64,000 nt of DNA from Streptomyces flavofungini (GTDB lineage: Bacteria; Actinomycetota; Actinomycetes; Streptomycetales; Streptomycetaceae), in assembly GCF_030388665.1 (NCBI RefSeq), contig NZ_CP128846.1, forward strand, positions 3,574,001-3,638,000. The letters are read 5' to 3'. A program made the translations under genes and the position numbers. Below the pieces are notes generated by a model. The model was not told the DNA's origin. It was given only the letters and a program-made list of their open reading frames with translations, and did not search any database. Below are positions 1-64,000 of this stretch, in pieces (position 1 is the first letter of the stretch; the number at the start of each line of letters is the position of its first letter).

Positions 1-175
1 GAGCAGGCACCACACTGAATTCCGTTATGGCACGTTCGCCCGCTCGGTCCGCCTGCCGGCCGGGGCCCGCGGCGACGACGCGACGGCGGCGTACAAGGAC
101 GGGGTGCTGACCATCACCGTTCCGGTCCCCGACACGAAGACGGGGACGAGGACCATCCACGTGCGTCACGGCTGA
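1..175 (+). CDS. Hsp20/alpha-crystallin family small heat-shock protein, C-terminal end (partial)
   Basis: The reading frame is open from the left edge and ends at TGA 173-175. The 57 visible residues fit the end of an alpha-crystallin domain: an EFRYGTFARSVRLPAG-type strand, a YKDGVLTITVP strand, then a short charged tail. Members of this family are ATP-independent holdases that bind unfolded proteins in the cytoplasm. The start and N-terminal arm lie outside the window. The next gene begins 94 bases downstream with its own ribosome binding site. Confidence 0.85.
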   Translation, partial: SRHHTEFRYGTFARSVRLPAGARGDDATAAYKDGVLTITVPVPDTKTGTRTIHVRHG

Positions 176-269
176 GGCCCGCGGCGGCGCACCGCTCGTG
201 TCCGCGCCGCCGGGCGCTCACGGCGGCGCGGACACCTCACCCGAGGGCCTCGCCCTCGAAGGAGGCGAC

Positions 270-797
270 ATGCGCGTACTGGTCGGCTACGCGAGCGAGC
301 ACGGCGCCACCCGTGGCATCGCCGAACGGATCGGCCTGCGGCTCGGCGAGTACGGCCACCAGGTCGACGTCCGTCGGCTGAAGGGGAGGCGGCGGTGCGC
401 CGGGTACGACGCCTTCGTGCTCGGCAGCGCCGTCCACAGCGGTGCCTGGATGCCCGAGGCGGGCGGATTCCTCCGTGCCTGCGGGGCCGAGCTCGGTGAG
501 CATCCGATCTGGTTGTTCAGCGTGAGCATGGCGCCCGCGGTCGGTGGCTGGTTCGAGCGGCACGCGAAGGAGCCGAAGCCGCTCCCCCAGGTGACGCGTG
601 CGCTTCCCGCTCGCGGGCACCGGATGTTCGCCGGGGCCCTCCTGCCCTGGCATCTGCCCGCCTTCGGCAGGCTCGTCTTCCGCCTCATGGGCGGGCGATA
701 CGGCGACTTCCGGGACTGGAAGGACATCGATTCCTGGGCGCTGGACATCGCGCTCGACCTCTCAGAATCCCCGGAGGTTCGGGCCAACCGGCCCTGA
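270..797 (+). CDS. Flavodoxin-domain protein (HemG/protoporphyrinogen oxidase-like)
   Basis: The protein has 175 residues. The N-terminus RVLVGYASEHGATRGIAERI is the flavodoxin FMN-phosphate loop (T/S-x-x-G-x-T type), followed by a second strand carrying FVLGSAVHSGAWMPEA. The family binds FMN and is often annotated as flavodoxin or menaquinone-dependent protoporphyrinogen oxidase; the true electron partner is not evident. I chose ATG 270 because GGAGG lies 4 bases upstream (261-265) and the flavodoxin strand starts at once. An in-frame GTG at 198 would add 24 residues with no homology. It lies just downstream of the Hsp20 gene, which suggests a shared stress-type neighbourhood. Confidence 0.8.
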   Translation: MRVLVGYASEHGATRGIAERIGLRLGEYGHQVDVRRLKGRRRCAGYDAFVLGSAVHSGAWMPEAGGFLRACGAELGEHPIWLFSVSMAPAVGGWFERHAKEPKPLPQVTRALPARGHRMFAGALLPWHLPAFGRLVFRLMGGRYGDFRDWKDIDSWALDIALDLSESPEVRANRP

Positions 798-1017
798 GTG
801 AGGGACGTTCAGGAGCCTGCGTCCGCGCGGCCGCGGTCCGAGGGTTGAAGCGGAAGCCAGCGACAAGGAGGGGCCGTACCGATTTCCCGCCGCTTCGCCG
901 ACCCTGACCAAGGGCCATCGCCGCCGAAGGCGGGGGTACCGGCACTGGTGCCGAAGGCGCCCTCCCGACGACGCGCACCCGCTTCCGTTTCCGTTTCCGT
1001 CCGAGAGGAGCGAAACC

Positions 1018-1440
1018 GTGCTCATCACCACCATCAAGGCCAGCGTCTGGACCGCGGACACCAGCGGTGCCGACACCGACGGCAACATCGCCCTGGGCAT
1101 CTGCGGCCGGGAGTTCGTCCTGGACACCGGTACGAACGACTTCCAGCGCGGCCAGTCCCAGACGTTCACCTTCGGCGCGGGGTCCAACGTCCTGAACACG
1201 CCGGGCAACGACCCGCGCAAGCCGCAACTGGACACCGACGAACTGGCGCACTATCCGGTGTACCTGCACTTCACCCCGCGCGACTCCAAGGACAACTGGT
1301 GCGTGGAGGGGGTCACCGTGACCGTCAACCCCGGCGCCAAGGAGATCACGTACGGCAACACCCCGATGCTCGGCGGCGGCGACAAGGAACTGTGGATGGC
1401 GGCCGACTGCGGCCGCAGCCTGTACCTCAAGCGCCAGTGA
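1018..1440 (+). CDS. PLAT/LH2-like beta-sandwich protein
   Basis: This 140-residue protein starts at GTG 1018, with AGAGGAG about 8 bases upstream. It has no signal peptide. The order of motifs resembles PLAT/LH2 domains: a GADTDGNIALGICG segment (compare the PLAT GTDANV-[IL] strand), then LDTGTNDFQRGQSQTF, which matches the PLAT segment LDx-x-x-NDFERGQxDxF. A later strand has a WCVEGVTV pattern. PLAT domains bind lipids or proteins. The call rests on motif similarity only, and the biological role is unknown. It is convergent with the lipoprotein gene at 1547. Confidence 0.6.
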   Translation: MLITTIKASVWTADTSGADTDGNIALGICGREFVLDTGTNDFQRGQSQTFTFGAGSNVLNTPGNDPRKPQLDTDELAHYPVYLHFTPRDSKDNWCVEGVTVTVNPGAKEITYGNTPMLGGGDKELWMAADCGRSLYLKRQ

Positions 1441-1546
1441 GCGCCAGGACGCGTACGTGCAGCCACCCGACTCCAGGGAGCCGGACGCGCCCCACGGTCT
1501 GAGTCGACCGAGGGCAGCCGGGCCCGTTCTTCGCCGGCGGTGCGGC

Positions 1547-2428
1547 TCAGACCTCGAAGAGGTCGGCCCCCGCCGGTCCCCCGAACTCGCTCGCGTCGAC
1601 GACCTCGGCCGCGGACGGCGTCCGCACCTCGAACGGCTCGTTGTAGTCGGACAGCCTCAGGACCCGGCGCTCGCCGTCCTCCTCGGCCTCGTAGGACGTG
1701 ATGCGGTGCTCGCCCTCGGCCGCGACGTACATGACGTTCGTGTCGCCGCGCTCCACGTCGACGACCGGGATGACGTGCCGCCCGTGCCGGTACGTGGGCC
1801 GCTCGGCCCGGACGGTGCCCTCGAAGTCCTCGTCCCCGAGCCCGTCGAGCGCCTGGGACAGACGGCTGAGGTCGCACATCCCCTTGGAGAAGGCGACGTT
1901 GTCCTGCGGCATCCGCAGGTACTTGCCGCGGACCAGCGCGACCCGCTGCCTGATGGCCGCGGCGGCCGCCGGGTCCTCCGCCTCGGCCTGGGCGAGCAGG
2001 CCGTCGAGGGAGGCCTCGGTGAAGCGGATGTGGGTGGCGCCGCCCTCGACCACGAGCAGCTCGCCGCGCTGGCCCTGGCCGCCGTCGAACGTGCCCGTGC
2101 AGTTGGCGTGCCGGTCGACGCGCAGGGACACCTCGATGCGCTGGGCCGTCCCGGCGGTCGCCGAGCCCTTGCTGATCGCGGCGTTCAGGCGCAGCGACCG
2201 CGCCGACTTCAGCAGCCGCATGCCCTCCGTCGCGAGCTGGGTGCCGCGCGCCTGGTCCGGCGGCAGCTGCTGCTCGAAGGTCCCGCTCAGCCGCACCGGC
2301 TCGTCGTCGGCGCCGCAGGCCGTCAGCGTGGCCGCCGTCGCGGCGGCCACGAGGACGGCGGCCACGCCCCGGCTCCGACGCCGGCCGCCCCGCGTCCCGT
2401 GCCCCGCTCTGTGCCCCACAGTGCCCAC
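1547..2428 (-). CDS. Putative lipoprotein, possibly LppX/LprG-like
   Basis: The encoded protein has an arginine-rich N-terminus, a hydrophobic stretch and a lipobox ending LTAC, so it is probably a membrane-anchored lipoprotein. The mature part (about 240 residues) has alternating beta-strands and a YLRMPQDNVAFSKGMCD segment. Its organisation resembles actinobacterial LppX/LprAFG-type lipid-binding lipoproteins, but this is not certain. I took GTG 2428 as the start because it leaves a normal signal peptide. The frame is open to GTG 2560, but that start has no ribosome binding site and would add 44 atypical residues. GTG 2419 is also possible. Confidence 0.65.
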   Translation of the reverse strand: MGTVGHRAGHGTRGGRRRSRGVAAVLVAAATAATLTACGADDEPVRLSGTFEQQLPPDQARGTQLATEGMRLLKSARSLRLNAAISKGSATAGTAQRIEVSLRVDRHANCTGTFDGGQGQRGELLVVEGGATHIRFTEASLDGLLAQAEAEDPAAAAAIRQRVALVRGKYLRMPQDNVAFSKGMCDLSRLSQALDGLGDEDFEGTVRAERPTYRHGRHVIPVVDVERGDTNVMYVAAEGEHRITSYEAEEDGERRVLRLSDYNEPFEVRTPSAAEVVDASEFGGPAGADLFEV

Positions 2429-2681
2429 TCGTCCCGCCGACCTTCCCGTTCCCGACCACGCGCTCAGGCGCCCACGGCTCGCGTCCGCGTTCTCAGTTCT
2501 CACGCTTTTCTCACGCGACCCGTCCCATGAACCCTGCGTGGCCGTCCACCCCGTTGTCACACCGGTGCGGTGAGGGAAAGCTCACGCGACATTCCGCACC
2601 TCCCCGTACAACCCTTCCGTTCTCCGGGTAGTCGTACGAACTCGCTGATTCACCAGGAGCTCACCAGAGGGGTTGAGGCAT

Positions 2682-4115
2682 GTGAGCCTGCGAAAGGCGC
2701 ACCGCGGGGCGTGGCTGGCCATCGGGGCGGTCGTCCTCGGCGGCACCGGAGTCACGGCGGGCACGACGGCGTACGCGGCCGACGCCGCGCCCGCCGCCCC
2801 CACGGCCGACTTCGACCGCGACGGCACCGTCGACCTCGTCGCGGCCACGCCGCGCGCGTCCGGGTCGAGGGGGTCGGTGACCATCGTGCCGGGGGGCGCG
2901 GGCGGCCCGGCGGCGGGGAAGAAGAAGACGCTCACGCAGTCGAGCACGGGCGTGCCCGGTGTGAGCGAGCCGGGCGACGAGTGGGGCGCGGCCACCGCCT
3001 GGGGCGACATCGACGGGGACGGCAACACGGACCTCGTGATCGGCGCGCCCGGCGAGGACGACACCTCGGGCCACAAGGACCGCGGCGCCGTGACGATGCT
3101 GTACGGCCCGAAGTTCACGTCCGGCACGGACATGCAGCTGTCCGAGGACTTCGCCTACAGCGGCGCGCGGTTCGGCTCGGCGGTCGCCGTCGGCGACTTC
3201 GACGCCGACGGCAAGGCGGACGTGTTCGCCGCGGCCACGGGCACGGGCGGCAGCTGGTCGGCGCGGTTCGCGGCGGGCCGCGAGACGGCGGGCACCGTGA
3301 CGTCCGGGGACCGGGCCATCGCGTACGCGGACGCCGCGTCCGGCGACTTCAACGGCGACAAGTACGCCGACGTGGCCCTCACCTACCGCGACGCGGCCGG
3401 GAAGGGGAAGGTCGTCTGGTTCAAGGGCACCCGCTCCGGGCTCAGCCGGGTGAGCACGCTGACGGTCAAGGGCGGCCGCTCGGTCGCGGCGGGCGACGTG
3501 ACCGGCGACGGCCGCGACGACCTCGTCATCGGCCAGCCCTACACCTCGGAGTCGGGCGCCCACGCGGGCGGCCAGGTGACGGTGGTGCCCGGCACGTCCT
3601 CGGGTCTCTCCTCCGCCGGCGCGTCCACGGTCCACCAGGCGAGCCCCGGTGTGGTGGGCGCGGCCGAGGCGGGCGACGCGCTCGGCTGGTCGGTGGCGGT
3701 GGGCGACGTCGACAAGGACGGGCACGCGGACGTCCTCGCGGGCGCGCCGGGCGAGGACATCACGCGCGCGGGCAAGTCCCGTACGGACGCCGGAACGTCA
3801 CTGCTCTTCAAGGGCACCGCGTCCGGCCTGACGGGCGCGGGCTCCCTCGCCGTCAGCCAGGACGAGCCGGACGTACCCGGCTCCACCGAGTCCGGCGACC
3901 GGCTCGGCTCGGCCGTCACCCTCGCCGACTTCGACGGCGACGGCCGCGCGGACCTGGCGATCGGCGCGGACGGCGAGGACGAGGGCACGGGCACGGTCCT
4001 GCAGGTGGACACCGACGCCTCGGGGGCGCCGGTGCTCAAGAGCGGCGTCTACTACGGGCGTACGCAGCTCGGTACGCCCGCGAAGGCGCACTTGGGCGAG
4101 GCTCTGACGCCCTGA
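2682..4115 (+). CDS. Secreted FG-GAP repeat (integrin-type beta-propeller) protein
   Basis: The protein (about 477 residues) has a signal peptide ending near AYA-A, then repeated units of the type DFDGDGxxDLxxGAPGED. The calcium-binding DxDxDG loops recur about seven times (for example DFDRDGTVDL, DIDGDGNTDL, DFDADGKADV, DFNGDKYADV, DVDKDGHADV, DFDGDGRADL), which fits one seven-bladed propeller. It is probably extracellular and adhesive or structural; no catalytic domain is attached. I prefer GTG 2682 (GAGG 3 bases and AGAGGGG about 9 bases upstream) to TTG 2673. A strong hairpin follows at 4188-4240. Confidence 0.85.
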   Translation: MSLRKAHRGAWLAIGAVVLGGTGVTAGTTAYAADAAPAAPTADFDRDGTVDLVAATPRASGSRGSVTIVPGGAGGPAAGKKKTLTQSSTGVPGVSEPGDEWGAATAWGDIDGDGNTDLVIGAPGEDDTSGHKDRGAVTMLYGPKFTSGTDMQLSEDFAYSGARFGSAVAVGDFDADGKADVFAAATGTGGSWSARFAAGRETAGTVTSGDRAIAYADAASGDFNGDKYADVALTYRDAAGKGKVVWFKGTRSGLSRVSTLTVKGGRSVAAGDVTGDGRDDLVIGQPYTSESGAHAGGQVTVVPGTSSGLSSAGASTVHQASPGVVGAAEAGDALGWSVAVGDVDKDGHADVLAGAPGEDITRAGKSRTDAGTSLLFKGTASGLTGAGSLAVSQDEPDVPGSTESGDRLGSAVTLADFDGDGRADLAIGADGEDEGTGTVLQVDTDASGAPVLKSGVYYGRTQLGTPAKAHLGEALTP

Positions 4116-4187
4116 CGCCTGAGGGCCTGGCCTAAAAGGCCTGGCACCTGAGGGCCTGACAGGGCCCAGGAGCGGGCGCGATCACGG

Positions 4188-4240
4188 AGCGGGCGGTGCC
4201 GGTCCCGGCCTGGGAGGGCCGGGGCCCGGCACCGCCCGCT
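4188..4240. terminator. Bidirectional hairpin terminator
   Basis: A perfect 15-base inverted repeat, AGCGGGCGGTGCCGG at 4188-4202 and its complement at 4226-4240, encloses a second repeat (CCCGGCC/GGCCGGG). It lies between the converging FG-GAP gene (stop 4115) and the minus-strand gene ending at 4270, so it could stop transcription both ways. There is no T-run, as is usual in Streptomyces. A short GGCCT-AAA-AGGCC hairpin at 4129-4141 and a direct repeat of CCTGAGGGCCTG lie just upstream. Confidence 0.7.
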
Positions 4241-4269
4241 CCAGCGCGTCGAAGGCGCGGTGCGCCAAC

Positions 4270-5121
4270 TCACGGTGCCCGACGGCGGCTTCGTCGGCGC
4301 CGTTGCGAGTCCTGGTCCGTCCCTGCCCCCGCCGTCCCCGCCGTCCCCGCCCCCGACCGCCGCGACCGCGACACCACCGCGCGCAGGACCCGCCGTCCCT
4401 CGGTCGACACGTCGAGCACCTGGCGCAGACCGCCGCCGGTGCCCGCGCGGCCGCCGAGCAGTTCGAGGACCCGCACCTGGCGCCGGAGTTCGGCGGAGAC
4501 GAGCGGTGACACGCCGTCGTTCCCGGCGTCGAGGAGCCGGTGGATCTGGAGGGCGGCGGCCGAGCAGCCGTCGGCCCAGGCGCGCAGGGAGTCGGCCGAG
4601 CGGGCGGCGGGGGCGGCGTCGAGCATGCGCCGGGCGAGGGCGACGGCGTCGGCGTCCGCACCGGAGGCGCCGAAAGCACTACTGGACGCACCGGAGGCGC
4701 CGGAGGCACCAGAAGCACCAGCCGTACCGGAAGCACCGGGCGCACCGGACGCAGCAGACGCAGCAGCCCCGCCGGGTTCACCAGACGCACCAGCCCCGCC
4801 GGACTCACCCGCCTCCCCGGCCCCGAGCACCCCCCGCACCTCCCCCAACGCCCCTTCCCACGCCCCTTCCCACGCCGTCCCGTCGGCGAGGCTCACCCAC
4901 AGCGGGCGCAGGACCTGGTCGTCGTCGCCGAGCAGCGGCAGGCAGCGGTCGAGGCAGCCGAGGCCGCTGGCGGCCAGGGCGGTCTCGTCGGCCAGGGCGA
5001 TGAGGCCGACCAGGCTCGGCTGGCCGGTATCCGACGTTCCGGTGGCACGGAGCGCGCTATCCGGCCAGACGTCGCCCGCCCACGCCTGCGGGTCGGAACT
5101 GGGCAAAGGGCTCGTACTCAT
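4270..5121 (-). CDS. Hypothetical protein with Gly/Ala/Ser-rich linker; C-terminal frame uncertain
   Basis: I do not recognise the family. The 283-residue product has an N-terminal part with a conserved-looking core (GQPSLVGLIALADETALAASG), a low-complexity linker of about 60 residues built from GASGASGA-like units, and a helical part (DADAVALARRMLDAAPAARSAD). ATG 5121 was chosen over an upstream frame start because GGAGA lies upstream. After about residue 255 the frame becomes an arginine string, whereas another minus-strand frame reads a protein-like GADEAAVGHRELAHRAFDAL to a stop at 4182. That suggests a frameshift in the G/C-rich tract near 4320-4370. Confidence 0.55.
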   Translation of the reverse strand: MSTSPLPSSDPQAWAGDVWPDSALRATGTSDTGQPSLVGLIALADETALAASGLGCLDRCLPLLGDDDQVLRPLWVSLADGTAWEGAWEGALGEVRGVLGAGEAGESGGAGASGEPGGAAASAASGAPGASGTAGASGASGASGASSSAFGASGADADAVALARRMLDAAPAARSADSLRAWADGCSAAALQIHRLLDAGNDGVSPLVSAELRRQVRVLELLGGRAGTGGGLRQVLDVSTEGRRVLRAVVSRSRRSGAGTAGTAGAGTDQDSQRRRRSRRRAP

Positions 5122-5237
5122 GACGTACGCCGTCTCCTGTCGCGGACTGGGCACCTCCGCATGCCCCACTTGCCCTTACTGCGTGCGGAGGCTCAGTAAC
5201 GTCACAGCGGCTGGAATTCGACGCTGCGCGCGACAGG

Positions 5238-5741
5238 CTACTGCGGGAACACTCCGAGCCGGTCGAGAAACCTGAAGAACAGTTCCTCCGCGGACGGTTC
5301 GGGAGCCGCGGTGAGGACGTCGAGGAGCGCGGCGGGCCGCGCCGTGCGGCCCGACTCCGCCGCCCAGGCGACGGCGCGCTCGGCGGCGTCGCGCGGCTCC
5401 AGGAAGTAGTCCTCCACGGTCAGTTCGTCATCGCCGAGGTACCCGGCCATCGCCTCACGGGCCAGACACGTCGTCCACGCGCCGCTCTCCGGCGCCGCCG
5501 CCTCGACGACCACGCAGTCGCTGTCCAGGACGTACCCGAAGAGCGCGGGTGCCTCCGTCTCCCGGGCCAGCGCGTTCATGTTGCCGACGTCCACCGAACC
5601 GTCGCCCGGGCACTCCCAGACCTGCCAGCCGTCGGCCCGCTCCTCAAGGAGCGTGAGCCGGTCGCGTACGCCCGCCACCGCGTCGAACTCCCCGAGCGGC
5701 CGCGCGCTCCTGCCCACGACGTAGTACCCCCAGTAGCCCAT
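5238..5741 (-). CDS. Hypothetical protein (MGYWGYYVVGR-type)
   Basis: This is a 167-residue soluble protein starting MGYWGYYVVGRS at ATG 5741, with an ACGGAG/GGGGG stretch just upstream. The sequence is acidic and has the look of a conserved Streptomyces protein of unknown function (DSDCVVVEAAAPESGAWTTCLARE, then a C-terminal helix EELFFRFLDRLGVFPQ). No catalytic motif is visible. The frame is open upstream to 5870, but those residues look like non-coding translation. Two copies of CGGATGATCCACG lie 105-141 bases upstream of the start. Confidence 0.6.
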   Translation of the reverse strand: MGYWGYYVVGRSARPLGEFDAVAGVRDRLTLLEERADGWQVWECPGDGSVDVGNMNALARETEAPALFGYVLDSDCVVVEAAAPESGAWTTCLAREAMAGYLGDDELTVEDYFLEPRDAAERAVAWAAESGRTARPAALLDVLTAAPEPSAEELFFRFLDRLGVFPQ

Positions 5742-5846
5742 CTCCGTGCCCCCGCTGTGCTCGAACCGTTGTTTCCGGCTTCTGGCCGAATACACCACAG
5801 GGCGCGTGCCCGCGCCACCAAAAGCACGGATCGGACACAGCACGCG

Positions 5847-5882
5847 CGGATGATCCACGCGTTCGGCCACGGATGATCCACG
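5847..5882. repeat. Direct repeat CGGATGATCCACG (two copies)
   Basis: The 13-mer occurs at 5847-5859 and 5870-5882, a spacing of 23 bases. Read on the minus strand each copy is CGTGGATCATCCG and they lie upstream of the gene starting at 5741. Related GTGGAYCATTCAGGA copies occur at 6776 and 6795, upstream of the next minus-strand gene. They may be regulator sites, but this is inference. Confidence 0.5.
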
Positions 5883-5894
5883 TGACCGGCCGCG

Positions 5895-6641
5895 TCAGAA
5901 GGGCCGCCCCGGCCCCGAGCGTGCCAGCGCGTCCTGCATCGCGGTGAGGCGGCGCACGAAGAGCATCGCGACGACGGCGGCGGCGATGTTGATGAGGTCG
6001 GAGGCCATCAGGGAGACGACGGCCTGCTGGATCTTCTCGGGCTCCTCGGCGGCCCTGTACTGGCGCGAGGCGATCTGCCCGAAGATGCCGGTCGTCAGCC
6101 ACAGCGTCCACCAGGCGTTGAGGAGGGTGCGCCGCTCGTTCTCCCGGCCCGTGCCCGGCAGCCGGCGATCGCCGGAGCTGGCGTCCCAGATGTCGACGGC
6201 GATCCGGCGCGGGAACCACAGGTTCGCGATCGGCACGAACCAGCCGCCGATCGCCCAGCCCCGCGACTTGCTGTGCGCGTCCGGCGCGAACACCTCGGCG
6301 TTCACCCGCACCCGGTGGAACCAGCACAGGAAGAGGACGACGGTGCCGAGCATCACCGCGCCCTGGAGGATCCCGGAGACGCCGTAGAGCGTGTCCGCCC
6401 GGTCGAGGCGGTCCTCGGTGACGGCGCCGTAGCCCCCGTCCAGCACATCGCTCACGACGCCGTAGACCCCGCCACCCGCCACCAGCGAGAACAGGTCGAC
6501 GGCGATGCCCGCCCCGAGCAGCGCCACCGTGGCGTTCGCGAGACCCACGGGCGACTTCAGCCAGGCACCGGGGGCGGGGGCGGGGGCGGGGGCGGACGGC
6601 GGCGGCGGTGCCGAGGGCATGAGCGGTGGCGTGTACGACAT
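5895..6641 (-). CDS. DUF4328 domain membrane protein
   Basis: The 248-residue protein starts MSYTPPLMPS at ATG 6641. A Pro/Ala-rich cytoplasmic N-terminus (about 25 residues) is followed by hydrophobic segments near residues 35-60 and 90-110, the motif FHRVRVNAEVFAPDAHSKSR, then WAIGGWFVPIANLWFPRRI, typical of DUF4328, and further membrane segments. Function is unknown; these proteins are common in Streptomyces membranes. It forms a minus-strand series with the gene at 5238, separated by 153 bases. Confidence 0.8.
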   Translation of the reverse strand: MSYTPPLMPSAPPPPSAPAPAPAPGAWLKSPVGLANATVALLGAGIAVDLFSLVAGGGVYGVVSDVLDGGYGAVTEDRLDRADTLYGVSGILQGAVMLGTVVLFLCWFHRVRVNAEVFAPDAHSKSRGWAIGGWFVPIANLWFPRRIAVDIWDASSGDRRLPGTGRENERRTLLNAWWTLWLTTGIFGQIASRQYRAAEEPEKIQQAVVSLMASDLINIAAAVVAMLFVRRLTAMQDALARSGPGRPF

Positions 6642-6775
6642 GACGGAGCGGTCCCCCACGGGTCGAGATCGAATGAGCGCTGCGAGAGCGAGGCCGGCGC
6701 CGCCCATGCCCCTCCCCGGGCGTCGGCGCGGCACGACCGGCGCAATGTACGCGTCAACCGCAGAGGTGTCCACCC

Positions 6776-6809
6776 GTGGACCATTCAGGACACCGTGGAT
6801 CATTCAGGA
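6776..6809. repeat. Direct repeat GTGGAYCATTCAGGA (two copies)
   Basis: GTGGACCATTCAGGA at 6776-6790 and GTGGATCATTCAGGA at 6795-6809 are spaced 19 bases apart. They lie between the GH20 stop (6850) and the start of the DUF4328 gene (6641). A second repeated unit, CCGAAGGAGCACCGG, follows directly. The shared GTGGATCAT core also occurs at 5847 and 5870, so one protein might recognise both intergenic regions. Confidence 0.45.
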
Positions 6810-6849
6810 CCGAAGGAGCACCGGCGGGGCCGAAGGAGCACCGGGAACC

Positions 6850-8469
6850 TCAGCGCGCGGGCCGTTCCACCTCTCCCGCGAGCCGCACGAACGCCGGCCA
6901 CGGCCGCGTCGGCCCCCGCTCGTCCCACAGCTTCTGGGCCGTCGCCCGCAGCGGCATCCGGATCCCGCGCGCCACCTGCTCCTGCGTCTGCGCCCCGGCG
7001 AGGTCGCACCACACGGCGAAGGTGCCGCCGAGGATCCGGCGGTCGTAGGAGGCGGGGACGGGGCGGGTGCCGCGCAGGACCAGCGGGGTCCACTGTTCGT
7101 AGATGCGCTGACCCGTGGGGTAGCGGAAGTCGTTGGGCTGGCCGAGGACGTAGTAGAGGTACTCGTCGTTGTAGTTGAGGACGTCGCGCCCTTCGCGCAG
7201 GTACTCGACGGGCTCGCGGGCGCCGATCTCCTTGCCGGTCCAGTACGCGACCTCGATCCGGTCGTCGACCCGGGTGACGCCGCCGCGGAAGAACCCGTCG
7301 TTCCAGGCCCGCACGTCCCGCCCCGGGCCCACCGCCTTCGCGCGGTCGTTCAACCACGCCGTCGCCAGGTCCTGGACGCGGGCGTCCGGGCCGATGCGGT
7401 CGCGCGCGGCGGCGGCGAGCTGCGGGTAGGAGGCCTCGGGGTCGCTCCGCGTCAGGGCCTGGTACTCGTCGGCGCCCAGGTGCCAGCGGGCGCCGGGGAA
7501 CAGCTCGTCGTACTCGCGCAGCAGGTCGTCGACGATCTCGGCGGCCTTCGGCTTCGCTATGTCGATCGCGCCGCGCGTGGCCACGCCGCGGCTGTCGCGC
7601 AGTTGCAGGTCGGGGTGGGCGGCGATGACCGCGCCGAGGTGTCCGGGCGAGTCGATCTCCGGTACGACCGTGATGTGCCGCTCGGCCGCGAGGTCGACGA
7701 TGCGGCGGACCTGCGCCTTGGTGAGGTGGTCGGCGGAGACGACCTCGGGGTGCGAGTCGGAGGCGATGCGGAAGGCCTGGTCGTCGGAGAAGTGCAGGCC
7801 GAGCTCGTTGTACTTGAGGTCGCCGAGCTCGCGGATCCGGTCCTCGATCCACCCGGCGGAGAAGTGCTTGCGGGCGATGTCGACCATGAAGCCGCGGCGC
7901 GGCTTGGCGGGCCGGTCCCGTACGACACCCTCCGGGGCGCTCCGGCCGCCCGCGACCTCCTGCTTGAGGGTGCGGGTGCCGTGGAAGACCCCGGCCTCGG
8001 CGGGCGCGGCTATCCGCACGGTGCGGTCCTTGACGGTCAGGGTGTACGACTCCGGGCCACCGCCGCCCCGCCCCCGGTCCCCGGACAGTTCGAGGCGCAC
8101 GTCGCCCGCGCGCGGCTCCGCCTCGCCCGCGTACCGCAGCCGCAGCTCCCCGGCGAGCAGCCGGGCCTCGTCGGCGAGCACCCGGTCCCCGACGACGACC
8201 CGGCCGCCGTCGCCCGGCCGCCAGCCGGGGCCCCGGGCGGGGGTGTGCTCGCGGACGGCCGGGACGGTGGCGGGCGCCTCGGAGAGCGGGTACGACTTCG
8301 TGGGCGCGGGCGAGCGTGGAGCGGGCTCGGACGCCGTCCCCGCCGTGCGGCCCCCGTCACCGGAGCCGCCGCCTCCGCCCCCGGACCCGTCCGGCCAGAA
8401 CCCGACCGCGAGCGCCACCGCCCCCGCCGCGACGATCCCCGTACCCACGGCGAGCCGCCCCCGGATCAC
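6850..8469 (-). CDS. Family 20 glycoside hydrolase (beta-N-acetylhexosaminidase), membrane-anchored or secreted
   Basis: The 539-residue protein has an N-terminal hydrophobic segment (residues 7-28), a GH20b-like alpha/beta domain (about 90-190) and the GH20 barrel. It shows the strand motifs RGFMVDIARKHFS, EIDSPGH and the catalytic Asp-Glu pair in WHLGADEYQ. The enzyme should remove terminal beta-GlcNAc/GalNAc from chitin- or peptidoglycan-type glycans by substrate-assisted catalysis, outside the cell. The GTG start at 8469 has no clear ribosome binding site but overlaps the stop of the upstream small frame (GTGA), which suggests translational coupling. Confidence 0.9.
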   Translation of the reverse strand: MIRGRLAVGTGIVAAGAVALAVGFWPDGSGGGGGGSGDGGRTAGTASEPAPRSPAPTKSYPLSEAPATVPAVREHTPARGPGWRPGDGGRVVVGDRVLADEARLLAGELRLRYAGEAEPRAGDVRLELSGDRGRGGGGPESYTLTVKDRTVRIAAPAEAGVFHGTRTLKQEVAGGRSAPEGVVRDRPAKPRRGFMVDIARKHFSAGWIEDRIRELGDLKYNELGLHFSDDQAFRIASDSHPEVVSADHLTKAQVRRIVDLAAERHITVVPEIDSPGHLGAVIAAHPDLQLRDSRGVATRGAIDIAKPKAAEIVDDLLREYDELFPGARWHLGADEYQALTRSDPEASYPQLAAAARDRIGPDARVQDLATAWLNDRAKAVGPGRDVRAWNDGFFRGGVTRVDDRIEVAYWTGKEIGAREPVEYLREGRDVLNYNDEYLYYVLGQPNDFRYPTGQRIYEQWTPLVLRGTRPVPASYDRRILGGTFAVWCDLAGAQTQEQVARGIRMPLRATAQKLWDERGPTRPWPAFVRLAGEVERPAR

Positions 8470-8774
8470 GACCCGTCACCCGCCGACACGCCCGCGGCCC
8501 GGGAGCCCGCGGGCCCCGTCGCCACGGCGGCCACGGAACTCGCCGCACGAGAGGCGGCCACGGAACTCGCCGCACGGGAGGCCGCCCGGCCCACGGCCCC
8601 GGAGATCACCCCCGAGCCCGCCACGGCCGACGCGCCCGCCGCCCCGGAGATCACCCCCGGGCCCGCCACGGCCGACCCGCCCGCCGCCCCCGGAGTCACC
8701 GTCGGGCGAGCCGCGCCGACAGCCGCCGCCGGACCGGCAGCCGAGCCCTCCGCACCAGAAGTCAGAGCCTCCAT
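8466..8774 (-). CDS. Possible small Ala/Gly-rich protein, coupled to the GH20 gene
   Basis: A frame of 102 residues starts MEALTSGAEG at ATG 8774 and its TGA overlaps the GTG of the hexosaminidase gene. A TTAGCGT box lies 7 bases before the ATG, the arrangement of a leaderless Streptomyces transcript. The product is about one third alanine and is built from tandem units (27- and 45-base DNA repeats, both multiples of three). No family is recognised, and low-complexity GC-rich DNA can give open frames by chance. I rate it as plausible only. Confidence 0.35.
   Translation of the reverse strand: MEALTSGAEGSAAGPAAAVGAARPTVTPGAAGGSAVAGPGVISGAAGASAVAGSGVISGAVGRAASRAASSVAASRAASSVAAVATGPAGSRAAGVSAGDGS
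8526..8688. repeat. Two tandem repeats with 27-bp and 45-bp periods
   Basis: A 27-base unit beginning GGCGGCCACGGAACTCGCCG starts at 8526 and again at 8553. A 45-base unit beginning CCGGAGATCACCCCC starts at 8599 and again at 8644, with a degenerate third start near 8689. Both periods are multiples of three and keep a minus-strand frame open. Confidence 0.7.
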
Positions 8775-8864
8775 GCCCCCCACGCTAAGCCCGCCCCGGC
8801 GCCGCCCGCTCGTCCACCCCGGAAGGGCCCTCGCGTCCACCGAAGAACCCCAAACTCTCCCATT

Positions 8865-8916
8865 CGGATGAAATCCGGGTGCCTCACGGACACCTCTCTC
8901 CCCACCCCGCTAGCGT
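8865..8916 (+). promoter_or_regulatory. Putative promoter/operator of the OHCU decarboxylase gene
   Basis: An inverted repeat CGGAT-GAA-ATCCG (8865-8877) is followed by a TAGCGT -10-like box at 8911-8916. If used, transcription would start near 8923, which excludes ATG 8868 and supports the CTG start at 8994. There is no clear -35 box. Confidence 0.35.
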
Positions 8917-8993
8917 TGCCACAGACCCCGCGCCGGGATCCCACCCCGCGCCGGGACCACCCGTCGCCCGCCGCTCTGCGCCGAGGAGCTCCC

Positions 8994-9557
8994 CTGCCGC
9001 CGCACCGCGCCATACCGGACGCCCTGAACGCCGCACAGCCGAAGGACGCCGAGCGCACCCTGCTGACCTGCTGCGGAAGCCGTCACTGGGCCCACCGCGT
9101 CGCCGCCCACCGGCCCTACCCCGACCTGGACGCGCTGCTCGCCGCCGCCGACGAGGCGGCCTACGACCTGGCGCCCGACGACCTCGCCGAGGCCCTGGCC
9201 GCCGAGCCCCTGGAGCCCTCCCTCCCGCCGGGCCCCGGCTACGAGGCCGCGGCCACCGCCCTGCGCGCCGCCACCGCCGCGTACGAGAGCCGCTTCGGCC
9301 ACACCTTCGTCGTCTGCCTCGACGCCGTCGCCCCCGGCGAGGCCCTCGACCACCTGCTCGCCTCCATCCGCGCCCGCCTCGGCAACGACCCGGAGGAGGA
9401 GCGCGCCGTGGCCGCCGAGGAGCTGCGCCGCCTGGCCCGCGGCCGCCTCACCCGGCTGGTCCACACGCAGGCCGCGCTGACCGCCGGGAACCACTCCGTC
9501 GCGCCCCCGGCGCGCCGCGGCGAACCCCACCGCGATAGCCCGTACGTACCAGTTTGA
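8994..9557 (+). CDS. 2-oxo-4-hydroxy-4-carboxy-5-ureidoimidazoline (OHCU) decarboxylase
   Basis: OHCU decarboxylase gives S-allantoin in the last step of urate oxidation. The frame shows the family hallmarks: LLTCCGSRHWAHRVAAHRPY near the N-terminus (catalytic His region), then YESRFGHTFVVCLDAV, a LLASIRARLGNDPEEER segment and AAEELRRLARGRLTRLV at the C-terminus. The domain starts at about 9000. No ATG, GTG or TTG exists in frame between 8922 and 9100. CTG 8994 follows GAGGAG by 5 bases, and I take it as the likely start; ATG 8868 or TTG 8916 would add residues with no homology. Confidence 0.8.
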   Translation: MPPHRAIPDALNAAQPKDAERTLLTCCGSRHWAHRVAAHRPYPDLDALLAAADEAAYDLAPDDLAEALAAEPLEPSLPPGPGYEAAATALRAATAAYESRFGHTFVVCLDAVAPGEALDHLLASIRARLGNDPEEERAVAAEELRRLARGRLTRLVHTQAALTAGNHSVAPPARRGEPHRDSPYVPV

Positions 9558-9604
9558 TTGCCTGTTTGATCACACCCGAGGACCCGGGGCGGGGGAGCCG
9601 ACAA

Positions 9605-9624
9605 CTCGTCGATACGATGACGAG
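9605..9624 (+). promoter_or_regulatory. Inverted repeat over a -10-like box before sdhC
   Basis: CTCGTC (9605-9610) and GACGAG (9619-9624) flank GATACGAT, which contains a -10-like hexamer. This lies about 85 bases before the sdhC start and after the end of the OHCU gene at 9557, so it is a good candidate for the sdh operon promoter with an operator. Function is inferred from position only. Confidence 0.4.
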
Positions 9625-9705
9625 CGGCCGGTGGACCGTACCCGGCCGGGCTCGTCCGACACCGAAGCCGGCCGGCCCCAATCCCCGCTCCCGGAGGGTT
9701 CTTCC

Positions 9706-10086
9706 GTGCCGGCTGGAACGCTGTACCGCGGCCGGGAAGGCATGTGGTCATGGGTGGCTCATCGAGTCACCGGTGTCCTCATCTTCTTCTTCCTGTTCGT
9801 GCATGTCCTCGACACCGCTCTCGTCCGCGTCTCCCCGGAGGCGTACGACGAAGTCGTGGCTACCTACAAGACACCCCTCGTCGCGCTCCTGGAGTACGGC
9901 CTCGTCGCCGCGATCCTCTTCCACGCGCTCAACGGTCTGCGTGTCATCGCCGTCGACTTCTGGTCGAAGGGCCCCCGCTACCAGAAGCAGATGCTCTGGA
10001 CCGTCGTGGGCATCTGGGTCGTGCTGATGGTCGGCGCGCTCTACCCGGTCCTCGGCCACGCCGTCCGTGAAGTATTCGGGAGCTGA
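9706..10086 (+). CDS. sdhC: Succinate dehydrogenase cytochrome b556 subunit
   Basis: The 126-residue protein begins at GTG 9706 with GGAGGG 7 bases upstream. It has three membrane helices, the SdhC signature HRVTGVLIFFFLFVHVLD and a haem-region HALNGLR. With SdhD it anchors the dehydrogenase to the membrane, holds haem b and passes electrons to menaquinone. It is the first gene of a tight operon; sdhD starts 8 bases after its stop. Confidence 0.95.
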   Translation: MPAGTLYRGREGMWSWVAHRVTGVLIFFFLFVHVLDTALVRVSPEAYDEVVATYKTPLVALLEYGLVAAILFHALNGLRVIAVDFWSKGPRYQKQMLWTVVGIWVVLMVGALYPVLGHAVREVFGS

Positions 10087-10094
10087 GGCCAGAC

Positions 10095-10589
10095 ATGTCC
10101 ACTGACACGACCGCAGAGAAGTCCGGCGGCTCCGGCGTCGGCCCCGTCGAAGACGTCTCGCTGTACGACGTCGACCACCCGGCCCCGCTCATCGAGGCCC
10201 CCCGCAAGCGCACCTCGAAGACCCCGCGCGCCACGCGCGGCAACTTCGAGATGGCCGCGTGGCTGTTCATGCGCCTGTCCGGCGTCGTCCTCGTCGTCCT
10301 GGTCATCACGCACCTGCTGATCCAGCTGGTCCTCGACGGCGGCGTGAGCAAGATCGGCTTCGCGTTCGTCGCGGGCCGCTGGGCCTCGCCGTTCTGGCAG
10401 GTCTGGGACCTGCTGATGCTGTGGCTCGCGATGCTGCACGGCGCGAACGGTCTGCGCACGGTCATCAACGACTACGCCGAGCGCCCGAACACGCGCCTGT
10501 GGCTGAAGGGCCTGCTGTACACCGCCACGGTGTTCACCATCCTGCTGGGCACGCTGGTGATCTTCACCTTCGACCCGAACATCCGCTAG
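10095..10589 (+). CDS. sdhD: Succinate dehydrogenase hydrophobic membrane anchor subunit
   Basis: This 164-residue protein has a charged N-terminal extension of about 55 residues, then three membrane helices. LHGANGLRTVINDYAER is the SdhD haem/quinone signature. It pairs with SdhC to form the membrane anchor of complex II. ATG 10095 follows GAGG by 6 bases. The start of sdhA comes 23 bases after its stop. Confidence 0.95.
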   Translation: MSTDTTAEKSGGSGVGPVEDVSLYDVDHPAPLIEAPRKRTSKTPRATRGNFEMAAWLFMRLSGVVLVVLVITHLLIQLVLDGGVSKIGFAFVAGRWASPFWQVWDLLMLWLAMLHGANGLRTVINDYAERPNTRLWLKGLLYTATVFTILLGTLVIFTFDPNIR

Positions 10590-10612
10590 GCACGGGGCTG
10601 AGGTAACCACCC

Positions 10613-12376
10613 ATGAAGATCCACAAGTACGACACCGTCATCGTCGGCGCGGGCGGCGCCGGCATGCGCGCCGCCATCGAGGCGACGAAGCGCAGCCGCA
10701 CCGCCGTGCTCACCAAGCTCTACCCCACGCGTTCCCACACGGGCGCGGCGCAGGGCGGCATGGCCGCCGCGCTCGCCAACGTGGAGGAGGACAACTGGGA
10801 GTGGCACACCTTCGACACGATCAAGGGCGGCGACTACCTGGTCGACCAGGACGCCGCCGAGATCCTGGCGAAGGAGGCCATCGACGCGGTCCTCGACCTC
10901 GAGAAGATGGGCCTGCCGTTCAACCGCACCCCGGACGGCACCATCGACCAGCGCCGCTTCGGCGGCCACTCCCGCAACCACGGCGAGGCCCCGGTGCGCC
11001 GGTCCTGCTACGCCGCGGACCGCACGGGCCACATGATCCTCCAGACCCTCTACCAGAACTGCGTCAAGGAGGGTGTGGAGTTCTTCAACGAGTTCTACGT
11101 CCTCGACCAGCTCATCGTGGAGGAGGACGGCGTCAAGAAGTCGGCGGGCGTCGTCGCCTACGAGCTGGCCACCGGCGAGATCCACGTCTTCCAGGCGAAG
11201 GCCGTCGTGTACGCCTCCGGCGGCACCGGCAAGTTCTTCAAGGTGACGTCGAACGCGCACACCCTGACCGGTGACGGGCAGGCGGCCTGCTACCGCCGGG
11301 GGCTGCCGCTGGAGGACATGGAGTTCTTCCAGTTCCACCCGACCGGCATCTGGCGCATGGGCATCCTGCTCACGGAGGGCGCCCGCGGTGAGGGCGGCAT
11401 CCTGCGCAACAAGGACGGCGAGCGCTTCATGGAGAAGTACGCGCCGGTCATGAAGGACCTCGCGTCCCGTGACGTCGTGTCCCGCTCCATCTACACGGAG
11501 ATCCGTGAGGGCCGCGGCTGCGGTCCCGAGGGCGACCACGTCTACCTCGACCTCACGCACCTGCCGCCGGAGCAGCTGGACGCCAAGCTCCCGGACATCA
11601 CGGAGTTCGCGCGCACCTACCTCGGCATCGAGCCCTACACGGACCCGATCCCGATCCAGCCGACCGCGCACTACGCCATGGGCGGCATCCCGACGAACGT
11701 CGAGGGCGAGGTCCTCGCGGACAACACCACCGTCGTCCCGGGTCTGTACGCCGCCGGTGAGGTCGCCTGCGTGTCCGTGCACGGCGCCAACCGCCTGGGC
11801 ACGAACTCGCTCCTGGACATCAACGTCTTCGGCCGCCGCGCGGGCATCGCCGCCGCGGAGTACGCGGAGAAGGCCGACCACGTCGAGCTTCCCGAGAACC
11901 CGGCGGAGTTCGTGGTCTCCCTGGTGGAGCAGCTGCGCGACTCCACCGGCACGGAGCGCGTCGCGGACATCCGCAAGGAGCTCCAGGAGACGATGGACGC
12001 CAACGTGATGGTGTTCCGTACGGAGCAGACCATCAAGACGGCCGTCGAGAAGATCGCCGAGCTGCGCGAGCGCTACAAGAACGTCTCGGTCCAGGACAAG
12101 GGCAAGCGCTTCAACACCGACCTCCTGGAGGCCATCGAGCTGGGCAACCTGCTCGACCTCGCCGAGGTCATGGCGGTCTCGGCCCTCGCCCGCAAGGAGT
12201 CCCGCGGCGGCCACTACCGCGAGGACTACCCCAACCGCGACGACGTCAACTTCATGCGCCACACCATGGCGTACCGCGAGGTCACCGGCGAGGGCGATTC
12301 GGCAACTGACTCGATCCGCCTCGACTACAAGCCGGTCGTCCAGACCCGCTACCAGCCGATGGAGCGTAAGTACTGA
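10613..12376 (+). CDS. sdhA: Succinate dehydrogenase flavoprotein subunit
   Basis: This is a 587-residue flavoprotein. The N-terminal dinucleotide fold is VIVGAGGAGMRAAIEA. The FAD-linking histidine lies in RSHTGAAQGGMAAAL, and the active-site region includes HPTGIW and the RGEGGILRN loop. It oxidises succinate to fumarate in the TCA cycle on the cytoplasmic face of the membrane. The length is normal and the sequence intact. Its TGA shares one base with the ATG of sdhB (TGATG), indicating coupled translation. Confidence 0.97.
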   Translation: MKIHKYDTVIVGAGGAGMRAAIEATKRSRTAVLTKLYPTRSHTGAAQGGMAAALANVEEDNWEWHTFDTIKGGDYLVDQDAAEILAKEAIDAVLDLEKMGLPFNRTPDGTIDQRRFGGHSRNHGEAPVRRSCYAADRTGHMILQTLYQNCVKEGVEFFNEFYVLDQLIVEEDGVKKSAGVVAYELATGEIHVFQAKAVVYASGGTGKFFKVTSNAHTLTGDGQAACYRRGLPLEDMEFFQFHPTGIWRMGILLTEGARGEGGILRNKDGERFMEKYAPVMKDLASRDVVSRSIYTEIREGRGCGPEGDHVYLDLTHLPPEQLDAKLPDITEFARTYLGIEPYTDPIPIQPTAHYAMGGIPTNVEGEVLADNTTVVPGLYAAGEVACVSVHGANRLGTNSLLDINVFGRRAGIAAAEYAEKADHVELPENPAEFVVSLVEQLRDSTGTERVADIRKELQETMDANVMVFRTEQTIKTAVEKIAELRERYKNVSVQDKGKRFNTDLLEAIELGNLLDLAEVMAVSALARKESRGGHYREDYPNRDDVNFMRHTMAYREVTGEGDSATDSIRLDYKPVVQTRYQPMERKY

Positions 12377-13137
12377 TGGCAACTCCGACGATGGACAAGG
12401 TCGAGGCGGAAGCCGCGGCCTCGTCCCACCTCATCACCGTCACCTTCCGGATCCGCCGCTTCAACCCGGAGATCTCGGCGGACGCGGTCTGGGAAGACTT
12501 CCAGCTGGAGATCGACCCCAAGGAGCGCGTCCTCGACGGCCTCCACAAGATCAAGTGGGACCTGGACGGCACCCTGACGTTCCGCCGCTCCTGCGCGCAC
12601 GGCATCTGCGGCTCGGACGCCATGCGCATCAACGGCAAGAACCGCCTTGCCTGCAAGACCCTGATCAAGGACATCAACCCGGCCAAGCCGATCACGGTCG
12701 AGCCCATCAAGGGCCTGACGGTCCTGAAGGACCTCGTCGTCGACATGGACCCGTTCTTCCAGGCCTACCGCGACGTGATGCCCTTCCTGGTCACCACGGG
12801 CAACGAGCCGACCCGGGAGCGCCTGCAGTCCGCCGAGGACCGCGAGCGCTTCGACGACACCACCAAGTGCATCCTGTGCGCCGCGTGCACGTCGTCCTGC
12901 CCGGTCTTCTGGAACGACGGCCAGTACTTCGGCCCGGCCGCGATCGTCAACGCGCACCGCTTCATCTTCGACTCGCGTGACGAGGCGGGCGAGCAGCGCC
13001 TGGAGATCCTGAACGACAAGGACGGCGTGTGGCGCTGCCGCACGACGTTCAACTGCACCGACGCGTGCCCGCGTGGCATCGAGGTCACCAAGGCGATCCA
13101 GGAAGTGAAGCGGGCGCTGATCACGCGCCGCTTCTGA
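12376..13137 (+). CDS. sdhB: Succinate dehydrogenase iron-sulfur subunit
   Basis: The 253-residue protein carries all cluster ligands: CAHGICGSDAM...C for [2Fe-2S], CILCAACTSSCP for [4Fe-4S] and a C-terminal CTDACPRGI for [3Fe-4S]. It relays electrons from SdhA-bound FAD to the quinone site. The first residues (about 20) are a poorly conserved extension before LITVTFRIRRFNPE. It is the last gene of sdhCDAB, followed by a strong hairpin. Confidence 0.97.
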   Translation: MATPTMDKVEAEAAASSHLITVTFRIRRFNPEISADAVWEDFQLEIDPKERVLDGLHKIKWDLDGTLTFRRSCAHGICGSDAMRINGKNRLACKTLIKDINPAKPITVEPIKGLTVLKDLVVDMDPFFQAYRDVMPFLVTTGNEPTRERLQSAEDRERFDDTTKCILCAACTSSCPVFWNDGQYFGPAAIVNAHRFIFDSRDEAGEQRLEILNDKDGVWRCRTTFNCTDACPRGIEVTKAIQEVKRALITRRF

Positions 13138-13157
13138 GTCCCCGGCTCGGCTTGCAG

Positions 13158-13198
13158 GAGGGTCCCGCACCCGGTTTCGCACCGGGAGCGGGACCCTC
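13158..13198 (+). terminator. Hairpin terminator of the sdh operon
   Basis: A perfect 11-base stem GAGGGTCCCGC / GCGGGACCCTC (13158-13168, 13188-13198) continues past one A-A mismatch into CCCGGT/ACCGGG with a 5-base loop. It lies 21 bases after the sdhB stop. Confidence 0.85.
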
Positions 13199-13288
13199 AC
13201 TCGTTCTGGTGAACGAATCAGCCCCGGACACCCGAGCCTGGTTCGTCCTACGATGAGGCTCTCGACACCAGCCCACAGGAGGCACGCG

Positions 13289-13897
13289 ATGTCCGCAGCA
13301 TCCGTCGAGCAGCCGCACGACGACCGACCGCTGATCGCAGAGGCCAACAGGCTCAGGGACCGCAATCCGGGCTACCGCGTCGAGATCATCGGAGGCCAGA
13401 TCCTCGTGAGTCCGTCCGCAGATGGCCCCCACGGCGACGTCCTGACAGACCTCATGCTGCCATTCCTCGCGGCGGGACTGCACAGCGCAGACACCAGAGT
13501 CATCCAGGCATTCGGCCTCTGGCTGCCGACCGGTGCGGAGGACCATGCGATCCCTGACCTGGCCGTCGTGGACGCCGACTATCGGGATCACTACATCGAG
13601 AACGGGTGCCACGACCCCGCAGTCTTCCGCCTGGTCCTAGAGGTCACCTCCAGCAACTACCAGACGGATCTGCGCACCAAGGTCTCCGCGTACGCCGAGG
13701 CCAAGATCCCCGTATACGTCATCGTCGACCGCAAGCACCAGCGGCTCCACGTCCTCACCGAACCGGCGACCGATGGCTACGCCAACCACCAGGTCCACGC
13801 GCCCGGCCAGACGGTCACGCTCCCCGACTCGATCGGCGCGAAGGTGTCGCTGGACGTGGCGGCCATCCTTGACGCGGGCAAGCCCAAGACCGACTGA
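13289..13897 (+). CDS. Uma2 family protein (PD-(D/E)xK nuclease-like, DUF820)
   Basis: The 202-residue protein follows AGGAGG with a 6-base spacer to ATG 13289. It has the Uma2 pattern: RVEIIGGQILVSP near the N-terminus, PDLAVVDADY, then LVLEVTSSNYQTDLRTKVSAYAEAKIPVYVIVDRKH. The E-V-x-S/N and following K match the restriction-endonuclease-like core. The function of this large Streptomyces family is not settled; a nuclease role is proposed. It runs toward the narI remnant, which ends 3 bases after its stop. Confidence 0.85.
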   Translation: MSAASVEQPHDDRPLIAEANRLRDRNPGYRVEIIGGQILVSPSADGPHGDVLTDLMLPFLAAGLHSADTRVIQAFGLWLPTGAEDHAIPDLAVVDADYRDHYIENGCHDPAVFRLVLEVTSSNYQTDLRTKVSAYAEAKIPVYVIVDRKHQRLHVLTEPATDGYANHQVHAPGQTVTLPDSIGAKVSLDVAAILDAGKPKTD

Positions 13898-13900
13898 CGC

Positions 13901-14266
13901 CTACGAGTCCACCTTCTCCCACCCCCGCCGCGTCCGCCTGCGGTAGAGGAGCAGGGCGACCCCGGCGACCGCGAGGAGCCCGGCCGCCGTCCCGCCGAAC
14001 AGGGACAGCAGGTGGTACGCGTGCTCCTTCAGGCCGACCGCGTCCGTCCAGGACTCCGGGACGAACAGGCCCATGAGGTGGCCGGCGAGGACGAAGAGGA
14101 TGCCGTAGTGGAAGGCGGGGGACGCGATGTTCAGGAGCTTCGACTCGTACACCTGTGAGGAACGCGTCGTCCAGCCGAACTTGTCGTAGCGGTAGCGCCA
14201 GACCGTGCCCGCGATCAGCAGGGTCAGACAGACGTAGGGCAGGACCGCCCAGAGGAGGGTGTGCAT
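13901..14266 (-). pseudogene. narI: narI remnant: nitrate reductase gamma subunit with the C-terminal half lost
   Basis: NarI is the cytochrome b membrane anchor of respiratory nitrate reductase and usually has about 225-245 residues. Here only 121 remain. The first two to three membrane helices match NarI very well (PYVCLTLLIAGTVWRYRYDKFGW, HYGILFVLAGHLMGL), then after LLLYRRRT the frame jumps to RRGWEKVDS and stops. The haem-ligand histidines and quinol site of the second half are missing. RRGWE resembles the usual end of Streptomyces NarI, so an in-frame internal deletion is likely (inference). The ATG shares one base with the narJ stop. Confidence 0.75.
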
Positions 14267-14814
14267 CAGTCGACTCCGACCGTCTCGGTGGGCGGGCCCG
14301 AGCGGGCCAGGGCGCGGGCCTCGGCGCGGTCCTTGGGCGAGGGCCCCGGCAGGGTGCGGCAGACGGCGTCGAGGACCGAGGCGTAGGGGGTGCCGTTCTC
14401 GGTGAGGGCGATGCGGAGGAGTTCGAGGCCCGCTCGGTGGGCCAGGAGCAGGTCCGGGGAGCCGGTCGCCGCCGTGAATTCCAGGACCGTGGGGAGGTGG
14501 TCGGGGAGTTCCTCGCCGGTCGGCTCCCAGCCGTGGGCCCGGTAGGTCTCCTTGAAGGCGACGAGGGACGCGCCCCTGCGGCGGGTGTCGCCGTCCAGCC
14601 ACCAGCTCAGGTAGAGGCTGTGGCGGTTCTTGAAGTCGAAGGTGCGGACGTAGGCCTCGGCGAGGGCGGTCGGGGCCGAGGCCTCGGCGTGGTCCAGGAA
14701 GGCGGTCAGCTGCGGGACGGCCGCGCGGATCAGCGGGAAGTGGGAGCGGGTCCGCTCGTCGGGGTAGCAGAGGCAGTGTGCGGCGCCCTGGTACAGCGCG
14801 GCGTGCGCGGTCAT
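14266..14814 (-). CDS. narJ: Nitrate reductase molybdenum-cofactor assembly chaperone
   Basis: The 182-residue protein starts at ATG 14814, with GGAGGA directly upstream and a 4-base ATGA overlap with narH. It matches NarJ throughout: LCYPDERTRSHFPLI, TFDFKNRHSLYLSWWLDGDTRRRG, then EELPDHLPTVLEFTA. NarJ helps insert the molybdenum cofactor into NarG. The gene looks intact, but its client NarG is absent and narH and narI are damaged, so it is probably a stranded relic. Confidence 0.85.
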   Translation of the reverse strand: MTAHAALYQGAAHCLCYPDERTRSHFPLIRAAVPQLTAFLDHAEASAPTALAEAYVRTFDFKNRHSLYLSWWLDGDTRRRGASLVAFKETYRAHGWEPTGEELPDHLPTVLEFTAATGSPDLLLAHRAGLELLRIALTENGTPYASVLDAVCRTLPGPSPKDRAEARALARSGPPTETVGVD

Positions 14815-16050
14815 CGGTCCTCCTCCCCCGGCTCCGGGGTGTCCGCGGTCTGGCGGCCCCGGGACGCGTGGAAGTTCTCGATGGTGACCAGCGGCAAGCC
14901 GTTGTGGGTGCCCGAGTCGTCGCCGAAGGGCCCTGGCCCGCCCATCCCCGGTCCGCCCATCCCCGGTCCGCCCGCCGCGTCCAGGGAGCAGCCGTCGGGC
15001 ACCGCCGACTCCTCCAGGCGCCGCGCGTCCGCCACGGCCGCCGTCGGGATGACGTACCGCTCGTCGTACTTCGCGATCGCCAGGAGCCGGTGCATGTCCT
15101 CGATCCCGGCGCCCGTCATGCCGACCGCCTCGGCGGCCGAAGTGTCCGGCGGATCGCCCAGGTTGACGCTCCGCATGTACGACCGCATCGCCGCGAGCCG
15201 TTCCAGGGTGGCCCGCACCGGCCCGACGTCCCCGGCGGTGAAGAGTTCCGCGAGGTATTCGAGGGGGATCCGCAGGGTGTCGATGGCGCCGAAGAGGTTG
15301 CCCGCGTCCTCCCCGTCGTGCCCGGTCCCGGCCAGGGCCTCCACGACCGGGGACAGCGGCGGGACGTACCAGACCATGGGCAGGGTGCGGTACTCCGGGT
15401 GCAGCGGGAGCGCCACGCGGTAGGTGCTGATGAGGGCGTGCACGGGCGAGCGCCGGGCCGCCTCGATCCAGTCGTGCGGGACGCCGTCGCGCTCGGCGGC
15501 GCGCCGCACCTCCGGGTCGCCGGGGTCGAGGAAGACGCCCAACTGGGCCTCGTACAGGTCCTGTTCGGAAGGGGTGGAGGCGGCCTCGGTGACCTTGTCC
15601 GCGTCGTAGAGGACCACGCCGAGATAGCGCAGGCGGCCCACGCACGTCTCGGAGCAGACCGTCGGCAGGCCCACTTCGAGGCGCGGGTAGCAGAGCGTGC
15701 ACTTCTCCGCCTTGCCGGTGCGGTGGTTGAAGTAGACCTTCTTGTACGGGCAGCCCGTGACGCACTTGCGCCAGCCCCGGCAGCCGTCCTGGTCGACGAG
15801 GACGATGCCGTCCTCCGTCCACTTGTACATCGCGCCGGACGGGCAGGACGCCACGCACGCCGGGTTCAGGCAGTGCTCGCAGACGCGCGGCAGGTAGAAC
15901 ATGAAGGTCTCTTCGAAGGTGGCGCGGATCTGCCGGGAGACCCGCTCCGTGGTCTCCCTGGCCTGGTCGCGGGCCCCCTGGACCAGCGGGTCGGCGTCGA
16001 GGCCGGGCGCGCCGCCGCCGAGGTCGTCGTCCCAGTTGTAGCTCCACCTC
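14811..16050 (-). pseudogene. narH: narH remnant: nitrate reductase beta subunit lacking its N-terminal part
   Basis: NarH is the four-cluster iron-sulfur subunit, normally about 500 or more residues. Homology here begins at WSYNWDDDLGG near 16050 (equivalent to the E. coli WGPNWEDDLGG segment, about 190 residues in), continues through MFYLPRVCEHCLNPAC, CRGWRKCVTGCPYKK and CTLCYPR, and reaches a normal-looking C-terminus at 14811. The 5' third, including the first cysteine cluster, is gone, and plus-strand transporter sequence begins about 10 bases further on. Any product could only begin at an internal codon such as ATG 15902. narG is absent. Confidence 0.85.
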
Positions 16051-16060
16051 GCCCCGGCCG

Positions 16061-16702
16061 CACTGGGGACAGGGCCTGCCCGGCGGGGTGTTCCTGGTGT
16101 GCGTGGCGACGCAGGGCCTCGCCGTCCTCGCGGCCACGCTGTGTGTCGCGGGCGAGGGCGACTGGCTGGGCGAGGCGGCCCTCGCGTGCTTCGCCCTGGG
16201 GCTGCTCCTGTACGCCTACGCGCTGCTGCGCTTCGACTTCCGGCAGACCGTGACGGGCGCCGGGGACCACTGGGTGGCGGGCGGCGCCCTCGCCATCTCC
16301 GCGCTGGCCGCCTCCAAGCTGACGGCGTCGCCGCTGTGGACGGGCACGGGCCACGACGTGCTGCGCACCCTCACCTTCGTGCTGCTCGGCCTCGCGCTCG
16401 CCTGGTACGCGGTCCTGCTCGCCGCGGAGGTGGCCCGGCCGCGGTTCCACTACGACGCGCGGCGGTGGGCCACCGTGTTCCCGCTCGGCATGACGGCGGT
16501 GGCCGCGCTGACCACCGGCGTGGTGGCGGACGTGCCCTGGCTGCGGACCCTTGGGCGGGTGCTGCTGTGGGTGGGTGTGGCGGTGTGGGGGTTGGTGTGG
16601 GTGGGGTTCGCCTGGGCGCGGGCCGGGGGGGCCTGGCGGTGCGCCCCGGTCCCGTCCCTCCTCCGATCCTGGGGCTCCGCCCCGGACCCCGCTCCTCAAA
16701 CG
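16061..16702 (+). pseudogene. TDT-family (TehA/C4-dicarboxylate type) transporter remnant, 5' half missing
   Basis: The sequence HW-x(3)-LPGGVFLVCVATQGL onward matches the second half of Streptomyces TDT-type transporters, with membrane segments ALACFALGLLLYAYALLRFD, DHWVAGGALAISALAASKL, LTFVLLGLALAWYAVLLAAE and ATVFPLGMTAVAAL. The first five or so helices are missing; upstream sequence is the antisense of the truncated narH. The frame does not stop at its expected end but runs through an intergenic repeat into the VOC gene. It could be read from GTG 16088, but a half transporter is unlikely to work. Confidence 0.75.
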
Positions 16703-16727
16703 CCGGAGGGGCTGAGACTCACCGGCC
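16671..16727. repeat. Streptomyces-type intergenic element (copy 1)
   Basis: GGGGCTCCGCCCCGGACCCC followed by GCTCCTCAAACGCCGGAGGGGCTGA is a well-known type of Streptomyces intergenic sequence. Related copies occur at 25409-25525 and 32017-32252. Here it replaces the end of the transporter remnant. Confidence 0.7.
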
Positions 16728-16767
16728 GTGCGGGGCCGAAAGCCACCGGCACCTTCGCCGCCCGCCC

Positions 16768-16827
16768 GGGACACGCGCCGTGCGCCCGGGACACGCGCCG
16801 TGCGGCAGGGACACGCGCCGTGCGGCA
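16768..16827. repeat. Three 20-bp tandem repeats
   Basis: Units start at 16768, 16788 and 16808, each GGGACACGCGCCGTGCGSCM, with a partial fourth at 16828. The array ends about 15 bases before the inverted repeat in the promoter of the VOC gene. Confidence 0.8.
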
Positions 16828-16841
16828 GGGACGCGGCCCCC

Positions 16842-16862
16842 GGGTCGAACCGACCCGTATTC
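16842..16862 (+). promoter_or_regulatory. Putative leaderless promoter with operator, VOC gene
   Basis: An inverted repeat GGGTCG-AAC-CGACCC (16842-16856) abuts TATTCT (16857-16862). The ATG at 16870 lies 7 bases further, so the mRNA would start at the start codon. The inverted repeat covers the spacer, where a repressor could act. Confidence 0.5.
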
Positions 16863-16869
16863 TGACGAC

Positions 16870-17289
16870 ATGTCAGACAATAGCCAGCCGTCGACGGCCT
16901 CCGACCTGCTCGGATTCGACAACGCGCTGTTCCCCGTGGGCGACCTCGACGAGGCGGTCGGCTTCTACGAGCGGGCCGGGTTCCCGCTCACGTACCGCCT
17001 GGACGAGGCCGGGCTCGCCATCCTGAAGGTGGGCGCCGAGACGCCCGGGGTGCTGCTCCGGGTGGAGGAGGGCGTCGACCGCCGCCCACCGCCGTGGCCC
17101 GCGCCGCGCCTCTGGCTGGAGGTGCGGGACGCCCGCGCGAAGGCTCGCGAACTCGACGAGGCCGGCGTCACGGCGCTCGCCGAACCGGCCTCGGTGGCGA
17201 CGGGCTGGACCGTGGAGATCGCCGACCCGTGGGGGAACGTGGTCGGCTTCACGGACTACACGAAGCGGCCGGGGCTCGGCCGCGCCTAG
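16870..17289 (+). CDS. VOC/glyoxalase superfamily protein
   Basis: This 139-residue single-domain protein has the pattern FPVGDLDEAVGFYERAGFPLTYRLDEAGLAIL...LWLEVRDARAKARELDEAGV...WTVEIADPWGNVVGFTDYTKRP. The C-terminal EIADPWGNVVGF motif is typical of VOC proteins (glyoxalase I, bleomycin resistance and dioxygenase folds), which usually dimerise and bind a metal. The substrate cannot be told from sequence. There is no ribosome binding site, consistent with the leaderless promoter upstream. Confidence 0.88.
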   Translation: MSDNSQPSTASDLLGFDNALFPVGDLDEAVGFYERAGFPLTYRLDEAGLAILKVGAETPGVLLRVEEGVDRRPPPWPAPRLWLEVRDARAKARELDEAGVTALAEPASVATGWTVEIADPWGNVVGFTDYTKRPGLGRA

Positions 17290-17465
17290 CACAGCACCCC
17301 GATGGCGAAGGCCCCACAGGCCACGAGCAGCACCACCACCCCGGTCAACACCACCCGCCGGTCCGAAACTTCCCCCACGAGCCCTTCCCTCTCCTCCTGG
17401 CTCAGCTCCACCACCTCCTCCTCACCCGCCTCCCCCACGCCTCCCGAAACTCCGGGAATCTCCAC
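17286..17465 (-). CDS. Small single-pass membrane protein (59 aa)
   Basis: A short minus-strand frame starts at GTG 17465 with GGAGGGG about 8 bases upstream. It encodes an acidic N-terminal half (GEAGEEEVVELSQEEREGLV) followed by one hydrophobic helix (VVLTGVVVLLVACGAFAIGV) and stops after LC. The stop overlaps the VOC stop codon. The acidic head plus helix is a common design for small Streptomyces membrane proteins. No family is named, and expression is unproven. Confidence 0.5.
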   Translation of the reverse strand: MEIPGVSGGVGEAGEEEVVELSQEEREGLVGEVSDRRVVLTGVVVLLVACGAFAIGVLC

Positions 17466-17752
17466 GCCCTTCGCCCCCTCCCCACTCGCCCCGACGGGCC
17501 CTCACCCGGCGGGCCCGGCGGTTGTACAACACGGCGTCGCCCCGTCACCACACCATGCCGAAAACGGACATTCCGCGGCGCCTCGCGGACTGTCGATCAG
17601 CCGCAAAGGTTGTACGCACAGGGCGAGTTGGGCGTGTGAGAAGGGACACCGGCGGTACCCGTGACGCCTGGGATCCTGGTTGCGCTTGTTAAGCGGAGAG
17701 TGCGTTCGGTGCTCTCGCACATACGGGGGCGGAGCCAAAGGGGTGGGAAAGA
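17466..17752. other. Intergenic region with small palindromes
   Basis: No gene is evident. The stretch holds a perfect palindrome GTTGTACAAC (17521-17530), a second GTTGTACGCAC sequence about 85 bases on, and an inverted repeat CGCTT-GTT-AAGCG (17683-17695). These lie upstream of the gene at 17753 and may be regulator sites. Confidence 0.4.
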
Positions 17753-18208
17753 GTGGCCGGTGAGGGGAAGAGACCGCCGCAGGCGGACGAGATGCGGAGG
17801 TACACGCGCAGGTTCGTCGCGCATGTGACGGAGCGCAATCGATTGCCTTTGGACTTCTCCGTACGGAGCCTGCGCGTCGTGGACTTCGTCCTCGACGGAC
17901 TGCGCAAGGACGGGCGCGAGCGGGCGGAGGTCGCGGGGGCGCTGTTCGGGTTCGGGGCGTACGTGGGCGAGGTCCTCGTGCGCCGGGCCGGGGCCACGTG
18001 GATCGACCTCGACGACAGCCAGCGGGAGTTCTTCGGTCAGACCGTGGGCGTACGGATGCCGGACGGGCGGGTGTGGAGCCCGCTGGGGAAGGTCGTCAAC
18101 CGGTACGAGGCGGGGGCCGCGGAGTCCCTCCAGACCTTCTACCTGACGCTGCCGGGGCGACGGACCACCCCCGTGCCCGAGGCCGAGCCGGAACCCGCTC
18201 GGCGGTAG
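17753..18208 (+). CDS. Hypothetical protein, first gene of a sigma-factor unit
   Basis: The 151-residue protein starts at GTG 17753 after a GGGAAAGA stretch. It is a soluble, basic-start protein with a helical N-terminal half (RRYTRRFVAHVTERNRLPLDFSVRSLRVVDFVLDGL) and a C-terminal part with WIDLDDSQREFFGQTVGVRMPDGRVWSPLGKVVNRYEAG. This looks like a conserved Streptomyces family, but I cannot name it. It ends 3 bases before the start of the ECF sigma gene and so is probably co-transcribed with it. Confidence 0.7.
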   Translation: MAGEGKRPPQADEMRRYTRRFVAHVTERNRLPLDFSVRSLRVVDFVLDGLRKDGRERAEVAGALFGFGAYVGEVLVRRAGATWIDLDDSQREFFGQTVGVRMPDGRVWSPLGKVVNRYEAGAAESLQTFYLTLPGRRTTPVPEAEPEPARR

Positions 18209-18211
18209 CGC

Positions 18212-19024
18212 GTGGGCGGGGGCGGGGACCAGCAGCGTGAGAACCAGCGGGGCGGGGGCACAAGGTCCGGCGGGCGTGCGCGGATCGGTGACGCGGAGCT
18301 GACGCGTGCCCTCGCCGCCGCCAGGGAGGGGGACGAGACCGCGTTCGCGGCGGTGTACCAATGGGTGCACCCGGGCCTGCTCGGATACGTGCGCGGCATC
18401 GTCGGGGACGAGGCGGAGGACGTGGCCTCGGAGGCATGGCTGCAGATCGCCCGTGACCTGGGACGGTTCACCGGCGACGGCGGCGACTTCCGGCGCTGGG
18501 CGGCCGTCATCGCCCGCAACCGCGCCCGCGACCACGTCCGCCGCCGCCTCAGCCGCCCGCGCCTGAGCCTCACCGACGGCGACGCGCTCGACGTACCGGC
18601 CGCCCGTGACACCGCGGACGAGGTCCTGGAGTCGCTGTCGACCGACGACGCCCTCGGCCTGGTCGCCGGGCTGCCGCCGGACCAGGGCAGGGCCGTCTAC
18701 CTCGGCGTGCTGATGGGCCTTGACGGGCCGAGCGCGGCCCGGGTCCTCGGCAAGCGTCCCGGCGCCGTCCGGATGGCGCTGCACCGCGGACTGCGGCGGC
18801 TGCGCGCGCAGTTGACGGGCGAGGCGCGGCAGGGGCGGCGGGGTGGCTCCGGGCGGGGTTCGTCGGGCGGTGGTCCCGATCCAGGACGGGGCCACCGTCT
18901 TCGCGGGGCGCACGACATGAGGAGCGGTGGCCGCCCCCACGGGTGGGCGGCCACCGCCGTGCCGGTCCTCCCGGTCACCGTCCCGTGGGCTCGGGTCGTC
19001 GGCGAGCGGGTGTCCCGGCGGTGA
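18212..19024 (+). CDS. ECF-type RNA polymerase sigma factor with extended tail
   Basis: The 270-residue protein has sigma region 2 (AFAAVYQWVHPGLLGYVRGIVGDEAEDVASEAWLQIAR... FRRWAAVIARNRARDHVRRR) and region 4 (GLPPDQGRAVYLGVLMGLDGPSAARVLGKRPGAVRMALHRGLRRLR). It should direct RNA polymerase to an alternative promoter set. After region 4 there is a tail of about 65 residues, rich in Gly and Arg, that is not usual. No anti-sigma gene follows; the gene at 17753, directly upstream, is the only candidate partner. Confidence 0.85.
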   Translation: MGGGGDQQRENQRGGGTRSGGRARIGDAELTRALAAAREGDETAFAAVYQWVHPGLLGYVRGIVGDEAEDVASEAWLQIARDLGRFTGDGGDFRRWAAVIARNRARDHVRRRLSRPRLSLTDGDALDVPAARDTADEVLESLSTDDALGLVAGLPPDQGRAVYLGVLMGLDGPSAARVLGKRPGAVRMALHRGLRRLRAQLTGEARQGRRGGSGRGSSGGGPDPGRGHRLRGAHDMRSGGRPHGWAATAVPVLPVTVPWARVVGERVSRR

Positions 19025-19058
19025 GGCCGGTGGGCGGGTGCAGCTCCGCCCACCGGCC
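19025..19058. terminator. Hairpin terminator after the sigma gene
   Basis: A perfect 13-base stem GGCCGGTGGGCGG / CCGCCCACCGGCC (19025-19037, 19046-19058) with an 8-base loop starts right after the sigma TGA. It is followed by short GGTCAGGTCCGG-type repeats up to the converging MMPL stop at 19136. Confidence 0.8.
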
Positions 19059-19135
19059 GGGTCCAGGTCGGGTCCGGTCCGGGTCGGCCGGGAACCAGGT
19101 CAGGTCCGGTCAGGTCCGGTCCGGGTCGGCCGGGG

Positions 19136-22015
19136 TCAGGTCACGGCGTTCACGCCGCCGCCCACCGCCTCCACCAGTTCGAGGTCGTACGTCAACGGCC
19201 CGTCGCCGAGCATGATGTGACGGGTCTTCGAGGCGTATCCCGGGGCCGTCGCCGCGAGCAGGTACACGCCGGGGGCGGGCGCGGCGAGGATGTAGGAGCC
19301 GTCGGCCAGGGACGACACCCGGTCCAGTCGGCCGCCGCCCTTGGACAGCAGCGTGAGCGTCACGCTGTGGATGGGGTCGCCGTCCGGCGTGATGATGAAC
19401 CCGTGCACGACGGGGCCGACGGGCCCGCCACGGCCGACCGGCCCGTACGCGCGTGGGGTGCCGCCTTCCCTGGGTGTCTCGCCTGCCATGGGCGCGTCGT
19501 CCTTCCTGGGTGCGCCGTGTCCGCCGGCCGCGCCGCGGCGCCCGGGGCTTCCGGGTGCGCGCGGGCCGGGGACGCCGGGTTTCCGGGCGCCGGGGGCAGT
19601 CCGGCGCCCGGGGTGGTAGGGGCCGTACGGGGTCGCCGACCCCTGGCCGTCGAACGGGGGCAGCGACTTGGCGCCGTCCCCCGTGGTGTCGCGGGTGCCG
19701 TCCTTCGCCCCGTAGGCGTGCGCGGCCCCGTACGGGTTCACGCCGTGTGATCCACCCGCGCCCGCCGGGCCCCGCGGGCCGGGGGTGGCCGGGGAGACCG
19801 GCGGGCGCGGGGTGCCGAGGGCCGCCGCCACCAGGACCTCCAGGTCCTCGGGGGCGGGCGGCTCCGCTTCCTCGGGCTCGACCGCCAGGTGCGGCAGGCG
19901 GCGGTCGAGCCGGGCCGGGAGCCACCAGTTGGCGCGGCCGATGAGGTGCATCGCGGCGGGCACGAGGGCCGTCCGCAGGATGAAGGCGTCGAGGGCGACG
20001 GTCGCGGCGAGGCCGATGCCCGCCATCGCGCCCACCGTATCGCCGCTGAGCACGAACGCGGCGAACACGCAGATCATGACGAGCGCCGCGCAGGTGATGA
20101 CGCGGCCGGTCTCGGCGAGGCCGACGCGGACCGCGCGGGCGTTGTCGTGGGTGTGCGTCCACTCCTCGCGCACGCGGCTCACCAGGAGCACCTGGTGAGC
20201 CATGGACAGGCCGAAGAGCAACGACAGCATGATGACGGGCAGGAAGGCCGCGATGGGCCCCTCCCCGCCGAGGCCGAGCAACTGCCCGCCCCAGCCCCAC
20301 TGGAACACCGCCACGAGCACCCCGAACGAGGCGGCCGCCGCGATCAGGTTCATCAGGGCCGCCGTCAGGGGCACCACGAGGGAGCGGAAGGCGAGCAGGA
20401 GCAGCAGGAAGCCGAGGGCGACGACGGCGCCCACGAAGTACGGAAGCCGCTCGGACGTGACCGCGGCGAAGTCCTTGAACACGGCGGTCACACCGCCCAC
20501 ATGGGCGTCCGCGCCGGCCTCGGGCAGGACGTCGCCGCGCAGCCGGTCGATGAGCCGGCCGGTCTCCTGGGACTGGGGCGAGCTGGTCGGCACGACCTCG
20601 ATGACGGTGGTGTCGGCCGCGGTGGCGGGCGGGTCCGCGTGCACGCGGGCGACGCCCTCGGTGTCGCGGATGCGCTCGACGAGCCCGGCGGCGGTGTCGG
20701 GTCCCGGCTTGTCCACGACGACTCGGAGGGGCCCGTTGAAGCCGGGGCCGAAGCCCTCCGCGAGCAGGTCGTAGGCCTGCCGGGTCGTCGTGGACTCCTG
20801 GTGGTTGCCCTGGTCGGTGGCGCCGAGGCGCAGCGAGAGGAGCGGGACGGCGAGGGCCGCCATGACGGCGACGGCGAGGACGCCGACCAGGCGCGGGCGG
20901 CGCTGCACGAAGGCGGACCAGCGCGCGGTGAGGCCGCCGGGCTCCTCGGGCTCGGGCCCGGACGTGGCGAGGACGCGGCGCTGGCGGCGGCTGAGCACCC
21001 GGGCGCCGAGGACGCCGAGGAGCGCGGGGAGCAGGGTGATCGCGGCGAGGACGCCGAGGCCCACCGTGAGGGACGCCGCGATCACGACACCGTCCAGGAA
21101 GCGCAGGTTCATCACGAGCATCCCGGCGAGCGCGACGCACACCGTGCCGCCCGCGAGGAGAACCGCGCGGCCCGAGGTGTCGAGGGCCCGCACCGCCGAC
21201 TCCTGCGGTTCCAGGCCGCGCAGGATGCCCCCGCGGTGCCGGGTGACGATGAGGAGGGCGTAGTCGATGCCGACGCCGAGGCCGATCAACGAGCCGAGCA
21301 GCGGCGCCGCTTCGGGTATGTCCGTGACGTGGCTGAGCAGCATCGTGGCGAGCACGCCGGTGCCGACGGCGAACACCGCGGTGACGATCGGCAGGAGCAT
21401 CGCGAAGAGCGAGCCGAGGGCGAGCAGGAGCACGACGGCGGCGGCAGCGACGCCGACGGCCGCCGCGACGCCGACGGCCCCGGAGGTGCCCGCGGGCGGC
21501 TCCAGGGTGCGGGCGACGGCCTGGCCGCCCAGCTCGACCTGGAGTCCTTCGCGGGCGGCGGCGTGGGCGGTGTCGACGACCCGCTCGATCAGTTCCTCGG
21601 GGATCTCGTCGGCCTGGCGGGCGAACGTGACCTGCGCGTAGGCGATCCGTCCGTCGTCGCTGACCCGCGCGGCGGCGCGCGCCCCTGCGGCGTAGGGCCC
21701 GGCGACCTCGCCGACGCCGTCGAGGGCGGCGATCCGGCTCAGCGCGGGCTCGATCCGGTCGCGTACGTCGGCGTCACGGACCGAGGAGCCCGCTTCCGTC
21801 TTCCACACCACCGTGTCGGTGTCGCCGCCGCGCTCCGGGAACGCCTTCGCCATCAGGTCGTGGGCGCGCTCGGAGTCCGTGCCGGGCAGGGAGAAGGCGT
21901 TGGTGTAGTCGGTGCCCGCGGAGGTGCCCGCGGCGCCGAGGCCGAGGAGGGCGGCGAGCCACAGCACGACGACCACGAGGCGGTGCCGGTGACACCACCG
22001 TGCCCATGCCGTCAC
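19136..22015 (-). CDS. MMPL/RND-family transporter with a C-terminal carboxypeptidase-regulatory-like domain
   Basis: The 959-residue protein starts at GTG 22015 with GGAGGTG 8 bases upstream. It has the two-fold MMPL plan: helix 1 (LVVVVLWLAALLGLG), an extracellular loop with TDYTNAFSLPGTDSERAHDL, a helix bundle with GIGVDYALLIVTRHR-like motifs, then a second repeat. MMPL proteins export lipids or drugs with proton motive force. Unusually, a Pro/Gly-rich linker leads to a domain VVHGFIITPDGDPIHSVTLTL...GSYILAAPAPGVYLLAATAPGY, a carboxypeptidase-regulatory (transthyretin-like) fold. It diverges from the two-component system at 22188. Confidence 0.88.
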   Translation of the reverse strand: MTAWARWCHRHRLVVVVLWLAALLGLGAAGTSAGTDYTNAFSLPGTDSERAHDLMAKAFPERGGDTDTVVWKTEAGSSVRDADVRDRIEPALSRIAALDGVGEVAGPYAAGARAAARVSDDGRIAYAQVTFARQADEIPEELIERVVDTAHAAAREGLQVELGGQAVARTLEPPAGTSGAVGVAAAVGVAAAAVVLLLALGSLFAMLLPIVTAVFAVGTGVLATMLLSHVTDIPEAAPLLGSLIGLGVGIDYALLIVTRHRGGILRGLEPQESAVRALDTSGRAVLLAGGTVCVALAGMLVMNLRFLDGVVIAASLTVGLGVLAAITLLPALLGVLGARVLSRRQRRVLATSGPEPEEPGGLTARWSAFVQRRPRLVGVLAVAVMAALAVPLLSLRLGATDQGNHQESTTTRQAYDLLAEGFGPGFNGPLRVVVDKPGPDTAAGLVERIRDTEGVARVHADPPATAADTTVIEVVPTSSPQSQETGRLIDRLRGDVLPEAGADAHVGGVTAVFKDFAAVTSERLPYFVGAVVALGFLLLLLAFRSLVVPLTAALMNLIAAAASFGVLVAVFQWGWGGQLLGLGGEGPIAAFLPVIMLSLLFGLSMAHQVLLVSRVREEWTHTHDNARAVRVGLAETGRVITCAALVMICVFAAFVLSGDTVGAMAGIGLAATVALDAFILRTALVPAAMHLIGRANWWLPARLDRRLPHLAVEPEEAEPPAPEDLEVLVAAALGTPRPPVSPATPGPRGPAGAGGSHGVNPYGAAHAYGAKDGTRDTTGDGAKSLPPFDGQGSATPYGPYHPGRRTAPGARKPGVPGPRAPGSPGRRGAAGGHGAPRKDDAPMAGETPREGGTPRAYGPVGRGGPVGPVVHGFIITPDGDPIHSVTLTLLSKGGGRLDRVSSLADGSYILAAPAPGVYLLAATAPGYASKTRHIMLGDGPLTYDLELVEAVGGGVNAVT

Positions 22016-22140
22016 GACGCACTCACCTCCGTTCCTGGTCGGCCCGCGTGGATCCCGTCGTCGTCCGTGGGCTCCGCGCCCAGCATCAGGGGTCCGGCCG
22101 GCCAACGGCGCGTGACGGCCGTGATTCTCAAGGAACTCCA

Positions 22141-22181
22141 AAGGGCGGGCCCGCCCTTCGTGCGACGGGCGTGCGGATACT
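22141..22181 (+). promoter_or_regulatory. Palindromic operator and leaderless promoter of the response regulator
   Basis: A perfect 18-base palindrome AAGGGCGGGCCCGCCCTT (22141-22158) covers the expected -35 region. GATACT at 22176-22181 is the -10 candidate, and ATG 22188 lies 7 bases later, so the transcript would be leaderless. The site also sits between the divergent MMPL and regulator genes, where it could control both. Confidence 0.5.
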
Positions 22182-22187
22182 GGGGGC

Positions 22188-22937
22188 ATGAGCCACGCCG
22201 AAGGTCACCGGGGAACAGATGTCGCAGCGGCGTCGGCCGCCGGGTCCGCCGACGCGCGGGGCCGCGCCACGGTCCTCGTCGTCGAGGACGAGCCGTCCAT
22301 CGCCGACGTCCTCGCCATCGCCCTGCGCTACCACCGCTTCGACGTGATGACCGCGGGCACGGTCCGCGAGGCCCTGGCCGCCGCCGACCGCACCCGCCCC
22401 GACTGCGCGCTGCTCGACGTGATGCTGCCGGACGGCGACGGGCGGGCCCTCGGCCGCGAACTGCGGGCGCGACAGCCGGAGCTGGCGCTGGTCTTCCTCA
22501 CCGCGCGGGACGCGCCCGCGGAGGTCGTGGGCGCCCTCGGCTTCGGCGACGACTACATCACCAAGCCGTTCAACATCGACGAGGTCGTGGCCCGCATCGG
22601 CGCGGTCCTGCGCCGGGTGCGCCCCCACGACGTACTGCCGCAGCGACCACCGCTGCGCTACGGCGACCTGGAGCTGGACGAGACGACGTACGTGGTGCGG
22701 CGCGAGGGCGGCTCGGTGCAGCTGACCCCGACGGAGTACGCGCTCCTTCGCTTCCTGGTCCGCAACGGCGGCCGGGTCGTGCCCAAGGAGCAGTTGCTGC
22801 GCCATGTGTGGAACATCGAGCACTCGGCGGAGTCGACCGTCGTCGAGACCTACATCAGCTATCTGCGGCGCAAACTCGACCAGGTGGGGCCGCCGCTCAT
22901 CACGACGCGGCGCGGCGTCGGGTACGGACTGGCATGA
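22188..22937 (+). CDS. OmpR/PhoB-type response regulator
   Basis: The 249-residue protein has a receiver domain (TVLVVEDEPSIADVL, phosphoacceptor Asp in CALLDVMLPDGDG, conserved Thr in VFLTARD and Lys in YITKPFN) and a C-terminal winged helix (LTPTEYALLRFLVRNGGRVVPKEQLLRHVW...VETYISYLRRKLD...TTRRGVGYGLA). It is a DNA-binding transcription factor activated by phosphorylation. It overlaps the histidine kinase gene by 4 bases (ATGA), so they act as a pair. It may control the divergent MMPL transporter. Confidence 0.93.
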   Translation: MSHAEGHRGTDVAAASAAGSADARGRATVLVVEDEPSIADVLAIALRYHRFDVMTAGTVREALAAADRTRPDCALLDVMLPDGDGRALGRELRARQPELALVFLTARDAPAEVVGALGFGDDYITKPFNIDEVVARIGAVLRRVRPHDVLPQRPPLRYGDLELDETTYVVRREGGSVQLTPTEYALLRFLVRNGGRVVPKEQLLRHVWNIEHSAESTVVETYISYLRRKLDQVGPPLITTRRGVGYGLA

Positions 22938-24601
22938 GGCTCCGCGCCCCCGGCCCGCGCCCCGCCCCGCGTCCGCGCCCCGCCTTCCGCCCGCGCGCCC
23001 TCCTGCGCCCACGCGCCGCCACGCCCGCCCGCACCACGCCGGGCCGCGCCCCGCGCCGGGGCTCGAACCGGCGGTTCGGCATGGGCTCGCTGCGCGCCAA
23101 GCTCACGCTCGTGAACGTGGCGCTGCTGGCCCTCGGTATCGTGGCGGCGACCGCCGTGAGCCTGATGGGCATGCGGCACTACCTGCTCGCCAACGTGGAC
23201 ACCGAACTGACCGCGTCGCGCTCGGCGTTGCGCGACAGCGACATCACCCTCGCGCAGATCCGGGACGCCACCGCGTTCAGCGCCCTGGAGCAGCTGTCGA
23301 GGGGTTCCGGCAAGTCCGACGGCCTGCCGCTCGCGGAGTCGGCGTTCCTCGCGGTGGACGCCGCGGGCAAGCCGGTCGACATCGGCTCGCTGCCGCCGAC
23401 CGCGCGCCAGTACGAGCTGGCGCGTGCCGTCGGCGACCCGCACGAGTTCGCGCGGCACAGCACGCCGCAGAACGTGACGCTCGGCGGCGACTCCTACCGC
23501 GCGATCGGCGTGCGCCTCACGGACGACTCGGTGCTGCTGATGGCGTCGTCGACGGAGAACGTGCAGTCGGGCGTAGCCAAGGCGCTCAAGCTGGACCTCG
23601 CCTTCGGCGCCGTTCTGCTCGGGCTGCTCGCGGTCCTCACGATGGTCTCCGCGCACCAGCGGCTGCGCCCGCTGGAGGACATGGTGGAGACGGCGTCCGC
23701 GATCGCCGACGGCGACCTGAAACGGCGCGTGCCCTCCAGCCGCGCCGCGGTGATGGAGACCGAGCAGCTGCGGCTCGCGCTCAACTCCATGCTCCAGCAG
23801 GTCGAGACGGCGTTCGCGACCCGCGAGCGCAGCGAGTCCCAGCTCCGCCAGTTCGTCGCGGACGCCTCGCACGAGCTGCGCACCCCGCTGGCCGCGATCC
23901 GCGGCTACCTCCAGCTGTACGACCAGGGGATGCTGAGCACCCCCGAGGACCGCAGCCGCGCCTGGGACCGTGTCAACGCCGAGACCGACCGCATGAACCA
24001 CCTCGTGGAGGAGCTGCTCACCCTGGCCCGCCTGGACCAGCAGCCCGAACTGCGCTTCCGCACGGTCGACCTGAGCCGCCTGGTGCGGGACGCGGCGGAC
24101 GACCTGCGGGCGCAGGAGCCGGACCGGCCCCTCACGGTGTCCGCCGACGGCGCGATCCTCGTCCAGGCCGACGAGCAGGGCCTGCGGAAGGTCCTCGCGA
24201 ACCTGCTGGCCAACGTCCGTACGCACACGCCTCCCGACACCCCCGTGCGGCTCGCCCTCGACCGGCGCGGGGGCGTGGTCCGGCTGACGGTGGCCGACCG
24301 GGGGCCGGGGCTCTCGGCGGTGGACGCGGCCCGGGTGTTCGACCGCTTCTTCCGGGCGGGCCGGGGCGCGGGCAGCGGCCTCGGCATGGCCATCGTGCAG
24401 GGGGTGGTGAGCGCCCACGGCGGCGAGGTGTCGGTGCGCACGGCGCCCGGCGACGGCCTGTCCGTCCTGGTCACCCTGAACCGCACGCCCACCCCGCCCC
24501 GTCCGGCGGCACCGCCACGGCCCGTGGGACCGCCGCGGCCCACCGGGGGCTTCGACCCGGGCCCGCTCACGCCCGCGGCGACGCCAGTTCCACGACAGTG
24601 A
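22934..24601 (+). CDS. Sensor histidine kinase
   Basis: This 555-residue kinase starts with a long Pro/Arg-rich cytoplasmic segment (about 50 residues), then helix 1 (LTLVNVALLALGIVAATAVSL), an extracytoplasmic sensor of about 150 residues, helix 2 (LAFGAVLLGLLAVLTMV), a HAMP linker, the HisKA box FVADASHELRTPLAAIRGYLQ with the phospho-His, and the HATPase N-box (LRKVLANLLANVRTHTP) and G-boxes (DRGPGLS, GSGLGMAIV). It has a Pro-rich tail. Its last 35 bases overlap the converging phosphoesterase gene. Confidence 0.93.
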   Translation: MRLRAPGPRPAPRPRPAFRPRALLRPRAATPARTTPGRAPRRGSNRRFGMGSLRAKLTLVNVALLALGIVAATAVSLMGMRHYLLANVDTELTASRSALRDSDITLAQIRDATAFSALEQLSRGSGKSDGLPLAESAFLAVDAAGKPVDIGSLPPTARQYELARAVGDPHEFARHSTPQNVTLGGDSYRAIGVRLTDDSVLLMASSTENVQSGVAKALKLDLAFGAVLLGLLAVLTMVSAHQRLRPLEDMVETASAIADGDLKRRVPSSRAAVMETEQLRLALNSMLQQVETAFATRERSESQLRQFVADASHELRTPLAAIRGYLQLYDQGMLSTPEDRSRAWDRVNAETDRMNHLVEELLTLARLDQQPELRFRTVDLSRLVRDAADDLRAQEPDRPLTVSADGAILVQADEQGLRKVLANLLANVRTHTPPDTPVRLALDRRGGVVRLTVADRGPGLSAVDAARVFDRFFRAGRGAGSGLGMAIVQGVVSAHGGEVSVRTAPGDGLSVLVTLNRTPTPPRPAAPPRPVGPPRPTGGFDPGPLTPAATPVPRQ

Positions 24602-25877
24602 TGTCGGACGGGGCGCCCACCCGCACGGGCGGGCCCCAGGCTCCGGCGCCGCGCGTCACGTACAGCTGGGTGTCGCCGTAGCGCCCCAGGCCCGCGAGCG
24701 TCGGGTTGACGAGGTCGGCGATGAAGTTGTTGGGCCACAGCTGACCGCCGTGGGTGTGGCCGGACAGCTGGAGGTCCACGCCGTGCTCGACGGCGTCGTG
24801 GATGACGACGGGCTGGTGGGCCATGAGGACGGAGGTGCGGGAGCGGTCGCGGTCGCCGAGCGCCTTGCCGAAGTCGGGGCCCTCGCCCTCGCCCTCGCCC
24901 TGGATGTCGTTGACGCCCGCGAGGTCGAAGTACGGAAGCTCGGTGCGGGCGTTCTCCAGGGGGCGCAGGCCGAGTTCCCGGACGTGCTCGACCCACTGCT
25001 CGGCGCCGGAGAAGTACTCGTGGTTGCCGGTGACGAAGAACGCGCCGTGGCGGGCCCGCAGGTCGGCGAGGGGGCGGGCCGCGCTCGCCAGGTCCGCCAC
25101 GTCGCCGTCCACCAGGTCGCCGACGACGGCGATCAGGTCCGGCTGCGTGGAGTTGACCGTGTCGACCACCTTGCGCGCGAAGCCCTCGCCGAGGACGGGG
25201 CCCAGGTGGATGTCGCTCACCACCGCGATGCGGAAGCCGTGGGCGGCGCGGGGCAGCTTGGCCAGCGGGACGGTCACGCGCTTGATCCGCGGGCCTCGGA
25301 GGACGTTGTACGTGCCGTAGCCCACCGTCGCCGCCGCGATGGCCGCTGCGGTTCCTGTGACTGTGCGGGACACGAAGAGGCGCCGGGTCAGGTCCCCGGC
25401 GGGCTCGCCCCTTCGGGGGTCCGTCCGTGCCTTCTGCTGTGCCCCTTCGGGCTGATGGGGCTGCGCCCCTGTCCCCGCTTCATCGGCCCTTCGGGCCTCG
25501 TCCTCAAGCGCCGGACGGGCTGAATCGGCCTCCGGCTCCGGCACCGAAGGTGACCGTCTCTCCAGCCAGCGGTTCAGAAGCGGACGCACCGCCTCACCGA
25601 CCACCAGCGCAAGCAGCAGATACAGCGCGAACGCCATCCACAGGAAGCCCGGCCAGGCCAGGAGCTGCTGGAGGAGGAAGGGGGCGCCGCCGCGCTCGGC
25701 CGCGAGGGCGGCGAACATCAGGACCGGGCCCGTGAAGAAGAGGACCGTGCCCGCTCGGCGCCAGGCCGTGCGGGGGCGCGTCGTGTCGCGCACGACGCGG
25801 CGCCACACGTACCAGAGGAGGCCGCCGAAAGCGGCCATCACTCCTGCCCCGACGAGCACGCCCAGGAGGACGCCCAC
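24567..25877 (-). CDS. Membrane-anchored metallophosphoesterase
   Basis: The 436-residue protein has four N-terminal membrane segments (about residues 3-110), a variable linker, a twin-arginine-like TRRLFVSRTVTGTAAA segment with another helix, and a calcineurin-like phosphoesterase domain: IAVVSDIHLGP, VGDLVDGD, GNHEYFSGAEQW, AHQP and SGHTHGGQLWP, all the metal ligands. It probably cleaves phosphate esters outside the membrane. The linker is encoded by a copy of an intergenic repeat (25409-25525). GTG 25877 was chosen because the membrane segment starts there, 2 bases after the upstream stop. Confidence 0.88.
   Translation of the reverse strand: MGVLLGVLVGAGVMAAFGGLLWYVWRRVVRDTTRPRTAWRRAGTVLFFTGPVLMFAALAAERGGAPFLLQQLLAWPGFLWMAFALYLLLALVVGEAVRPLLNRWLERRSPSVPEPEADSARPALEDEARRADEAGTGAQPHQPEGAQQKARTDPRRGEPAGDLTRRLFVSRTVTGTAAAIAAATVGYGTYNVLRGPRIKRVTVPLAKLPRAAHGFRIAVVSDIHLGPVLGEGFARKVVDTVNSTQPDLIAVVGDLVDGDVADLASAARPLADLRARHGAFFVTGNHEYFSGAEQWVEHVRELGLRPLENARTELPYFDLAGVNDIQGEGEGEGPDFGKALGDRDRSRTSVLMAHQPVVIHDAVEHGVDLQLSGHTHGGQLWPNNFIADLVNPTLAGLGRYGDTQLYVTRGAGAWGPPVRVGAPSDITVVELASPRA
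25409..25525. repeat. Streptomyces-type intergenic element inside a coding sequence (copy 2)
   Basis: The segment contains CCCCTTCGGGG, GGGGCTGCGCCCC, GGCCCTTCGGGCC and ends TCCTCAAGCGCCGGACGGGCTGA. The last part matches, in the opposite orientation, the element at 32111-32153. It is read in frame as the linker of the phosphoesterase (PALEDEARRADEAGTG...). Confidence 0.75.
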
Positions 25878-25879
25878 GG

Positions 25880-26122
25880 CTATGACGTTCGGCGCAGTGC
25901 GCGCACGCCACGGAACCCGATGGCCCCTACCACCGTCCCCAAGGCAAAGGAGACAACGGCGAGCGTCAGGTGCACCCAGAAGTACCCCGTCGGCTTGTCC
26001 GCGTCGTCGAAGGCGAGCCCGCTGCCGTCCTTCCACAGGTTCTTGACGAAAGTGATCCAGATGAACCAGCTCCACACGCCGAAGGCGAGCAGGAACCAGG
26101 AGACGGGGCGGCTGAGCTTCAT
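25880..26122 (-). CDS. SCO4848-type small membrane protein
   Basis: This 80-residue protein begins MKLSRPVSWFLLAFGVWSWF at ATG 26122 and has two membrane helices separated by the conserved loop FVKNLWKDGSGLAFDDADKPTGYFWVHL, then VVSFALGTVVGAIGF and a basic tail. The pattern fits the SCO4848 family of Streptomyces, of unknown function. It lies 2 bases before the metallophosphoesterase start and diverges from the carboxypeptidase gene, the same order seen in other Streptomyces. Confidence 0.85.
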   Translation of the reverse strand: MKLSRPVSWFLLAFGVWSWFIWITFVKNLWKDGSGLAFDDADKPTGYFWVHLTLAVVSFALGTVVGAIGFRGVRALRRTS

Positions 26123-26252
26123 ACGCTCAGTATCACGATCCGGCCTGACGCGTGGCCTTCGGGGTGGGGCGTCCGGAGCAGGCGGCCCGGCGGCGGGGGC
26201 CGGGCCGACCTCGGCGGCGGCGGCCGCAGAGCGGCCCCGTACGCTTCCGTCC

Positions 26253-27518
26253 GTGCCTGTCTCGAAAAAGACCGCCGTGCTGCTCGCCACGGCGACGCTG
26301 CTGTCCCTGTCGACCGCCACCACCGCGTTCGCCGACGACAAGCCGGGCGGTGGAGCCGATGAGACGGGCAAGCCGAAGCCGCCCGCGTCGATGTCGACGG
26401 TCGGCGGCGCGCGCCTCGGCAAGCCGGGGACTCAGGTGGACCTGAAGGGCGGCGCCCCGGTGCTGCCGAAGAAGCTGTCGGCCCGGTCCTGGATGGTGTC
26501 GGACGCCGAGTCCGGCGAGGTCCTCGCCGCGCACAACGCGCACTGGCGGCTCGCCCCCGCCTCCACCCTGAAGATGCTGTTCGCGGACACGGTCCTGCCG
26601 AAGTTCCCGAAGAACCAGAAGCACAAGGTCACGCTGAAGGACCTGGAGGGCATCGGCGCGGGCAGCAGCCTGGTCGGCGTCAAGGAGAACGAGTCGTACT
26701 CCGTCCACGACCTGTGGCTCGGGGTGTTCCTGCGCTCCGGCAACGACGCGGTGCACGTCCTCTCGGCGATGAACGGCGGCGTCGCCCAGACCGTCAAGGA
26801 CATGCAGGCGCACGCCGAGGATCTGCAGGCCCTCGACACGCACGTCGTCACGCCCGACGGCTACGACGAGAAGGGCCAGGTGTCGTCCGCGTACGACCTG
26901 ACCCTGTTCGCCCGCTCCGGTCTGCAGAAGAAGGACTTCCGCGAGTACTGCTCGACGGCCACCGCGAAGTTCCCCGGCGCGACGGAGAAGATCAAGAAGG
27001 GCAAGGACAAGGGCAAGACGAAGCGCGAGCCCTTCGAGATCCAGAACACCAACCGGCTCCTGACCGGTGACCTGGACGTCGAGCCGTACAAGGGCATCGC
27101 GGGCGTCAAGAACGGCTCCACGACCAACGCGGGCAACACGTTCACGGGCGTCGCCGAGCGCAACGGCAAGGTGCTGCTCGTCACCGTCATGAACCCCGAC
27201 TCCGGCGAGAGCCACGCCGTCTACAAGGAGACCGCCCGCCTGCTCGACTGGGGCTTCGCCGCCAGCGGCAAGGTCGCGCCGGTCGGCGAGCTGGTCGCCC
27301 CCAAGGGCGCGAGCACCGGCTCGGGCAAGGGCGCCCCGGGTGAGGCGGGCGGCGCCGACGGCGCCGAGAACGCCGCCGCGGAGTCGGACGGCGGGTCCGG
27401 CGGCATGGGCGTGGCGCTCGGTGTCACCGCCGGTGTGCTCGCGCTGATCGCGGGCGGTCTGTTCCTGCTCAACCGCCGCTGGCCGCTGCCCGACCTGGTG
27501 CGTCGCCGCCGCTCGTGA
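26253..27518 (+). CDS. D-alanyl-D-alanine carboxypeptidase (class C low-molecular-weight PBP)
   Basis: The 421-residue protein has a signal peptide, a peptidase S11 domain and a C-terminal membrane helix (GVALGVTAGVLALIAGGLFLL) with a basic tail. The active-site motifs are PASTLK (SxxK), RSGNDA (SxN) and KNGST in place of the usual KTG. It trims the terminal D-Ala of peptidoglycan stem peptides outside the membrane. GTG 26253 was taken as start because the signal peptide begins there. Its 3' end overlaps the converging YihY gene by 50 bases. Confidence 0.9.
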   Translation: MPVSKKTAVLLATATLLSLSTATTAFADDKPGGGADETGKPKPPASMSTVGGARLGKPGTQVDLKGGAPVLPKKLSARSWMVSDAESGEVLAAHNAHWRLAPASTLKMLFADTVLPKFPKNQKHKVTLKDLEGIGAGSSLVGVKENESYSVHDLWLGVFLRSGNDAVHVLSAMNGGVAQTVKDMQAHAEDLQALDTHVVTPDGYDEKGQVSSAYDLTLFARSGLQKKDFREYCSTATAKFPGATEKIKKGKDKGKTKREPFEIQNTNRLLTGDLDVEPYKGIAGVKNGSTTNAGNTFTGVAERNGKVLLVTVMNPDSGESHAVYKETARLLDWGFAASGKVAPVGELVAPKGASTGSGKGAPGEAGGADGAENAAAESDGGSGGMGVALGVTAGVLALIAGGLFLLNRRWPLPDLVRRRRS

Positions 27519-28440
27519 CGGGCTTCCCGGGCTCCGCCGCCGAGGCGGGGCCCGCGTCCTGTCCGCCGTCCCCGGCCTGCCCGGACCGGTCCCCGCCCCT
27601 GCGCGTCGCCGTCCACGCGGCGCAGAAGAGCAGCAGCTTCGCGGTGAAGTTGATCCACAGGAGCAGGGCGACGGGCACGCCGAACGCGCCGTACATGCTC
27701 TTCGCGGCGACGCCCTTCATATAGCTGCCGAGCAGCACCTTCAAAAGCTCGAACCCGGCCGCGCCGATCAGCGCGGCGACGACGAGCGCGCGCCGGGGCG
27801 GCTCCACGCCGGGCAGCAGCGTCAGGACGTACAGCAGGAGCAGGAAGTCCGCGAGGACGGCGATGGCGAACGCGCAGACCTGAAGCAGTACGCCACCGGC
27901 GCCGTCCCGGTCGACGCCGAACAGGTCGGCCGTCCGGCCGACCGCCGTCGAGGCGACGGTGGAGGCGAGCAGCGAGGCGAGGCCCGCGCCGCCGAGCCCG
28001 GCGAGCACGCCCAGGTCCTTGAGCTTGCGCAACACCGGGTTCTCCTCGATGTCCTCAAGCTCCCAGACCGCGCGCAGGCACTCCCGCATCGAGCCGATCC
28101 AGCCCACGCCGGTGAACAGGAGCAGGGTGCCCGCGACGAGTCCGACGGTGCCCGCGTTGGCGATCAGGGCGTCCAGGTCGAGCTGGTCGGAGATGCCGGG
28201 GACCTGCTCGGAGATCTTGTCCTCGATGCGCTTCACCTGGCTCTCGCTGAGCGTGGTGGCGGCGATCGCGGCGGCCACGGTGATCAGCGGGAAGAGCGCG
28301 ATGAAGCTGATGAACGTCATCGCGGCCGCGAGCCTGCTCCAGTGGACGCGGTCGAGGCGTTCGTAGGAGTGCCACGCGTGCGTGCGCATGAGCCGCTCGA
28401 CGAGCGGTCCGATGCCGGGGAGCTTCTTCAGCCAGTCCAT
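27469..28440 (-). CDS. YihY/virulence factor BrkB family membrane protein
   Basis: The 323-residue protein starts MDWLKKLPGIGPLVERLMRTH at ATG 28440 and has six membrane segments. Recognisable YihY features are RLAAAMTFISFIALFPLITVAAA, the ISEQVPGI region, FTGVGWIGSMRECLRAVW and YMKGVAAKSMYGAFGVPVALLLWINFTAKLLLF. Its biochemical role is unknown; it was once wrongly called RNase BN. The start overlaps the GtrA gene by 13 bases, so it is the last gene of the DPPR-synthase operon. Confidence 0.9.
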   Translation of the reverse strand: MDWLKKLPGIGPLVERLMRTHAWHSYERLDRVHWSRLAAAMTFISFIALFPLITVAAAIAATTLSESQVKRIEDKISEQVPGISDQLDLDALIANAGTVGLVAGTLLLFTGVGWIGSMRECLRAVWELEDIEENPVLRKLKDLGVLAGLGGAGLASLLASTVASTAVGRTADLFGVDRDGAGGVLLQVCAFAIAVLADFLLLLYVLTLLPGVEPPRRALVVAALIGAAGFELLKVLLGSYMKGVAAKSMYGAFGVPVALLLWINFTAKLLLFCAAWTATRRGGDRSGQAGDGGQDAGPASAAEPGKPVTSGGDAPGRAAASGG

Positions 28441-28970
28441 GTCGTCTGCGTCACCTGTCTCGCCTGCCTCACCTGTGCGGTTGTCGCGCCCCGGTAACGG
28501 AACACCAAGGTCCGGGTACCCCAGAATCGCAGGACTGTGGCCAGCGCCATCCCGATTCCCGCCCCGGACACCGTGTCGGCGCGCCGCGAGGTGAGGCCGA
28601 GGCCGTAGTGGGAGACGGTGAGGCACAGGAGCTGGACGAGGGCGCCCGCGACGTTGACGGCGCAGAAGATCCCGTACTGCCGCAGCCGCGAGCCGCCGTC
28701 CCCCGCCCCGCCGTCGGCGGGTCTTCGGCGGTAGGTGCCGAGGGCGTTGCCGGTGTACGCGACCGTGCACCCGGCCACGAAGGAGAGGGCCTTGGCGGTG
28801 AGCGGGTCGAGGCCGACGGGGCCGCGCAGCCAGAGGAAGAGCCCGAGGTCGGCGGCGTAGGCGCACAGGCCGACGGCGGCGAAGGCGGCCAGCTCGGGCC
28901 CGGCGGCGCGCAGCCGCCGGACCACGGAACGCGGCCTTCCGCCCGGGGCCGCCGTACCCACCGCCCTCAC
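28428..28970 (-). CDS. GtrA family membrane protein (Rv3789-like)
   Basis: This 180-residue protein has four membrane helices, with AAFAAVGLCAYAADLGLFLWL, AKALSFVAGCTVAYTGNALGTYRRR, YGIFCAVNVAGALVQLLCL and GAGIGMALATVLRFWGTRTLVFR, the GtrA pattern. GtrA proteins move or recruit polyprenyl-phosphate sugars. In mycobacteria the homologue Rv3789 sits beside dprE1 and acts with decaprenylphosphoryl-arabinose; a similar role is likely here from context. GTG 28970 overlaps the upstream stop (GTGA). Confidence 0.85.
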   Translation of the reverse strand: MRAVGTAAPGGRPRSVVRRLRAAGPELAAFAAVGLCAYAADLGLFLWLRGPVGLDPLTAKALSFVAGCTVAYTGNALGTYRRRPADGGAGDGGSRLRQYGIFCAVNVAGALVQLLCLTVSHYGLGLTSRRADTVSGAGIGMALATVLRFWGTRTLVFRYRGATTAQVRQARQVTQTTWTG

Positions 28971-29953
28971 CAGTCCGCGACCGCGAACCCGTACATGGCG
29001 AGCCACGCCAGCCCGATCAGGGCGAGCGCGCGGTCGCGCAGGACGACGTCCTCCGGCTCACCGGCCGTGCCCCGGTCGGCGAAGACGGCGTACCGCAGGA
29101 TCGCGAGGATGAAGGCGACCATCGACAGCTGCCGCCACGGCAGCAGTCCGTTGCCCTCGACGCCGCCGCTCTCCATGGCCCACAGGCAGTACGCGAGGAC
29201 GGCGACCCCGGCCGCGAGCTGCCACACGAACCGCAGATAGCCGGTCGTGTACGAGGTGAGCAGCGCGCGCGTCGCGCCGACCCGTTGGACGCGCCCGGCG
29301 GCCGCGGCCGCCTCGGCGGCCCGCTCCATCTGCACGGCCTCCGAATAGCGCTTGGCGGACACCATGAACAGCGCCCCGAAGCCGGTGGTGATCAGGAACC
29401 AGCGCGAGAGCGGGATGCCGAGGGCGACGCCGCCGATCATCGCCCGCATCAGGAATCCGGTGGTGACGACGGCCAGGTCGACGACGAGGACGTGCTTGAG
29501 GCTCACGCAGTACGCGAGTTGCATCACGACGTACGCGGCCAGGAGCACCGCCGTGAGCGGGGTGCACAGGACGGCAGCGGCGGCGGGCGCGAGGGCGGCG
29601 AGCAGCCCGCCGACGGCGTACGCCACGGGCACCGGGACCTGTCCCGCGGCCACGGGGCGGCGGCACTTGGTGGGGTGGGCGCGGTCGGCGTCGGCGTCGC
29701 GGGCGTCGTTGATGAGGTAGACGGCGGCCGCGGCGGCCGTGAACAGGCCGAAGACGAGGGCGACTTGGGTCAGGGCGTGCCGGGAGAACAGCTCGCCCGC
29801 GGCCGCGGGGGCGGCGATGACCAGGACGTTCTTGACCCATTGGCGGGGCCGGGCGGTCTTCAGGAGGCCCAGCGGGAGCGCGCCGGGCCCCGGCTCGGGA
29901 CGGTCGGGGCCGGCAGCGGGCTCGCGGTCGAGGACGGCGGCGTGTTCAGACAT
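28967..29953 (-). CDS. Decaprenyl-phosphate phosphoribosyltransferase (UbiA family, DPPR synthase)
   Basis: The 328-residue protein starts MSEHAAVLDREP at ATG 29953. It has about nine membrane helices and the prenyltransferase motifs YLINDARDADADRAHPTKCRRP and VVDLAVVTTGFLMRA. Together with LLKTARPRQWVKNVLV at the N-terminus this identifies the Rv3806c-type enzyme, which transfers 5-phosphoribose from PRPP to decaprenyl phosphate. It overlaps the PAP2 phosphatase gene by 8 bases. DprE1 and DprE2 for the later steps are encoded divergently nearby. Confidence 0.9.
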   Translation of the reverse strand: MSEHAAVLDREPAAGPDRPEPGPGALPLGLLKTARPRQWVKNVLVIAAPAAAGELFSRHALTQVALVFGLFTAAAAAVYLINDARDADADRAHPTKCRRPVAAGQVPVPVAYAVGGLLAALAPAAAAVLCTPLTAVLLAAYVVMQLAYCVSLKHVLVVDLAVVTTGFLMRAMIGGVALGIPLSRWFLITTGFGALFMVSAKRYSEAVQMERAAEAAAAAGRVQRVGATRALLTSYTTGYLRFVWQLAAGVAVLAYCLWAMESGGVEGNGLLPWRQLSMVAFILAILRYAVFADRGTAGEPEDVVLRDRALALIGLAWLAMYGFAVADW

Positions 29954-30497
29954 CGGTGCGGGCTCCCCTCCGGGTCGTGGCGGCCTTCGCGGCGAACGCG
30001 CCGAGGGCCGCGCCCGCCGCGACGTCCGACGGGTAGTGCACGCCGACGACCATGCGGGAGACGCACATCGCGGCGGCGAGCGGTGCGGTGAGGCGGGCTC
30101 CGGCCGGGCGCAGCGCGCCGTAGGCGATGGTGGCGGCGACGGCCGACGTGGCGTGCGAGCTGGGGAAGGAGTGGCGTCCGGCGGTGCGCACCAGGGGCTC
30201 GACATGGCCGGGGCGCGGCCGTCGCACGAGGCGCTTCACGCCCATGCTGGCCAGGTGCGCCGCCGCGGTGAGCGCGACGGCGCGCAGCCAGTCGGCGCGC
30301 CGCTCGCGGTCGACCGCCGCGCCCGCGAGACCCGCGGCGAGCCAGAGCGCGCCGTGCTCGCCGCTCCACGACAGGGCCCGGGCGGCGGCGGCCACGCGTG
30401 GGTCGCGTCCGCAGTCGCGCAGTACGGCAAGGAGCCGCAGATCGACGGCGCGCAGCACCCCGCCCCCTTCCTCCTCCACAATCCGCTCACTAATCAC
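29946..30497 (-). CDS. PAP2-type phosphatase (decaprenylphosphoryl-5-phosphoribose phosphatase candidate)
   Basis: The 183-residue membrane protein has the three PAP2 motifs: KRLVRRPRP, HSFPSSHATSA and SRMVVGVHYPSDV with the catalytic histidines. By its position directly before DPPR synthase it probably removes the 5-phosphate from decaprenylphosphoryl-5-phosphoribose, as proposed for Rv3807c. The GTG start at 30497 lies after AGAAGAG. It opens a four-gene minus-strand operon (PAP2, UbiA, GtrA, YihY). Confidence 0.88.
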   Translation of the reverse strand: MISERIVEEEGGGVLRAVDLRLLAVLRDCGRDPRVAAAARALSWSGEHGALWLAAGLAGAAVDRERRADWLRAVALTAAAHLASMGVKRLVRRPRPGHVEPLVRTAGRHSFPSSHATSAVAATIAYGALRPAGARLTAPLAAAMCVSRMVVGVHYPSDVAAGAALGAFAAKAATTRRGARTDV

Positions 30498-30629
30498 ATA
30501 TCAACTCTTCTCTCACAAACCCTCATTAACTACGGCAATCTTTAATGACACTCCCTCAATCACCCATTTCGGTGAGGAGATCAATGGAGGTCAGCAAAGC
30601 CGCCTTTATCGGGCGATACGGTCACTGGC
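30498..30629. promoter_or_regulatory. AT-rich divergent promoter region of the DPA pathway
   Basis: This 132-base gap between PAP2 and dprE1 is strikingly AT-rich for the window (stretches such as ATTAACTACGGCAATCTTTA and ATCACATATCAACTC). It must contain promoters for both pathway halves. I cannot define the boxes with confidence. Confidence 0.5.
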
Positions 30630-32015
30630 ATGCCTGCCACCCAGCCCTCAGCCCCCGCGTCCGCCCCGGCGCGCGTCCCCGTCCCCCTCACCGGCTGGGG
30701 CAGGACCGCCCCCTCCGCCGCCCACGTGGTGCGGCCCCGCACCCACGAGGAGGCCGTGGCCGCGCTGCGCGCCTGCGCCGAGCGCGGCGGGATCGCGCGC
30801 GGGCTCGGGCGCGCGTACGGGGACGCCGCGCAGAACGCGGGCGGCGCGGTCCTCGACATGACGGGCCTCGACCGCGTGCACGTCATCGACGCGGACGCGG
30901 GCACGGTCGTGTGCGACGCGGGCGTCTCGCTGCACCGCCTGATGGAAGTGCTGCTGCCGCTCGGCTGGTTCGTGCCGGTGACCCCCGGCACCCGGTACGT
31001 CACCGTGGGCGGCGCGATCGGCGCCGACATCCACGGCAAGAACCACCACGTCTCGGGCTCCTTCGCCCGGCACGTCCGCTCCCTCGACCTGCTCACGGCC
31101 GACGGCACGGTGCGCACCGTCGAGCCGGGCAGCCCGCTCTTCGAGGCGACGGCCGGCGGCATGGGCCTGACCGGCGTCATCCTCTCCGCGACCCTCCGGC
31201 TCCACCCCGTCGAGACGTCCCTGATGGCCGTTGACACCGAACGCGCCGCCGACCTCGACGACTTGATGGCCCGCCTCACCGCCACGGACCACCGCTACCG
31301 CTACTCCGTCGCCTGGATCGACCTGCTCGCCCGCGGCGCCGCGACCGGCCGCGCGGTCCTCACCCGCGGCGACCACGCCCCCCTCGACGCGCTGCCCGCC
31401 CGCGCCCGCACCGCTCCCCTGGCCTTCCGCCCCCGGCAGCTCCCGGCCGCGCCCCGCTTCGTCCCCGAAGGGCTCCTCGGGCGACGCTCAGTGGGCCTCT
31501 TCAACGAGCTCTGGTACCGCAAGGCGCCCCGCGCCCGCACCGGGCAGCTCCAGAAGATCTCCGCCTTCTTCCACCCCCTGGACGGCGTCCCGCACTGGAA
31601 CCGGGTCTACGGCCCCACCGGCTTCGTCCAATACCAATTCGTGGTCGGCTACGGCGCCGAAGAGACCCTCCGCCGCGTCGTGCGGCGCATCTCCGACCAC
31701 CGCTGCCCGTCCTTCCTCGCCGTCCTCAAGCGCTTCGGCGACGCCGATCCCGGCTGGCTCTCCTTCCCCGTGCCCGGGTGGACCCTCGCCCTGGACATCC
31801 CCGCGAACCTGCCCGGCCTCGCGGCCCTCCTGGACGAGCTCGACACCGAGGTGGCCACGGCGGGCGGCCGCGTCTACCTCGCCAAGGACTCCCGCCTGCG
31901 CCCCGACACCCTCACCGCGATGTACCCCCGCATCCCCGACTTCCGCGCCCTCCGCCAGTCCCTCGACCCCACGTCCCTCTTCCGCTCGGACCTCTCCCGC
32001 CGCCTGAACTTGTGA
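30630..32015 (+). CDS. dprE1: Decaprenylphospho-beta-D-ribofuranose 2-oxidase (DprE1)
   Basis: This 461-residue flavoprotein has a VAO/PCMH FAD domain (GLGRAYGDAAQNAGG, then PGTRYVTVGGAIGADIHGKNHHVSGSF) and an ALO-type C-terminal domain ending YLAKDSRLRPDTLTAMYP...LFRSDLSRRLNL, as in DprE1. It oxidises decaprenylphosphoryl-ribose at C2'; DprE2 then reduces the keto form to the arabinose sugar donor. In the segment corresponding to the mycobacterial W-N-I-C-V-D-F-P this protein reads WTLALDIP, so the cysteine attacked by benzothiazinones is alanine. Confidence 0.92.
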   Translation: MPATQPSAPASAPARVPVPLTGWGRTAPSAAHVVRPRTHEEAVAALRACAERGGIARGLGRAYGDAAQNAGGAVLDMTGLDRVHVIDADAGTVVCDAGVSLHRLMEVLLPLGWFVPVTPGTRYVTVGGAIGADIHGKNHHVSGSFARHVRSLDLLTADGTVRTVEPGSPLFEATAGGMGLTGVILSATLRLHPVETSLMAVDTERAADLDDLMARLTATDHRYRYSVAWIDLLARGAATGRAVLTRGDHAPLDALPARARTAPLAFRPRQLPAAPRFVPEGLLGRRSVGLFNELWYRKAPRARTGQLQKISAFFHPLDGVPHWNRVYGPTGFVQYQFVVGYGAEETLRRVVRRISDHRCPSFLAVLKRFGDADPGWLSFPVPGWTLALDIPANLPGLAALLDELDTEVATAGGRVYLAKDSRLRPDTLTAMYPRIPDFRALRQSLDPTSLFRSDLSRRLNL

Positions 32016-32016
32016 C

Positions 32017-32252
32017 CCCCTGGGGGCTCCGCCCCCAGACCCCCGTTTCCCACCCACCCGCCCAAACTGGACCGACAACAGCCAGTCGGCACTCCGGCCC
32101 ACACCCCGCCCTGCGCAGGCGTCTTCAGCCCGTCCGGCGCTTGAGGACGAGGCGCGAAGCGCCGATCCGAGGGCGGACCGTCCCACCCGAGGGGACCACC
32201 CACCCCCGGGGGCCCAGGGGCGGAGCCCCGGTTTCGGGAAGGGGCGGGATTG
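32017..32252. repeat. Composite intergenic repeat between dprE1 and dprE2 (copy 3)
   Basis: The 304-base gap holds no gene. CTGGGGGC-TCC-GCCCCCAG at 32021-32039 is a perfect 8-base hairpin just after the dprE1 stop. CAGCCCGTCCGGCGCTTGAG at about 32127 matches, inverted, the element in the phosphoesterase gene. An inverted GGGGCGGAGCCCC copy lies near 32217. Together they look like two or more nested intergenic elements. Confidence 0.7.
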
Positions 32253-32319
32253 GGGAACGCCCCGCAGGGCCCACCGACCCGCACCCATCCACCCACCCCT
32301 CCCCCCCCAAGGACCCCCC

Positions 32320-33075
32320 GTGAAAGACGCCTTCGGCACCCCCCAGTCCCTCCTGATCCTCGGCGGCACGTCCGAAATCGCCCTGGCCACGGCCCACCGC
32401 CTGGCAGCCCGCAGAACCCGCAGGATCTGGCTGGCAGGCCGCCCCTCCCCCGCCTTGGAGAAGGCGGCACAACAACTCCGTGACCAGGGCGCGGACACCA
32501 GCACGATCCCGTTCGACGCCCTGGACGCGGAGTCCCACGCCGACACCCTCGGCACCCTCTTCGCGGAGAACGACATCGACATGGTCCTGCTGGCGTTCGG
32601 CATCCTGGGCGACCAGGCGAAGGACGAGGACAACCCCTTGGCTGCGGTGCGGGTGGCCCAGACCAACTACACGGGCGCGGTCTCGGCGGGCCTGGTCTGC
32701 GCCCGCGCCCTGCAGGCGCAGGGCCACGGCTCCCTGGTGGTCCTCTCCTCCGTGGCGGGCGAACGAGCCCGCAGGGCCAACTTCATCTACGGCTCCAGCA
32801 AGGCGGGCCTCGACGCCTTCGCCCAGGGCCTGGGCGACGCCCTGCACGGCACGGGTGTGCACGTCATGGTCGTACGCCCCGGCTTCGTACGGTCGAAGAT
32901 GACGGCGGGCCTGGAGGAGGCACCGATGGCGACGACGCCGCAGGCGGTGGCGGAGGCCATCGAGACGGGCCTGCGCCGCCGCTCGGAGACGGTGTGGGTA
33001 CCGGGAGCACTGCGCGTGGTGATGTCGGCGCTGCGCCACGTCCCACGCCCGGTCTTCCGCCGCCTGCCGGTCTGA
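32320..33075 (+). CDS. dprE2: Decaprenylphospho-beta-D-erythro-pentofuranosid-2-ulose 2-reductase (DprE2), SDR family
   Basis: The 251-residue short-chain dehydrogenase has the nucleotide motif LLILGGTSEIALATAHRLA, as in DprE2, the catalytic Ser in VVLSSVAGERARRANFIYGSSKAG with Tyr-x3-Lys (YGSSK), and a C-terminal amphipathic stretch. It reduces the DprE1 product to decaprenylphosphoryl-arabinose. GTG 32320 follows AAGGA by 6 bases. It is separated from dprE1 by repeats, where most actinobacteria have them adjacent. Confidence 0.9.
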   Translation: MKDAFGTPQSLLILGGTSEIALATAHRLAARRTRRIWLAGRPSPALEKAAQQLRDQGADTSTIPFDALDAESHADTLGTLFAENDIDMVLLAFGILGDQAKDEDNPLAAVRVAQTNYTGAVSAGLVCARALQAQGHGSLVVLSSVAGERARRANFIYGSSKAGLDAFAQGLGDALHGTGVHVMVVRPGFVRSKMTAGLEEAPMATTPQAVAEAIETGLRRRSETVWVPGALRVVMSALRHVPRPVFRRLPV

Positions 33076-33193
33076 CCCCGCCGGTCCTCGGGCCGCAAGC
33101 CCTGCCGACCCGCCCGCCCCGAGCCGCGAACCCTCCCGACCGGACCACCCCCGGGCCGCAAGCCGCGCCGACCCGGCCACCGCAACGCCCGCC
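33076..33193. repeat. Short direct repeats between converging genes
   Basis: GGGCCGCAAGCC followed by NNGCCGACCCG occurs twice, near 33091 and 33150. The gap separates the stops of dprE2 and the minus-strand lipoprotein gene. No clear terminator hairpin was found. Confidence 0.4.
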
Positions 33194-34393
33194 TCAGGGC
33201 TCGTACACCGCCACCACAGGCAGCACCAGCGGGTTCCCGCTCTGCGTCACGTACACCTTCCCGCCCCCCACGAACCGCTTCGTCCCGGGCACCCGCCCCA
33301 CCCCCTCGAACCACAGCTGCTGCCTGCCGCCCGAGGTGACCGCGCCGGTGGCGGGCAGCCGCTGCCAGGGGATCCTGCGGCAGCTGCCGTCGGCGGTGCG
33401 GAACCGGTGGCGTTCGAAGAGGAGGCCGCCCGCGCCGTCGTGCGCGACCGGCGGCCGGGACAGGCAGGGGTCGGTGTCGGCGCCGGGCTGCTGCCGCCAG
33501 CGCGCGCCGTCCCAGCGGAGCAGGACGCGCTCGGTGGCCGGCCCGGTCGGTGTCTCGCCGTGGTCGAAGGAGTGGACGCCGTAGGCCCACACCTCGTCGC
33601 GGGACACGGCGAGCACTCCGTCGAGGGAGGCGCCGGGCTCCGGCGGGACGGGGGCGGGAAAGCGGTAGGCGGGCGTGGGCGTGAGCTTCCAGGCACGGGC
33701 GCGGGCGTCCCAGCGCATCGCGGCGGGCTGGGTCTTCTCGCCTCCGGCGCCGCCCACTCCGGGCCCGCTGGCGCGGTACCCGACGGCCCACACGTGGTCC
33801 CCGGAGCTCCCGTCGAGCCTGTTGGCGACGGCGGGCAGCGGGGTGGCGGTCCAGCGGGCGCCGTCCCAGTGCGCGGCCCGACCGCCGACGAGCGCCCAGA
33901 CGTCGTCGGGCGCGAAGGCCCTGAGGTCGCCGACGGCGCCCCGGACGGGCGGCCGCGGGACGGTGTGCCAGCGGGTGCCGTCCCAGCGGGCGATGCGGGA
34001 GCCGTGTCCGGCCGCCACGCCGTGGAGCCACACGTTGTCGGGCCCGGACGCGTGCAGCCGGGGCTGGGAGACGCGCCCGCCCAGCGCGGCGGGCAGCGGG
34101 GTGCGCCGCCACTTCGTGCCGTCGTAGCGCAGCAGGTAGGAGTCGGGCCGGGCCACGCCCTGGTCGGTGCCCACGGCCCAGATGTCGTCGGCGGCGGCCG
34201 CGACGGCCGTCACCGTGCCCCGGGCCCGCTTGTCGATGTGCACGATCTTCCAGGAGCCGGGCTCGGCGGCCACCGCCCCGCCCGGCGCGCGCGACCCGCC
34301 CGCGTCGTCCGCGGACCCGCCGCCGTCCCCGCCGCACCCGGCCAGGAACAGCACTCCGGCGATCACGCTCGCCACGGCTCCGGACGCCCTCAC
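33194..34393 (-). CDS. Beta-propeller lipoprotein
   Basis: This 399-residue protein starts at GTG 34393 and has a signal peptide with lipobox LAGC. The mature part repeats a pattern DDVWAVG...RWDGTRW-HTVP about six times (for example DNVWLHGVAAGHGSRIARWDG, DDVWALVGGRAAHWDG, DEVWAYG). This suggests a beta-propeller of the kind seen in galactose-oxidase/kelch-like proteins, exposed on the cell surface. No catalytic residues are apparent. Confidence 0.75.
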   Translation of the reverse strand: MRASGAVASVIAGVLFLAGCGGDGGGSADDAGGSRAPGGAVAAEPGSWKIVHIDKRARGTVTAVAAAADDIWAVGTDQGVARPDSYLLRYDGTKWRRTPLPAALGGRVSQPRLHASGPDNVWLHGVAAGHGSRIARWDGTRWHTVPRPPVRGAVGDLRAFAPDDVWALVGGRAAHWDGARWTATPLPAVANRLDGSSGDHVWAVGYRASGPGVGGAGGEKTQPAAMRWDARARAWKLTPTPAYRFPAPVPPEPGASLDGVLAVSRDEVWAYGVHSFDHGETPTGPATERVLLRWDGARWRQQPGADTDPCLSRPPVAHDGAGGLLFERHRFRTADGSCRRIPWQRLPATGAVTSGGRQQLWFEGVGRVPGTKRFVGGGKVYVTQSGNPLVLPVVAVYEP

Positions 34394-34441
34394 TGAAGCC
34401 CCCCGTCCGGCATCCCCGGGTCCTCCCCGGGCCCCGCCCGG

Positions 34442-35023
34442 TCAGCGGGCGGGCAGCGTACCCCGCGCGGCGGGGGCGGACGCCTGCGGGGGCACCGTGG
34501 AACCGCCGAAGAAGAACTCGCGCAGCTTGCGCCAGACGCCGTCGGCGCCCTGTTCGTACAGCGCGAAGCCGGTGCAGGGCCACTCGGCCTCGTACTCCGC
34601 GAGCTCCTCGTAGGCCCGGTCCATGGCTTCTTCGGGGATGCCGTGGGCGACGGTGACGTGCGGGTGGTAAGGGAACTGCAGTTCTCGTACGAGCGGGCCC
34701 GAGGTGTCGCGGATCCGCTCCTGGAGCCAGGAGCAGGCCGAGCCGCCCTCGACGACCTGCACGAACACAACGGGCGACAGGGGCCGGAAAGTGCCCGTCC
34801 CGGAGAGCCGCATCGGGAACGGCCGTCCCGCTGCGGCGACCGCCGTGAGGTGTTCCTCGATGGCGGGCAGCGCCCCGGACTCCACCTCGGTGGGCGGCAC
34901 CAGCGTGACGTGCGTGGGGATGCCGTGGGCGGCGGGGTCCCCGAAGCCGGCGCGCAGCTCCTGGAGCAGGCTGCCGTGTGGCTCCGGGACCGCGATCGAC
35001 ACACCGATCGTTACGGTCCCCAC
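34442..35023 (-). CDS. 2'-5' RNA ligase superfamily protein
   Basis: The 193-residue protein has two H-x-T-x motifs, HVTLVPP and HVTVAHG, about 90 residues apart, the hallmark of 2H phosphoesterases. The family hydrolyses or ligates 2',5' or cyclic phosphodiesters. GTG 35023 follows AGGAG by 6 bases; in-frame upstream codons look non-coding. It lies 88 bases after the trpS stop and could be read from the same transcript. Confidence 0.85.
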   Translation of the reverse strand: MGTVTIGVSIAVPEPHGSLLQELRAGFGDPAAHGIPTHVTLVPPTEVESGALPAIEEHLTAVAAAGRPFPMRLSGTGTFRPLSPVVFVQVVEGGSACSWLQERIRDTSGPLVRELQFPYHPHVTVAHGIPEEAMDRAYEELAEYEAEWPCTGFALYEQGADGVWRKLREFFFGGSTVPPQASAPAARGTLPAR

Positions 35024-35111
35024 GTCGTACTCCTGTCGTCGTGTTGGTGGGCAGGGGTCGCCGCCGTGCCGGACGGCGGGTGGTGCTCGGTCGGGTCGCT
35101 CCGGATGGAGC

Positions 35112-36870
<1,759 letters not shown>

Positions 36871-36874
<4 letters not shown>

Positions 36875-37821
36875 GGGACATGGATGACTCAGGCAGGCCC
36901 GACGACCTTGGCGACTCGGACACTTCCGGCAATACGGGCGGCTCGGACGACGCGCGGGGCACCGGGGGCGCGGGGCTTCCCGCGGAGTTGCGGGCGCTCG
37001 GGCGTTCGCTGGACCGGCATCCGGGCGAGGAGACGATGGTCGAGCGGGTGCTCGCGCGGATACTGGCCGAGGGCGCCGGGGTCCCCGCGCCCGAGCCGCC
37101 CGGCCGGGGCGAGCGGATCCGGGACGGCCTGCGGCGCCTGCGGCAGGGGCTGCGGGTGCGGTGGCGGGCGGTCGTCGCGTCCGTGTGCGGCCTGCTGACC
37201 GTCCTCGCGCTGACGCCCCCGGTGCGGGCGGCCGTCTTCGACTGGTTCGACTTCGGCGGCGTCGAGGTGCGGTACGACCCGTCGCCGCCGCCGTCCGGCG
37301 CCCGCACGCCGGAGTGCGGGGCGCCGTCGGTGTCGCTTGCGCGGGCCGAGCGGGAGGTCGGGTTCCGGCCGGTCGTGCCGGGGGCGCTCGGGGAGCCGGA
37401 CGCGGTGGTGGTGACGCGGGAGCCCGCGGGGCGTTCCCTGATCACGCTGTGCTGGCGCGAGGACGGCCGGACGGTCCGGCTCGACGAGTTCCCGGCCCCG
37501 CTCGACCCGGGCTTCACGAAGCTGGTGCCCGGCATGCCCGAGTGGATCGACCTCGGCCGGGGCACGGCCCTGTGGTTCGCCCGCCCGCACCGCCTCGAAC
37601 TGTGGCTCCTCGACCCGGACGGCGGGCGCTGGAAGCGGGCGGTGCGGCCGGCGGGCCCGACGCTGCTGTGGACGGACCAGCGGCGGCTGACGCTGCGCCT
37701 TGAGGGCGTGGGGTCGAAGGCACGGGCGACGGAGATCGCGAAGTCGGTGCCGGAGCGGGGTGCGGGGACGGGTTCCGGGGAGAGCGGAGGCTCCGAGGAG
37801 GGGGCGGGCTCCGGGAACTAG
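36871..37821 (+). CDS. Probable anti-sigma factor (membrane protein)
   Basis: The 316-residue protein has a polar cytoplasmic N-terminus of about 90 residues with an AELRALGRSLDRHPGEETMVERVLARIL helix, one membrane segment (VVASVCGLLTVLALTPPVRAAVF) and a large extracytoplasmic domain with RAEREVGFRPVVPGALGEPD. It lacks the zinc H-x3-C-x2-C motif of classical ZAS anti-sigma factors. Its GTGA overlap with the sigma gene and its topology make an anti-sigma role likely; proof is lacking. Confidence 0.75.
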
Positions 37822-37844
37822 TGCGGATCGGGTGGCCGCGGAGT

Positions 37845-37872
37845 GGAACCGGTCGGGCTCGGGCGGTGTACC
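37845..37872 (+). promoter_or_regulatory. Second copy of the ECF-type promoter
   Basis: GGAACC (37845-37850), 15 bases, then GTGTACC (37866-37872) repeats the promoter of the sigma gene. It places the gene at 37931 in the regulon of the sigma factor encoded just upstream. Confidence 0.7.
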
Positions 37873-37930
37873 AGAAGTGGGAGTGAGGCGGCGCGGAGGG
37901 ACCGTGCCGGGGAGCCGCGGGGGGTCGGAC

Positions 37931-38695
<765 letters not shown>

Positions 38696-38715
38696 GCGGC
38701 CCCGTGCCGGAAGGG

Positions 38716-40008
<1,293 letters not shown>

Positions 40009-40053
40009 GGCGTCCTCCGGGGCGAGCGGTGAGATGTCCGGTCGTGGTCCCGG

Positions 40054-40175
40054 GGTGCCGATGGGGTCTCCCCTGCTCGAGCGGAGCCGAGAGCTTGGGG
40101 AAGGGCGGCACCTCGAAGGGGGTTGCCTCGCACGGCTTCCTCAGGGTCGTTTCCCCGTGCGCCAGTCGCCGTGCT
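40054..40175 (-). ncRNA. Structured glyA leader RNA: candidate riboswitch (ZTP-like; class unresolved)
   Basis: On the minus strand GCACGGC (40174-40168) pairs perfectly with GCCGTGC (40136-40130). This stem encloses GACUGGCG (40167-40160), a GGG-GAAACGA-CCC hairpin and GAGGAA. Downstream are GGCAACC, GGUGCCG and CCGCC (40108-40104), which can pair with the GGCG. GACUGGCG, a P2 hairpin and a downstream CCGCC pseudoknot partner are features of ZTP (pfl) riboswitches, which are known before glyA in actinobacteria. GAAGCC, GGCAACC and GGUGCC also recall SAM riboswitch cores, so the class is not certain. The distal hairpin GGUGCCG/CGGCACC contains a 43-base repeat. Confidence 0.55.
40061..40103. 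repeat. 43-bp Streptomyces-type repeat inside the glyA leader
   Basis: GGGGTCTCCCCTGCTCGAGC and the following GGAGCCGAGAGCTTGGGGAA belong to a sequence type often seen between Streptomyces genes. It lies exactly between GGTGCCG (40054-40060) and CGGCACC (40106-40112), that is, in the loop of the leader RNA's last hairpin. Confidence 0.65.
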
Positions 40176-40255
40176 GTGAAAAACCAGCCTATCGGGCACT
40201 CCACTGTGTCGTGGTCCTTCGGCCATGCCCTTCGTTGAGGATGCGAGCGACGATA

Positions 40256-40298
40256 GGACAGGACACGTACCTGTCCTGTCAGGTCCTGTCCGGTCCCG
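40256..40298. promoter_or_regulatory. Inverted and direct repeats in the glyA-rocD divergent promoter
   Basis: GGACAGG (40256-40262) and CCTGTCC (40270-40276) form a perfect 7-base inverted repeat with a 7-base spacer; TCCTGTCC recurs at 40284-40291. A TATCGT -10-like box for glyA overlaps the left end. The spacing suits binding by a dimeric regulator of both genes (inference). Confidence 0.45.
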
Positions 40299-40373
40299 GA
40301 AGAACGCGCACCGCGCCGTGAACAGCCGGAAGAAAGCGCACAACGACGTGCGCACGAGAGAAACGGAGCCCCC

Positions 40374-41576
40374 GTGACCGCTACGGAAGACCTCATCTCC
40401 TCGGCCGAAGCGCACAGCGCGCACAACTACCACCCGCTGCCTCTCGTGGTCGCCTCGGCGGAGGGCGCGTGGATGACGGACGTGGAGGGACGCCGCTATC
40501 TGGACATGCTCGCCGGGTACTCGGCGCTGAACTTCGGGCACGGCAACCGTCGTCTGATCGAGGCGGCCAAGGAGCAGTTGGAGCGGGTGACGCTGACGTC
40601 GCGGGCGTTCCACCACGACCGGTTCGCGGAGTTCTGCACGCGTCTGGCCGAGCTGTGCGGCAAGGACATGGTGCTGCCGATGAACACGGGCGCGGAGGCC
40701 GTGGAGACGGCGGTGAAGACGGCCCGGAAGTGGGGGTACCGAATCAAGGGGGTGCCGGACGGCCGGGCCAGGATCGTGGTGGCGAGCGACAACTTCCACG
40801 GCCGTACGACGACGATCGTCAGCTTCTCCACGGACCCGGAGGCACGCGCGGACTACGGCCCGTACACGCCGGGTTTCGACATCGTGCCGTACGGCGACCT
40901 GGACGCGCTGCGCGCGGCGGTCACCGACGACACGGTGGCGGTGCTCATCGAACCGATCCAGGGCGAGGCGGGGGTCCTGGTGCCGCCGCCCGGCTATCTC
41001 CCCGGAGTCAGGGAGCTGACCAGCGACTACAACATCCTGTTCATCGCGGACGAGATCCAGTCGGGGCTCGGCAGGACGGGCCGGACGTTCGCGTGCGACC
41101 ACGAGGGCGTGGTGCCGGACGTGTACGTGCTCGGCAAGGCGCTCGGCGGCGGCGTGGTGCCGGTGTCGGCGGTGGTGGCGGACGCGGACGTGCTCGGGGT
41201 GTTCCGGCCGGGTGAGCACGGGTCGACGTTCGGCGGGAATCCGCTGGCGTGCGCGGTGGCCCTGGAAGTCGTCGCGATGTTGAACACCGGCGAGTTCCAG
41301 CAGCGGGCCACGGAGCTCGGCGAGCATCTGCACGCCGAACTGCGGCTCCTGGTGGGCTCCGGCAAGGTCACGCAGGTGCGCGGGCGCGGACTGTGGGCGG
41401 GCGTCGACATCGACCCGGCGCACGGCACCGGCCGGGAGATCTCGGAGAAGCTGATGGACCGCGGGGTCCTGGTGAAGGACACCCACGGTTCGACGATCCG
41501 GATCGCGCCGCCGCTGGTGATCAGCAAGGAGGACCTGGACTGGGGGCTCGACCAGCTGCGGGCGGTGCTCGGGTAG
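40374..41576 (+). CDS. rocD: Ornithine-oxo-acid aminotransferase
   Basis: This 400-residue class III PLP aminotransferase matches ornithine aminotransferase: YHPLPLVVASAEGAWMTDVEGRRYLDMLAGYSALNFGHGN, MNTGAEAVETAVKTARKWGY, NFHGRTTTIVSFSTDP and the PLP lysine in YVLGKALGGGVVPVSAVVAD. It converts ornithine and 2-oxoglutarate to glutamate semialdehyde and glutamate in arginine/proline catabolism. GTG 40374 has GGAG upstream. It is followed by a bidirectional terminator. Confidence 0.95.
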   Translation: MTATEDLISSAEAHSAHNYHPLPLVVASAEGAWMTDVEGRRYLDMLAGYSALNFGHGNRRLIEAAKEQLERVTLTSRAFHHDRFAEFCTRLAELCGKDMVLPMNTGAEAVETAVKTARKWGYRIKGVPDGRARIVVASDNFHGRTTTIVSFSTDPEARADYGPYTPGFDIVPYGDLDALRAAVTDDTVAVLIEPIQGEAGVLVPPPGYLPGVRELTSDYNILFIADEIQSGLGRTGRTFACDHEGVVPDVYVLGKALGGGVVPVSAVVADADVLGVFRPGEHGSTFGGNPLACAVALEVVAMLNTGEFQQRATELGEHLHAELRLLVGSGKVTQVRGRGLWAGVDIDPAHGTGREISEKLMDRGVLVKDTHGSTIRIAPPLVISKEDLDWGLDQLRAVLG

Positions 41577-41671
41577 CGCCGGCGCGGGCAGAGTCCAGGT
41601 GATCGGCGGTGCAGGGCCTCGGCTCGGGGGGCGCCGCCGACGAGGAGCCGGCGGAAGCGAGGGGCGGCGGG

Positions 41672-41715
41672 CAGGGAGGGCCGTCTGCGCGCGTGCGCGC
41701 GGTCGGCCCTCCCTG
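41672..41715. terminator. Bidirectional hairpin terminator
   Basis: CAGGGAGGGCCG (41672-41683) and CGGCCCTCCCTG (41704-41715) form a perfect 12-base stem with a GC-rich inner loop that can fold further. It lies between the converging rocD and the minus-strand gene ending at 41746. Confidence 0.8.
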
Positions 41716-41745
41716 TTGTCGTGCGGGTCCCCGCGCCCGCGGCGG

Positions 41746-42093
41746 CTACGAAGTCACCAGGATGGAGCGGAGCTTGAGGCGTTCGGACCCGTACCCGGTG
41801 TGGGGCCGCAGGGTGAACGAGTCGCCGGTGCAGTCCGGCTCCGTGAAGACCAAGACGTACGCGTCCGTCCTGTTGCGCGGCGAGTGGGCGGGCGAGCTCG
41901 AGCCCGGGTCCGCCACCTCCGGCAGGGTGTGGCACCCGGCCTCCGGGTCGTGCAGGACGGCCGTCAGGGGGCTGCCGTCGAGGCCGCTGAACGTGTACGC
42001 GAAGGCCCCCTCGGCGGCGGCGGCCGAGGTCGGCAGGGTGACGATCAGGGCGAGGGCGCCGGAGGCAGCGGCCAGGGCGGTGCGCAAACGCAT
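41746..42093 (-). CDS. Small secreted two-cysteine protein A
   Basis: The 115-residue protein begins MRLRTALAAASGALALIVTLPTSAAA at ATG 42093, a clear signal peptide; AAAGGA lies upstream. The mature part has a GAFAYTFSGLDG start, one Cys in EAGCHTLPEV and another in EPDCTGDSFTL, which may form a disulfide. It resembles the divergent protein at 42311 in layout (G-x-F-x-Y, L-x-x-P, G-x-C, N-x-T, C near the end). No known family; extracellular role unknown. Confidence 0.75.
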   Translation of the reverse strand: MRLRTALAAASGALALIVTLPTSAAAAEGAFAYTFSGLDGSPLTAVLHDPEAGCHTLPEVADPGSSSPAHSPRNRTDAYVLVFTEPDCTGDSFTLRPHTGYGSERLKLRSILVTS

Positions 42094-42310
42094 GCGCGCG
42101 GTCCTTTCGTACGTGCTGGTGGTGAGGGCAGCGGCCCTCTGCCTCCCCGCTCCCGCATCCGCACATGCCAGGCCTCACCCGCATGAGGGAACGCTGGGGA
42201 CCACGAAAGATCGTCCCGCGCGCAGAGGGGGCGTGCGAGGCGCGAACCCGGCGGCACACGCCCCCGCACTCCCTGTCGCCACCCGCCCCCGTCAGGAACC
42301 GTTGACGTTC

Positions 42311-42646
42311 ATGACGACCCCACGCACCGCGAAAACCGCCCGCGCGACCCTCGCCCTCGGCGCCGCCCTCGCCCTCTTCGCCGCCCTGCCGACCAGCACG
42401 GCGCACGCGGCCACCGGCACGTTCCACTACCACTCGGTCCAGGCGGGCGACCTGGAGATGGAGAACCCGGCCAACGGCGAGTGCCGTCTGCTCGTCCAGG
42501 GTGGCGCGACCTCGGCCAGGAACGCCACGAACGCCAGGGCCACGGTGTACAACGACCATGGCTGCGAGGAGGTCAGGACCGTCCTGAACCCCGGGCAGGC
42601 GACGACCTTCAGCGGGGCGCTCCCGCACAGCGTGCAGTTCGGCTAG
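42311..42646 (+). CDS. Small secreted two-cysteine protein B
   Basis: This 111-residue protein has a signal peptide ending near AHA-A (start MTTPRTAKTARATLALGAAL) and a mature part with GTFHYHSVQAG, NGECRLLVQGGATSARNATNARATVYNDHGCEEV and LNPGQATTFSG. Two cysteines are placed as in protein A, which is divergent and 217 bases away. The two are probably diverged paralogues. The ribosome binding site is weak (AGGAA at some distance). Confidence 0.72.
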   Translation: MTTPRTAKTARATLALGAALALFAALPTSTAHAATGTFHYHSVQAGDLEMENPANGECRLLVQGGATSARNATNARATVYNDHGCEEVRTVLNPGQATTFSGALPHSVQFG

Positions 42647-42745
42647 AGGGCCGAGCGGGCCGACCCGGCCGAGCAGGCTCCAGGCCCAGGAGGCCCCGGC
42701 CCGGAGAGCTCCAGGCCCAGGAGGCCCCCGGCCCGGAGGAGAGGG

Positions 42746-43300
42746 CTACTGCCCCACCCTCCCGTCCACGCGCTCCCGCAGCAGGTCCGCGTGCCCGCAG
42801 TGACGGGCGTACTCCTCGATCCGGTGCACCATCAGCTCCCGGATCGAGGAGCCGTTCTTCAGGCGCTCCCCCAGGTCCGGGCGCGCGGCAAGGGCGGCGT
42901 CCGTCGCGGCCTGTTCGCGCTCCAGGTCGGCGTACGCGGCGTCGACCATGGCCTGGTCGGCGACGGCGCCCTCGAAGTCGGCGTCCTTCTTGCCGTACAG
43001 CTTCGGAATCGACTCGCCCTCGATCCAGCCGCGCCAGTCGCGCTCGACCTCGGCGAGGTGCCGGATCAGGCCGAGGAGGGACATCGTGGAGGGCGGGACA
43101 GAGCGCCGGGCCAGCTGCTCGGGGTCCAGGCCCTCGCACTTCATGCGCAGGGTGATGCGGTAGCCCGACAGGAAGTCGAGGAGCGTCGGCAGCTCCCCGT
43201 CCGGGCTGGGGCCGTCGCTTTCACGCGGGTCGTTGTCCGGGTCCGTCCACATGTCGGGGTAGACGGTCGCCTCGGTCCATCGCGCGGGTTGGTCGCTCAT
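42746..43300 (-). CDS. DinB/DUF664 family protein
   Basis: The 184-residue protein starts at ATG 43300 (an ATG 9 bases upstream is equally possible). It has the DUF664 four-helix pattern: LDFLSGYRITLRMKCEGLDPEQLARRSVPPSTMSLLGLIRHLAEVERDWRGWI and a C-terminal HRIEEYARHCGHADLLRERVDGRVGQ. The three metal-type histidines (HLAEVE, HCGHADLLRE) match DinB-like thiol-dependent enzymes. The substrate is unknown. Confidence 0.85.
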   Translation of the reverse strand: MSDQPARWTEATVYPDMWTDPDNDPRESDGPSPDGELPTLLDFLSGYRITLRMKCEGLDPEQLARRSVPPSTMSLLGLIRHLAEVERDWRGWIEGESIPKLYGKKDADFEGAVADQAMVDAAYADLEREQAATDAALAARPDLGERLKNGSSIRELMVHRIEEYARHCGHADLLRERVDGRVGQ

Positions 43301-43507
43301 GCGGCCCATGGTCGTGCGCGGGGCGCGGGCACGCCACCGCTTTACGGCTGGCGTCTCACGGCTGACGTCTCAGGGCTGGCGGCCGGCGTCCTGCCGGGAA
43401 CCGCCCCCCGTGGCCGACCAGGCCCTCTTGATCAACTCCGGCCGGAGCGCCCACGCTTGCGAAGCCGCCACCACGGCGGCCCGGCGAGCGACGAGGGGGC
43501 AGCGCAC

Positions 43508-44365
43508 ATGACGGAAAAGCAGACCGAGAACCCCACCCTGACCAGCAACGAGACCGCCACCCGCACCTACTACGAATCCACCGACGTCGACCGCTTCTAC
43601 GACATCGTCTGGGGCGGCGAGGACATCCACACCGGCATCTACGACCACGCCACGGAGCCCGTGGCCGACGCGTCCCGCCGTACCGTCGAGCGACTCGCCG
43701 ACCACCTCGCGGACCACCTCTCCCCCGGCCGGACCGTCCTCGACCTGGGTTCCGGATACGGCGGCACCGCCCGCTACCTGGCCGACCGCTTCGGCTGCGA
43801 CGTCGTCGCGCTCAACCTCAGCGAGGCGCAGAACGAACGCCACCGCGCGGCCAACGCCGAGCGGGGCCCGGACGGGCTGATCGAGGTGGTGACGGGGTCG
43901 TTCCACGAAGTGCCGTACGGAGACGGGCACTTCGACGCCGTGTGCTCCCTGGAGGCGTTCTGCCACAGCGGGGACCGGGCCCGCGTACTCGGCGAAGCCG
44001 CGCGCGTACTCAAGCCCGGCGGCGCCCTCGCCTTCACCGACATCATGGCCGCCGAGGAGACCCCCGCCGAGGACCTGCGCCCGGTCGTCGCGCGCCTGGG
44101 CGTGGACGCACTCGCCACGCCCGCCTTCTACCTGGACCAGCTCGCCGAGCTCGGCTTCGACCCGGTCGGCTTCGACGACCACACGCCCCAGCTCGCCCGG
44201 CACTACGTCCGCCTGACCGCCGACGCCCGCGCCCGCGAGGCCGACCTGCGCGCCGCGATCAGTCCCGCGTACGTCGACGGCCTGCTCGCCAACCTGCCCC
44301 TGTGGGTCGACGCCGCCCGCGCCGACCGACTGCGCTGGGGCGTCTTCCACGGCCGCCGGGCCTGA
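43508..44365 (+). CDS. SAM-dependent methyltransferase, sarcosine/dimethylglycine N-methyltransferase-like
   Basis: The 285-residue enzyme has TYYESTDVDRFYDIVWGGEDIHTGIYDHATEPVADASRRTVERLA, motif I VLDLGSGYGGTARYLADRFG, ALNLSEAQNERHR and a C-terminal WVDAARADRLRWGVFHGRR. This closely matches sarcosine/dimethylglycine methyltransferases, which make glycine betaine from sarcosine using SAM. A partner glycine/sarcosine methyltransferase gene is not in the window. GAGG lies upstream of ATG 43508. The role in osmoprotection is inferred from the family. Confidence 0.82.
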   Translation: MTEKQTENPTLTSNETATRTYYESTDVDRFYDIVWGGEDIHTGIYDHATEPVADASRRTVERLADHLADHLSPGRTVLDLGSGYGGTARYLADRFGCDVVALNLSEAQNERHRAANAERGPDGLIEVVTGSFHEVPYGDGHFDAVCSLEAFCHSGDRARVLGEAARVLKPGGALAFTDIMAAEETPAEDLRPVVARLGVDALATPAFYLDQLAELGFDPVGFDDHTPQLARHYVRLTADARAREADLRAAISPAYVDGLLANLPLWVDAARADRLRWGVFHGRRA

Positions 44366-44385
44366 GCAACCCAAGAGACCCGGCG

Positions 44386-44793
44386 TCACGCCACGGCGGT
44401 CCCCTCCAGCTCCACCAGCAGGGTGGGGATCGCCAGTCGCGTCACGCCGAGCATCGTCGTGGTCGGCGCCACCCGGGCCGCGCCGAGGCGTGCCGCAAGA
44501 ACGCCGTAGTGCTGGAAGAGCAGGTCGACGTCCGTCGTGTGGACGTTGAGCCGGACGAGGTTCGCGAGGGACATGTCCGCCTCGGCGAGGACGGCCTCCA
44601 GGTTGTCGAGGCTCAGCGCCAACTGTGCCGCCATGTCCCCGTCGTGCTGGGGCTTGCCGTCGTCGCTCATCGCGGTCTGTCCCGAGATGTACAGGGTGCG
44701 GGTGTGCCCGGAGACGACTTCTCCTTGGTTGAACCCCATGTCCACCGACCAGGTCACCGGGTTGACCGGGGTGCGCTCCATAGCCGTAGCCAT
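44386..44793 (-). CDS. RidA family protein
   Basis: The 135-residue protein has the YjgF/YER057c/UK114 pattern: GFNQGEVVSGHTRTLYISGQTAMSDDGKPQHDGDMAAQLALSLDNLEAVLAEADMSLANLVRLNVHTTD and a C-terminal TMLGVTRLAIPTLLVELEGTAVA. RidA proteins hydrolyse reactive enamines/imines; the key arginine of true RidA is not clear here, so it may be a subfamily with another role. ATG 44793 was chosen; ATG 44781 is also possible. It diverges from the WYL regulator. Confidence 0.85.
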   Translation of the reverse strand: MATAMERTPVNPVTWSVDMGFNQGEVVSGHTRTLYISGQTAMSDDGKPQHDGDMAAQLALSLDNLEAVLAEADMSLANLVRLNVHTTDVDLLFQHYGVLAARLGAARVAPTTTMLGVTRLAIPTLLVELEGTAVA

Positions 44794-44901
44794 CGCCTCA
44801 TCAGCTCCATTCGTTGCGTTCGACGTCCTGCTGATGAGGCTGCCAGCCATTGACGACACCCTTGGTCATGTATTCCCGCACGTGTCCGTTAGGGTCCCCG
44901 C

Positions 44902-45903
44902 ATGCGCGCTGACCGGCTGGTTTCCCTGGTCCTGCTGCTCCGCCAGCGCGGTCGCCTCTCCGCCGCGACGCTGGCCCGCGAGCTGGAGGTGTCCACGCGC
45001 ACCGTCCTGCGCGACGTCGAGGCGCTGTCGGCGGCGGGCGTCCCCGTCTACGCCGAGCGCGGCCGCCACGGCGGCTTCGCCCTCCTGCCGGGCTTCCAGA
45101 CGGAGCTGACCGGCCTGAACCACGACGAGGCCCTGGCCCTCCTCGTCGCCGGATCCCGGCGCGGAGCGCAGGTCTTCGGCCTCGGCTCGGCCCTCGCCGC
45201 CGCCATGCTCAAGGTCGTCGACGCGCTGCCCGCGAGCCATCGGGGCACCGCCGCCGACGTCGCCGAGCGACTGCTCATCGACCCGGAGACCGACCTCCTC
45301 TCGCGCCGCGTGACCGCCGACGAGATCCCCGACGCCGTCCTGGCCCCGATCCGCCGCGCGGTGCTCTCCGGGCACAAGCTGCGCATCCGTTACGCGGCCA
45401 CGGACCAGCCGCCCCGCCTGCGCACCGTGGACCCGATCGGCCTGGTCACCGTCCGCGACCAGGGCTACCTGCTGGCCACGAGGTCCGGCGAGGACCGCAC
45501 GTACCGGCTGTCGCGGGTGCGGGCCGCCGAGGAGCTTCCCGGCGAACCCGCCGAGCGGGCCGACCACGTGGACCTGGAGCGGGCGTGGCGTGAGCGCGGC
45601 GCACGGTTCCGGTCCGGGGGCGACGACCAGGTCACCGTCCTCGTCCGGATGGACCCGGCGCGCCGGGAGGACCTGGTCGGCACCGCGCTCGCCGTTCACT
45701 CCGAAGAGGCCGACGCGGACGGCCGACTGCGGCTCGAAGTGACCTTCCAGGACGCCCGGCACGCGGTGTGGGCGCTGTGGCAGCTCGGCATCGCGGCAAA
45801 GGCGCTGGCTCCGGCGTGGTTGCGCGCCTCCCTGCGCGAGCGTGCCGCAGCTGTCGCCGCCCGCTACGGGACCGACGACGAGTACGGCATCAGCCCTCCG
45901 TGA
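44902..45903 (+). CDS. WYL-domain transcriptional regulator
   Basis: The 333-residue protein has an N-terminal winged helix (ADRLVSLVLLLRQRGRLSAATLARELEVSTRTVLRDVEALSAAGVPVYAERGRHGG), a central WYL domain (RRAVLSGHKLRIRY, DPIGLVTVRDQGYLLATR) and a C-terminal WCX-like extension. WYL domains sense ligands, often nucleotides. It lies divergent to ridA, which it probably controls. TTAGGGT lies 7 bases before ATG 44902, suggesting a leaderless mRNA. Confidence 0.9.
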   Translation: MRADRLVSLVLLLRQRGRLSAATLARELEVSTRTVLRDVEALSAAGVPVYAERGRHGGFALLPGFQTELTGLNHDEALALLVAGSRRGAQVFGLGSALAAAMLKVVDALPASHRGTAADVAERLLIDPETDLLSRRVTADEIPDAVLAPIRRAVLSGHKLRIRYAATDQPPRLRTVDPIGLVTVRDQGYLLATRSGEDRTYRLSRVRAAEELPGEPAERADHVDLERAWRERGARFRSGGDDQVTVLVRMDPARREDLVGTALAVHSEEADADGRLRLEVTFQDARHAVWALWQLGIAAKALAPAWLRASLRERAAAVAARYGTDDEYGISPP

Positions 45904-46107
45904 CCCGCGCGTTCACGTGGTGCGACCTTCAGTGACCCCTTTGCTCACCCCACCGTCGGGCCCGCCGAGCCGGACGAGGAGGGCTCCGACGCCACCGCCC
46001 CCGCCCCGGCCTGCTGCTCCTCTTGAGCGGCAGCGGACCACCGCTCTGCCACACGCGCGTGGGGTACTTTGACCCTCGATCAGGTGCGGCAGACAACGGG
46101 GGACGAC

Positions 46108-48102
46108 GTGAAGGCACTTGGCCATGGCGATCCAGCGCGCATAGGGGCGTATCGACTCCTGGGGCTGCTCGGCGAGGGCGGCATGGGTCGCGTGTACATG
46201 GGCCGTTCAGAGGGCGGGCGCACGGTCGCGCTCAAGGTCGTACGGAGCGAGATCGCCCAAGTCCCCGACTTCCGGCGGCGGTTCGCGCGCGAAGTGGATG
46301 CCGCGCGGCGCGTGGCCGGGCCGTGGACCGCGGCGGTTCTCGACGCCGACGTGGAAGCGGCCGTCCCTTGGGTTGCCACTCAGTACATTCCGGGCCCGGA
46401 TCTGCATACCGCGGTCGCCCAGGACTTCGCCCCGCTCCCCGAGCGTTCCGTACGGTTCCTCGCCAACCGCCTCGCCCTCGCGCTCCAAGCCGTACACGGC
46501 GGCGGCTTGATCCACCGTGATCTCAAACCGTCGAACATCCTGGTCACGGTCGACGGGCCGCGCGTCATCGACTTCGGGATCGCGCGGGCCCTGGACGGCC
46601 TGGACACGATGGCCGCGGAATCGGCGTTGACCCGCACCGGCCTGGTCATCGGCTCACCCGGGTTCATGTCCCCCGAGCAGGCCCGCGGACGCGAACTCAC
46701 TCCGGCCAGCGATGTGTTCTGCCTCGGCTCCGTCCTCGTGTACGCGGCCACGGGGCGTCAGCCGTTCGGCGCGGGCGGGAACGGCGGGCTCGCCGCCCAG
46801 CTGTTCAGTGTGGCGGAGGACGAGCCGGACCTGAGCGGAGTGCCGTCTTCGCTGGTGGATCTGGTGCGGGACTGTCTGACCAAGGACCCCCAGCAGCGCC
46901 CCACACCCGGTCAGATCGCCGAGCGCACCGAAGACGGGTCGACCGAACCCTGGCTGCCCGGCGAGGTGCTCGTTCAACTGGCCCGCCGCACTGCCGAATT
47001 GCTGGACTACGACCCGGCTCCGGCTCCCTCCTCCGCCGCCTCCGCCTCCGTCTCCGCCTCATCGCAAGACCACCCGGCCACGGTTCGCACCCCCGAGTTG
47101 CCGTCGCCCCCATTCCCGACCATGCCCGCACGGCCCCCCGCGGTCCCGCTTCCGTCAGCCCCTGCACGGCGCCGCCGTACGGCCGTCGTGGCAGGGGCAG
47201 CAGCCGTGGCGATCGCCGTCGTCGGTGGGCTGGTTGCGCTTGCCCCGTGGGAGGACGACAGCAGCGGCAGTGGCGGAAAAGCCGGAAAGGGGAATTCAGC
47301 CGGTGGCACCATGGCCACCGTCCCGCGCAAGTTCACGGGGACATGGGAGGGTCAGCTCGCCAAGAAGGGCTCGATGAAGAGCGATCGCGTCGTACGGGTC
47401 GAGATCCTGCCCGGCGGCGACAAGATCTCTGTGCAGACCGTCGACTCCGAGCGGTTCTGCATGGTGGAATCCGCCCCTGTCAAGGTGAAGAAGGATTTCT
47501 ACGAACGGCTGGTACTCAGCACACCGAAGCTCCGGACTGGCGCACCCGCATCGGAGAAGGCCGCGTGCGCGGGGCAGCGGGTCGGCAGCCTCGTCGCGGT
47601 CAGCGCGGACAGCAGCGAGACGACCACACTCAAGTGGGAGTTCGGCGACCATGCGGTCACGCTGTTCAAGAAGCCGAAGATCGCCGTCCAGCAGCAGGTG
47701 CCGACAAAATTCACGGGCCACTGGAAAATCAGAAGGGACGACAGCGGCTTCTCGCGAGACCGGCAGCTCCAGCTCCAGACGGTCACCATCGATCCGGGAA
47801 ACGTGCTCCTCACCAGCAAGGTCGCAGTCTCCGTCAAGGCCGGCAAGCCCGGTGAGGCCACATGGTGCTACTACCAAGGCAGCGTGTTCTCGATCTCAGG
47901 CGAGAAAAAGGACTTCCTCTTCACCACGAACCTGGAGTCGGGTTCACCCTCGAACGACTCCGCGGACACCGGCTGTCCCGCTTCCCTGCCTGCCCAGATG
48001 TACTCGACGGGGAATGACGAGAAGCACCTGAACGTGACCACCATGGGTTCCGAAGGATTCGCCGCCTCCGGTTCCTTCGGCCTTCAGCGCGCCAACCCCT
48101 GA
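46108..48102 (+). CDS. Transmembrane serine/threonine protein kinase
   Basis: The 664-residue protein has a complete kinase domain: YRLLGLLGEGGMGRVYMG, VALKVV, HRDLKPSNILV, DFGIARAL and GSPGFMSPEQ. A Ser/Pro-rich juxtamembrane region and one membrane helix (AVVAGAAAVAIAVVGGLVALAP) lead to an extracellular part with two related modules beginning FTGTWEGQL and FTGHWKIRR, each with conserved cysteines. The PASTA repeats of PknB are absent. GTG 46108 follows GGGGGA; TTG 46069 has no good ribosome binding site. Confidence 0.9.
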   Translation: MKALGHGDPARIGAYRLLGLLGEGGMGRVYMGRSEGGRTVALKVVRSEIAQVPDFRRRFAREVDAARRVAGPWTAAVLDADVEAAVPWVATQYIPGPDLHTAVAQDFAPLPERSVRFLANRLALALQAVHGGGLIHRDLKPSNILVTVDGPRVIDFGIARALDGLDTMAAESALTRTGLVIGSPGFMSPEQARGRELTPASDVFCLGSVLVYAATGRQPFGAGGNGGLAAQLFSVAEDEPDLSGVPSSLVDLVRDCLTKDPQQRPTPGQIAERTEDGSTEPWLPGEVLVQLARRTAELLDYDPAPAPSSAASASVSASSQDHPATVRTPELPSPPFPTMPARPPAVPLPSAPARRRRTAVVAGAAAVAIAVVGGLVALAPWEDDSSGSGGKAGKGNSAGGTMATVPRKFTGTWEGQLAKKGSMKSDRVVRVEILPGGDKISVQTVDSERFCMVESAPVKVKKDFYERLVLSTPKLRTGAPASEKAACAGQRVGSLVAVSADSSETTTLKWEFGDHAVTLFKKPKIAVQQQVPTKFTGHWKIRRDDSGFSRDRQLQLQTVTIDPGNVLLTSKVAVSVKAGKPGEATWCYYQGSVFSISGEKKDFLFTTNLESGSPSNDSADTGCPASLPAQMYSTGNDEKHLNVTTMGSEGFAASGSFGLQRANP

Positions 48103-48230
48103 CCCCGACCGCGAGACGTCCGCACCAGGACCAGGGGATCTCCGCAGGCGGCCCCGATGGCCGCACGAGTACGGCGCCTCCTCCCACACCTCCCGTCAGC
48201 ACTCCATTCCGTCCCGGGTGGCGGCCGATC

Positions 48231-48653
48231 TCAGACGTCCAGCTCCGCCCACACCGTCTTCAGCGGCTCAGGACCGAGCTCCACGCCCCACCGGTCCGCC
48301 AGCGCGTCCACGATCAGCAGACCCCGGCCCGACTCGTCGTCCGCGTCCGGCTCCCGTACGACCGGCAGCCGGTCACCGCGCGTGTCCGCCACCTCGATCC
48401 GCAGCACGCCCTCGGCCGCCGTCAGCTCGATCCTGAAGTCCCGCGCGGGCACGCGCCCGTACACCGCCGCGTTCGTCGCCAGCTCGGCGAGGATGTGTGC
48501 CGCAGCCTCGAACGGGAGTCCCCATGCTTGCAGTTGCTCTGCCCCGAGCAGTCTTGCCCTGCGGGCGCCGCGCCACGTGGCGGGCAGCTGAGCGCGGAAG
48601 CGGTGCACTGGCTGTGCGGCGGAACGCACGGTTCGGGTGATTTCTGAGTTCAC
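48231..48653 (-). CDS. HATPase_c domain protein (anti-sigma regulatory kinase-like)
   Basis: This protein of about 140 residues has the GHKL ATP-binding fold: AAHILAELATNAAVYG (N-box) and DESGRGLLIVDALADRWGVE (G-box). It is of the RsbW-like class common in Streptomyces beside XRE/DUF397 genes, as here. GTG 48653 was taken; GTG 48677 is also in frame. It diverges from the XRE regulator, as in WhiJ-like loci. Confidence 0.85.
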   Translation of the reverse strand: MNSEITRTVRSAAQPVHRFRAQLPATWRGARRARLLGAEQLQAWGLPFEAAAHILAELATNAAVYGRVPARDFRIELTAAEGVLRIEVADTRGDRLPVVREPDADDESGRGLLIVDALADRWGVELGPEPLKTVWAELDV

Positions 48654-48773
48654 GTGACTCAGCGTGGCGGCTGACACCTAGCCTGAACAGTGACGATTCC
48701 TGTACGTCCGGTGGCTGTACGAGGGTGTCCCCACCCGTACCGAACGTACCCGTGACCCCACCGGGAGGCGGCT

Positions 48774-49628
48774 TTGGACGGCAACGAGGGCATGGATGAG
48801 GTCGGTTGGGAGGTCGACTCCGACGACGAGTCGAGCGCGGTCGCCGAGCTCATCGGGCGCCAGGTGAAGTTCTGGCGGGAGGCGGCAGGGCTGCGGGTGG
48901 TGCAGTTCGGGGAGTTGATGGGGTACGGGGAGAACCTGATCCACAAGGTGGAGCGCGGGGCGCGGATTCCCAGGCCGGAGTTCTTGGATCGGGCTGATGA
49001 GGTCTTGAACGCGGGCGGTCATCTGAGAGGGCTGAAGCCCGACGCGGAGAAGGTCCGGTACCCGAAGAAGGTGCGGGACCTGGCCAAGCTTGAGGCCCAG
49101 GCGCTGGAGCTGTGCACATACAACAACTCGGTGATCCATGGGCTGTTGCAGACGGAGGAGTACGCACAGGCCGAGGTCCGGAATCGGCAACCTCCCTTCC
49201 CGGAGGAGGAAGTAGAACGGCGCGTGGCCGGTCGCATGTCGCGGCAGGGCATCGTCGATGATGCGTCAGGACTGCCTGTTTTCAGCTTCGTGCAGTGCGA
49301 GTCGACATTGCGCCGCGCCAACGGGGGCAGACTGGTGATGCGCAGGCAGCTCGAACACCTGTTGGAGGTTGGGCAGTTGCGGAACGTGACTATTCAGGTC
49401 TTGCCGCTGGACCGCGAGGAGAACGCCGGGCTAGGCGGGTCGCTGTCCCTGTTCAAGCTCAAGAGCGGAACCACCATCGGGCACCTAGCCGTTCAGCTCA
49501 TCAGCCGAGTGATCACTAACCCACGCGAGCTCCAGATCCTCGACATGCGCTATGGCATGATCCGGGCGCAGGCCCTCACGCCTCAGGAATCGCGGGACTT
49601 CATCGAAGAAGTGCGGGGAAAGACATGA
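48774..49628 (+). CDS. XRE-family regulator with DUF5753 (WhiJ-like)
   Basis: The 284-residue protein has an N-terminal helix-turn-helix (LIGRQVKFWREAAGLRVVQFGELMGYGENLIHKVERGARIPRPEFLDRADEVL) and the DUF5753 C-terminal domain (VIHGLLQTEEYAQAEV..., QLEHLLEVGQLRNVTIQVLPLD, SLSLFKLKSGTTIGHLAV). Such proteins repress development genes with a small DUF397 partner. The start is TTG 48774 with GGGAGG 5 bases upstream; ATG 48792 is the alternative. Its stop overlaps the DUF397 start (ATGA). Confidence 0.9.
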   Translation: MDGNEGMDEVGWEVDSDDESSAVAELIGRQVKFWREAAGLRVVQFGELMGYGENLIHKVERGARIPRPEFLDRADEVLNAGGHLRGLKPDAEKVRYPKKVRDLAKLEAQALELCTYNNSVIHGLLQTEEYAQAEVRNRQPPFPEEEVERRVAGRMSRQGIVDDASGLPVFSFVQCESTLRRANGGRLVMRRQLEHLLEVGQLRNVTIQVLPLDREENAGLGGSLSLFKLKSGTTIGHLAVQLISRVITNPRELQILDMRYGMIRAQALTPQESRDFIEEVRGKT

Positions 49629-49852
49629 CACTGGAGTGGGTCAAGAGCAGCTACAGCACCGCCGACGGGCCCGACTGCGTCGAAGTTGCCTGGCGCAAGA
49701 GCAGCCACAGCACCGCCGATGAGCCCGAGTGCGTCGAAGTGGCCGCCACCCTGGAAGCCATCCTCATCCGCGACTCCAAGAACCCCGACGGCCCCCGCCT
49801 CACCCTCACGCCCGGCGCCTGGGCGGAGTTCATAGACGGCGCCGCGAAGTGA
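49625..49852 (+). CDS. DUF397 protein with a duplicated N-terminal unit
   Basis: This 75-residue partner of the XRE regulator has two tandem 18-residue units, WVKSSYSTADGPDCVEVA and WRKSSHSTADEPECVEVA, followed by the usual ILIRDSKNPDGPRLTLTPGAWAEFI. Normal DUF397 proteins have one W-x-K-S-S unit. The duplication is clean at DNA level (54-base unit at 49637 and 49691). It overlaps its neighbours on both sides by 4 bases. Confidence 0.92.
   Translation: MTLEWVKSSYSTADGPDCVEVAWRKSSHSTADEPECVEVAATLEAILIRDSKNPDGPRLTLTPGAWAEFIDGAAK
49637..49744 (+). repeat. 54-bp tandem duplication within the DUF397 gene
   Basis: Two 54-base units at 49637-49690 and 49691-49744 share most bases (for example AAGAGCAGC, ACAGCACCGCCGA, GCGTCGAAGT). 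The period is 18 codons. Confidence 0.85.
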
Positions 49853-50619
49853 GACCCGAGCTTCTTCACCTGACGGTTCTGGGCAGCGCGACGCCCCATC
49901 CGAGCGTGGACAATCCGTGCTCGGGCTATCTGGTGTCGAGCGAGGACACCCGTATCTGGGTGGATGCGGGCAGCGGGACGCTCGGCCCGCTCCAGCGTCA
50001 TGTGCGGCTGGATGAGCTCGATGCGATCTGGATCTCGCATCTGCACGCCGATCACAGCGCGGACCTGCTCACCGCGTACTACGGCGCGCTGTACGCGGAC
50101 ATCCGCCTCGCAGCGCCGATCCCTCTCTACGGTCCGCCTGGAATCGCCGACCGGCTGGCCGGTTTCCTCACCAACACTCCGGCTCGCAGCCCGATCGAAT
50201 CTGCCTTCACAGTTACCGAGTTGCACGACGGGCATCGGGCGGCCGTTGGTTCGCTCCAACTGACCAGCCGGGCGGTGTCACACGGGATTCCGGCCTTCGC
50301 CGTGCGCATCGAGGCGGCAGGCAAGTCGCTGGTGTACTCCGGAGACACGGCACCGTGCCCGAGTCTCACGGAGCTGGCCGAGGGATGCGACGTGCTGCTG
50401 TGCGAAGCCGATAGCACAGAGGCACCAGCCGAGGGCGAACCGGTGCACCACACTCCCGAGGACGCCGGCGACACAGCCGGCTCGGCCGGGGCGGGCCGAC
50501 TGATCGTCACACACGTCGGCCGCTCTCTCACGCCGCAGCAAGCGGTGGCGCGTGCCTCGGCGCGGTTCGATGGTCCCGTCGACTACGCCGCCCCCAGTGC
50601 CACCTTCTCCATCGGCTAG
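49849..50619 (+). CDS. MBL-fold metallohydrolase (RNase Z-like)
   Basis: The 256-residue protein starts at GTG 49849, overlapping the DUF397 stop. It begins LHLTVLGSATPHPSVDNPCSGYLV, has the metal motif WISHLHADHSADLL, SGDTAPC and a final ...TVTHVGR-like histidine motif (LIVTHVGRSL). It probably binds two zinc ions and cleaves a phosphodiester or ester. The tight coupling to the XRE/DUF397 pair is unusual for these loci and may make it their effector. Confidence 0.85.
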   Translation: MRPELLHLTVLGSATPHPSVDNPCSGYLVSSEDTRIWVDAGSGTLGPLQRHVRLDELDAIWISHLHADHSADLLTAYYGALYADIRLAAPIPLYGPPGIADRLAGFLTNTPARSPIESAFTVTELHDGHRAAVGSLQLTSRAVSHGIPAFAVRIEAAGKSLVYSGDTAPCPSLTELAEGCDVLLCEADSTEAPAEGEPVHHTPEDAGDTAGSAGAGRLIVTHVGRSLTPQQAVARASARFDGPVDYAAPSATFSIG

Positions 50620-50992
50620 GTCGCCCGGTTGCGGCGGCACAGGAAGTGCACGAAGCGGCCAGCGGCGGTGATCGCTCCGGGGCCGAAGAGGACGGCGCGC
50701 CCGGGCTCGAACGCTTCGAGATCACCGTCACCCCCGAGGGACAAGCCGTCGCCTGGCCTGGCGGCCAGGGCCACCAGGACCCGGCCACGGCTCCAAGAAC
50801 CCTCAGCAGGGTTCGGCCAGAAGCGCGGCGACTGCGGCGGCGAACTGCTGCGGTGCGTCGTCCGGATGCCGGGCGAAGTGACGTTCCGTACACGCAAGTT
50901 GATGTACCGTAACCACAACTAAACGGCCCCCGTGCTGGTTGCCGCCAGCGGCGAGGGCCTTCATTTCCAGTGCCTGCATCGGAGCACCGAAA
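50620..50992. other. Region without a convincing gene
   Basis: Open frames of 88-131 codons exist on both strands but none is convincing. A plus-strand piece reads LERFEITVTPEGQAVAWPGGQ and a minus-strand piece reads RHPDDAPQQFAAAVAALLAEPC; both look protein-like but are isolated and lack starts with ribosome binding sites. They may be remnants of one or two lost genes. Confidence 0.3.
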
Positions 50993-51913
50993 ATGCATCG
51001 CCATGTTATCGCCCCTGCGCGTTTCTTCTCCCAGGTGCCGAACGAGATCCTCCGCCACCCCCGGCTCAGCTCGGACGCGGTCCGGCTCCTGACCTGGCAG
51101 CTCTCCCTCCCCGACGGGGCGTACGAAACCCTCTCCGCCACCGCGCGCAGCGCAGGCATCGGGCGGACCGGGTTCAACCGGGCCAAGGCGCAGCTCAAGG
51201 CCGAGGGCTACCTCCACGAATGGCGCGAGCAGCGCGAACGGGGCCGGTGGGCGACCCGCCAGCTCATCTCGAACGTACCGCTCGACGCGGAGCAGGCCGC
51301 CGCCTTACGGGGCCCCGCTCCGAGTGCCGAACTTCCGACGGTCGGCCAGCCGACGGGTCGGGCCGTCGGTCGTCATCCAGACGCAACACCCCCGGAGAAC
51401 ACCCCCCAACCTCCCCCGCCCGCGGTCGACTTGCCGCAGGCTGACCAGACCGTCGCGGACCGGATCATCCAGGGCCTGCCGGACCTGGACCCACGCCTGC
51501 GCGTGCCGCGCGGCATGCTGGCGCAGCTCGCCGCGCTGGCAGTGCAGTGGCTTGCGCTGGGGCACAGCCCCGACGACGTACGGGACGAGATCCGGCGGGG
51601 CCTGCCCGGCAGGCATCAGGTGATCCACAGGCCGGGCGGGCTGGTCCGCTCCCTGCTCAGGGACCCCGCGCCGCCGCGCCGGGAGCAGCAGCCGCAGGTC
51701 GCCGCGTTGCGGGAGTGCGCGGGCCCCCACGGGAGCCCGACTCTGTTCCGGCCCGTCGCCGGGGAGGACCGGTGCGGGGAGTGCCGCAGGGAACGGGCCG
51801 AGGCGGGTCGGGCGGACGCCGGGGGCGGGTGGGCCGGGGCGGGCGCGGCGGCCCGGGGCGCACCGGGCGTGCGGGCGGCACTGCGGGCGGGACGCTCGGC
51901 GGTCACCCCATGA
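50993..51913 (+). CDS. Helix-turn-helix domain protein (replication/transfer-regulator-like)
   Basis: The 306-residue protein starts at ATG 50993 with GGAG 8 bases upstream. Its N-terminal half (RFFSQVPNEILRHPRLSSDAVRLLTWQLSLPDG...LSATARSAGIGRTGFNRAKAQLKAEGYLHEWREQRERGRWATRQLIS) resembles the winged-helix proteins found in many Streptomyces, often beside WhiJ-like loci or plasmid genes. The Pro-rich middle leads to a helical part and a C-terminal CAGPHGSPTLFRPVAGEDRCGECR motif that could bind zinc. Function is not known. Confidence 0.75.
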   Translation: MHRHVIAPARFFSQVPNEILRHPRLSSDAVRLLTWQLSLPDGAYETLSATARSAGIGRTGFNRAKAQLKAEGYLHEWREQRERGRWATRQLISNVPLDAEQAAALRGPAPSAELPTVGQPTGRAVGRHPDATPPENTPQPPPPAVDLPQADQTVADRIIQGLPDLDPRLRVPRGMLAQLAALAVQWLALGHSPDDVRDEIRRGLPGRHQVIHRPGGLVRSLLRDPAPPRREQQPQVAALRECAGPHGSPTLFRPVAGEDRCGECRRERAEAGRADAGGGWAGAGAAARGAPGVRAALRAGRSAVTP

Positions 51914-52058
51914 CGTAACACCCCCAGCTCACCCAATCAGGGTGTTTGTCGGCCAAAGCCGCAAGCGGGGCCCGGGTGCGGCCGATTCTGATCTCTGGGC
52001 GCGGGCCCTCCTGCCCGCGCTCACGGATCCGAACCGCCACGCACACCCTGGGGAAACC

Positions 52059-52484
52059 ATGAAGTCATCGACGTACCGCGCCGTCCCGCTGGCCGCAGGC
52101 CTCGCTCTCGCCGCGTTCGCCGTCGCCGCTGTACCGGCCACCGCGCAGACCGAGGCGCGGGCGGCGGCCGGAAGGGCCGTCCTCACGAACGCGGACGACG
52201 GCCGGACCGTGACCGTCGCCCTCGGGGACACCGTCGAGGTCAGGCTCGCCTCCATCCGCGAGGGCCATGTCCGGTGGACGTGGAGCATCCCGGAGACCGA
52301 CAACCCCGACGTGCTCCACAAGACCGGGGGCAGCACCACGCCGGACGGCGGCGCCCGCGCCGACCTGAGCGCGGACGGCGTCGGCACCGCCACGGTCAAC
52401 GCGGGAGGCAGCTGCGTCCCCGACCCCGGCTACGCCTGCCCGGCCGTGATCCGGTCGTGGAAGGTCACCGTGGAAGTGAAGTGA
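52059..52484 (+). CDS. Secreted chagasin-like (I42-fold) protein
   Basis: The 141-residue protein has a signal peptide (MKSSTYRAVPLAAGLALAAFAVAAVPATA). The mature part follows the chagasin/I42 cysteine-protease-inhibitor order: GRTVTVALGDTVEVRL, a loop with GHVRWTWS, a glycine-rich GGSTTPDGGA loop and a C-terminal VIRSWKVTVEVK. Chagasin loops normally read NPTTGY-W, GxGG and RPW, so here they are degenerate. Protease inhibition is a suggestion only. Confidence 0.65.
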   Translation: MKSSTYRAVPLAAGLALAAFAVAAVPATAQTEARAAAGRAVLTNADDGRTVTVALGDTVEVRLASIREGHVRWTWSIPETDNPDVLHKTGGSTTPDGGARADLSADGVGTATVNAGGSCVPDPGYACPAVIRSWKVTVEVK

Positions 52485-52534
52485 GGGGCACACACGCGGG
52501 TGTGGAAGGAGAGCGGAAGGAGAGCGGCCGCGAT

Positions 52535-52604
52535 CGTTTGACCCTCACATCAGTGTGAACGTTTGAGGATGTCTGTCGTGGGCGGGCCCCCGCCCACGAC
52601 AGAC
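52535..52604 (+). promoter_or_regulatory. Repeats and a long hairpin before the deacetylase gene
   Basis: CGTTTGA occurs at 52535-52541 and 52560-52566, flanking the inverted repeat TCACA-TCAG-TGTGA. A perfect 14-base hairpin GTCTGTCGTGGGCG / CGCCCACGACAGAC follows (52571-52584, 52591-52604), 41 bases before the start codon. The hairpin could end the upstream transcript or act in the leader of the deacetylase mRNA. Confidence 0.55.
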
Positions 52605-52645
52605 AGCGGACAGCAGTCCGCAGCGAGCGTTCCGAGGTGAGCGAG

Positions 52646-53521
52646 ATGGACAACAAGCTCTACGACTACAGCCCCATCGTCGAGCGCGAGCCGATCCAGT
52701 GGCCGGGCGGCGCCAAGGTCGCCTTCTATGTGGGGCTCAACATCGAGCACTACGAGGTCGACAAGCCGTCGACGTCGACGTTCCCCGGCACCGCGCACCT
52801 CACCCCGGACCCGCTGAACTACGGCTGGCGGGACTACGGGCCGCGCGTGGGCTTCTGGCGGACGCTGGAGAGCCTCGACCGGCACCGGGTGCGGGCCAGC
52901 GTGCTGCTCAACTCCGACGTGGGCGACCGCTATCCGCAGATCGTCCGGGCGGGGCGCGAGCGCGACTGGGCCTGGCTCGCGCACGGCAAGAACAACTCGA
53001 TCTTCCAGGCCGACATGACGGAGGACGAGGAGCGGACGTACCTGACGGACGTCGTGGAGACCATCGAGCGGACCACCGGGACGCGGCCGCGCGGCTGGAT
53101 GGGGCCCGCCCTGACGGAGACCTTCCGGACCCCGCGGCTGATCAAGGAACTCGGCCTCGACTACGTCCTGGACTGGACGAACGACGACCAGCCCTTCGAC
53201 CTGAACGTCCCCGGCATGTTCGGCGTCCCGTACTCCGTCGAACTCAACGACATCAACCTCTTCGTCGGCCACAGCATGACCGGCCCCGACTTCGTCCAGA
53301 TCGTGAAGGACCAGCTCGACCAGCTGCACGCCGACGCGGACGCGGCCGACAGCGGGCGCGTGATGGCGCTGGCCCTGCATCCCTTCGTCATCGGCCAGGC
53401 ATTCCGCGCCAAGTACCTCGACCAGGCCCTGGAGTACGTGGTGAACCACCCGGGGGTGTGGGTGACCACGTCGGACGAGATCGCCGAGCACCATCGGGGC
53501 ACGCGGGGCGCTCGGGACTAG
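52646..53521 (+). CDS. Polysaccharide deacetylase family protein (PuuE-like)
   Basis: The 291-residue NodB-fold protein begins near WPGGAKVAFYVGLNIEHYEVD and has WRDYGPRVGFWRTLESLDRHRVRASVLLNSDV, ERDWAWLAHGKNNS and a C-terminal ALHPFVIGQAFRAKYLDQALEYVVNHPGVWVTTSDEIAE. This matches the PuuE/allantoinase-type branch more than peptidoglycan deacetylases, and several metal ligands are altered. The substrate is uncertain (an amide of purine breakdown is possible). ATG 52646 follows GAGGTG; GTG 52637 is an alternative. Confidence 0.82.
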   Translation: MDNKLYDYSPIVEREPIQWPGGAKVAFYVGLNIEHYEVDKPSTSTFPGTAHLTPDPLNYGWRDYGPRVGFWRTLESLDRHRVRASVLLNSDVGDRYPQIVRAGRERDWAWLAHGKNNSIFQADMTEDEERTYLTDVVETIERTTGTRPRGWMGPALTETFRTPRLIKELGLDYVLDWTNDDQPFDLNVPGMFGVPYSVELNDINLFVGHSMTGPDFVQIVKDQLDQLHADADAADSGRVMALALHPFVIGQAFRAKYLDQALEYVVNHPGVWVTTSDEIAEHHRGTRGARD

Positions 53522-53641
53522 CCATGCGGGGCGCGGGCGGCCGGGCGGGGGGCGCGCGCTGCGGTGAATCACTCCCACGGACGGGCAGGTGCGGGTCGCG
53601 CCTTCTTGTCGGGCCCGCCTCGGTTCGGAACGGTTATGTTC

Positions 53642-54010
53642 ATGATGAAGCGAACCAAGAGGACGGCCGCCCTGGCGATGGCGGGCGCCGCTCTGCTCAT
53701 GGCCCCGTTCACCACCGGGCACGCCGCCGCAGCCACGCCCACCGCCCCGGCCGCCGTCGACCGGGCCCTCGCCGCCTGTGAGCACGGCGGCCCCCACACC
53801 GACTTCAAGGGCACCAGCATCCACATGCGCAACAAGCCCGGCGGCAGCCACGTCGGCTGGGCCAACCAGGGCGACTGCGCGTACTGGTACCAGGCCGACT
53901 CGGGCCCGCGCGTCCAGTGCCCCGACGGCAGCCACACCGTCGCCTGGCAGCTCGTCCAGAACAAGCGCACCGGCGTCGTCGGCTACGTGTCGGCCTGCTT
54001 CCTGGGCTGA
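53642..54010 (+). CDS. Small secreted protein, SH3-like
   Basis: The protein (about 122 residues) has a signal peptide (MMKRTKRTAALAMAGAALLMAPFTTGHA) and a mature part with SIHMRNKPGGSHVGWANQGDCAYWYQ...VQCPDGSHTVAWQLVQNKRTGVVGYVSACFLG. The final GVVGYVSxxFL is typical of bacterial SH3 domains, and four cysteines probably form disulfides. It may bind cell-wall glycan. It converges with the LysR gene, whose stop lies 17 bases after its own. Confidence 0.75.
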   Translation: MMKRTKRTAALAMAGAALLMAPFTTGHAAAATPTAPAAVDRALAACEHGGPHTDFKGTSIHMRNKPGGSHVGWANQGDCAYWYQADSGPRVQCPDGSHTVAWQLVQNKRTGVVGYVSACFLG

Positions 54011-54026
54011 CGCCCGGAGCCGACCC

Positions 54027-54959
54027 TCATCTCGCCCACGTCGGCCGCCATGTGTCCGTGCCGTCGTGGGCGAGCCCGGCGGCGGCGAGATGGTCGCGGA
54101 GCACCGCGAGGCCGGGGTGCGGATTGGTGTCGTACCAGAGCAGCGAGTGGGCGTAGACCGGCGTCGGGTCGCGCAGCGGGATCAGGCGCAGGTCGTGCCC
54201 GGCGGGCCAGACCAGCGGTGTCCGCTCGCTGAGGAACGTCGCGAGCGTCTTCGAATCCGCGATGGTGTCCAGCAGGAACTCGATGCCGAAGTTCGGGCGG
54301 CCCAGCGTCTCGATCACACAGCCGAACGTCGCCGCGAGCGCGTCGTAGTACGCCGCCCACTCCGTGCCCGCCTCGTTGCCCGGCATCCAGATCCGCTGCC
54401 CCGCCAGGCGCTCCGGGGCGATCACGCTCTCGGCGGCGAACTCGTGCGCGGGCCCCGTGAACAGGTGCATCGGCTCGTCGAGGACCGGCATCGCCGCGAT
54501 ACCGTCCGGGAGCCGCCGCCCCGGCATGGTCACCGCCCGGAACGTCGCGTCGATCTCACCCGACTCCAGCGCCGCCACCGCCGCGTCCACTCCGTACAAC
54601 GTCACGATGTCCAGCTCGATCTCCGGGTGCGCCCGGTGGAAGTCCCGCACCAGACCCGCCGTCGCGACCCGGCGCCCCACCACGTCCACGCGCAGCGGCC
54701 GCTTCCCGGGCCGCACCGACGCCGCAGCCCGCTCCTCGGCGAGGGCGAGCGCCCGCGCGTGCGGCAGGAACGCCTGCCCGTCGATCGTGAGCCGGGCACC
54801 CCTGGGCGTCCGGTCGAAGAGCCGCGCCCCCAGCTCCTTCTCCAGCGCGGCCACCCGCTTGGACACCGCCTGCTGCGTGATCCCGAGATCGACGGCGGCC
54901 TCCTGGAACTGCCCGGACTCGGCGGCGGCGAGGAACGTGCGTACGGCGTTGAGATCCAC
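54027..54959 (-). CDS. LysR-family transcriptional regulator
   Basis: The 310-residue regulator has the N-terminal helix-turn-helix MDLNAVRTFLAAAESGQFQEAAVDLGITQQAVSKRVAALEKELGARLFDRTPRGARLT and a two-lobed effector domain (LRVDVVGRRVATAG..., TEWAAYYDALAATFGCVI). It probably controls the divergent MFS transporter, since the gap between them (220 bases) contains the only space for their promoters. Confidence 0.92.
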   Translation of the reverse strand: MDLNAVRTFLAAAESGQFQEAAVDLGITQQAVSKRVAALEKELGARLFDRTPRGARLTIDGQAFLPHARALALAEERAAASVRPGKRPLRVDVVGRRVATAGLVRDFHRAHPEIELDIVTLYGVDAAVAALESGEIDATFRAVTMPGRRLPDGIAAMPVLDEPMHLFTGPAHEFAAESVIAPERLAGQRIWMPGNEAGTEWAAYYDALAATFGCVIETLGRPNFGIEFLLDTIADSKTLATFLSERTPLVWPAGHDLRLIPLRDPTPVYAHSLLWYDTNPHPGLAVLRDHLAAAGLAHDGTDTWRPTWAR

Positions 54960-55058
54960 GCCGACACCCTAAGGACACAACCGGGGGTTGTGCGGCGGGG
55001 GCGGGCGGTTGTTTGCCCCGGGGTGGGAGGCCTCGTTTTGATGCCGGTCGGCGGAGTG

Positions 55059-55169
55059 GTCGGGACGGCGGTGAGCAGTCGGGACAGCGGTGAGCGGTCG
55101 GGACGGCGGTGAGCGGTCGGGACGGCGGAGTGGTCGGGACGACGGTGAGCGGTCGGGACAGCTGTGAAG
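55059..55169. repeat. Six-unit 19-bp tandem array
   Basis: Units close to GTCGGGACGGCGGTGAGCG start at 55059, 55078, 55097, 55116, 55133 and 55152. Spacing is 19 bases except for one 17-base unit. The array lies just before the GTG of the MFS gene, between it and the divergent LysR gene. Confidence 0.88.
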
Positions 55170-55179
55170 GGGGGCTCGG

Positions 55180-56502
55180 GTGGTGGTCGGGGCGGTGCGC
55201 GAGCGGGTCTCGCTGGGGCGCGGGTTCCGCTGGCTGTGGGCCGCGTACGCGATCAGCTCCTTCGGCACCCGGTTCGCCTTCGACGCGTTCGCGCTCATCG
55301 CGGTGCTCGTGCTGCACGCCGGGACGGGGCAGGTGGCGCTGCTCTCCGCCGCCGGGCTCGCCGTGGGCGCGGCGGTGGCGGTGCCGCTCGGGCCGTGGGC
55401 GGAGCACCGGCGCAAACGGCCCGTGATGATCGCGGCGGACCTCGTCCGGTGCGCGGCCCTGCTGACCGTGCCCGCCGCCCACGCCCTCGGTCGCCTCACC
55501 TTCGCCCACCTCCTGGTCGTCGCGGTGGTCGTGGCCGCCGCCGACATCGCCTTCAGCGCCGCCGCCGGCGCCTGCCTGAAGGCGCTCGTGCCCCCGGCCG
55601 AGCTGCTCAGGGCCAACGGCCGCCTGGAGTCCACGTCCTGGACCGCGACCGCGCTCGGGCCACCGCTCGGCGGGGCGGCGGTGGGGGCGTTCGGGCCGGT
55701 CGTGACGGTGGCGGCGGACGCGGTGAGCTATCTGCTCTCGGCGGCGGGGATCCGGGCGATCGGCGGGGGTGAGGCACGGCCTGCGGCCACGGCAGGGCGT
55801 ACGGCCACGCCATCGCGGACGGCAGCGGCCTCGCGTACGAGCGCGGACGGGGCCGTAGCCACAGAGAGCGGGCCACCTCGGATCCGCCCCCGCGATCTCG
55901 CCGACGGCTGGCGTTTCCTCCTCGCCGACCCGGCCCTGCGCCCCCTGTTCCTCAACACCGTCCTGGTCAGCGGGCTCATCATGGCCACCGCCCCGCCGCT
56001 GGCCGTCCTCATGCTCGGCCCGCTCGGCTTCGCGCCCTGGCAATACGGCCTGGCGTTCGCGCTGCCCTGCCTCGGCGGGCTCGTCGGCGCGCGCCTGTCC
56101 CCCGCCGTGGTCCGGCGCCACGGCGAGCGGGCCGTCCTGCGCACCGTCGGGACGCTGCGCGCCTGCTGGTCCGTGGGCCTGGCCTTCGTGCACCCGGGGC
56201 CGACCGGGCTCGCCCTCGTCATGGCCGTCGAGTTCGGCCTGATCACCTGCATGGGCGTCTTCAACCCGGTGTGCGCCACGTACCGCCTGGAACGGACCCC
56301 GCCCGACCGGATCGCCCGCACGCTGTCGGCGTGGTCCGTCACCAGCAAGGCGACGGTCGCCGCGCTGACCGCGCTCTGGGGGCTGCTCGCCACGGTCGCG
56401 GGCCCGCGCACGGCCGTCGCCGCGGCGGGCCTGCTCCTGCTCGTGACCCCGCTGCTCCTGCGCGGAGCCACCGCGCGGCCCAGCGCGGCCGCTCAGCCCT
56501 GA
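55180..56502 (+). CDS. MFS transporter
   Basis: The 440-residue protein has about twelve membrane helices in two groups around a cytoplasmic linker rich in Ala, Thr and Arg. Typical pieces are FRWLWAAYAISSFGTRFAFDAFALIAVLVL, LGPWAEHRRKRPVMIAADLVRCAALL and ALGPPLGGAAVGAFGP. It is of the drug-efflux/permease type. It starts at GTG 55180; its stop is 1 base from the stop of the converging lipoprotein gene. Confidence 0.9.
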   Translation: MVVGAVRERVSLGRGFRWLWAAYAISSFGTRFAFDAFALIAVLVLHAGTGQVALLSAAGLAVGAAVAVPLGPWAEHRRKRPVMIAADLVRCAALLTVPAAHALGRLTFAHLLVVAVVVAAADIAFSAAAGACLKALVPPAELLRANGRLESTSWTATALGPPLGGAAVGAFGPVVTVAADAVSYLLSAAGIRAIGGGEARPAATAGRTATPSRTAAASRTSADGAVATESGPPRIRPRDLADGWRFLLADPALRPLFLNTVLVSGLIMATAPPLAVLMLGPLGFAPWQYGLAFALPCLGGLVGARLSPAVVRRHGERAVLRTVGTLRACWSVGLAFVHPGPTGLALVMAVEFGLITCMGVFNPVCATYRLERTPPDRIARTLSAWSVTSKATVAALTALWGLLATVAGPRTAVAAAGLLLLVTPLLLRGATARPSAAAQP

Positions 56503-56503
56503 G

Positions 56504-57151
56504 CTATCGCACGGCCCACTTGATGGGCTCCTTGTAGAAGCCCTGCGAGTACGTCACGTTCTTGACCTTCGCGGTCACCGGAATCAGGTACGGCTCGCAC
56601 ACGGTGCGCTCCTCGCCCTTCTTCCAGATGTCGTCGCTGCCCAGCTCCTTCGCGCCGTTGAACTGGTTGCAGTCCTTCGGCGCGCTCTCCAGCGAGCCGA
56701 TGACGATGAACCGGGTCGCGGGCGCGCCCGCGTCGGTCTCGGCGCCGACGTCGCTCATCGGCTTGGCCTCCTTGATGTCGGGGCCGCCGACGTGCTTGGC
56801 CTTCACATAGATCCAGGCGATCTTCTTGTCCTTGTACTTCTTCGGGTCGTCCAGCTCCTTGAGGTCCTCGGGCTCGCCCAGCGACACCTTCGTCGGCGTG
56901 ATCGAGAACTTGCCGGTCTTCTTGTAGCTGGTGATCTCCTGCACCGGGCCCGCCTGGCCGAGCTTCAGGTTCTTCGGCGCCTCGTCGGCGGCCTTCGACG
57001 CGCCGGGCTTCCCGCCCTTGTCCGAGTCGTCGGACGGGCCGCAGGCGGTCACCGCGAGGGCGGTGGCCAGGCCGACGGCCGCCAGACCGAAGGACCGGTA
57101 CTTCCGCAGACCGTTGCCGTTGCCGCTACCGCTACCGCGCAGAGTGCTCAT
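56504..57151 (-). CDS. Lipoprotein of unknown function
   Basis: This 215-residue protein starts at ATG 57151, has a lipobox ending AVTAC and a mature domain with EITSYKKTGKFSITPTKVSLGEPEDL...KIAWIYVKAKHVGG...CNQFNGAKEL...CEPYLIPVTAKVKNVTYSQGFYKEPIKWAVR. The beta-rich pattern recalls DUF4352/telokin-like secreted domains, but this is weak. Two cysteines may pair. It diverges from the HxlR regulator. Confidence 0.7.
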   Translation of the reverse strand: MSTLRGSGSGNGNGLRKYRSFGLAAVGLATALAVTACGPSDDSDKGGKPGASKAADEAPKNLKLGQAGPVQEITSYKKTGKFSITPTKVSLGEPEDLKELDDPKKYKDKKIAWIYVKAKHVGGPDIKEAKPMSDVGAETDAGAPATRFIVIGSLESAPKDCNQFNGAKELGSDDIWKKGEERTVCEPYLIPVTAKVKNVTYSQGFYKEPIKWAVR

Positions 57152-57316
57152 GTGTTTCCCCGTGGTTCCACGCCGTGTCCGCCACGGCGCTCTGATCATT
57201 GCGACCGCCCATGGTGCCCTGTGGGCCGGCGCCCCGCCGCCCCGGCCCCCTCGTCGACGTACGCTCACGGTGTCACGCAGGCACGTTCCGGCACGTCCCG
57301 GTGGGAGGAGAACCCC

Positions 57317-57718
57317 GTGAGCTTCCGGCAGATCGAGGGCGGCGCCGACGCGGCGGAGGTGGCGCGCACCGACGCGCTCGCCCGCGAGGTCTTCATCGGC
57401 CTCGCCAACAAGTGGGCCATCCTCATCGTCAGCTCCCTCGGCGAGGGCACCCTGCGCTTCACCGAACTGCGCTCCGCCGTCGACGGCATCAGCCACAAGA
57501 TGCTCACCCAGACCCTGCGCGGCCTCGAACGCGACGGCGTGGTCCACCGCACCGTCCACCCCACCGTGCCGCCCCGCGTCGAGTACCGCCTCACCGAGGC
57601 GGGCACCGCGCTGCTCCGCGCCATCGACGGCATGTGCGACTGGACGCACCGGTACATGGCGGAGATCGAGACGGCCCGCAGCCGGTTCGACGCGGGGCAG
57701 AGGGAGTCCGCCGGGTAA
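57317..57718 (+). CDS. HxlR-family transcriptional regulator
   Basis: The 133-residue winged-helix protein has GLANKWAILIVSSLGEGTLRFTELRSAVDGISHKMLTQTLRGLERDGVVHRTVHPTVPPRVEYRLTEAG, the HxlR signature. GGGAGGAG lies 6 bases before GTG 57317. It has no cysteine in the position used by redox-sensing HxlR proteins. It may control the divergent lipoprotein gene. Confidence 0.9.
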   Translation: MSFRQIEGGADAAEVARTDALAREVFIGLANKWAILIVSSLGEGTLRFTELRSAVDGISHKMLTQTLRGLERDGVVHRTVHPTVPPRVEYRLTEAGTALLRAIDGMCDWTHRYMAEIETARSRFDAGQRESAG

Positions 57719-57890
57719 CGGGAAGCCGCTGGGAGCGGGAAGCCGCCGCTTAGCACGGCGGCGGGCTTCTCGCCATCCCTCAACTCGGTGCGCACAGGGG
57801 TGAATTCACGTCCTGGGCCTGGGCAGCCCCCACGACCGGTGCCATCCTTCCGTCACGCACTGTGAGGACATTCCGGTGTGAGGGGGAACG

Positions 57891-58397
57891 ATGCGCATAC
57901 GCCAGAAGAGCGTGGCCGGGGGCGGCGGAGCCGTTTCCGCGGCCGTCATGGTGGTGGTCCTGGGCCTCGGAGCCGCCGCGTGCGGCCGCTCCGACGGCCC
58001 CGGAGGGAAGGTGCCGGGGCGGCAGGGCGGGTCTTCGGCCCCCGCCGCGGTCTCCACACAGGCGGGGCCCAGCGGGTCCACCGCCTCCCCTGGCGCACCC
58101 GGCGCGCCGCCCGGCGCCCAGGACAGCGGCGGGTCCCAGGGCGGCGACCCCGGGGTGCCGCCGGTCAAGCCGCCGCCGACGGACACGGGTCCGGCCGGGG
58201 CGCCCGGGCCGGGAGTCACCGGGTCGACGCCCGCGGCGCCGCCCGGGTGCAGTCCGGGCACGACTCCGGAGCCCGGCACCGACCGGTGCTCGCGCACGCC
58301 GGACACGCCCGATCCGGTGCCCCCGCCGCCGGGGACGAGCCCGGCGGGATCGCCCGTCGCGCCGGGCGGCGGCAGCGCCTCGACCGGGGGGACCTGA
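57891..58397 (+). CDS. Pro/Gly-rich lipoprotein
   Basis: The 168-residue protein has a signal peptide with a lipobox GAAAC and then a mature part made almost only of Pro, Gly, Ser, Thr and Ala, with two further cysteines (PPGCSPGTTPEPGTDRCS). It may serve as a surface spacer. The GGGGG run lies before ATG 57891. The next gene starts 2 bases after its stop, so the two are one unit. Confidence 0.65.
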   Translation: MRIRQKSVAGGGGAVSAAVMVVVLGLGAAACGRSDGPGGKVPGRQGGSSAPAAVSTQAGPSGSTASPGAPGAPPGAQDSGGSQGGDPGVPPVKPPPTDTGPAGAPGPGVTGSTPAAPPGCSPGTTPEPGTDRCSRTPDTPDPVPPPPGTSPAGSPVAPGGGSASTGGT

Positions 58398-58399
58398 CC

Positions 58400-59410
58400 G
58401 TGGGCGCCGCACCACCGCCGGGCGGCGGCGCGGGCCGACCCGCCGCCCCTGGCGCCGCCGGGGTGCCCGCGCCGCGCGCACCGCGCCTGGTGCGGACGCC
58501 CCGCGCACCGCGTCCGCCCGGCGCGCGGCGGGCCACCCGCCCCCGCCCCCCGGCCGCCCCGCCGGAGCCCTCCGCCCCCACCGGCGGCCCCGCCGAACTC
58601 GTCAACTCCGTCGTCGGCGCGGCCTCGTTCGCCGGTGCCCTGATGCTGTACGCGGGCTACATCTACACCAACGCCTACTTCGGCCACTTCCACCTCGACA
58701 CGTTCGCCGTCGGCTTCGACACCTTCGAACTGGTCGTCCGCAGCCTGGGCCTCGCCGCCCTGCCCGCCCTGGAAGTCCTCGTCCTGACCCTCCTCATCCC
58801 CTACCTGCCCCGGATCCTCACCGCGCTGCGCGTCCCCGCACACCAGGTGCGCCGGCTGCGCGAGGCCGGGCGGGCGGTGGCGCGGGCCCACGCCGTCCTC
58901 ATCGCCGCCGGAGCGGCCCTGCTGCTGCTGTGGCGGTGGATCCAGCCGTACGCCTGGGCGGCCCCGCTGCTCGTGGCGGTCGGCCTCCTGCTCGGCCACA
59001 CCCGGGCCGCCACGACCGCGGGCGCCGCGCCTCCACCGCCCTGGCGGCGCACCGCATCCCTCCTGGCCGCGGGCCTCTTCCTCATCTGGGTCGTGGCCCT
59101 GGTCGCCGGGGAGCGCGGCCGCCACGACGCCCGCCACGACGCCGACCACCTCGTACGCCGGGTCGCCGTGGTCGTCCTCAGCACCGACCGCCTGAGCTTC
59201 GCCCCACCGGGCCCGGCGGTGGAGGACCTGGGCCGCGGCACCCACTACCGCTACCGCTACAGCGGCCTGCGCCTGCTCATAGAGCGCGACCAGCGCTACT
59301 ACCTGCTGCCGCTCGACTGGCAGAAGACCACCGACCCGACGTACGTCATCAAGGACGACGACGACATCCGCATCGAGCTCCGCCCCGGCACCCAGCCCCG
59401 CCTCGGCTGA
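58400..59410 (+). CDS. Integral membrane protein of unknown function
   Basis: This 336-residue protein starts at GTG 58400 with GGGGGGA 7 bases upstream. A Pro/Arg-rich N-terminus of about 65 residues is followed by four to five hydrophobic segments (VNSVVGAASFAGALMLYAGYIY, LGLAALPALEVLVLTLLIPYLP, AVLIAAGAALLLLW, AAPLLVAVGLLLG, SLLAAGLFLIWVVALVAG). It ends in a soluble C-terminal domain with VEDLGRGTHYRYRYSGLRLLIERDQRYYLLPLDWQKTTDPTYVI. No family is recognised. Confidence 0.72.
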   Translation: MGAAPPPGGGAGRPAAPGAAGVPAPRAPRLVRTPRAPRPPGARRATRPRPPAAPPEPSAPTGGPAELVNSVVGAASFAGALMLYAGYIYTNAYFGHFHLDTFAVGFDTFELVVRSLGLAALPALEVLVLTLLIPYLPRILTALRVPAHQVRRLREAGRAVARAHAVLIAAGAALLLLWRWIQPYAWAAPLLVAVGLLLGHTRAATTAGAAPPPPWRRTASLLAAGLFLIWVVALVAGERGRHDARHDADHLVRRVAVVVLSTDRLSFAPPGPAVEDLGRGTHYRYRYSGLRLLIERDQRYYLLPLDWQKTTDPTYVIKDDDDIRIELRPGTQPRLG

Positions 59411-59425
59411 CGCGCCCGCCGCGCC

Positions 59426-59770
59426 TCACAGGATCACGTGCGGCAGGAACCGCGCGTACTCGTCCGTGACGAGCCCCGCCGACTCCCGGATCCCGAGCCC
59501 CGCGGCCTCGCCCGCGACCACCCACGCGCCGAGGACGACGCGGTTGCCGCCGAAGTCGGGCAGCGGAGCCAACTCCTGTTAGCAGCAGGCCTCTTGGGGA
59601 TACGGCTTGAAGCAGGAGCGGATGAAGCCGAGGCGCTTGTCGACGAAGCGGCGTGAGAGCCCGCGGCTGACGTCGGCGTCGCAGTACCAGTCGCCGTCGC
59701 CCTTGCTGCACTCCCCCGTTGCGCAACTCGTCGCGCATACCGTTGCGTGTACGAAACGTACCGACGACGC
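59426..59770 (-). pseudogene. Remnant: glutathionylspermidine-synthase-like C-terminus joined to a Cys-rich fragment
   Basis: Bases 59426-59575 (minus) encode ELAPLPDFGGNRVVLGAWVV...AGLGIRESAGLVTDEYARFLPHVIL, the last 50 residues of glutathionylspermidine-synthase family proteins (ATP-grasp). An in-frame TAA just upstream (59576-59578) separates it from another fragment ending GDWYCDADVSRG...FVDKRLGFIRSCFKPYPQEACC. The fragment has no convincing start codon. This looks like two genes fused by a deletion, both now broken. Confidence 0.6.
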
Positions 59771-59838
59771 AGGGTAGATGACGACGCGGCGCGCCCCGCC
59801 GACGAGGCGCGGGAAGCCCCCTGATCTACTGTCCTTTC

Positions 59839-60693
59839 GTGTCTCTTGGGATGATTTGCGCGCTCGGTTCAGCGGTCTGCTTCGGTACGGCGTCGGTGCT
59901 CCAGGCGGTCGCCGCGCGCGCGACCGCGCCCGGTACGGGCTCCGGCGTCGATCCGGCGCTCCTGCTGCGCGCCGTGCGGCAGTGGCGGTACGTCGCCGGG
60001 CTCGCCCTCGACGGCCTCGGCTTCCTCCTCCAGATCGTCGCCCTGCGCTCCCTGCCCATCTACGCGGTCGGCGCCGCCCTCGCCGCGTCGCTCGCCGTGA
60101 CGGCGGTGGTCGCGGCGCGGCTGCTGCGGGTGCGGCTCAGCGGGACGGAGTGGGGTGCGGTGGGGGTGGTCTCGGCGGGCCTGGCCATGCTCGGGCTCGC
60201 CTCCGGCGCGGAAGGGGACGAGACCGGCTCCACGGCGCTCCGGTGGGTGATGCTCGCCGTCGCCGTCGCCGTCCTCCTCCTCGGCGCCGCCGCCGGGCGC
60301 CTCCCCGACCGGGGCCGGGCGCTGGCACTCGGCCTCGGCGCGGGCTGCGGCTTCGGCGTCGTGGAGGTCACGGTCCGCCTCATCGACGACGTGTCACCGG
60401 GGGCGCTCGCCACCAACCCGGCCGCCTACGCCCTCCTGGTCGGCGGCGGCGCCGCCTTCCTCCTCCTCACCTCCGCCCTCCAGCGCGGCTCGGTCACCGC
60501 CGCGACGGCGGGCATGGTCATCGGCGAGACGATCGGCCCCGCCCTGGTGGGCGTCGTCTGGCTCGGCGACCGCACCCGCGAGGGTTTGGGGTGGCTGGCG
60601 GTCCTCGGGTTCGCGGTGGCCGTGGCGGGGGCGCTGGCGCTGGCACGGTTCGGGGAGGCGCCGGAGGGGGTTCCCGTGGGGGCGGGGCGCTAG
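59839..60693 (+). CDS. DMT-like multi-pass membrane protein
   Basis: The 284-residue protein has about ten membrane helices, for example MICALGSAVCFGTASVLQAVAA and SLPIYAVGAALAASLAVTAVVAARLL, in the pattern of the drug/metabolite transporter superfamily. A TCTACT -10-like box lies 10 bases before GTG 59839, so the mRNA probably has almost no leader. The substrate is unknown. Confidence 0.82.
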   Translation: MSLGMICALGSAVCFGTASVLQAVAARATAPGTGSGVDPALLLRAVRQWRYVAGLALDGLGFLLQIVALRSLPIYAVGAALAASLAVTAVVAARLLRVRLSGTEWGAVGVVSAGLAMLGLASGAEGDETGSTALRWVMLAVAVAVLLLGAAAGRLPDRGRALALGLGAGCGFGVVEVTVRLIDDVSPGALATNPAAYALLVGGGAAFLLLTSALQRGSVTAATAGMVIGETIGPALVGVVWLGDRTREGLGWLAVLGFAVAVAGALALARFGEAPEGVPVGAGR

Positions 60694-60720
60694 CCCCCGC
60701 CGAGCGCCGCTGTCGGCCGG

Positions 60721-61518
60721 TCAGGCGCCCATCGCCCGTGCGTCTCTGCGCACGAAACGGACCCCCGGAAAGGCCGGGTGGTCAGAAGGGACCCCGGCGG
60801 GAAGCACAGGCGCCAGAGCCCCGAAAACACCCTCCATCACGGGATCCGTATACCCGGCCATCGTTCCCGACGCCTGCAGCACCGCGCCCCCCGCGGAAAG
60901 AGGAATCACGCGATGGAACGCCCCGCTCGATTCAAGGGCCCGCAGCCCGCCCAGACGACCGAGCAATCCCTCCGGGCAGACCGTCACCCACGCGTATCCG
61001 CGCAGCACGTCGCGTGCTTCGGTCAGAAACACCCGCTTCTTGCGCCGAAGCGCGATGTCGAGGTTGGACCGGTCGGAGAACTCGCGGTACTCGATACGGC
61101 CGAACGTCGGATCGGCTTCGTCCGCCGCCGCCACCACGGTCTCCACGAGGCGCTCGCAGAAGCGGGTGTCGGCCCACGACCGGCCTCCGCAGTCCACAGC
61201 TGTGGAAAGCGCGGTGAAATCCCCGGCCGGATAGGCCGCGGAACTGCGCACCCTGCCGTCATCACCCGTGTCGCCGAATTGCAGCTGCGCCCAGTAATGA
61301 GGCCGAGCGAGCTCGTCGAGGAACTCGTGCTGCCGCCCCGCTCCTTCGAAGATCTCGGGCGGGTCGTCCTCATGCCGCACCAAGGAGGCGGACCAAGCAG
61401 TGTTCGCAGACGAGCAGTCCGGGAACAGTCGGTCCCCGCACGTGACGAACCACTGCTTCGCCCGCGCGGCCCGGACTGCCGCAGGGCCGTCGAGCCACAC
61501 CTCCATGTGCACGTCCAT
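60721..61518 (-). CDS. Probable immunity protein for the Rhs toxin
   Basis: This 265-residue protein follows the Rhs gene by 77 bases, with GGGAGGT 6 bases before ATG 61518. It is soluble and has no signal peptide (MDVHMEVWLDGPAAV...). Its C-terminal region (RGYAWVTVCPEGLLGRLGGLRALESSGAFHRVIPL..., MEGVFGALAPVLPAG) resembles proteins found beside polymorphic toxin genes. Its position directly downstream is the classic place for an immunity gene, which would protect the producer from the toxin tip. Confidence 0.7.
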   Translation of the reverse strand: MDVHMEVWLDGPAAVRAARAKQWFVTCGDRLFPDCSSANTAWSASLVRHEDDPPEIFEGAGRQHEFLDELARPHYWAQLQFGDTGDDGRVRSSAAYPAGDFTALSTAVDCGGRSWADTRFCERLVETVVAAADEADPTFGRIEYREFSDRSNLDIALRRKKRVFLTEARDVLRGYAWVTVCPEGLLGRLGGLRALESSGAFHRVIPLSAGGAVLQASGTMAGYTDPVMEGVFGALAPVLPAGVPSDHPAFPGVRFVRRDARAMGA

Positions 61519-61595
61519 CCCAACACCTCCCGGGGCCGGCCGACCGCGACCGACACGTCATGTCGGCCGCGACCAGCCGGTGATCACAAGCCGAT

Positions 61596-64000
61596 TCAGC
61601 ACATACCTACCGCACACTGCGGAGTGTTGGCGATGCCCCACAGGGTCCACAGAGTGATCGCGGTCAGCGTCGCGCCCGCCCCTGTTCCCTCCGGGACTCC
61701 GCCGCGTGCGCCCGGCGAGGACGGTCCGTACGTCCCCGTGGCCGAGGGCGCCGGTTCAGGAGTGGGTGTGGCTCTGGGCTTGGAGAGGTTCTTCGGGTCA
61801 GGACGCGGGTTGGGAGTGGGACTGGGCGAGCTCCGCTTCTTGTCCGTCCCGTAGTACCTCATCCCTGGATCGTCACTCGCGGACCAGACACGTCCCGTCC
61901 CCTGCCGCGAGCTGAACGTCTTCGTGGCGATCACAGGGCCGGGCAGTACCTCTCGGTCGTCGCCGACGGCTTCGAAGTGGCGCTCCAGACTGTCCACGTA
62001 GCGGGCCAGGTCCTTCGGTCCCTCCTGCTTTCCGTACGCGTTGCCGGGCTTCACCTCCCAGATGTACACCTCGTCCTTCCCCCAGAAGATCAGGTCCGCG
62101 CGTCCGGTGTTGCCCGCCTTGTTTCCACTCGCCCCAGGAAGCAGGTTGCCCATCGCTCCCTTGTTGAGGTCGATGGTCACGTAGCCGGCGACCTTGTTGC
62201 TCTTGGCCCACTCGTTCGCGGCCTTCGCGCTCTGGCAGACGGACGCGTCGTGCGCGCTCAGCGACTTCATGGCCGCGGCACTGCAGCGAGAGCCGACGTT
62301 GGACTTCCCTCCGTTGTCCGGAGCTTTGTTCTTCTTGGCCGCGGGCGCCAGCACACCCGTCGAAGCGGCTCCGGCGCCCCCCGCACACACTTCTCTGATG
62401 CCCTCGCGGCACGGCAGATGGCCGTCGATCTCCACGAAGCTCGTGGGGTTGCCGCCACCGAACGCGTACCGATTCCCCGTCAGCGGGTCGGACCCCAGGT
62501 CCATGTCCGCGAGCGCGCCGGTGTACATGTCCCGGGTCGTGAACCGGTTCGACCCGGGGCTGTAGTCCCGGAACCCCATGTCGTAGGTGCCGGAGGCACT
62601 GTCCCAGCGCTTGGAGTTGAAGCGGAAGGAGTTGTAGGCCTCCTTCGTCGGATCCGTCGCCGTCGGCTTGTCGATGCCGGTGAAGTCGGCGGGGTCGGCG
62701 CTGCCATAGGCCGTGTAGCCGTACGTGGCCTTCGTGTTGCCGTCCTTGTCCGTGAGGGTCTCGACGTCGGTGTGACTGTTGTAGCCGTAGTAGGTGTCCT
62801 CGGTCTTGTTGTCCGCCGTGCGCTTGACCTGGGAGAGCCGCTGGCCCCAGGGGCTGTACTGGTAGGACTTGGCGAGCTTGCCCGCGACGTCCTCGCTCAG
62901 GACCTCGCCCGACATGCCCAGGTAGTTGTAGTCCGTCTTCTTGCCGTCGGCGTCGGTGCGGCTGGCGGTGCGGTCCAACGGGTCGTACGCGTACTTCGTG
63001 GCCTTGAGGGCCCCGGACCCGGTGTCCGCCTTCTCGTGCTGCTTGACGCGGTCGAAGCCGTCGTAAGCGGTGCGCTCCACGACCTTGCCGCCCGCCGTCG
63101 TCGACTCCTGGCGGCCGAAGGGGTCGTATTGGTACCAGACCTCGGCCCCGCCCTGCGTGGCTTTCAGGAGGCGGTTCCGGTCGTACCCGTAGGTGGTCGT
63201 CTTCCCCTTCACCGTCTGCGAGATGACGTTCGCGTTGTCGTCGTGGACGTAGGTCTCCGTGCCCGCGCCGTCACCGGTGCGGGTCGACTTCGACAGGCGG
63301 TCCGCCGGGTCGTAGGCGTACTCCGTGGTGGACGACAGGTACTTCGACGTGTCGTCGGCGTTCATCTTCTTCGCCTCGTCCCGCGCCTTGTTGCCGTTGG
63401 GGTCGTAGGCGTAGGTGTGCGAGGAGACGAGGGTGCCGTTCGGCTTCTTCTCCGTCTGGGACTTGAGGGTGCCGTCCAGGTGGTAGGCGTAGTCGACGGT
63501 GTTCTTGTTGGCCTTCGTCTCCTGTTTCTTCTCGCCGCGCCAGGTGTAGTCGTACGACGTGACCTTCGGGGAGGTGTCGGACGCGGACTTGCCGACCGAG
63601 GCGGTCTTGACGAGTTCGCGCAGGTCGTAGGTGTACTTGGCGAACTGGTCGGGGTGGGTCAGGGTCTCGGGCCGGCCGTTCGCGTCGTACGTGTACGACG
63701 TGGTCTTCTTCTCCTGGCCCGCCAGGGCCTCCACGACCTTCTCGACCTGGTTCAGGCCCGTGTAGGAGATCGTGTACGCGTCGACCTTCGTGCCCGTCGA
63801 CTTGTCGTCGATCGAGGTGAGGTTGCCGTTGACGTCGTAGGCGTACGCGAAGCGCTTGTTCTCCGTGTCCGCTTCCGCCGAGGCGTCACGGACGAGTTTG
63901 ACCTTGGAGGCGCCCGCGGCGGTGAGCGTCGTGATCTCGTTCTTCTTGTAGGACTTCGTGGACAGCTTCACCCAGCCCTTGCCGTCACCCGTGCGGTCCG
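61596..64000 (-). CDS. Rhs-repeat polymorphic toxin with PD-(D/E)xK-like nuclease tip (5' end beyond the window)
   Basis: Over 800 residues are visible, most made of Rhs/YD repeats (YxYDxNGN, YAYDPLDRTASRTDADG, YGYNSHTDVETLTDKDGN). The Rhs core ends in GFRDYSPGSNRFTTRDMYTGALADMDLG-DPLTGNRYAFGGGNPTSFVEIDGH, the usual border before a toxin domain. The tip has GRADLIFWGKDEVYIWEVKPG, an A-D-x(n)-E-V-K core typical of PD-(D/E)xK nucleases. After a Pro-rich linker a hydrophobic end (TLTAITLWTLWGIANTPQCAVGMC) follows. The start lies to the right of the window. Confidence 0.85.
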   Translation of the reverse strand, partial: DRTGDGKGWVKLSTKSYKKNEITTLTAAGASKVKLVRDASAEADTENKRFAYAYDVNGNLTSIDDKSTGTKVDAYTISYTGLNQVEKVVEALAGQEKKTTSYTYDANGRPETLTHPDQFAKYTYDLRELVKTASVGKSASDTSPKVTSYDYTWRGEKKQETKANKNTVDYAYHLDGTLKSQTEKKPNGTLVSSHTYAYDPNGNKARDEAKKMNADDTSKYLSSTTEYAYDPADRLSKSTRTGDGAGTETYVHDDNANVISQTVKGKTTTYGYDRNRLLKATQGGAEVWYQYDPFGRQESTTAGGKVVERTAYDGFDRVKQHEKADTGSGALKATKYAYDPLDRTASRTDADGKKTDYNYLGMSGEVLSEDVAGKLAKSYQYSPWGQRLSQVKRTADNKTEDTYYGYNSHTDVETLTDKDGNTKATYGYTAYGSADPADFTGIDKPTATDPTKEAYNSFRFNSKRWDSASGTYDMGFRDYSPGSNRFTTRDMYTGALADMDLGSDPLTGNRYAFGGGNPTSFVEIDGHLPCREGIREVCAGGAGAASTGVLAPAAKKNKAPDNGGKSNVGSRCSAAAMKSLSAHDASVCQSAKAANEWAKSNKVAGYVTIDLNKGAMGNLLPGASGNKAGNTGRADLIFWGKDEVYIWEVKPGNAYGKQEGPKDLARYVDSLERHFEAVGDDREVLPGPVIATKTFSSRQGTGRVWSASDDPGMRYYGTDKKRSSPSPTPNPRPDPKNLSKPRATPTPEPAPSATGTYGPSSPGARGGVPEGTGAGATLTAITLWTLWGIANTPQCAVGMC

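Follow-up and report, generated by a model that had tools for sequence, protein, structure and literature searches.

The glyA locus and its leader

The window, by which we mean the whole stretch of 64,000 nucleotides that was analysed, carries on its minus strand an intact open reading frame for serine hydroxymethyltransferase (SHMT), whose product matches NF000586 with 547.4 bits against a cut-off of 335. The gene is thus glyA, as the original prediction, made from the sequence alone, had named it. A divergent gene at 40374 on the plus strand matches TIGR01885 (ornithine aminotransferase; 493.9 bits, cut-off 378.4). The same genome has several SHMT-like genes, among them a second SHMT, located elsewhere, that is 52% identical to the window glyA. 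Genes of the window type are present in 135 of 392 Streptomyces genomes at E <= 1e-190.

Upstream of glyA lies an element derived from a riboswitch, which occupies 40179-40054 of the minus strand as a whole (Table 1). The parts that had been pointed out beforehand, namely the GCACGGC/GCCGTGC stem, the GACTGGCG and the small hairpin that it encloses together with GAGGAA, and the distal GGTGCCG/CGGCACC hairpin, can all be read on this strand. The 43-base repeat said to occupy the loop of the distal hairpin is also there, and it occurs in multiple copies in the genome. By eye, TAGGCT at 40191-40186 (minus strand) may be the -10 element of the glyA promoter; a TAnnnT at the same distance 5' of P1 is likewise visible in many relatives.

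Table 1. Features of glyA and its leader in the window
Feature	Position	Strand	Basis
P1, 5' strand, GCACGGC	40168..40174	-	sequence read; helix covaries in relatives
P1, 3' strand, GCCGTGC, partner of GCACGGC	40130..40136	-	sequence, Rfam alignment, covariation
J1/2, GACTGGCG	40160..40167	-	sequence, Rfam alignment, covariation
GGCG of J1/2, which in intact relatives pairs with the P3 loop	40163-40160	-	Rfam alignment, covariation
P2 hairpin, GGGG...CCCT	40143..40156	-	Rfam alignment; helix covaries
P3, 5' strand, GGTGCCG, holding the start of CCGCC	40106..40112	-	sequence, covariation
43-nt palindromic repeat in the P3 loop	40061..40103	-	sequence; copies in genome and relatives
44 nt standing in place of S. 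alboflavus GCCTGG	40102-40059	-	leader comparison
P3, 3' strand, CGGCACC	40054..40060	-	sequence, covariation
Possible hairpin CCGGG (40053-40049)/CCCGG (40021-40017) beside the ribosome site	40017..40053	-	single folds, without RNAalifold support
glyA ribosome-binding site, GGAGG, 5' of ATG 40008	40014..40018	-	sequence
glyA, serine hydroxymethyltransferase, 430 aa	38716..40008	-	open reading frame; NF000586

Class of the riboswitch

At the curated threshold, Rfam matches no family anywhere in the window. With an open threshold, applied to 451 bases of the window, the leader matches ZMP-ZTP (RF01750) at 40179-40079 of the minus strand with 25.2 bits (E 0.036), below the cut-off of 39 bits, and the only other match at E <= 10 is a weak one to a snoRNA. 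Some likeness to SAM riboswitches had been suspected as well, but no SAM family appears at this limit, and we reject this class. The P1-J1/2-P2 module, with GACTGGCG and a 3' side of the GGGGA type, is recognizable in the Rfam alignment. The P3 stem of 7 bp is also present, its homologue covaries in relatives, and the order of the parts and the position before glyA, a one-carbon/purine gene, are those of the ZMP/ZTP riboswitch (pfl motif). What sets the window leader apart from RF01750, besides its score, is that the P3 loop is a repeat hairpin without the CGCC and the ligand-contacting U next to it.

The leaders of orthologous genes are more informative. Out of 14 loci put to Rfam, which were chosen and not drawn at random, five pass the ZTP cut-off (S. 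alboflavus, L042, 50.4 bits; L004, 49.4; L056, 48.9; L124, 48.2; L047, 45.9) and four stay below it with 30.1-37.5 bits (L024, L061, L065, L168). The other five, the window locus L001 together with L074, L008, L114 and L159, give no ZTP match at E <= 0.5 in this run. Across the genus RF01750 exceeds the cut-off in 300 of 392 genomes; the window genome has no such match.

For the comparative analysis we collected 214 leader loci of window-type glyA, up to 600 nt each, one of them from Wenjunlia and the other named ones from Streptomyces; the orthologue G178 was left out, as it comes without upstream sequence. They reduce to 191 distinct leaders if judged by the last 200 nt and to 184 if judged by the stretch around J1/2. 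Covariation was assessed on 54 diverse leaders taken from 148 intact aptamer stretches, from which three with long inserts (L014, L070, L200) were dropped to leave 51. In these 51, the ZTP fold with its pseudoknot has 97.6% of cells paired, against a mean of 92.0% after shuffling; 12 pairs are changed on both sides (shuffled mean 6.1), as are 57 cells (shuffled mean 13.2). Sliding the partners by 1-3 columns lowers pairing to 41.5-50.1%. The covariation falls in P1, P2 and P3, and the structure of the leader exceeds chance. Covariation among glyA leaders had been named in advance as a test, and it came out on the side of the ZTP class. The folding energy of the window leader, on the other hand, is not unusual (z 0.62), and we regard that test as uninformative about leader structure.

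Because orthologous leaders exceed the cut-off and P1, P2 and P3 covary, the glyA leader is, by all the sequence evidence above, a ZTP (pfl) riboswitch by descent, and the original prediction was right about the class in this sense. A sceptic may prefer a chance resemblance or some other class, such as SAM, given that the window match is below the cut-off and the stability of its fold is nothing unusual. We consider this next to impossible: the scores of five orthologous leaders among 14 and the covariation already refute it, and no SAM family turned up. The location was described before: a 2010 report places pfl RNAs upstream of glyA (PMC2864571). A 2026 paper models the covariation of entire ZTP riboswitches, expression platforms included (PMC13273304).

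What the insert removed

The nearest relative found is S. alboflavus, whose glyA is 97% identical and whose leader, with an intact loop, is nearly identical to that of the window apart from the insert. In a comparison of leaders with and without the insert, which had been suggested earlier, P3 of S. alboflavus has the sequence GGTGCCGCCC-GCCTGG-GCACC and that of the window GGTGCCGCCC-[44 nt]-GCACC, a net gain of 38 nt between nearly identical flanks. Nearly all of the 44-nt replacement is the 43-nt palindromic repeat, and what is lost from the P3 loop is CGCC and the following U.

These bases are conserved in relatives. A GCCTGGG stands 3' of J1/2 in 187 of the 191 distinct leaders, counted without selection, and in 180 of 184 by the other distinctness rule; within the covariation set its invariance is circular, as the selection pattern demanded GCCTGGG. 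The four of 191 that lack it are L001 (window), L061, L065 and L074. In the ZTP switch of T. carboxydivorans, binding depends on a pseudoknot between J1/2 and the P3 loop, a U of this loop is in contact with ZMP, and expression is switched on when the ligand binds (PMC7337938). GCCTGGG is the part of the P3 loop to which both the pseudoknot strand and the ligand contact belong. The damage thus hits the aptamer, in its pseudoknot strand and its ligand-contacting U. The earlier suggestion of an expression platform altered or broken by the repeat holds as far as breakage is concerned, but the damage is not limited to the platform, since the P3 loop of the aptamer itself is hit.

We therefore think it probable, at roughly 0.85, that the window RNA no longer senses ZTP or ZMP and that the sensor is dead. 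It could be argued that the aptamer still works in altered form, with CCGCC in the 5' strand of P3 standing in for the lost CGCC and the repeat tolerated as an extension of the loop. Indeed P1, J1/2 and P2 are intact, and a CGCC at 40107-40104 could pair with GGCG, a pairing that the original prediction had proposed. But this CCGCC sits in the P3 5' strand and its use would cost two P3 pairs, whereas the partner in relatives is the CGCC that was lost. Further, a C follows the CGCC of the window where relatives have the U, and a loop U is needed in the published structure (PMC7337938). Given also how widely GCCTGGG is kept, a working aptamer seems to us very improbable.

Consequence for glyA expression

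If the sensor is dead, two outcomes are conceivable for glyA. The repeat would form a hairpin of its own on the 7-bp P3, and P3 would for this reason be closed without ligand, just as the ligand would hold it. In a switch of the ON type the ribosome site should therefore be left open, and glyA would be expressed constitutively. In our opinion a leader locked ON in this manner is a serious candidate, with a little less than an even chance. Alternatively, the switch may be broken OFF: with the pseudoknot gone, no ligand could ever hold P3, the ribosome site would remain masked, and glyA would be silent or weakly expressed while the other SHMT carries the load. This we consider a weaker though still substantial contender.

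The folding models, which are without pseudoknot, ligand or cotranscription, speak for both. Folded ligand-free from P3 to the start codon, the window leader has a P3 probability of 0.93-0.94 and the last GG of its Shine-Dalgarno sequence (SD) unpaired at 0.67-0.68, and S. longispororuber, which has the same repeat, is very similar (0.94-0.95 and 0.66-0.67). L061 is intermediate (P3 0.61-0.62, SD openness 0.44-0.45). Streptomyces sp. MZ04 (L065), again with the same repeat, is predicted closed, with P3 at 0.0 in the whole-leader fold and SD at 0.03-0.04 in the P3-to-start fold. The 144 intact segments have a median P3 of 0.01 and a median SD openness of 0.14 for the last GG; P3 reaches 0.9 in 1% of them and SD 0.6 in 11%, and in most intact leaders the P3 5' strand is paired with the ribosome site in the ligand-free fold. 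(This set skips, by its pattern, 17 leaders including those with inserts, and drops segments that are longer than 140 nt or repeated; P3 is the mean of 5 pairs in it, while for the individually folded leaders the values cover 6 pairs.) By these models the insert would mimic the bound form clearly in two of four insert leaders, partly in one and not in one.

When the whole aptamer and 30 nt of coding sequence are folded, the window leader has P3 at about 0.30 and a closed SD, and in the intact S. alboflavus leader P3 stands at 0.45 and the SD is partly open (0.16, 0.41), which is the opposite of what a locked-ON leader would give. Even without ligand, the intact leader L003 is predicted to be open (P3 about 0.91, SD 0.91-0.92). 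Moreover, part of the P3-closing effect is generic, since shuffled inserts that keep the CG end reach a P3 of 0.93 in 16.5% of 200 cases, with a mean of 0.40. In the P3-to-start alignment RNAalifold supports P3 and, close to the SD, a local pairing of 2 bp, but nothing else; the downstream CCGGG/CCCGG hairpin, which appears in single folds, was accordingly not accepted as proven.

For the broken-OFF outcome one can thus cite the closed whole-leader fold, the closed prediction for L065 and the presence of the second SHMT. In E. coli, a mutation in the pseudoknot region also left the pfl switch of C. beijerinckii broken OFF and not ON (PMC10085676); that switch is transcriptional, however, and the mode of the glyA leader may differ. 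Against it are the open sites predicted by the P3-to-start folds of the window, of S. longispororuber and partly of L061, and the fact that glyA remains an intact open reading frame.

The repeat family

The repeat is genuine and present in at least 10 genomic copies. A 25-nt core finds 10 matches in its own genome with at most two mismatches, against 0 for a reversed-pattern control, and there is a further partial match of 27 nt with three mismatches. Within the 64-kb window it does not form a family: the copy in the glyA leader is the single one, and it is not among the repeats detected there. As a short palindrome in many copies, some of them intergenic and some apparently in coding sequence, it resembles REP-type repeats (REP/BIME/MITE) in general form. 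At four other sites compared with empty alleles the net gain is about 39 nt with a few target bases replaced, and no target duplication was seen by eye. The words Streptomyces and Actinobacteria are absent from the main texts of two REP papers (PMC8266576, PMC3733652), and our literature search, for which subscription journals were mostly out of reach, found no case of a repeat inside a riboswitch loop.

BLAST with a query holding the repeat gives 24 to 43 matches per genome in four relatives, not all of which are the repeat, and copies were picked out of these lists. Many of them sit in a longer repeat, with GGGCTGTGCCCACCC before them. In L249-L255 and others GGGCTGTGCCCACCC precedes and CGCCCTGCGG follows, which gives the impression that a palindromic repeat was inserted into a second one.

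A search for P3 plus repeat with up to three mismatches has matches in 137 of 392 genomes; among the matches listed, zero mismatches are seen only at glyA of the window genome and of G213. Twenty other loci were fetched and 13 inspected, and 12 of these 13 have no CTGGCG within 110 nt upstream. The one that does, L324, looks by eye like a site of the L215 type and not like a ZTP leader.

Patchy filling of a repeat site is not unique to glyA. The site L219, one of the four compared above, is filled in the window genome and in G329 and empty in S. alboflavus, S. flavofungini and S. lasiicapitis, and two further genomes (L314, L326) are apparently filled there. L219, together with L244, L314 and L326, shows a site that carries the repeat in some genomes while close relatives lack it. 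In the window itself, 25482-25534 and 32114-32166 form a 53-nt inverted pair, 89% complementary, which looks like another dispersed palindromic repeat family.

The same repeat in other glyA leaders

Among the 214 leaders the repeat core occurs only in L001, in L065 and in L074/L123 (S. longispororuber and G213, whose glyA genes are identical), each time at the same spot and in the same orientation. L061 (Streptomyces sp. A3M-1-3) has a different hairpin at this very spot of the P3 loop. Each of the three has close relatives with an intact loop: L042 for L001, L124 for L065, and L056 (NRRL B-1347)/L126 for L074. On a tree of 60 glyA genes at least 88.4% identical to that of the window, plus L061, with identical sequences merged, the repeat requires three changes, or four with L061. 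The AU test rejects a clade of L001, L065 and L123 (p 6.6e-6) and one of L065 and L123 (p 7.9e-7).

Separate insertions are thus possible. The rival view, that one insertion allele moved between species by very short gene conversion, is in our opinion nearly as likely to be true as false. All three glyA copies have the variant GGCTCCGC, which 12 of 69 further copies examined also show, and the three leaders have lost the same bases. On the other hand, the differences in the leader flanks follow species, so that the converted tract would have to be very short, and another site of the repeat is patchily filled as well.

One may speculate further that palindromic repeats keep landing in this P3 loop in Streptomyces, and that they turn a ligand-dependent ON switch permanently ON by providing a loop that folds on its own and so imitates the bound state. 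We consider this combined proposal unlikely, but if it is true, one repeat family rewires one metabolic gene again and again. Near-identical leaders with and without the repeat in the ligand loop are natural matched pairs, in which the loss of a riboswitch and the life of the cell afterwards can be tested against a clear prediction on expression. Recurrence at one loop in separate lineages also raises the question of whether short palindromic repeats have preferred targets in Streptomyces. Finally, covariance searches can miss riboswitches that carry mobile inserts, as the window genome, which scores as one without a ZTP riboswitch, illustrates.

Some further leaders deserve a mention. By eye, L008, L024, L114, L159 and L168 each contain a P3-like element twice, with an interruption or truncation in the first copy and the second copy intact; an event of this type with a subsequent duplication may be the cause. 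L047, L004 and L018 have an intact P3 and behind it another P3-like stretch, which contains either an insert or a long complementary hairpin.
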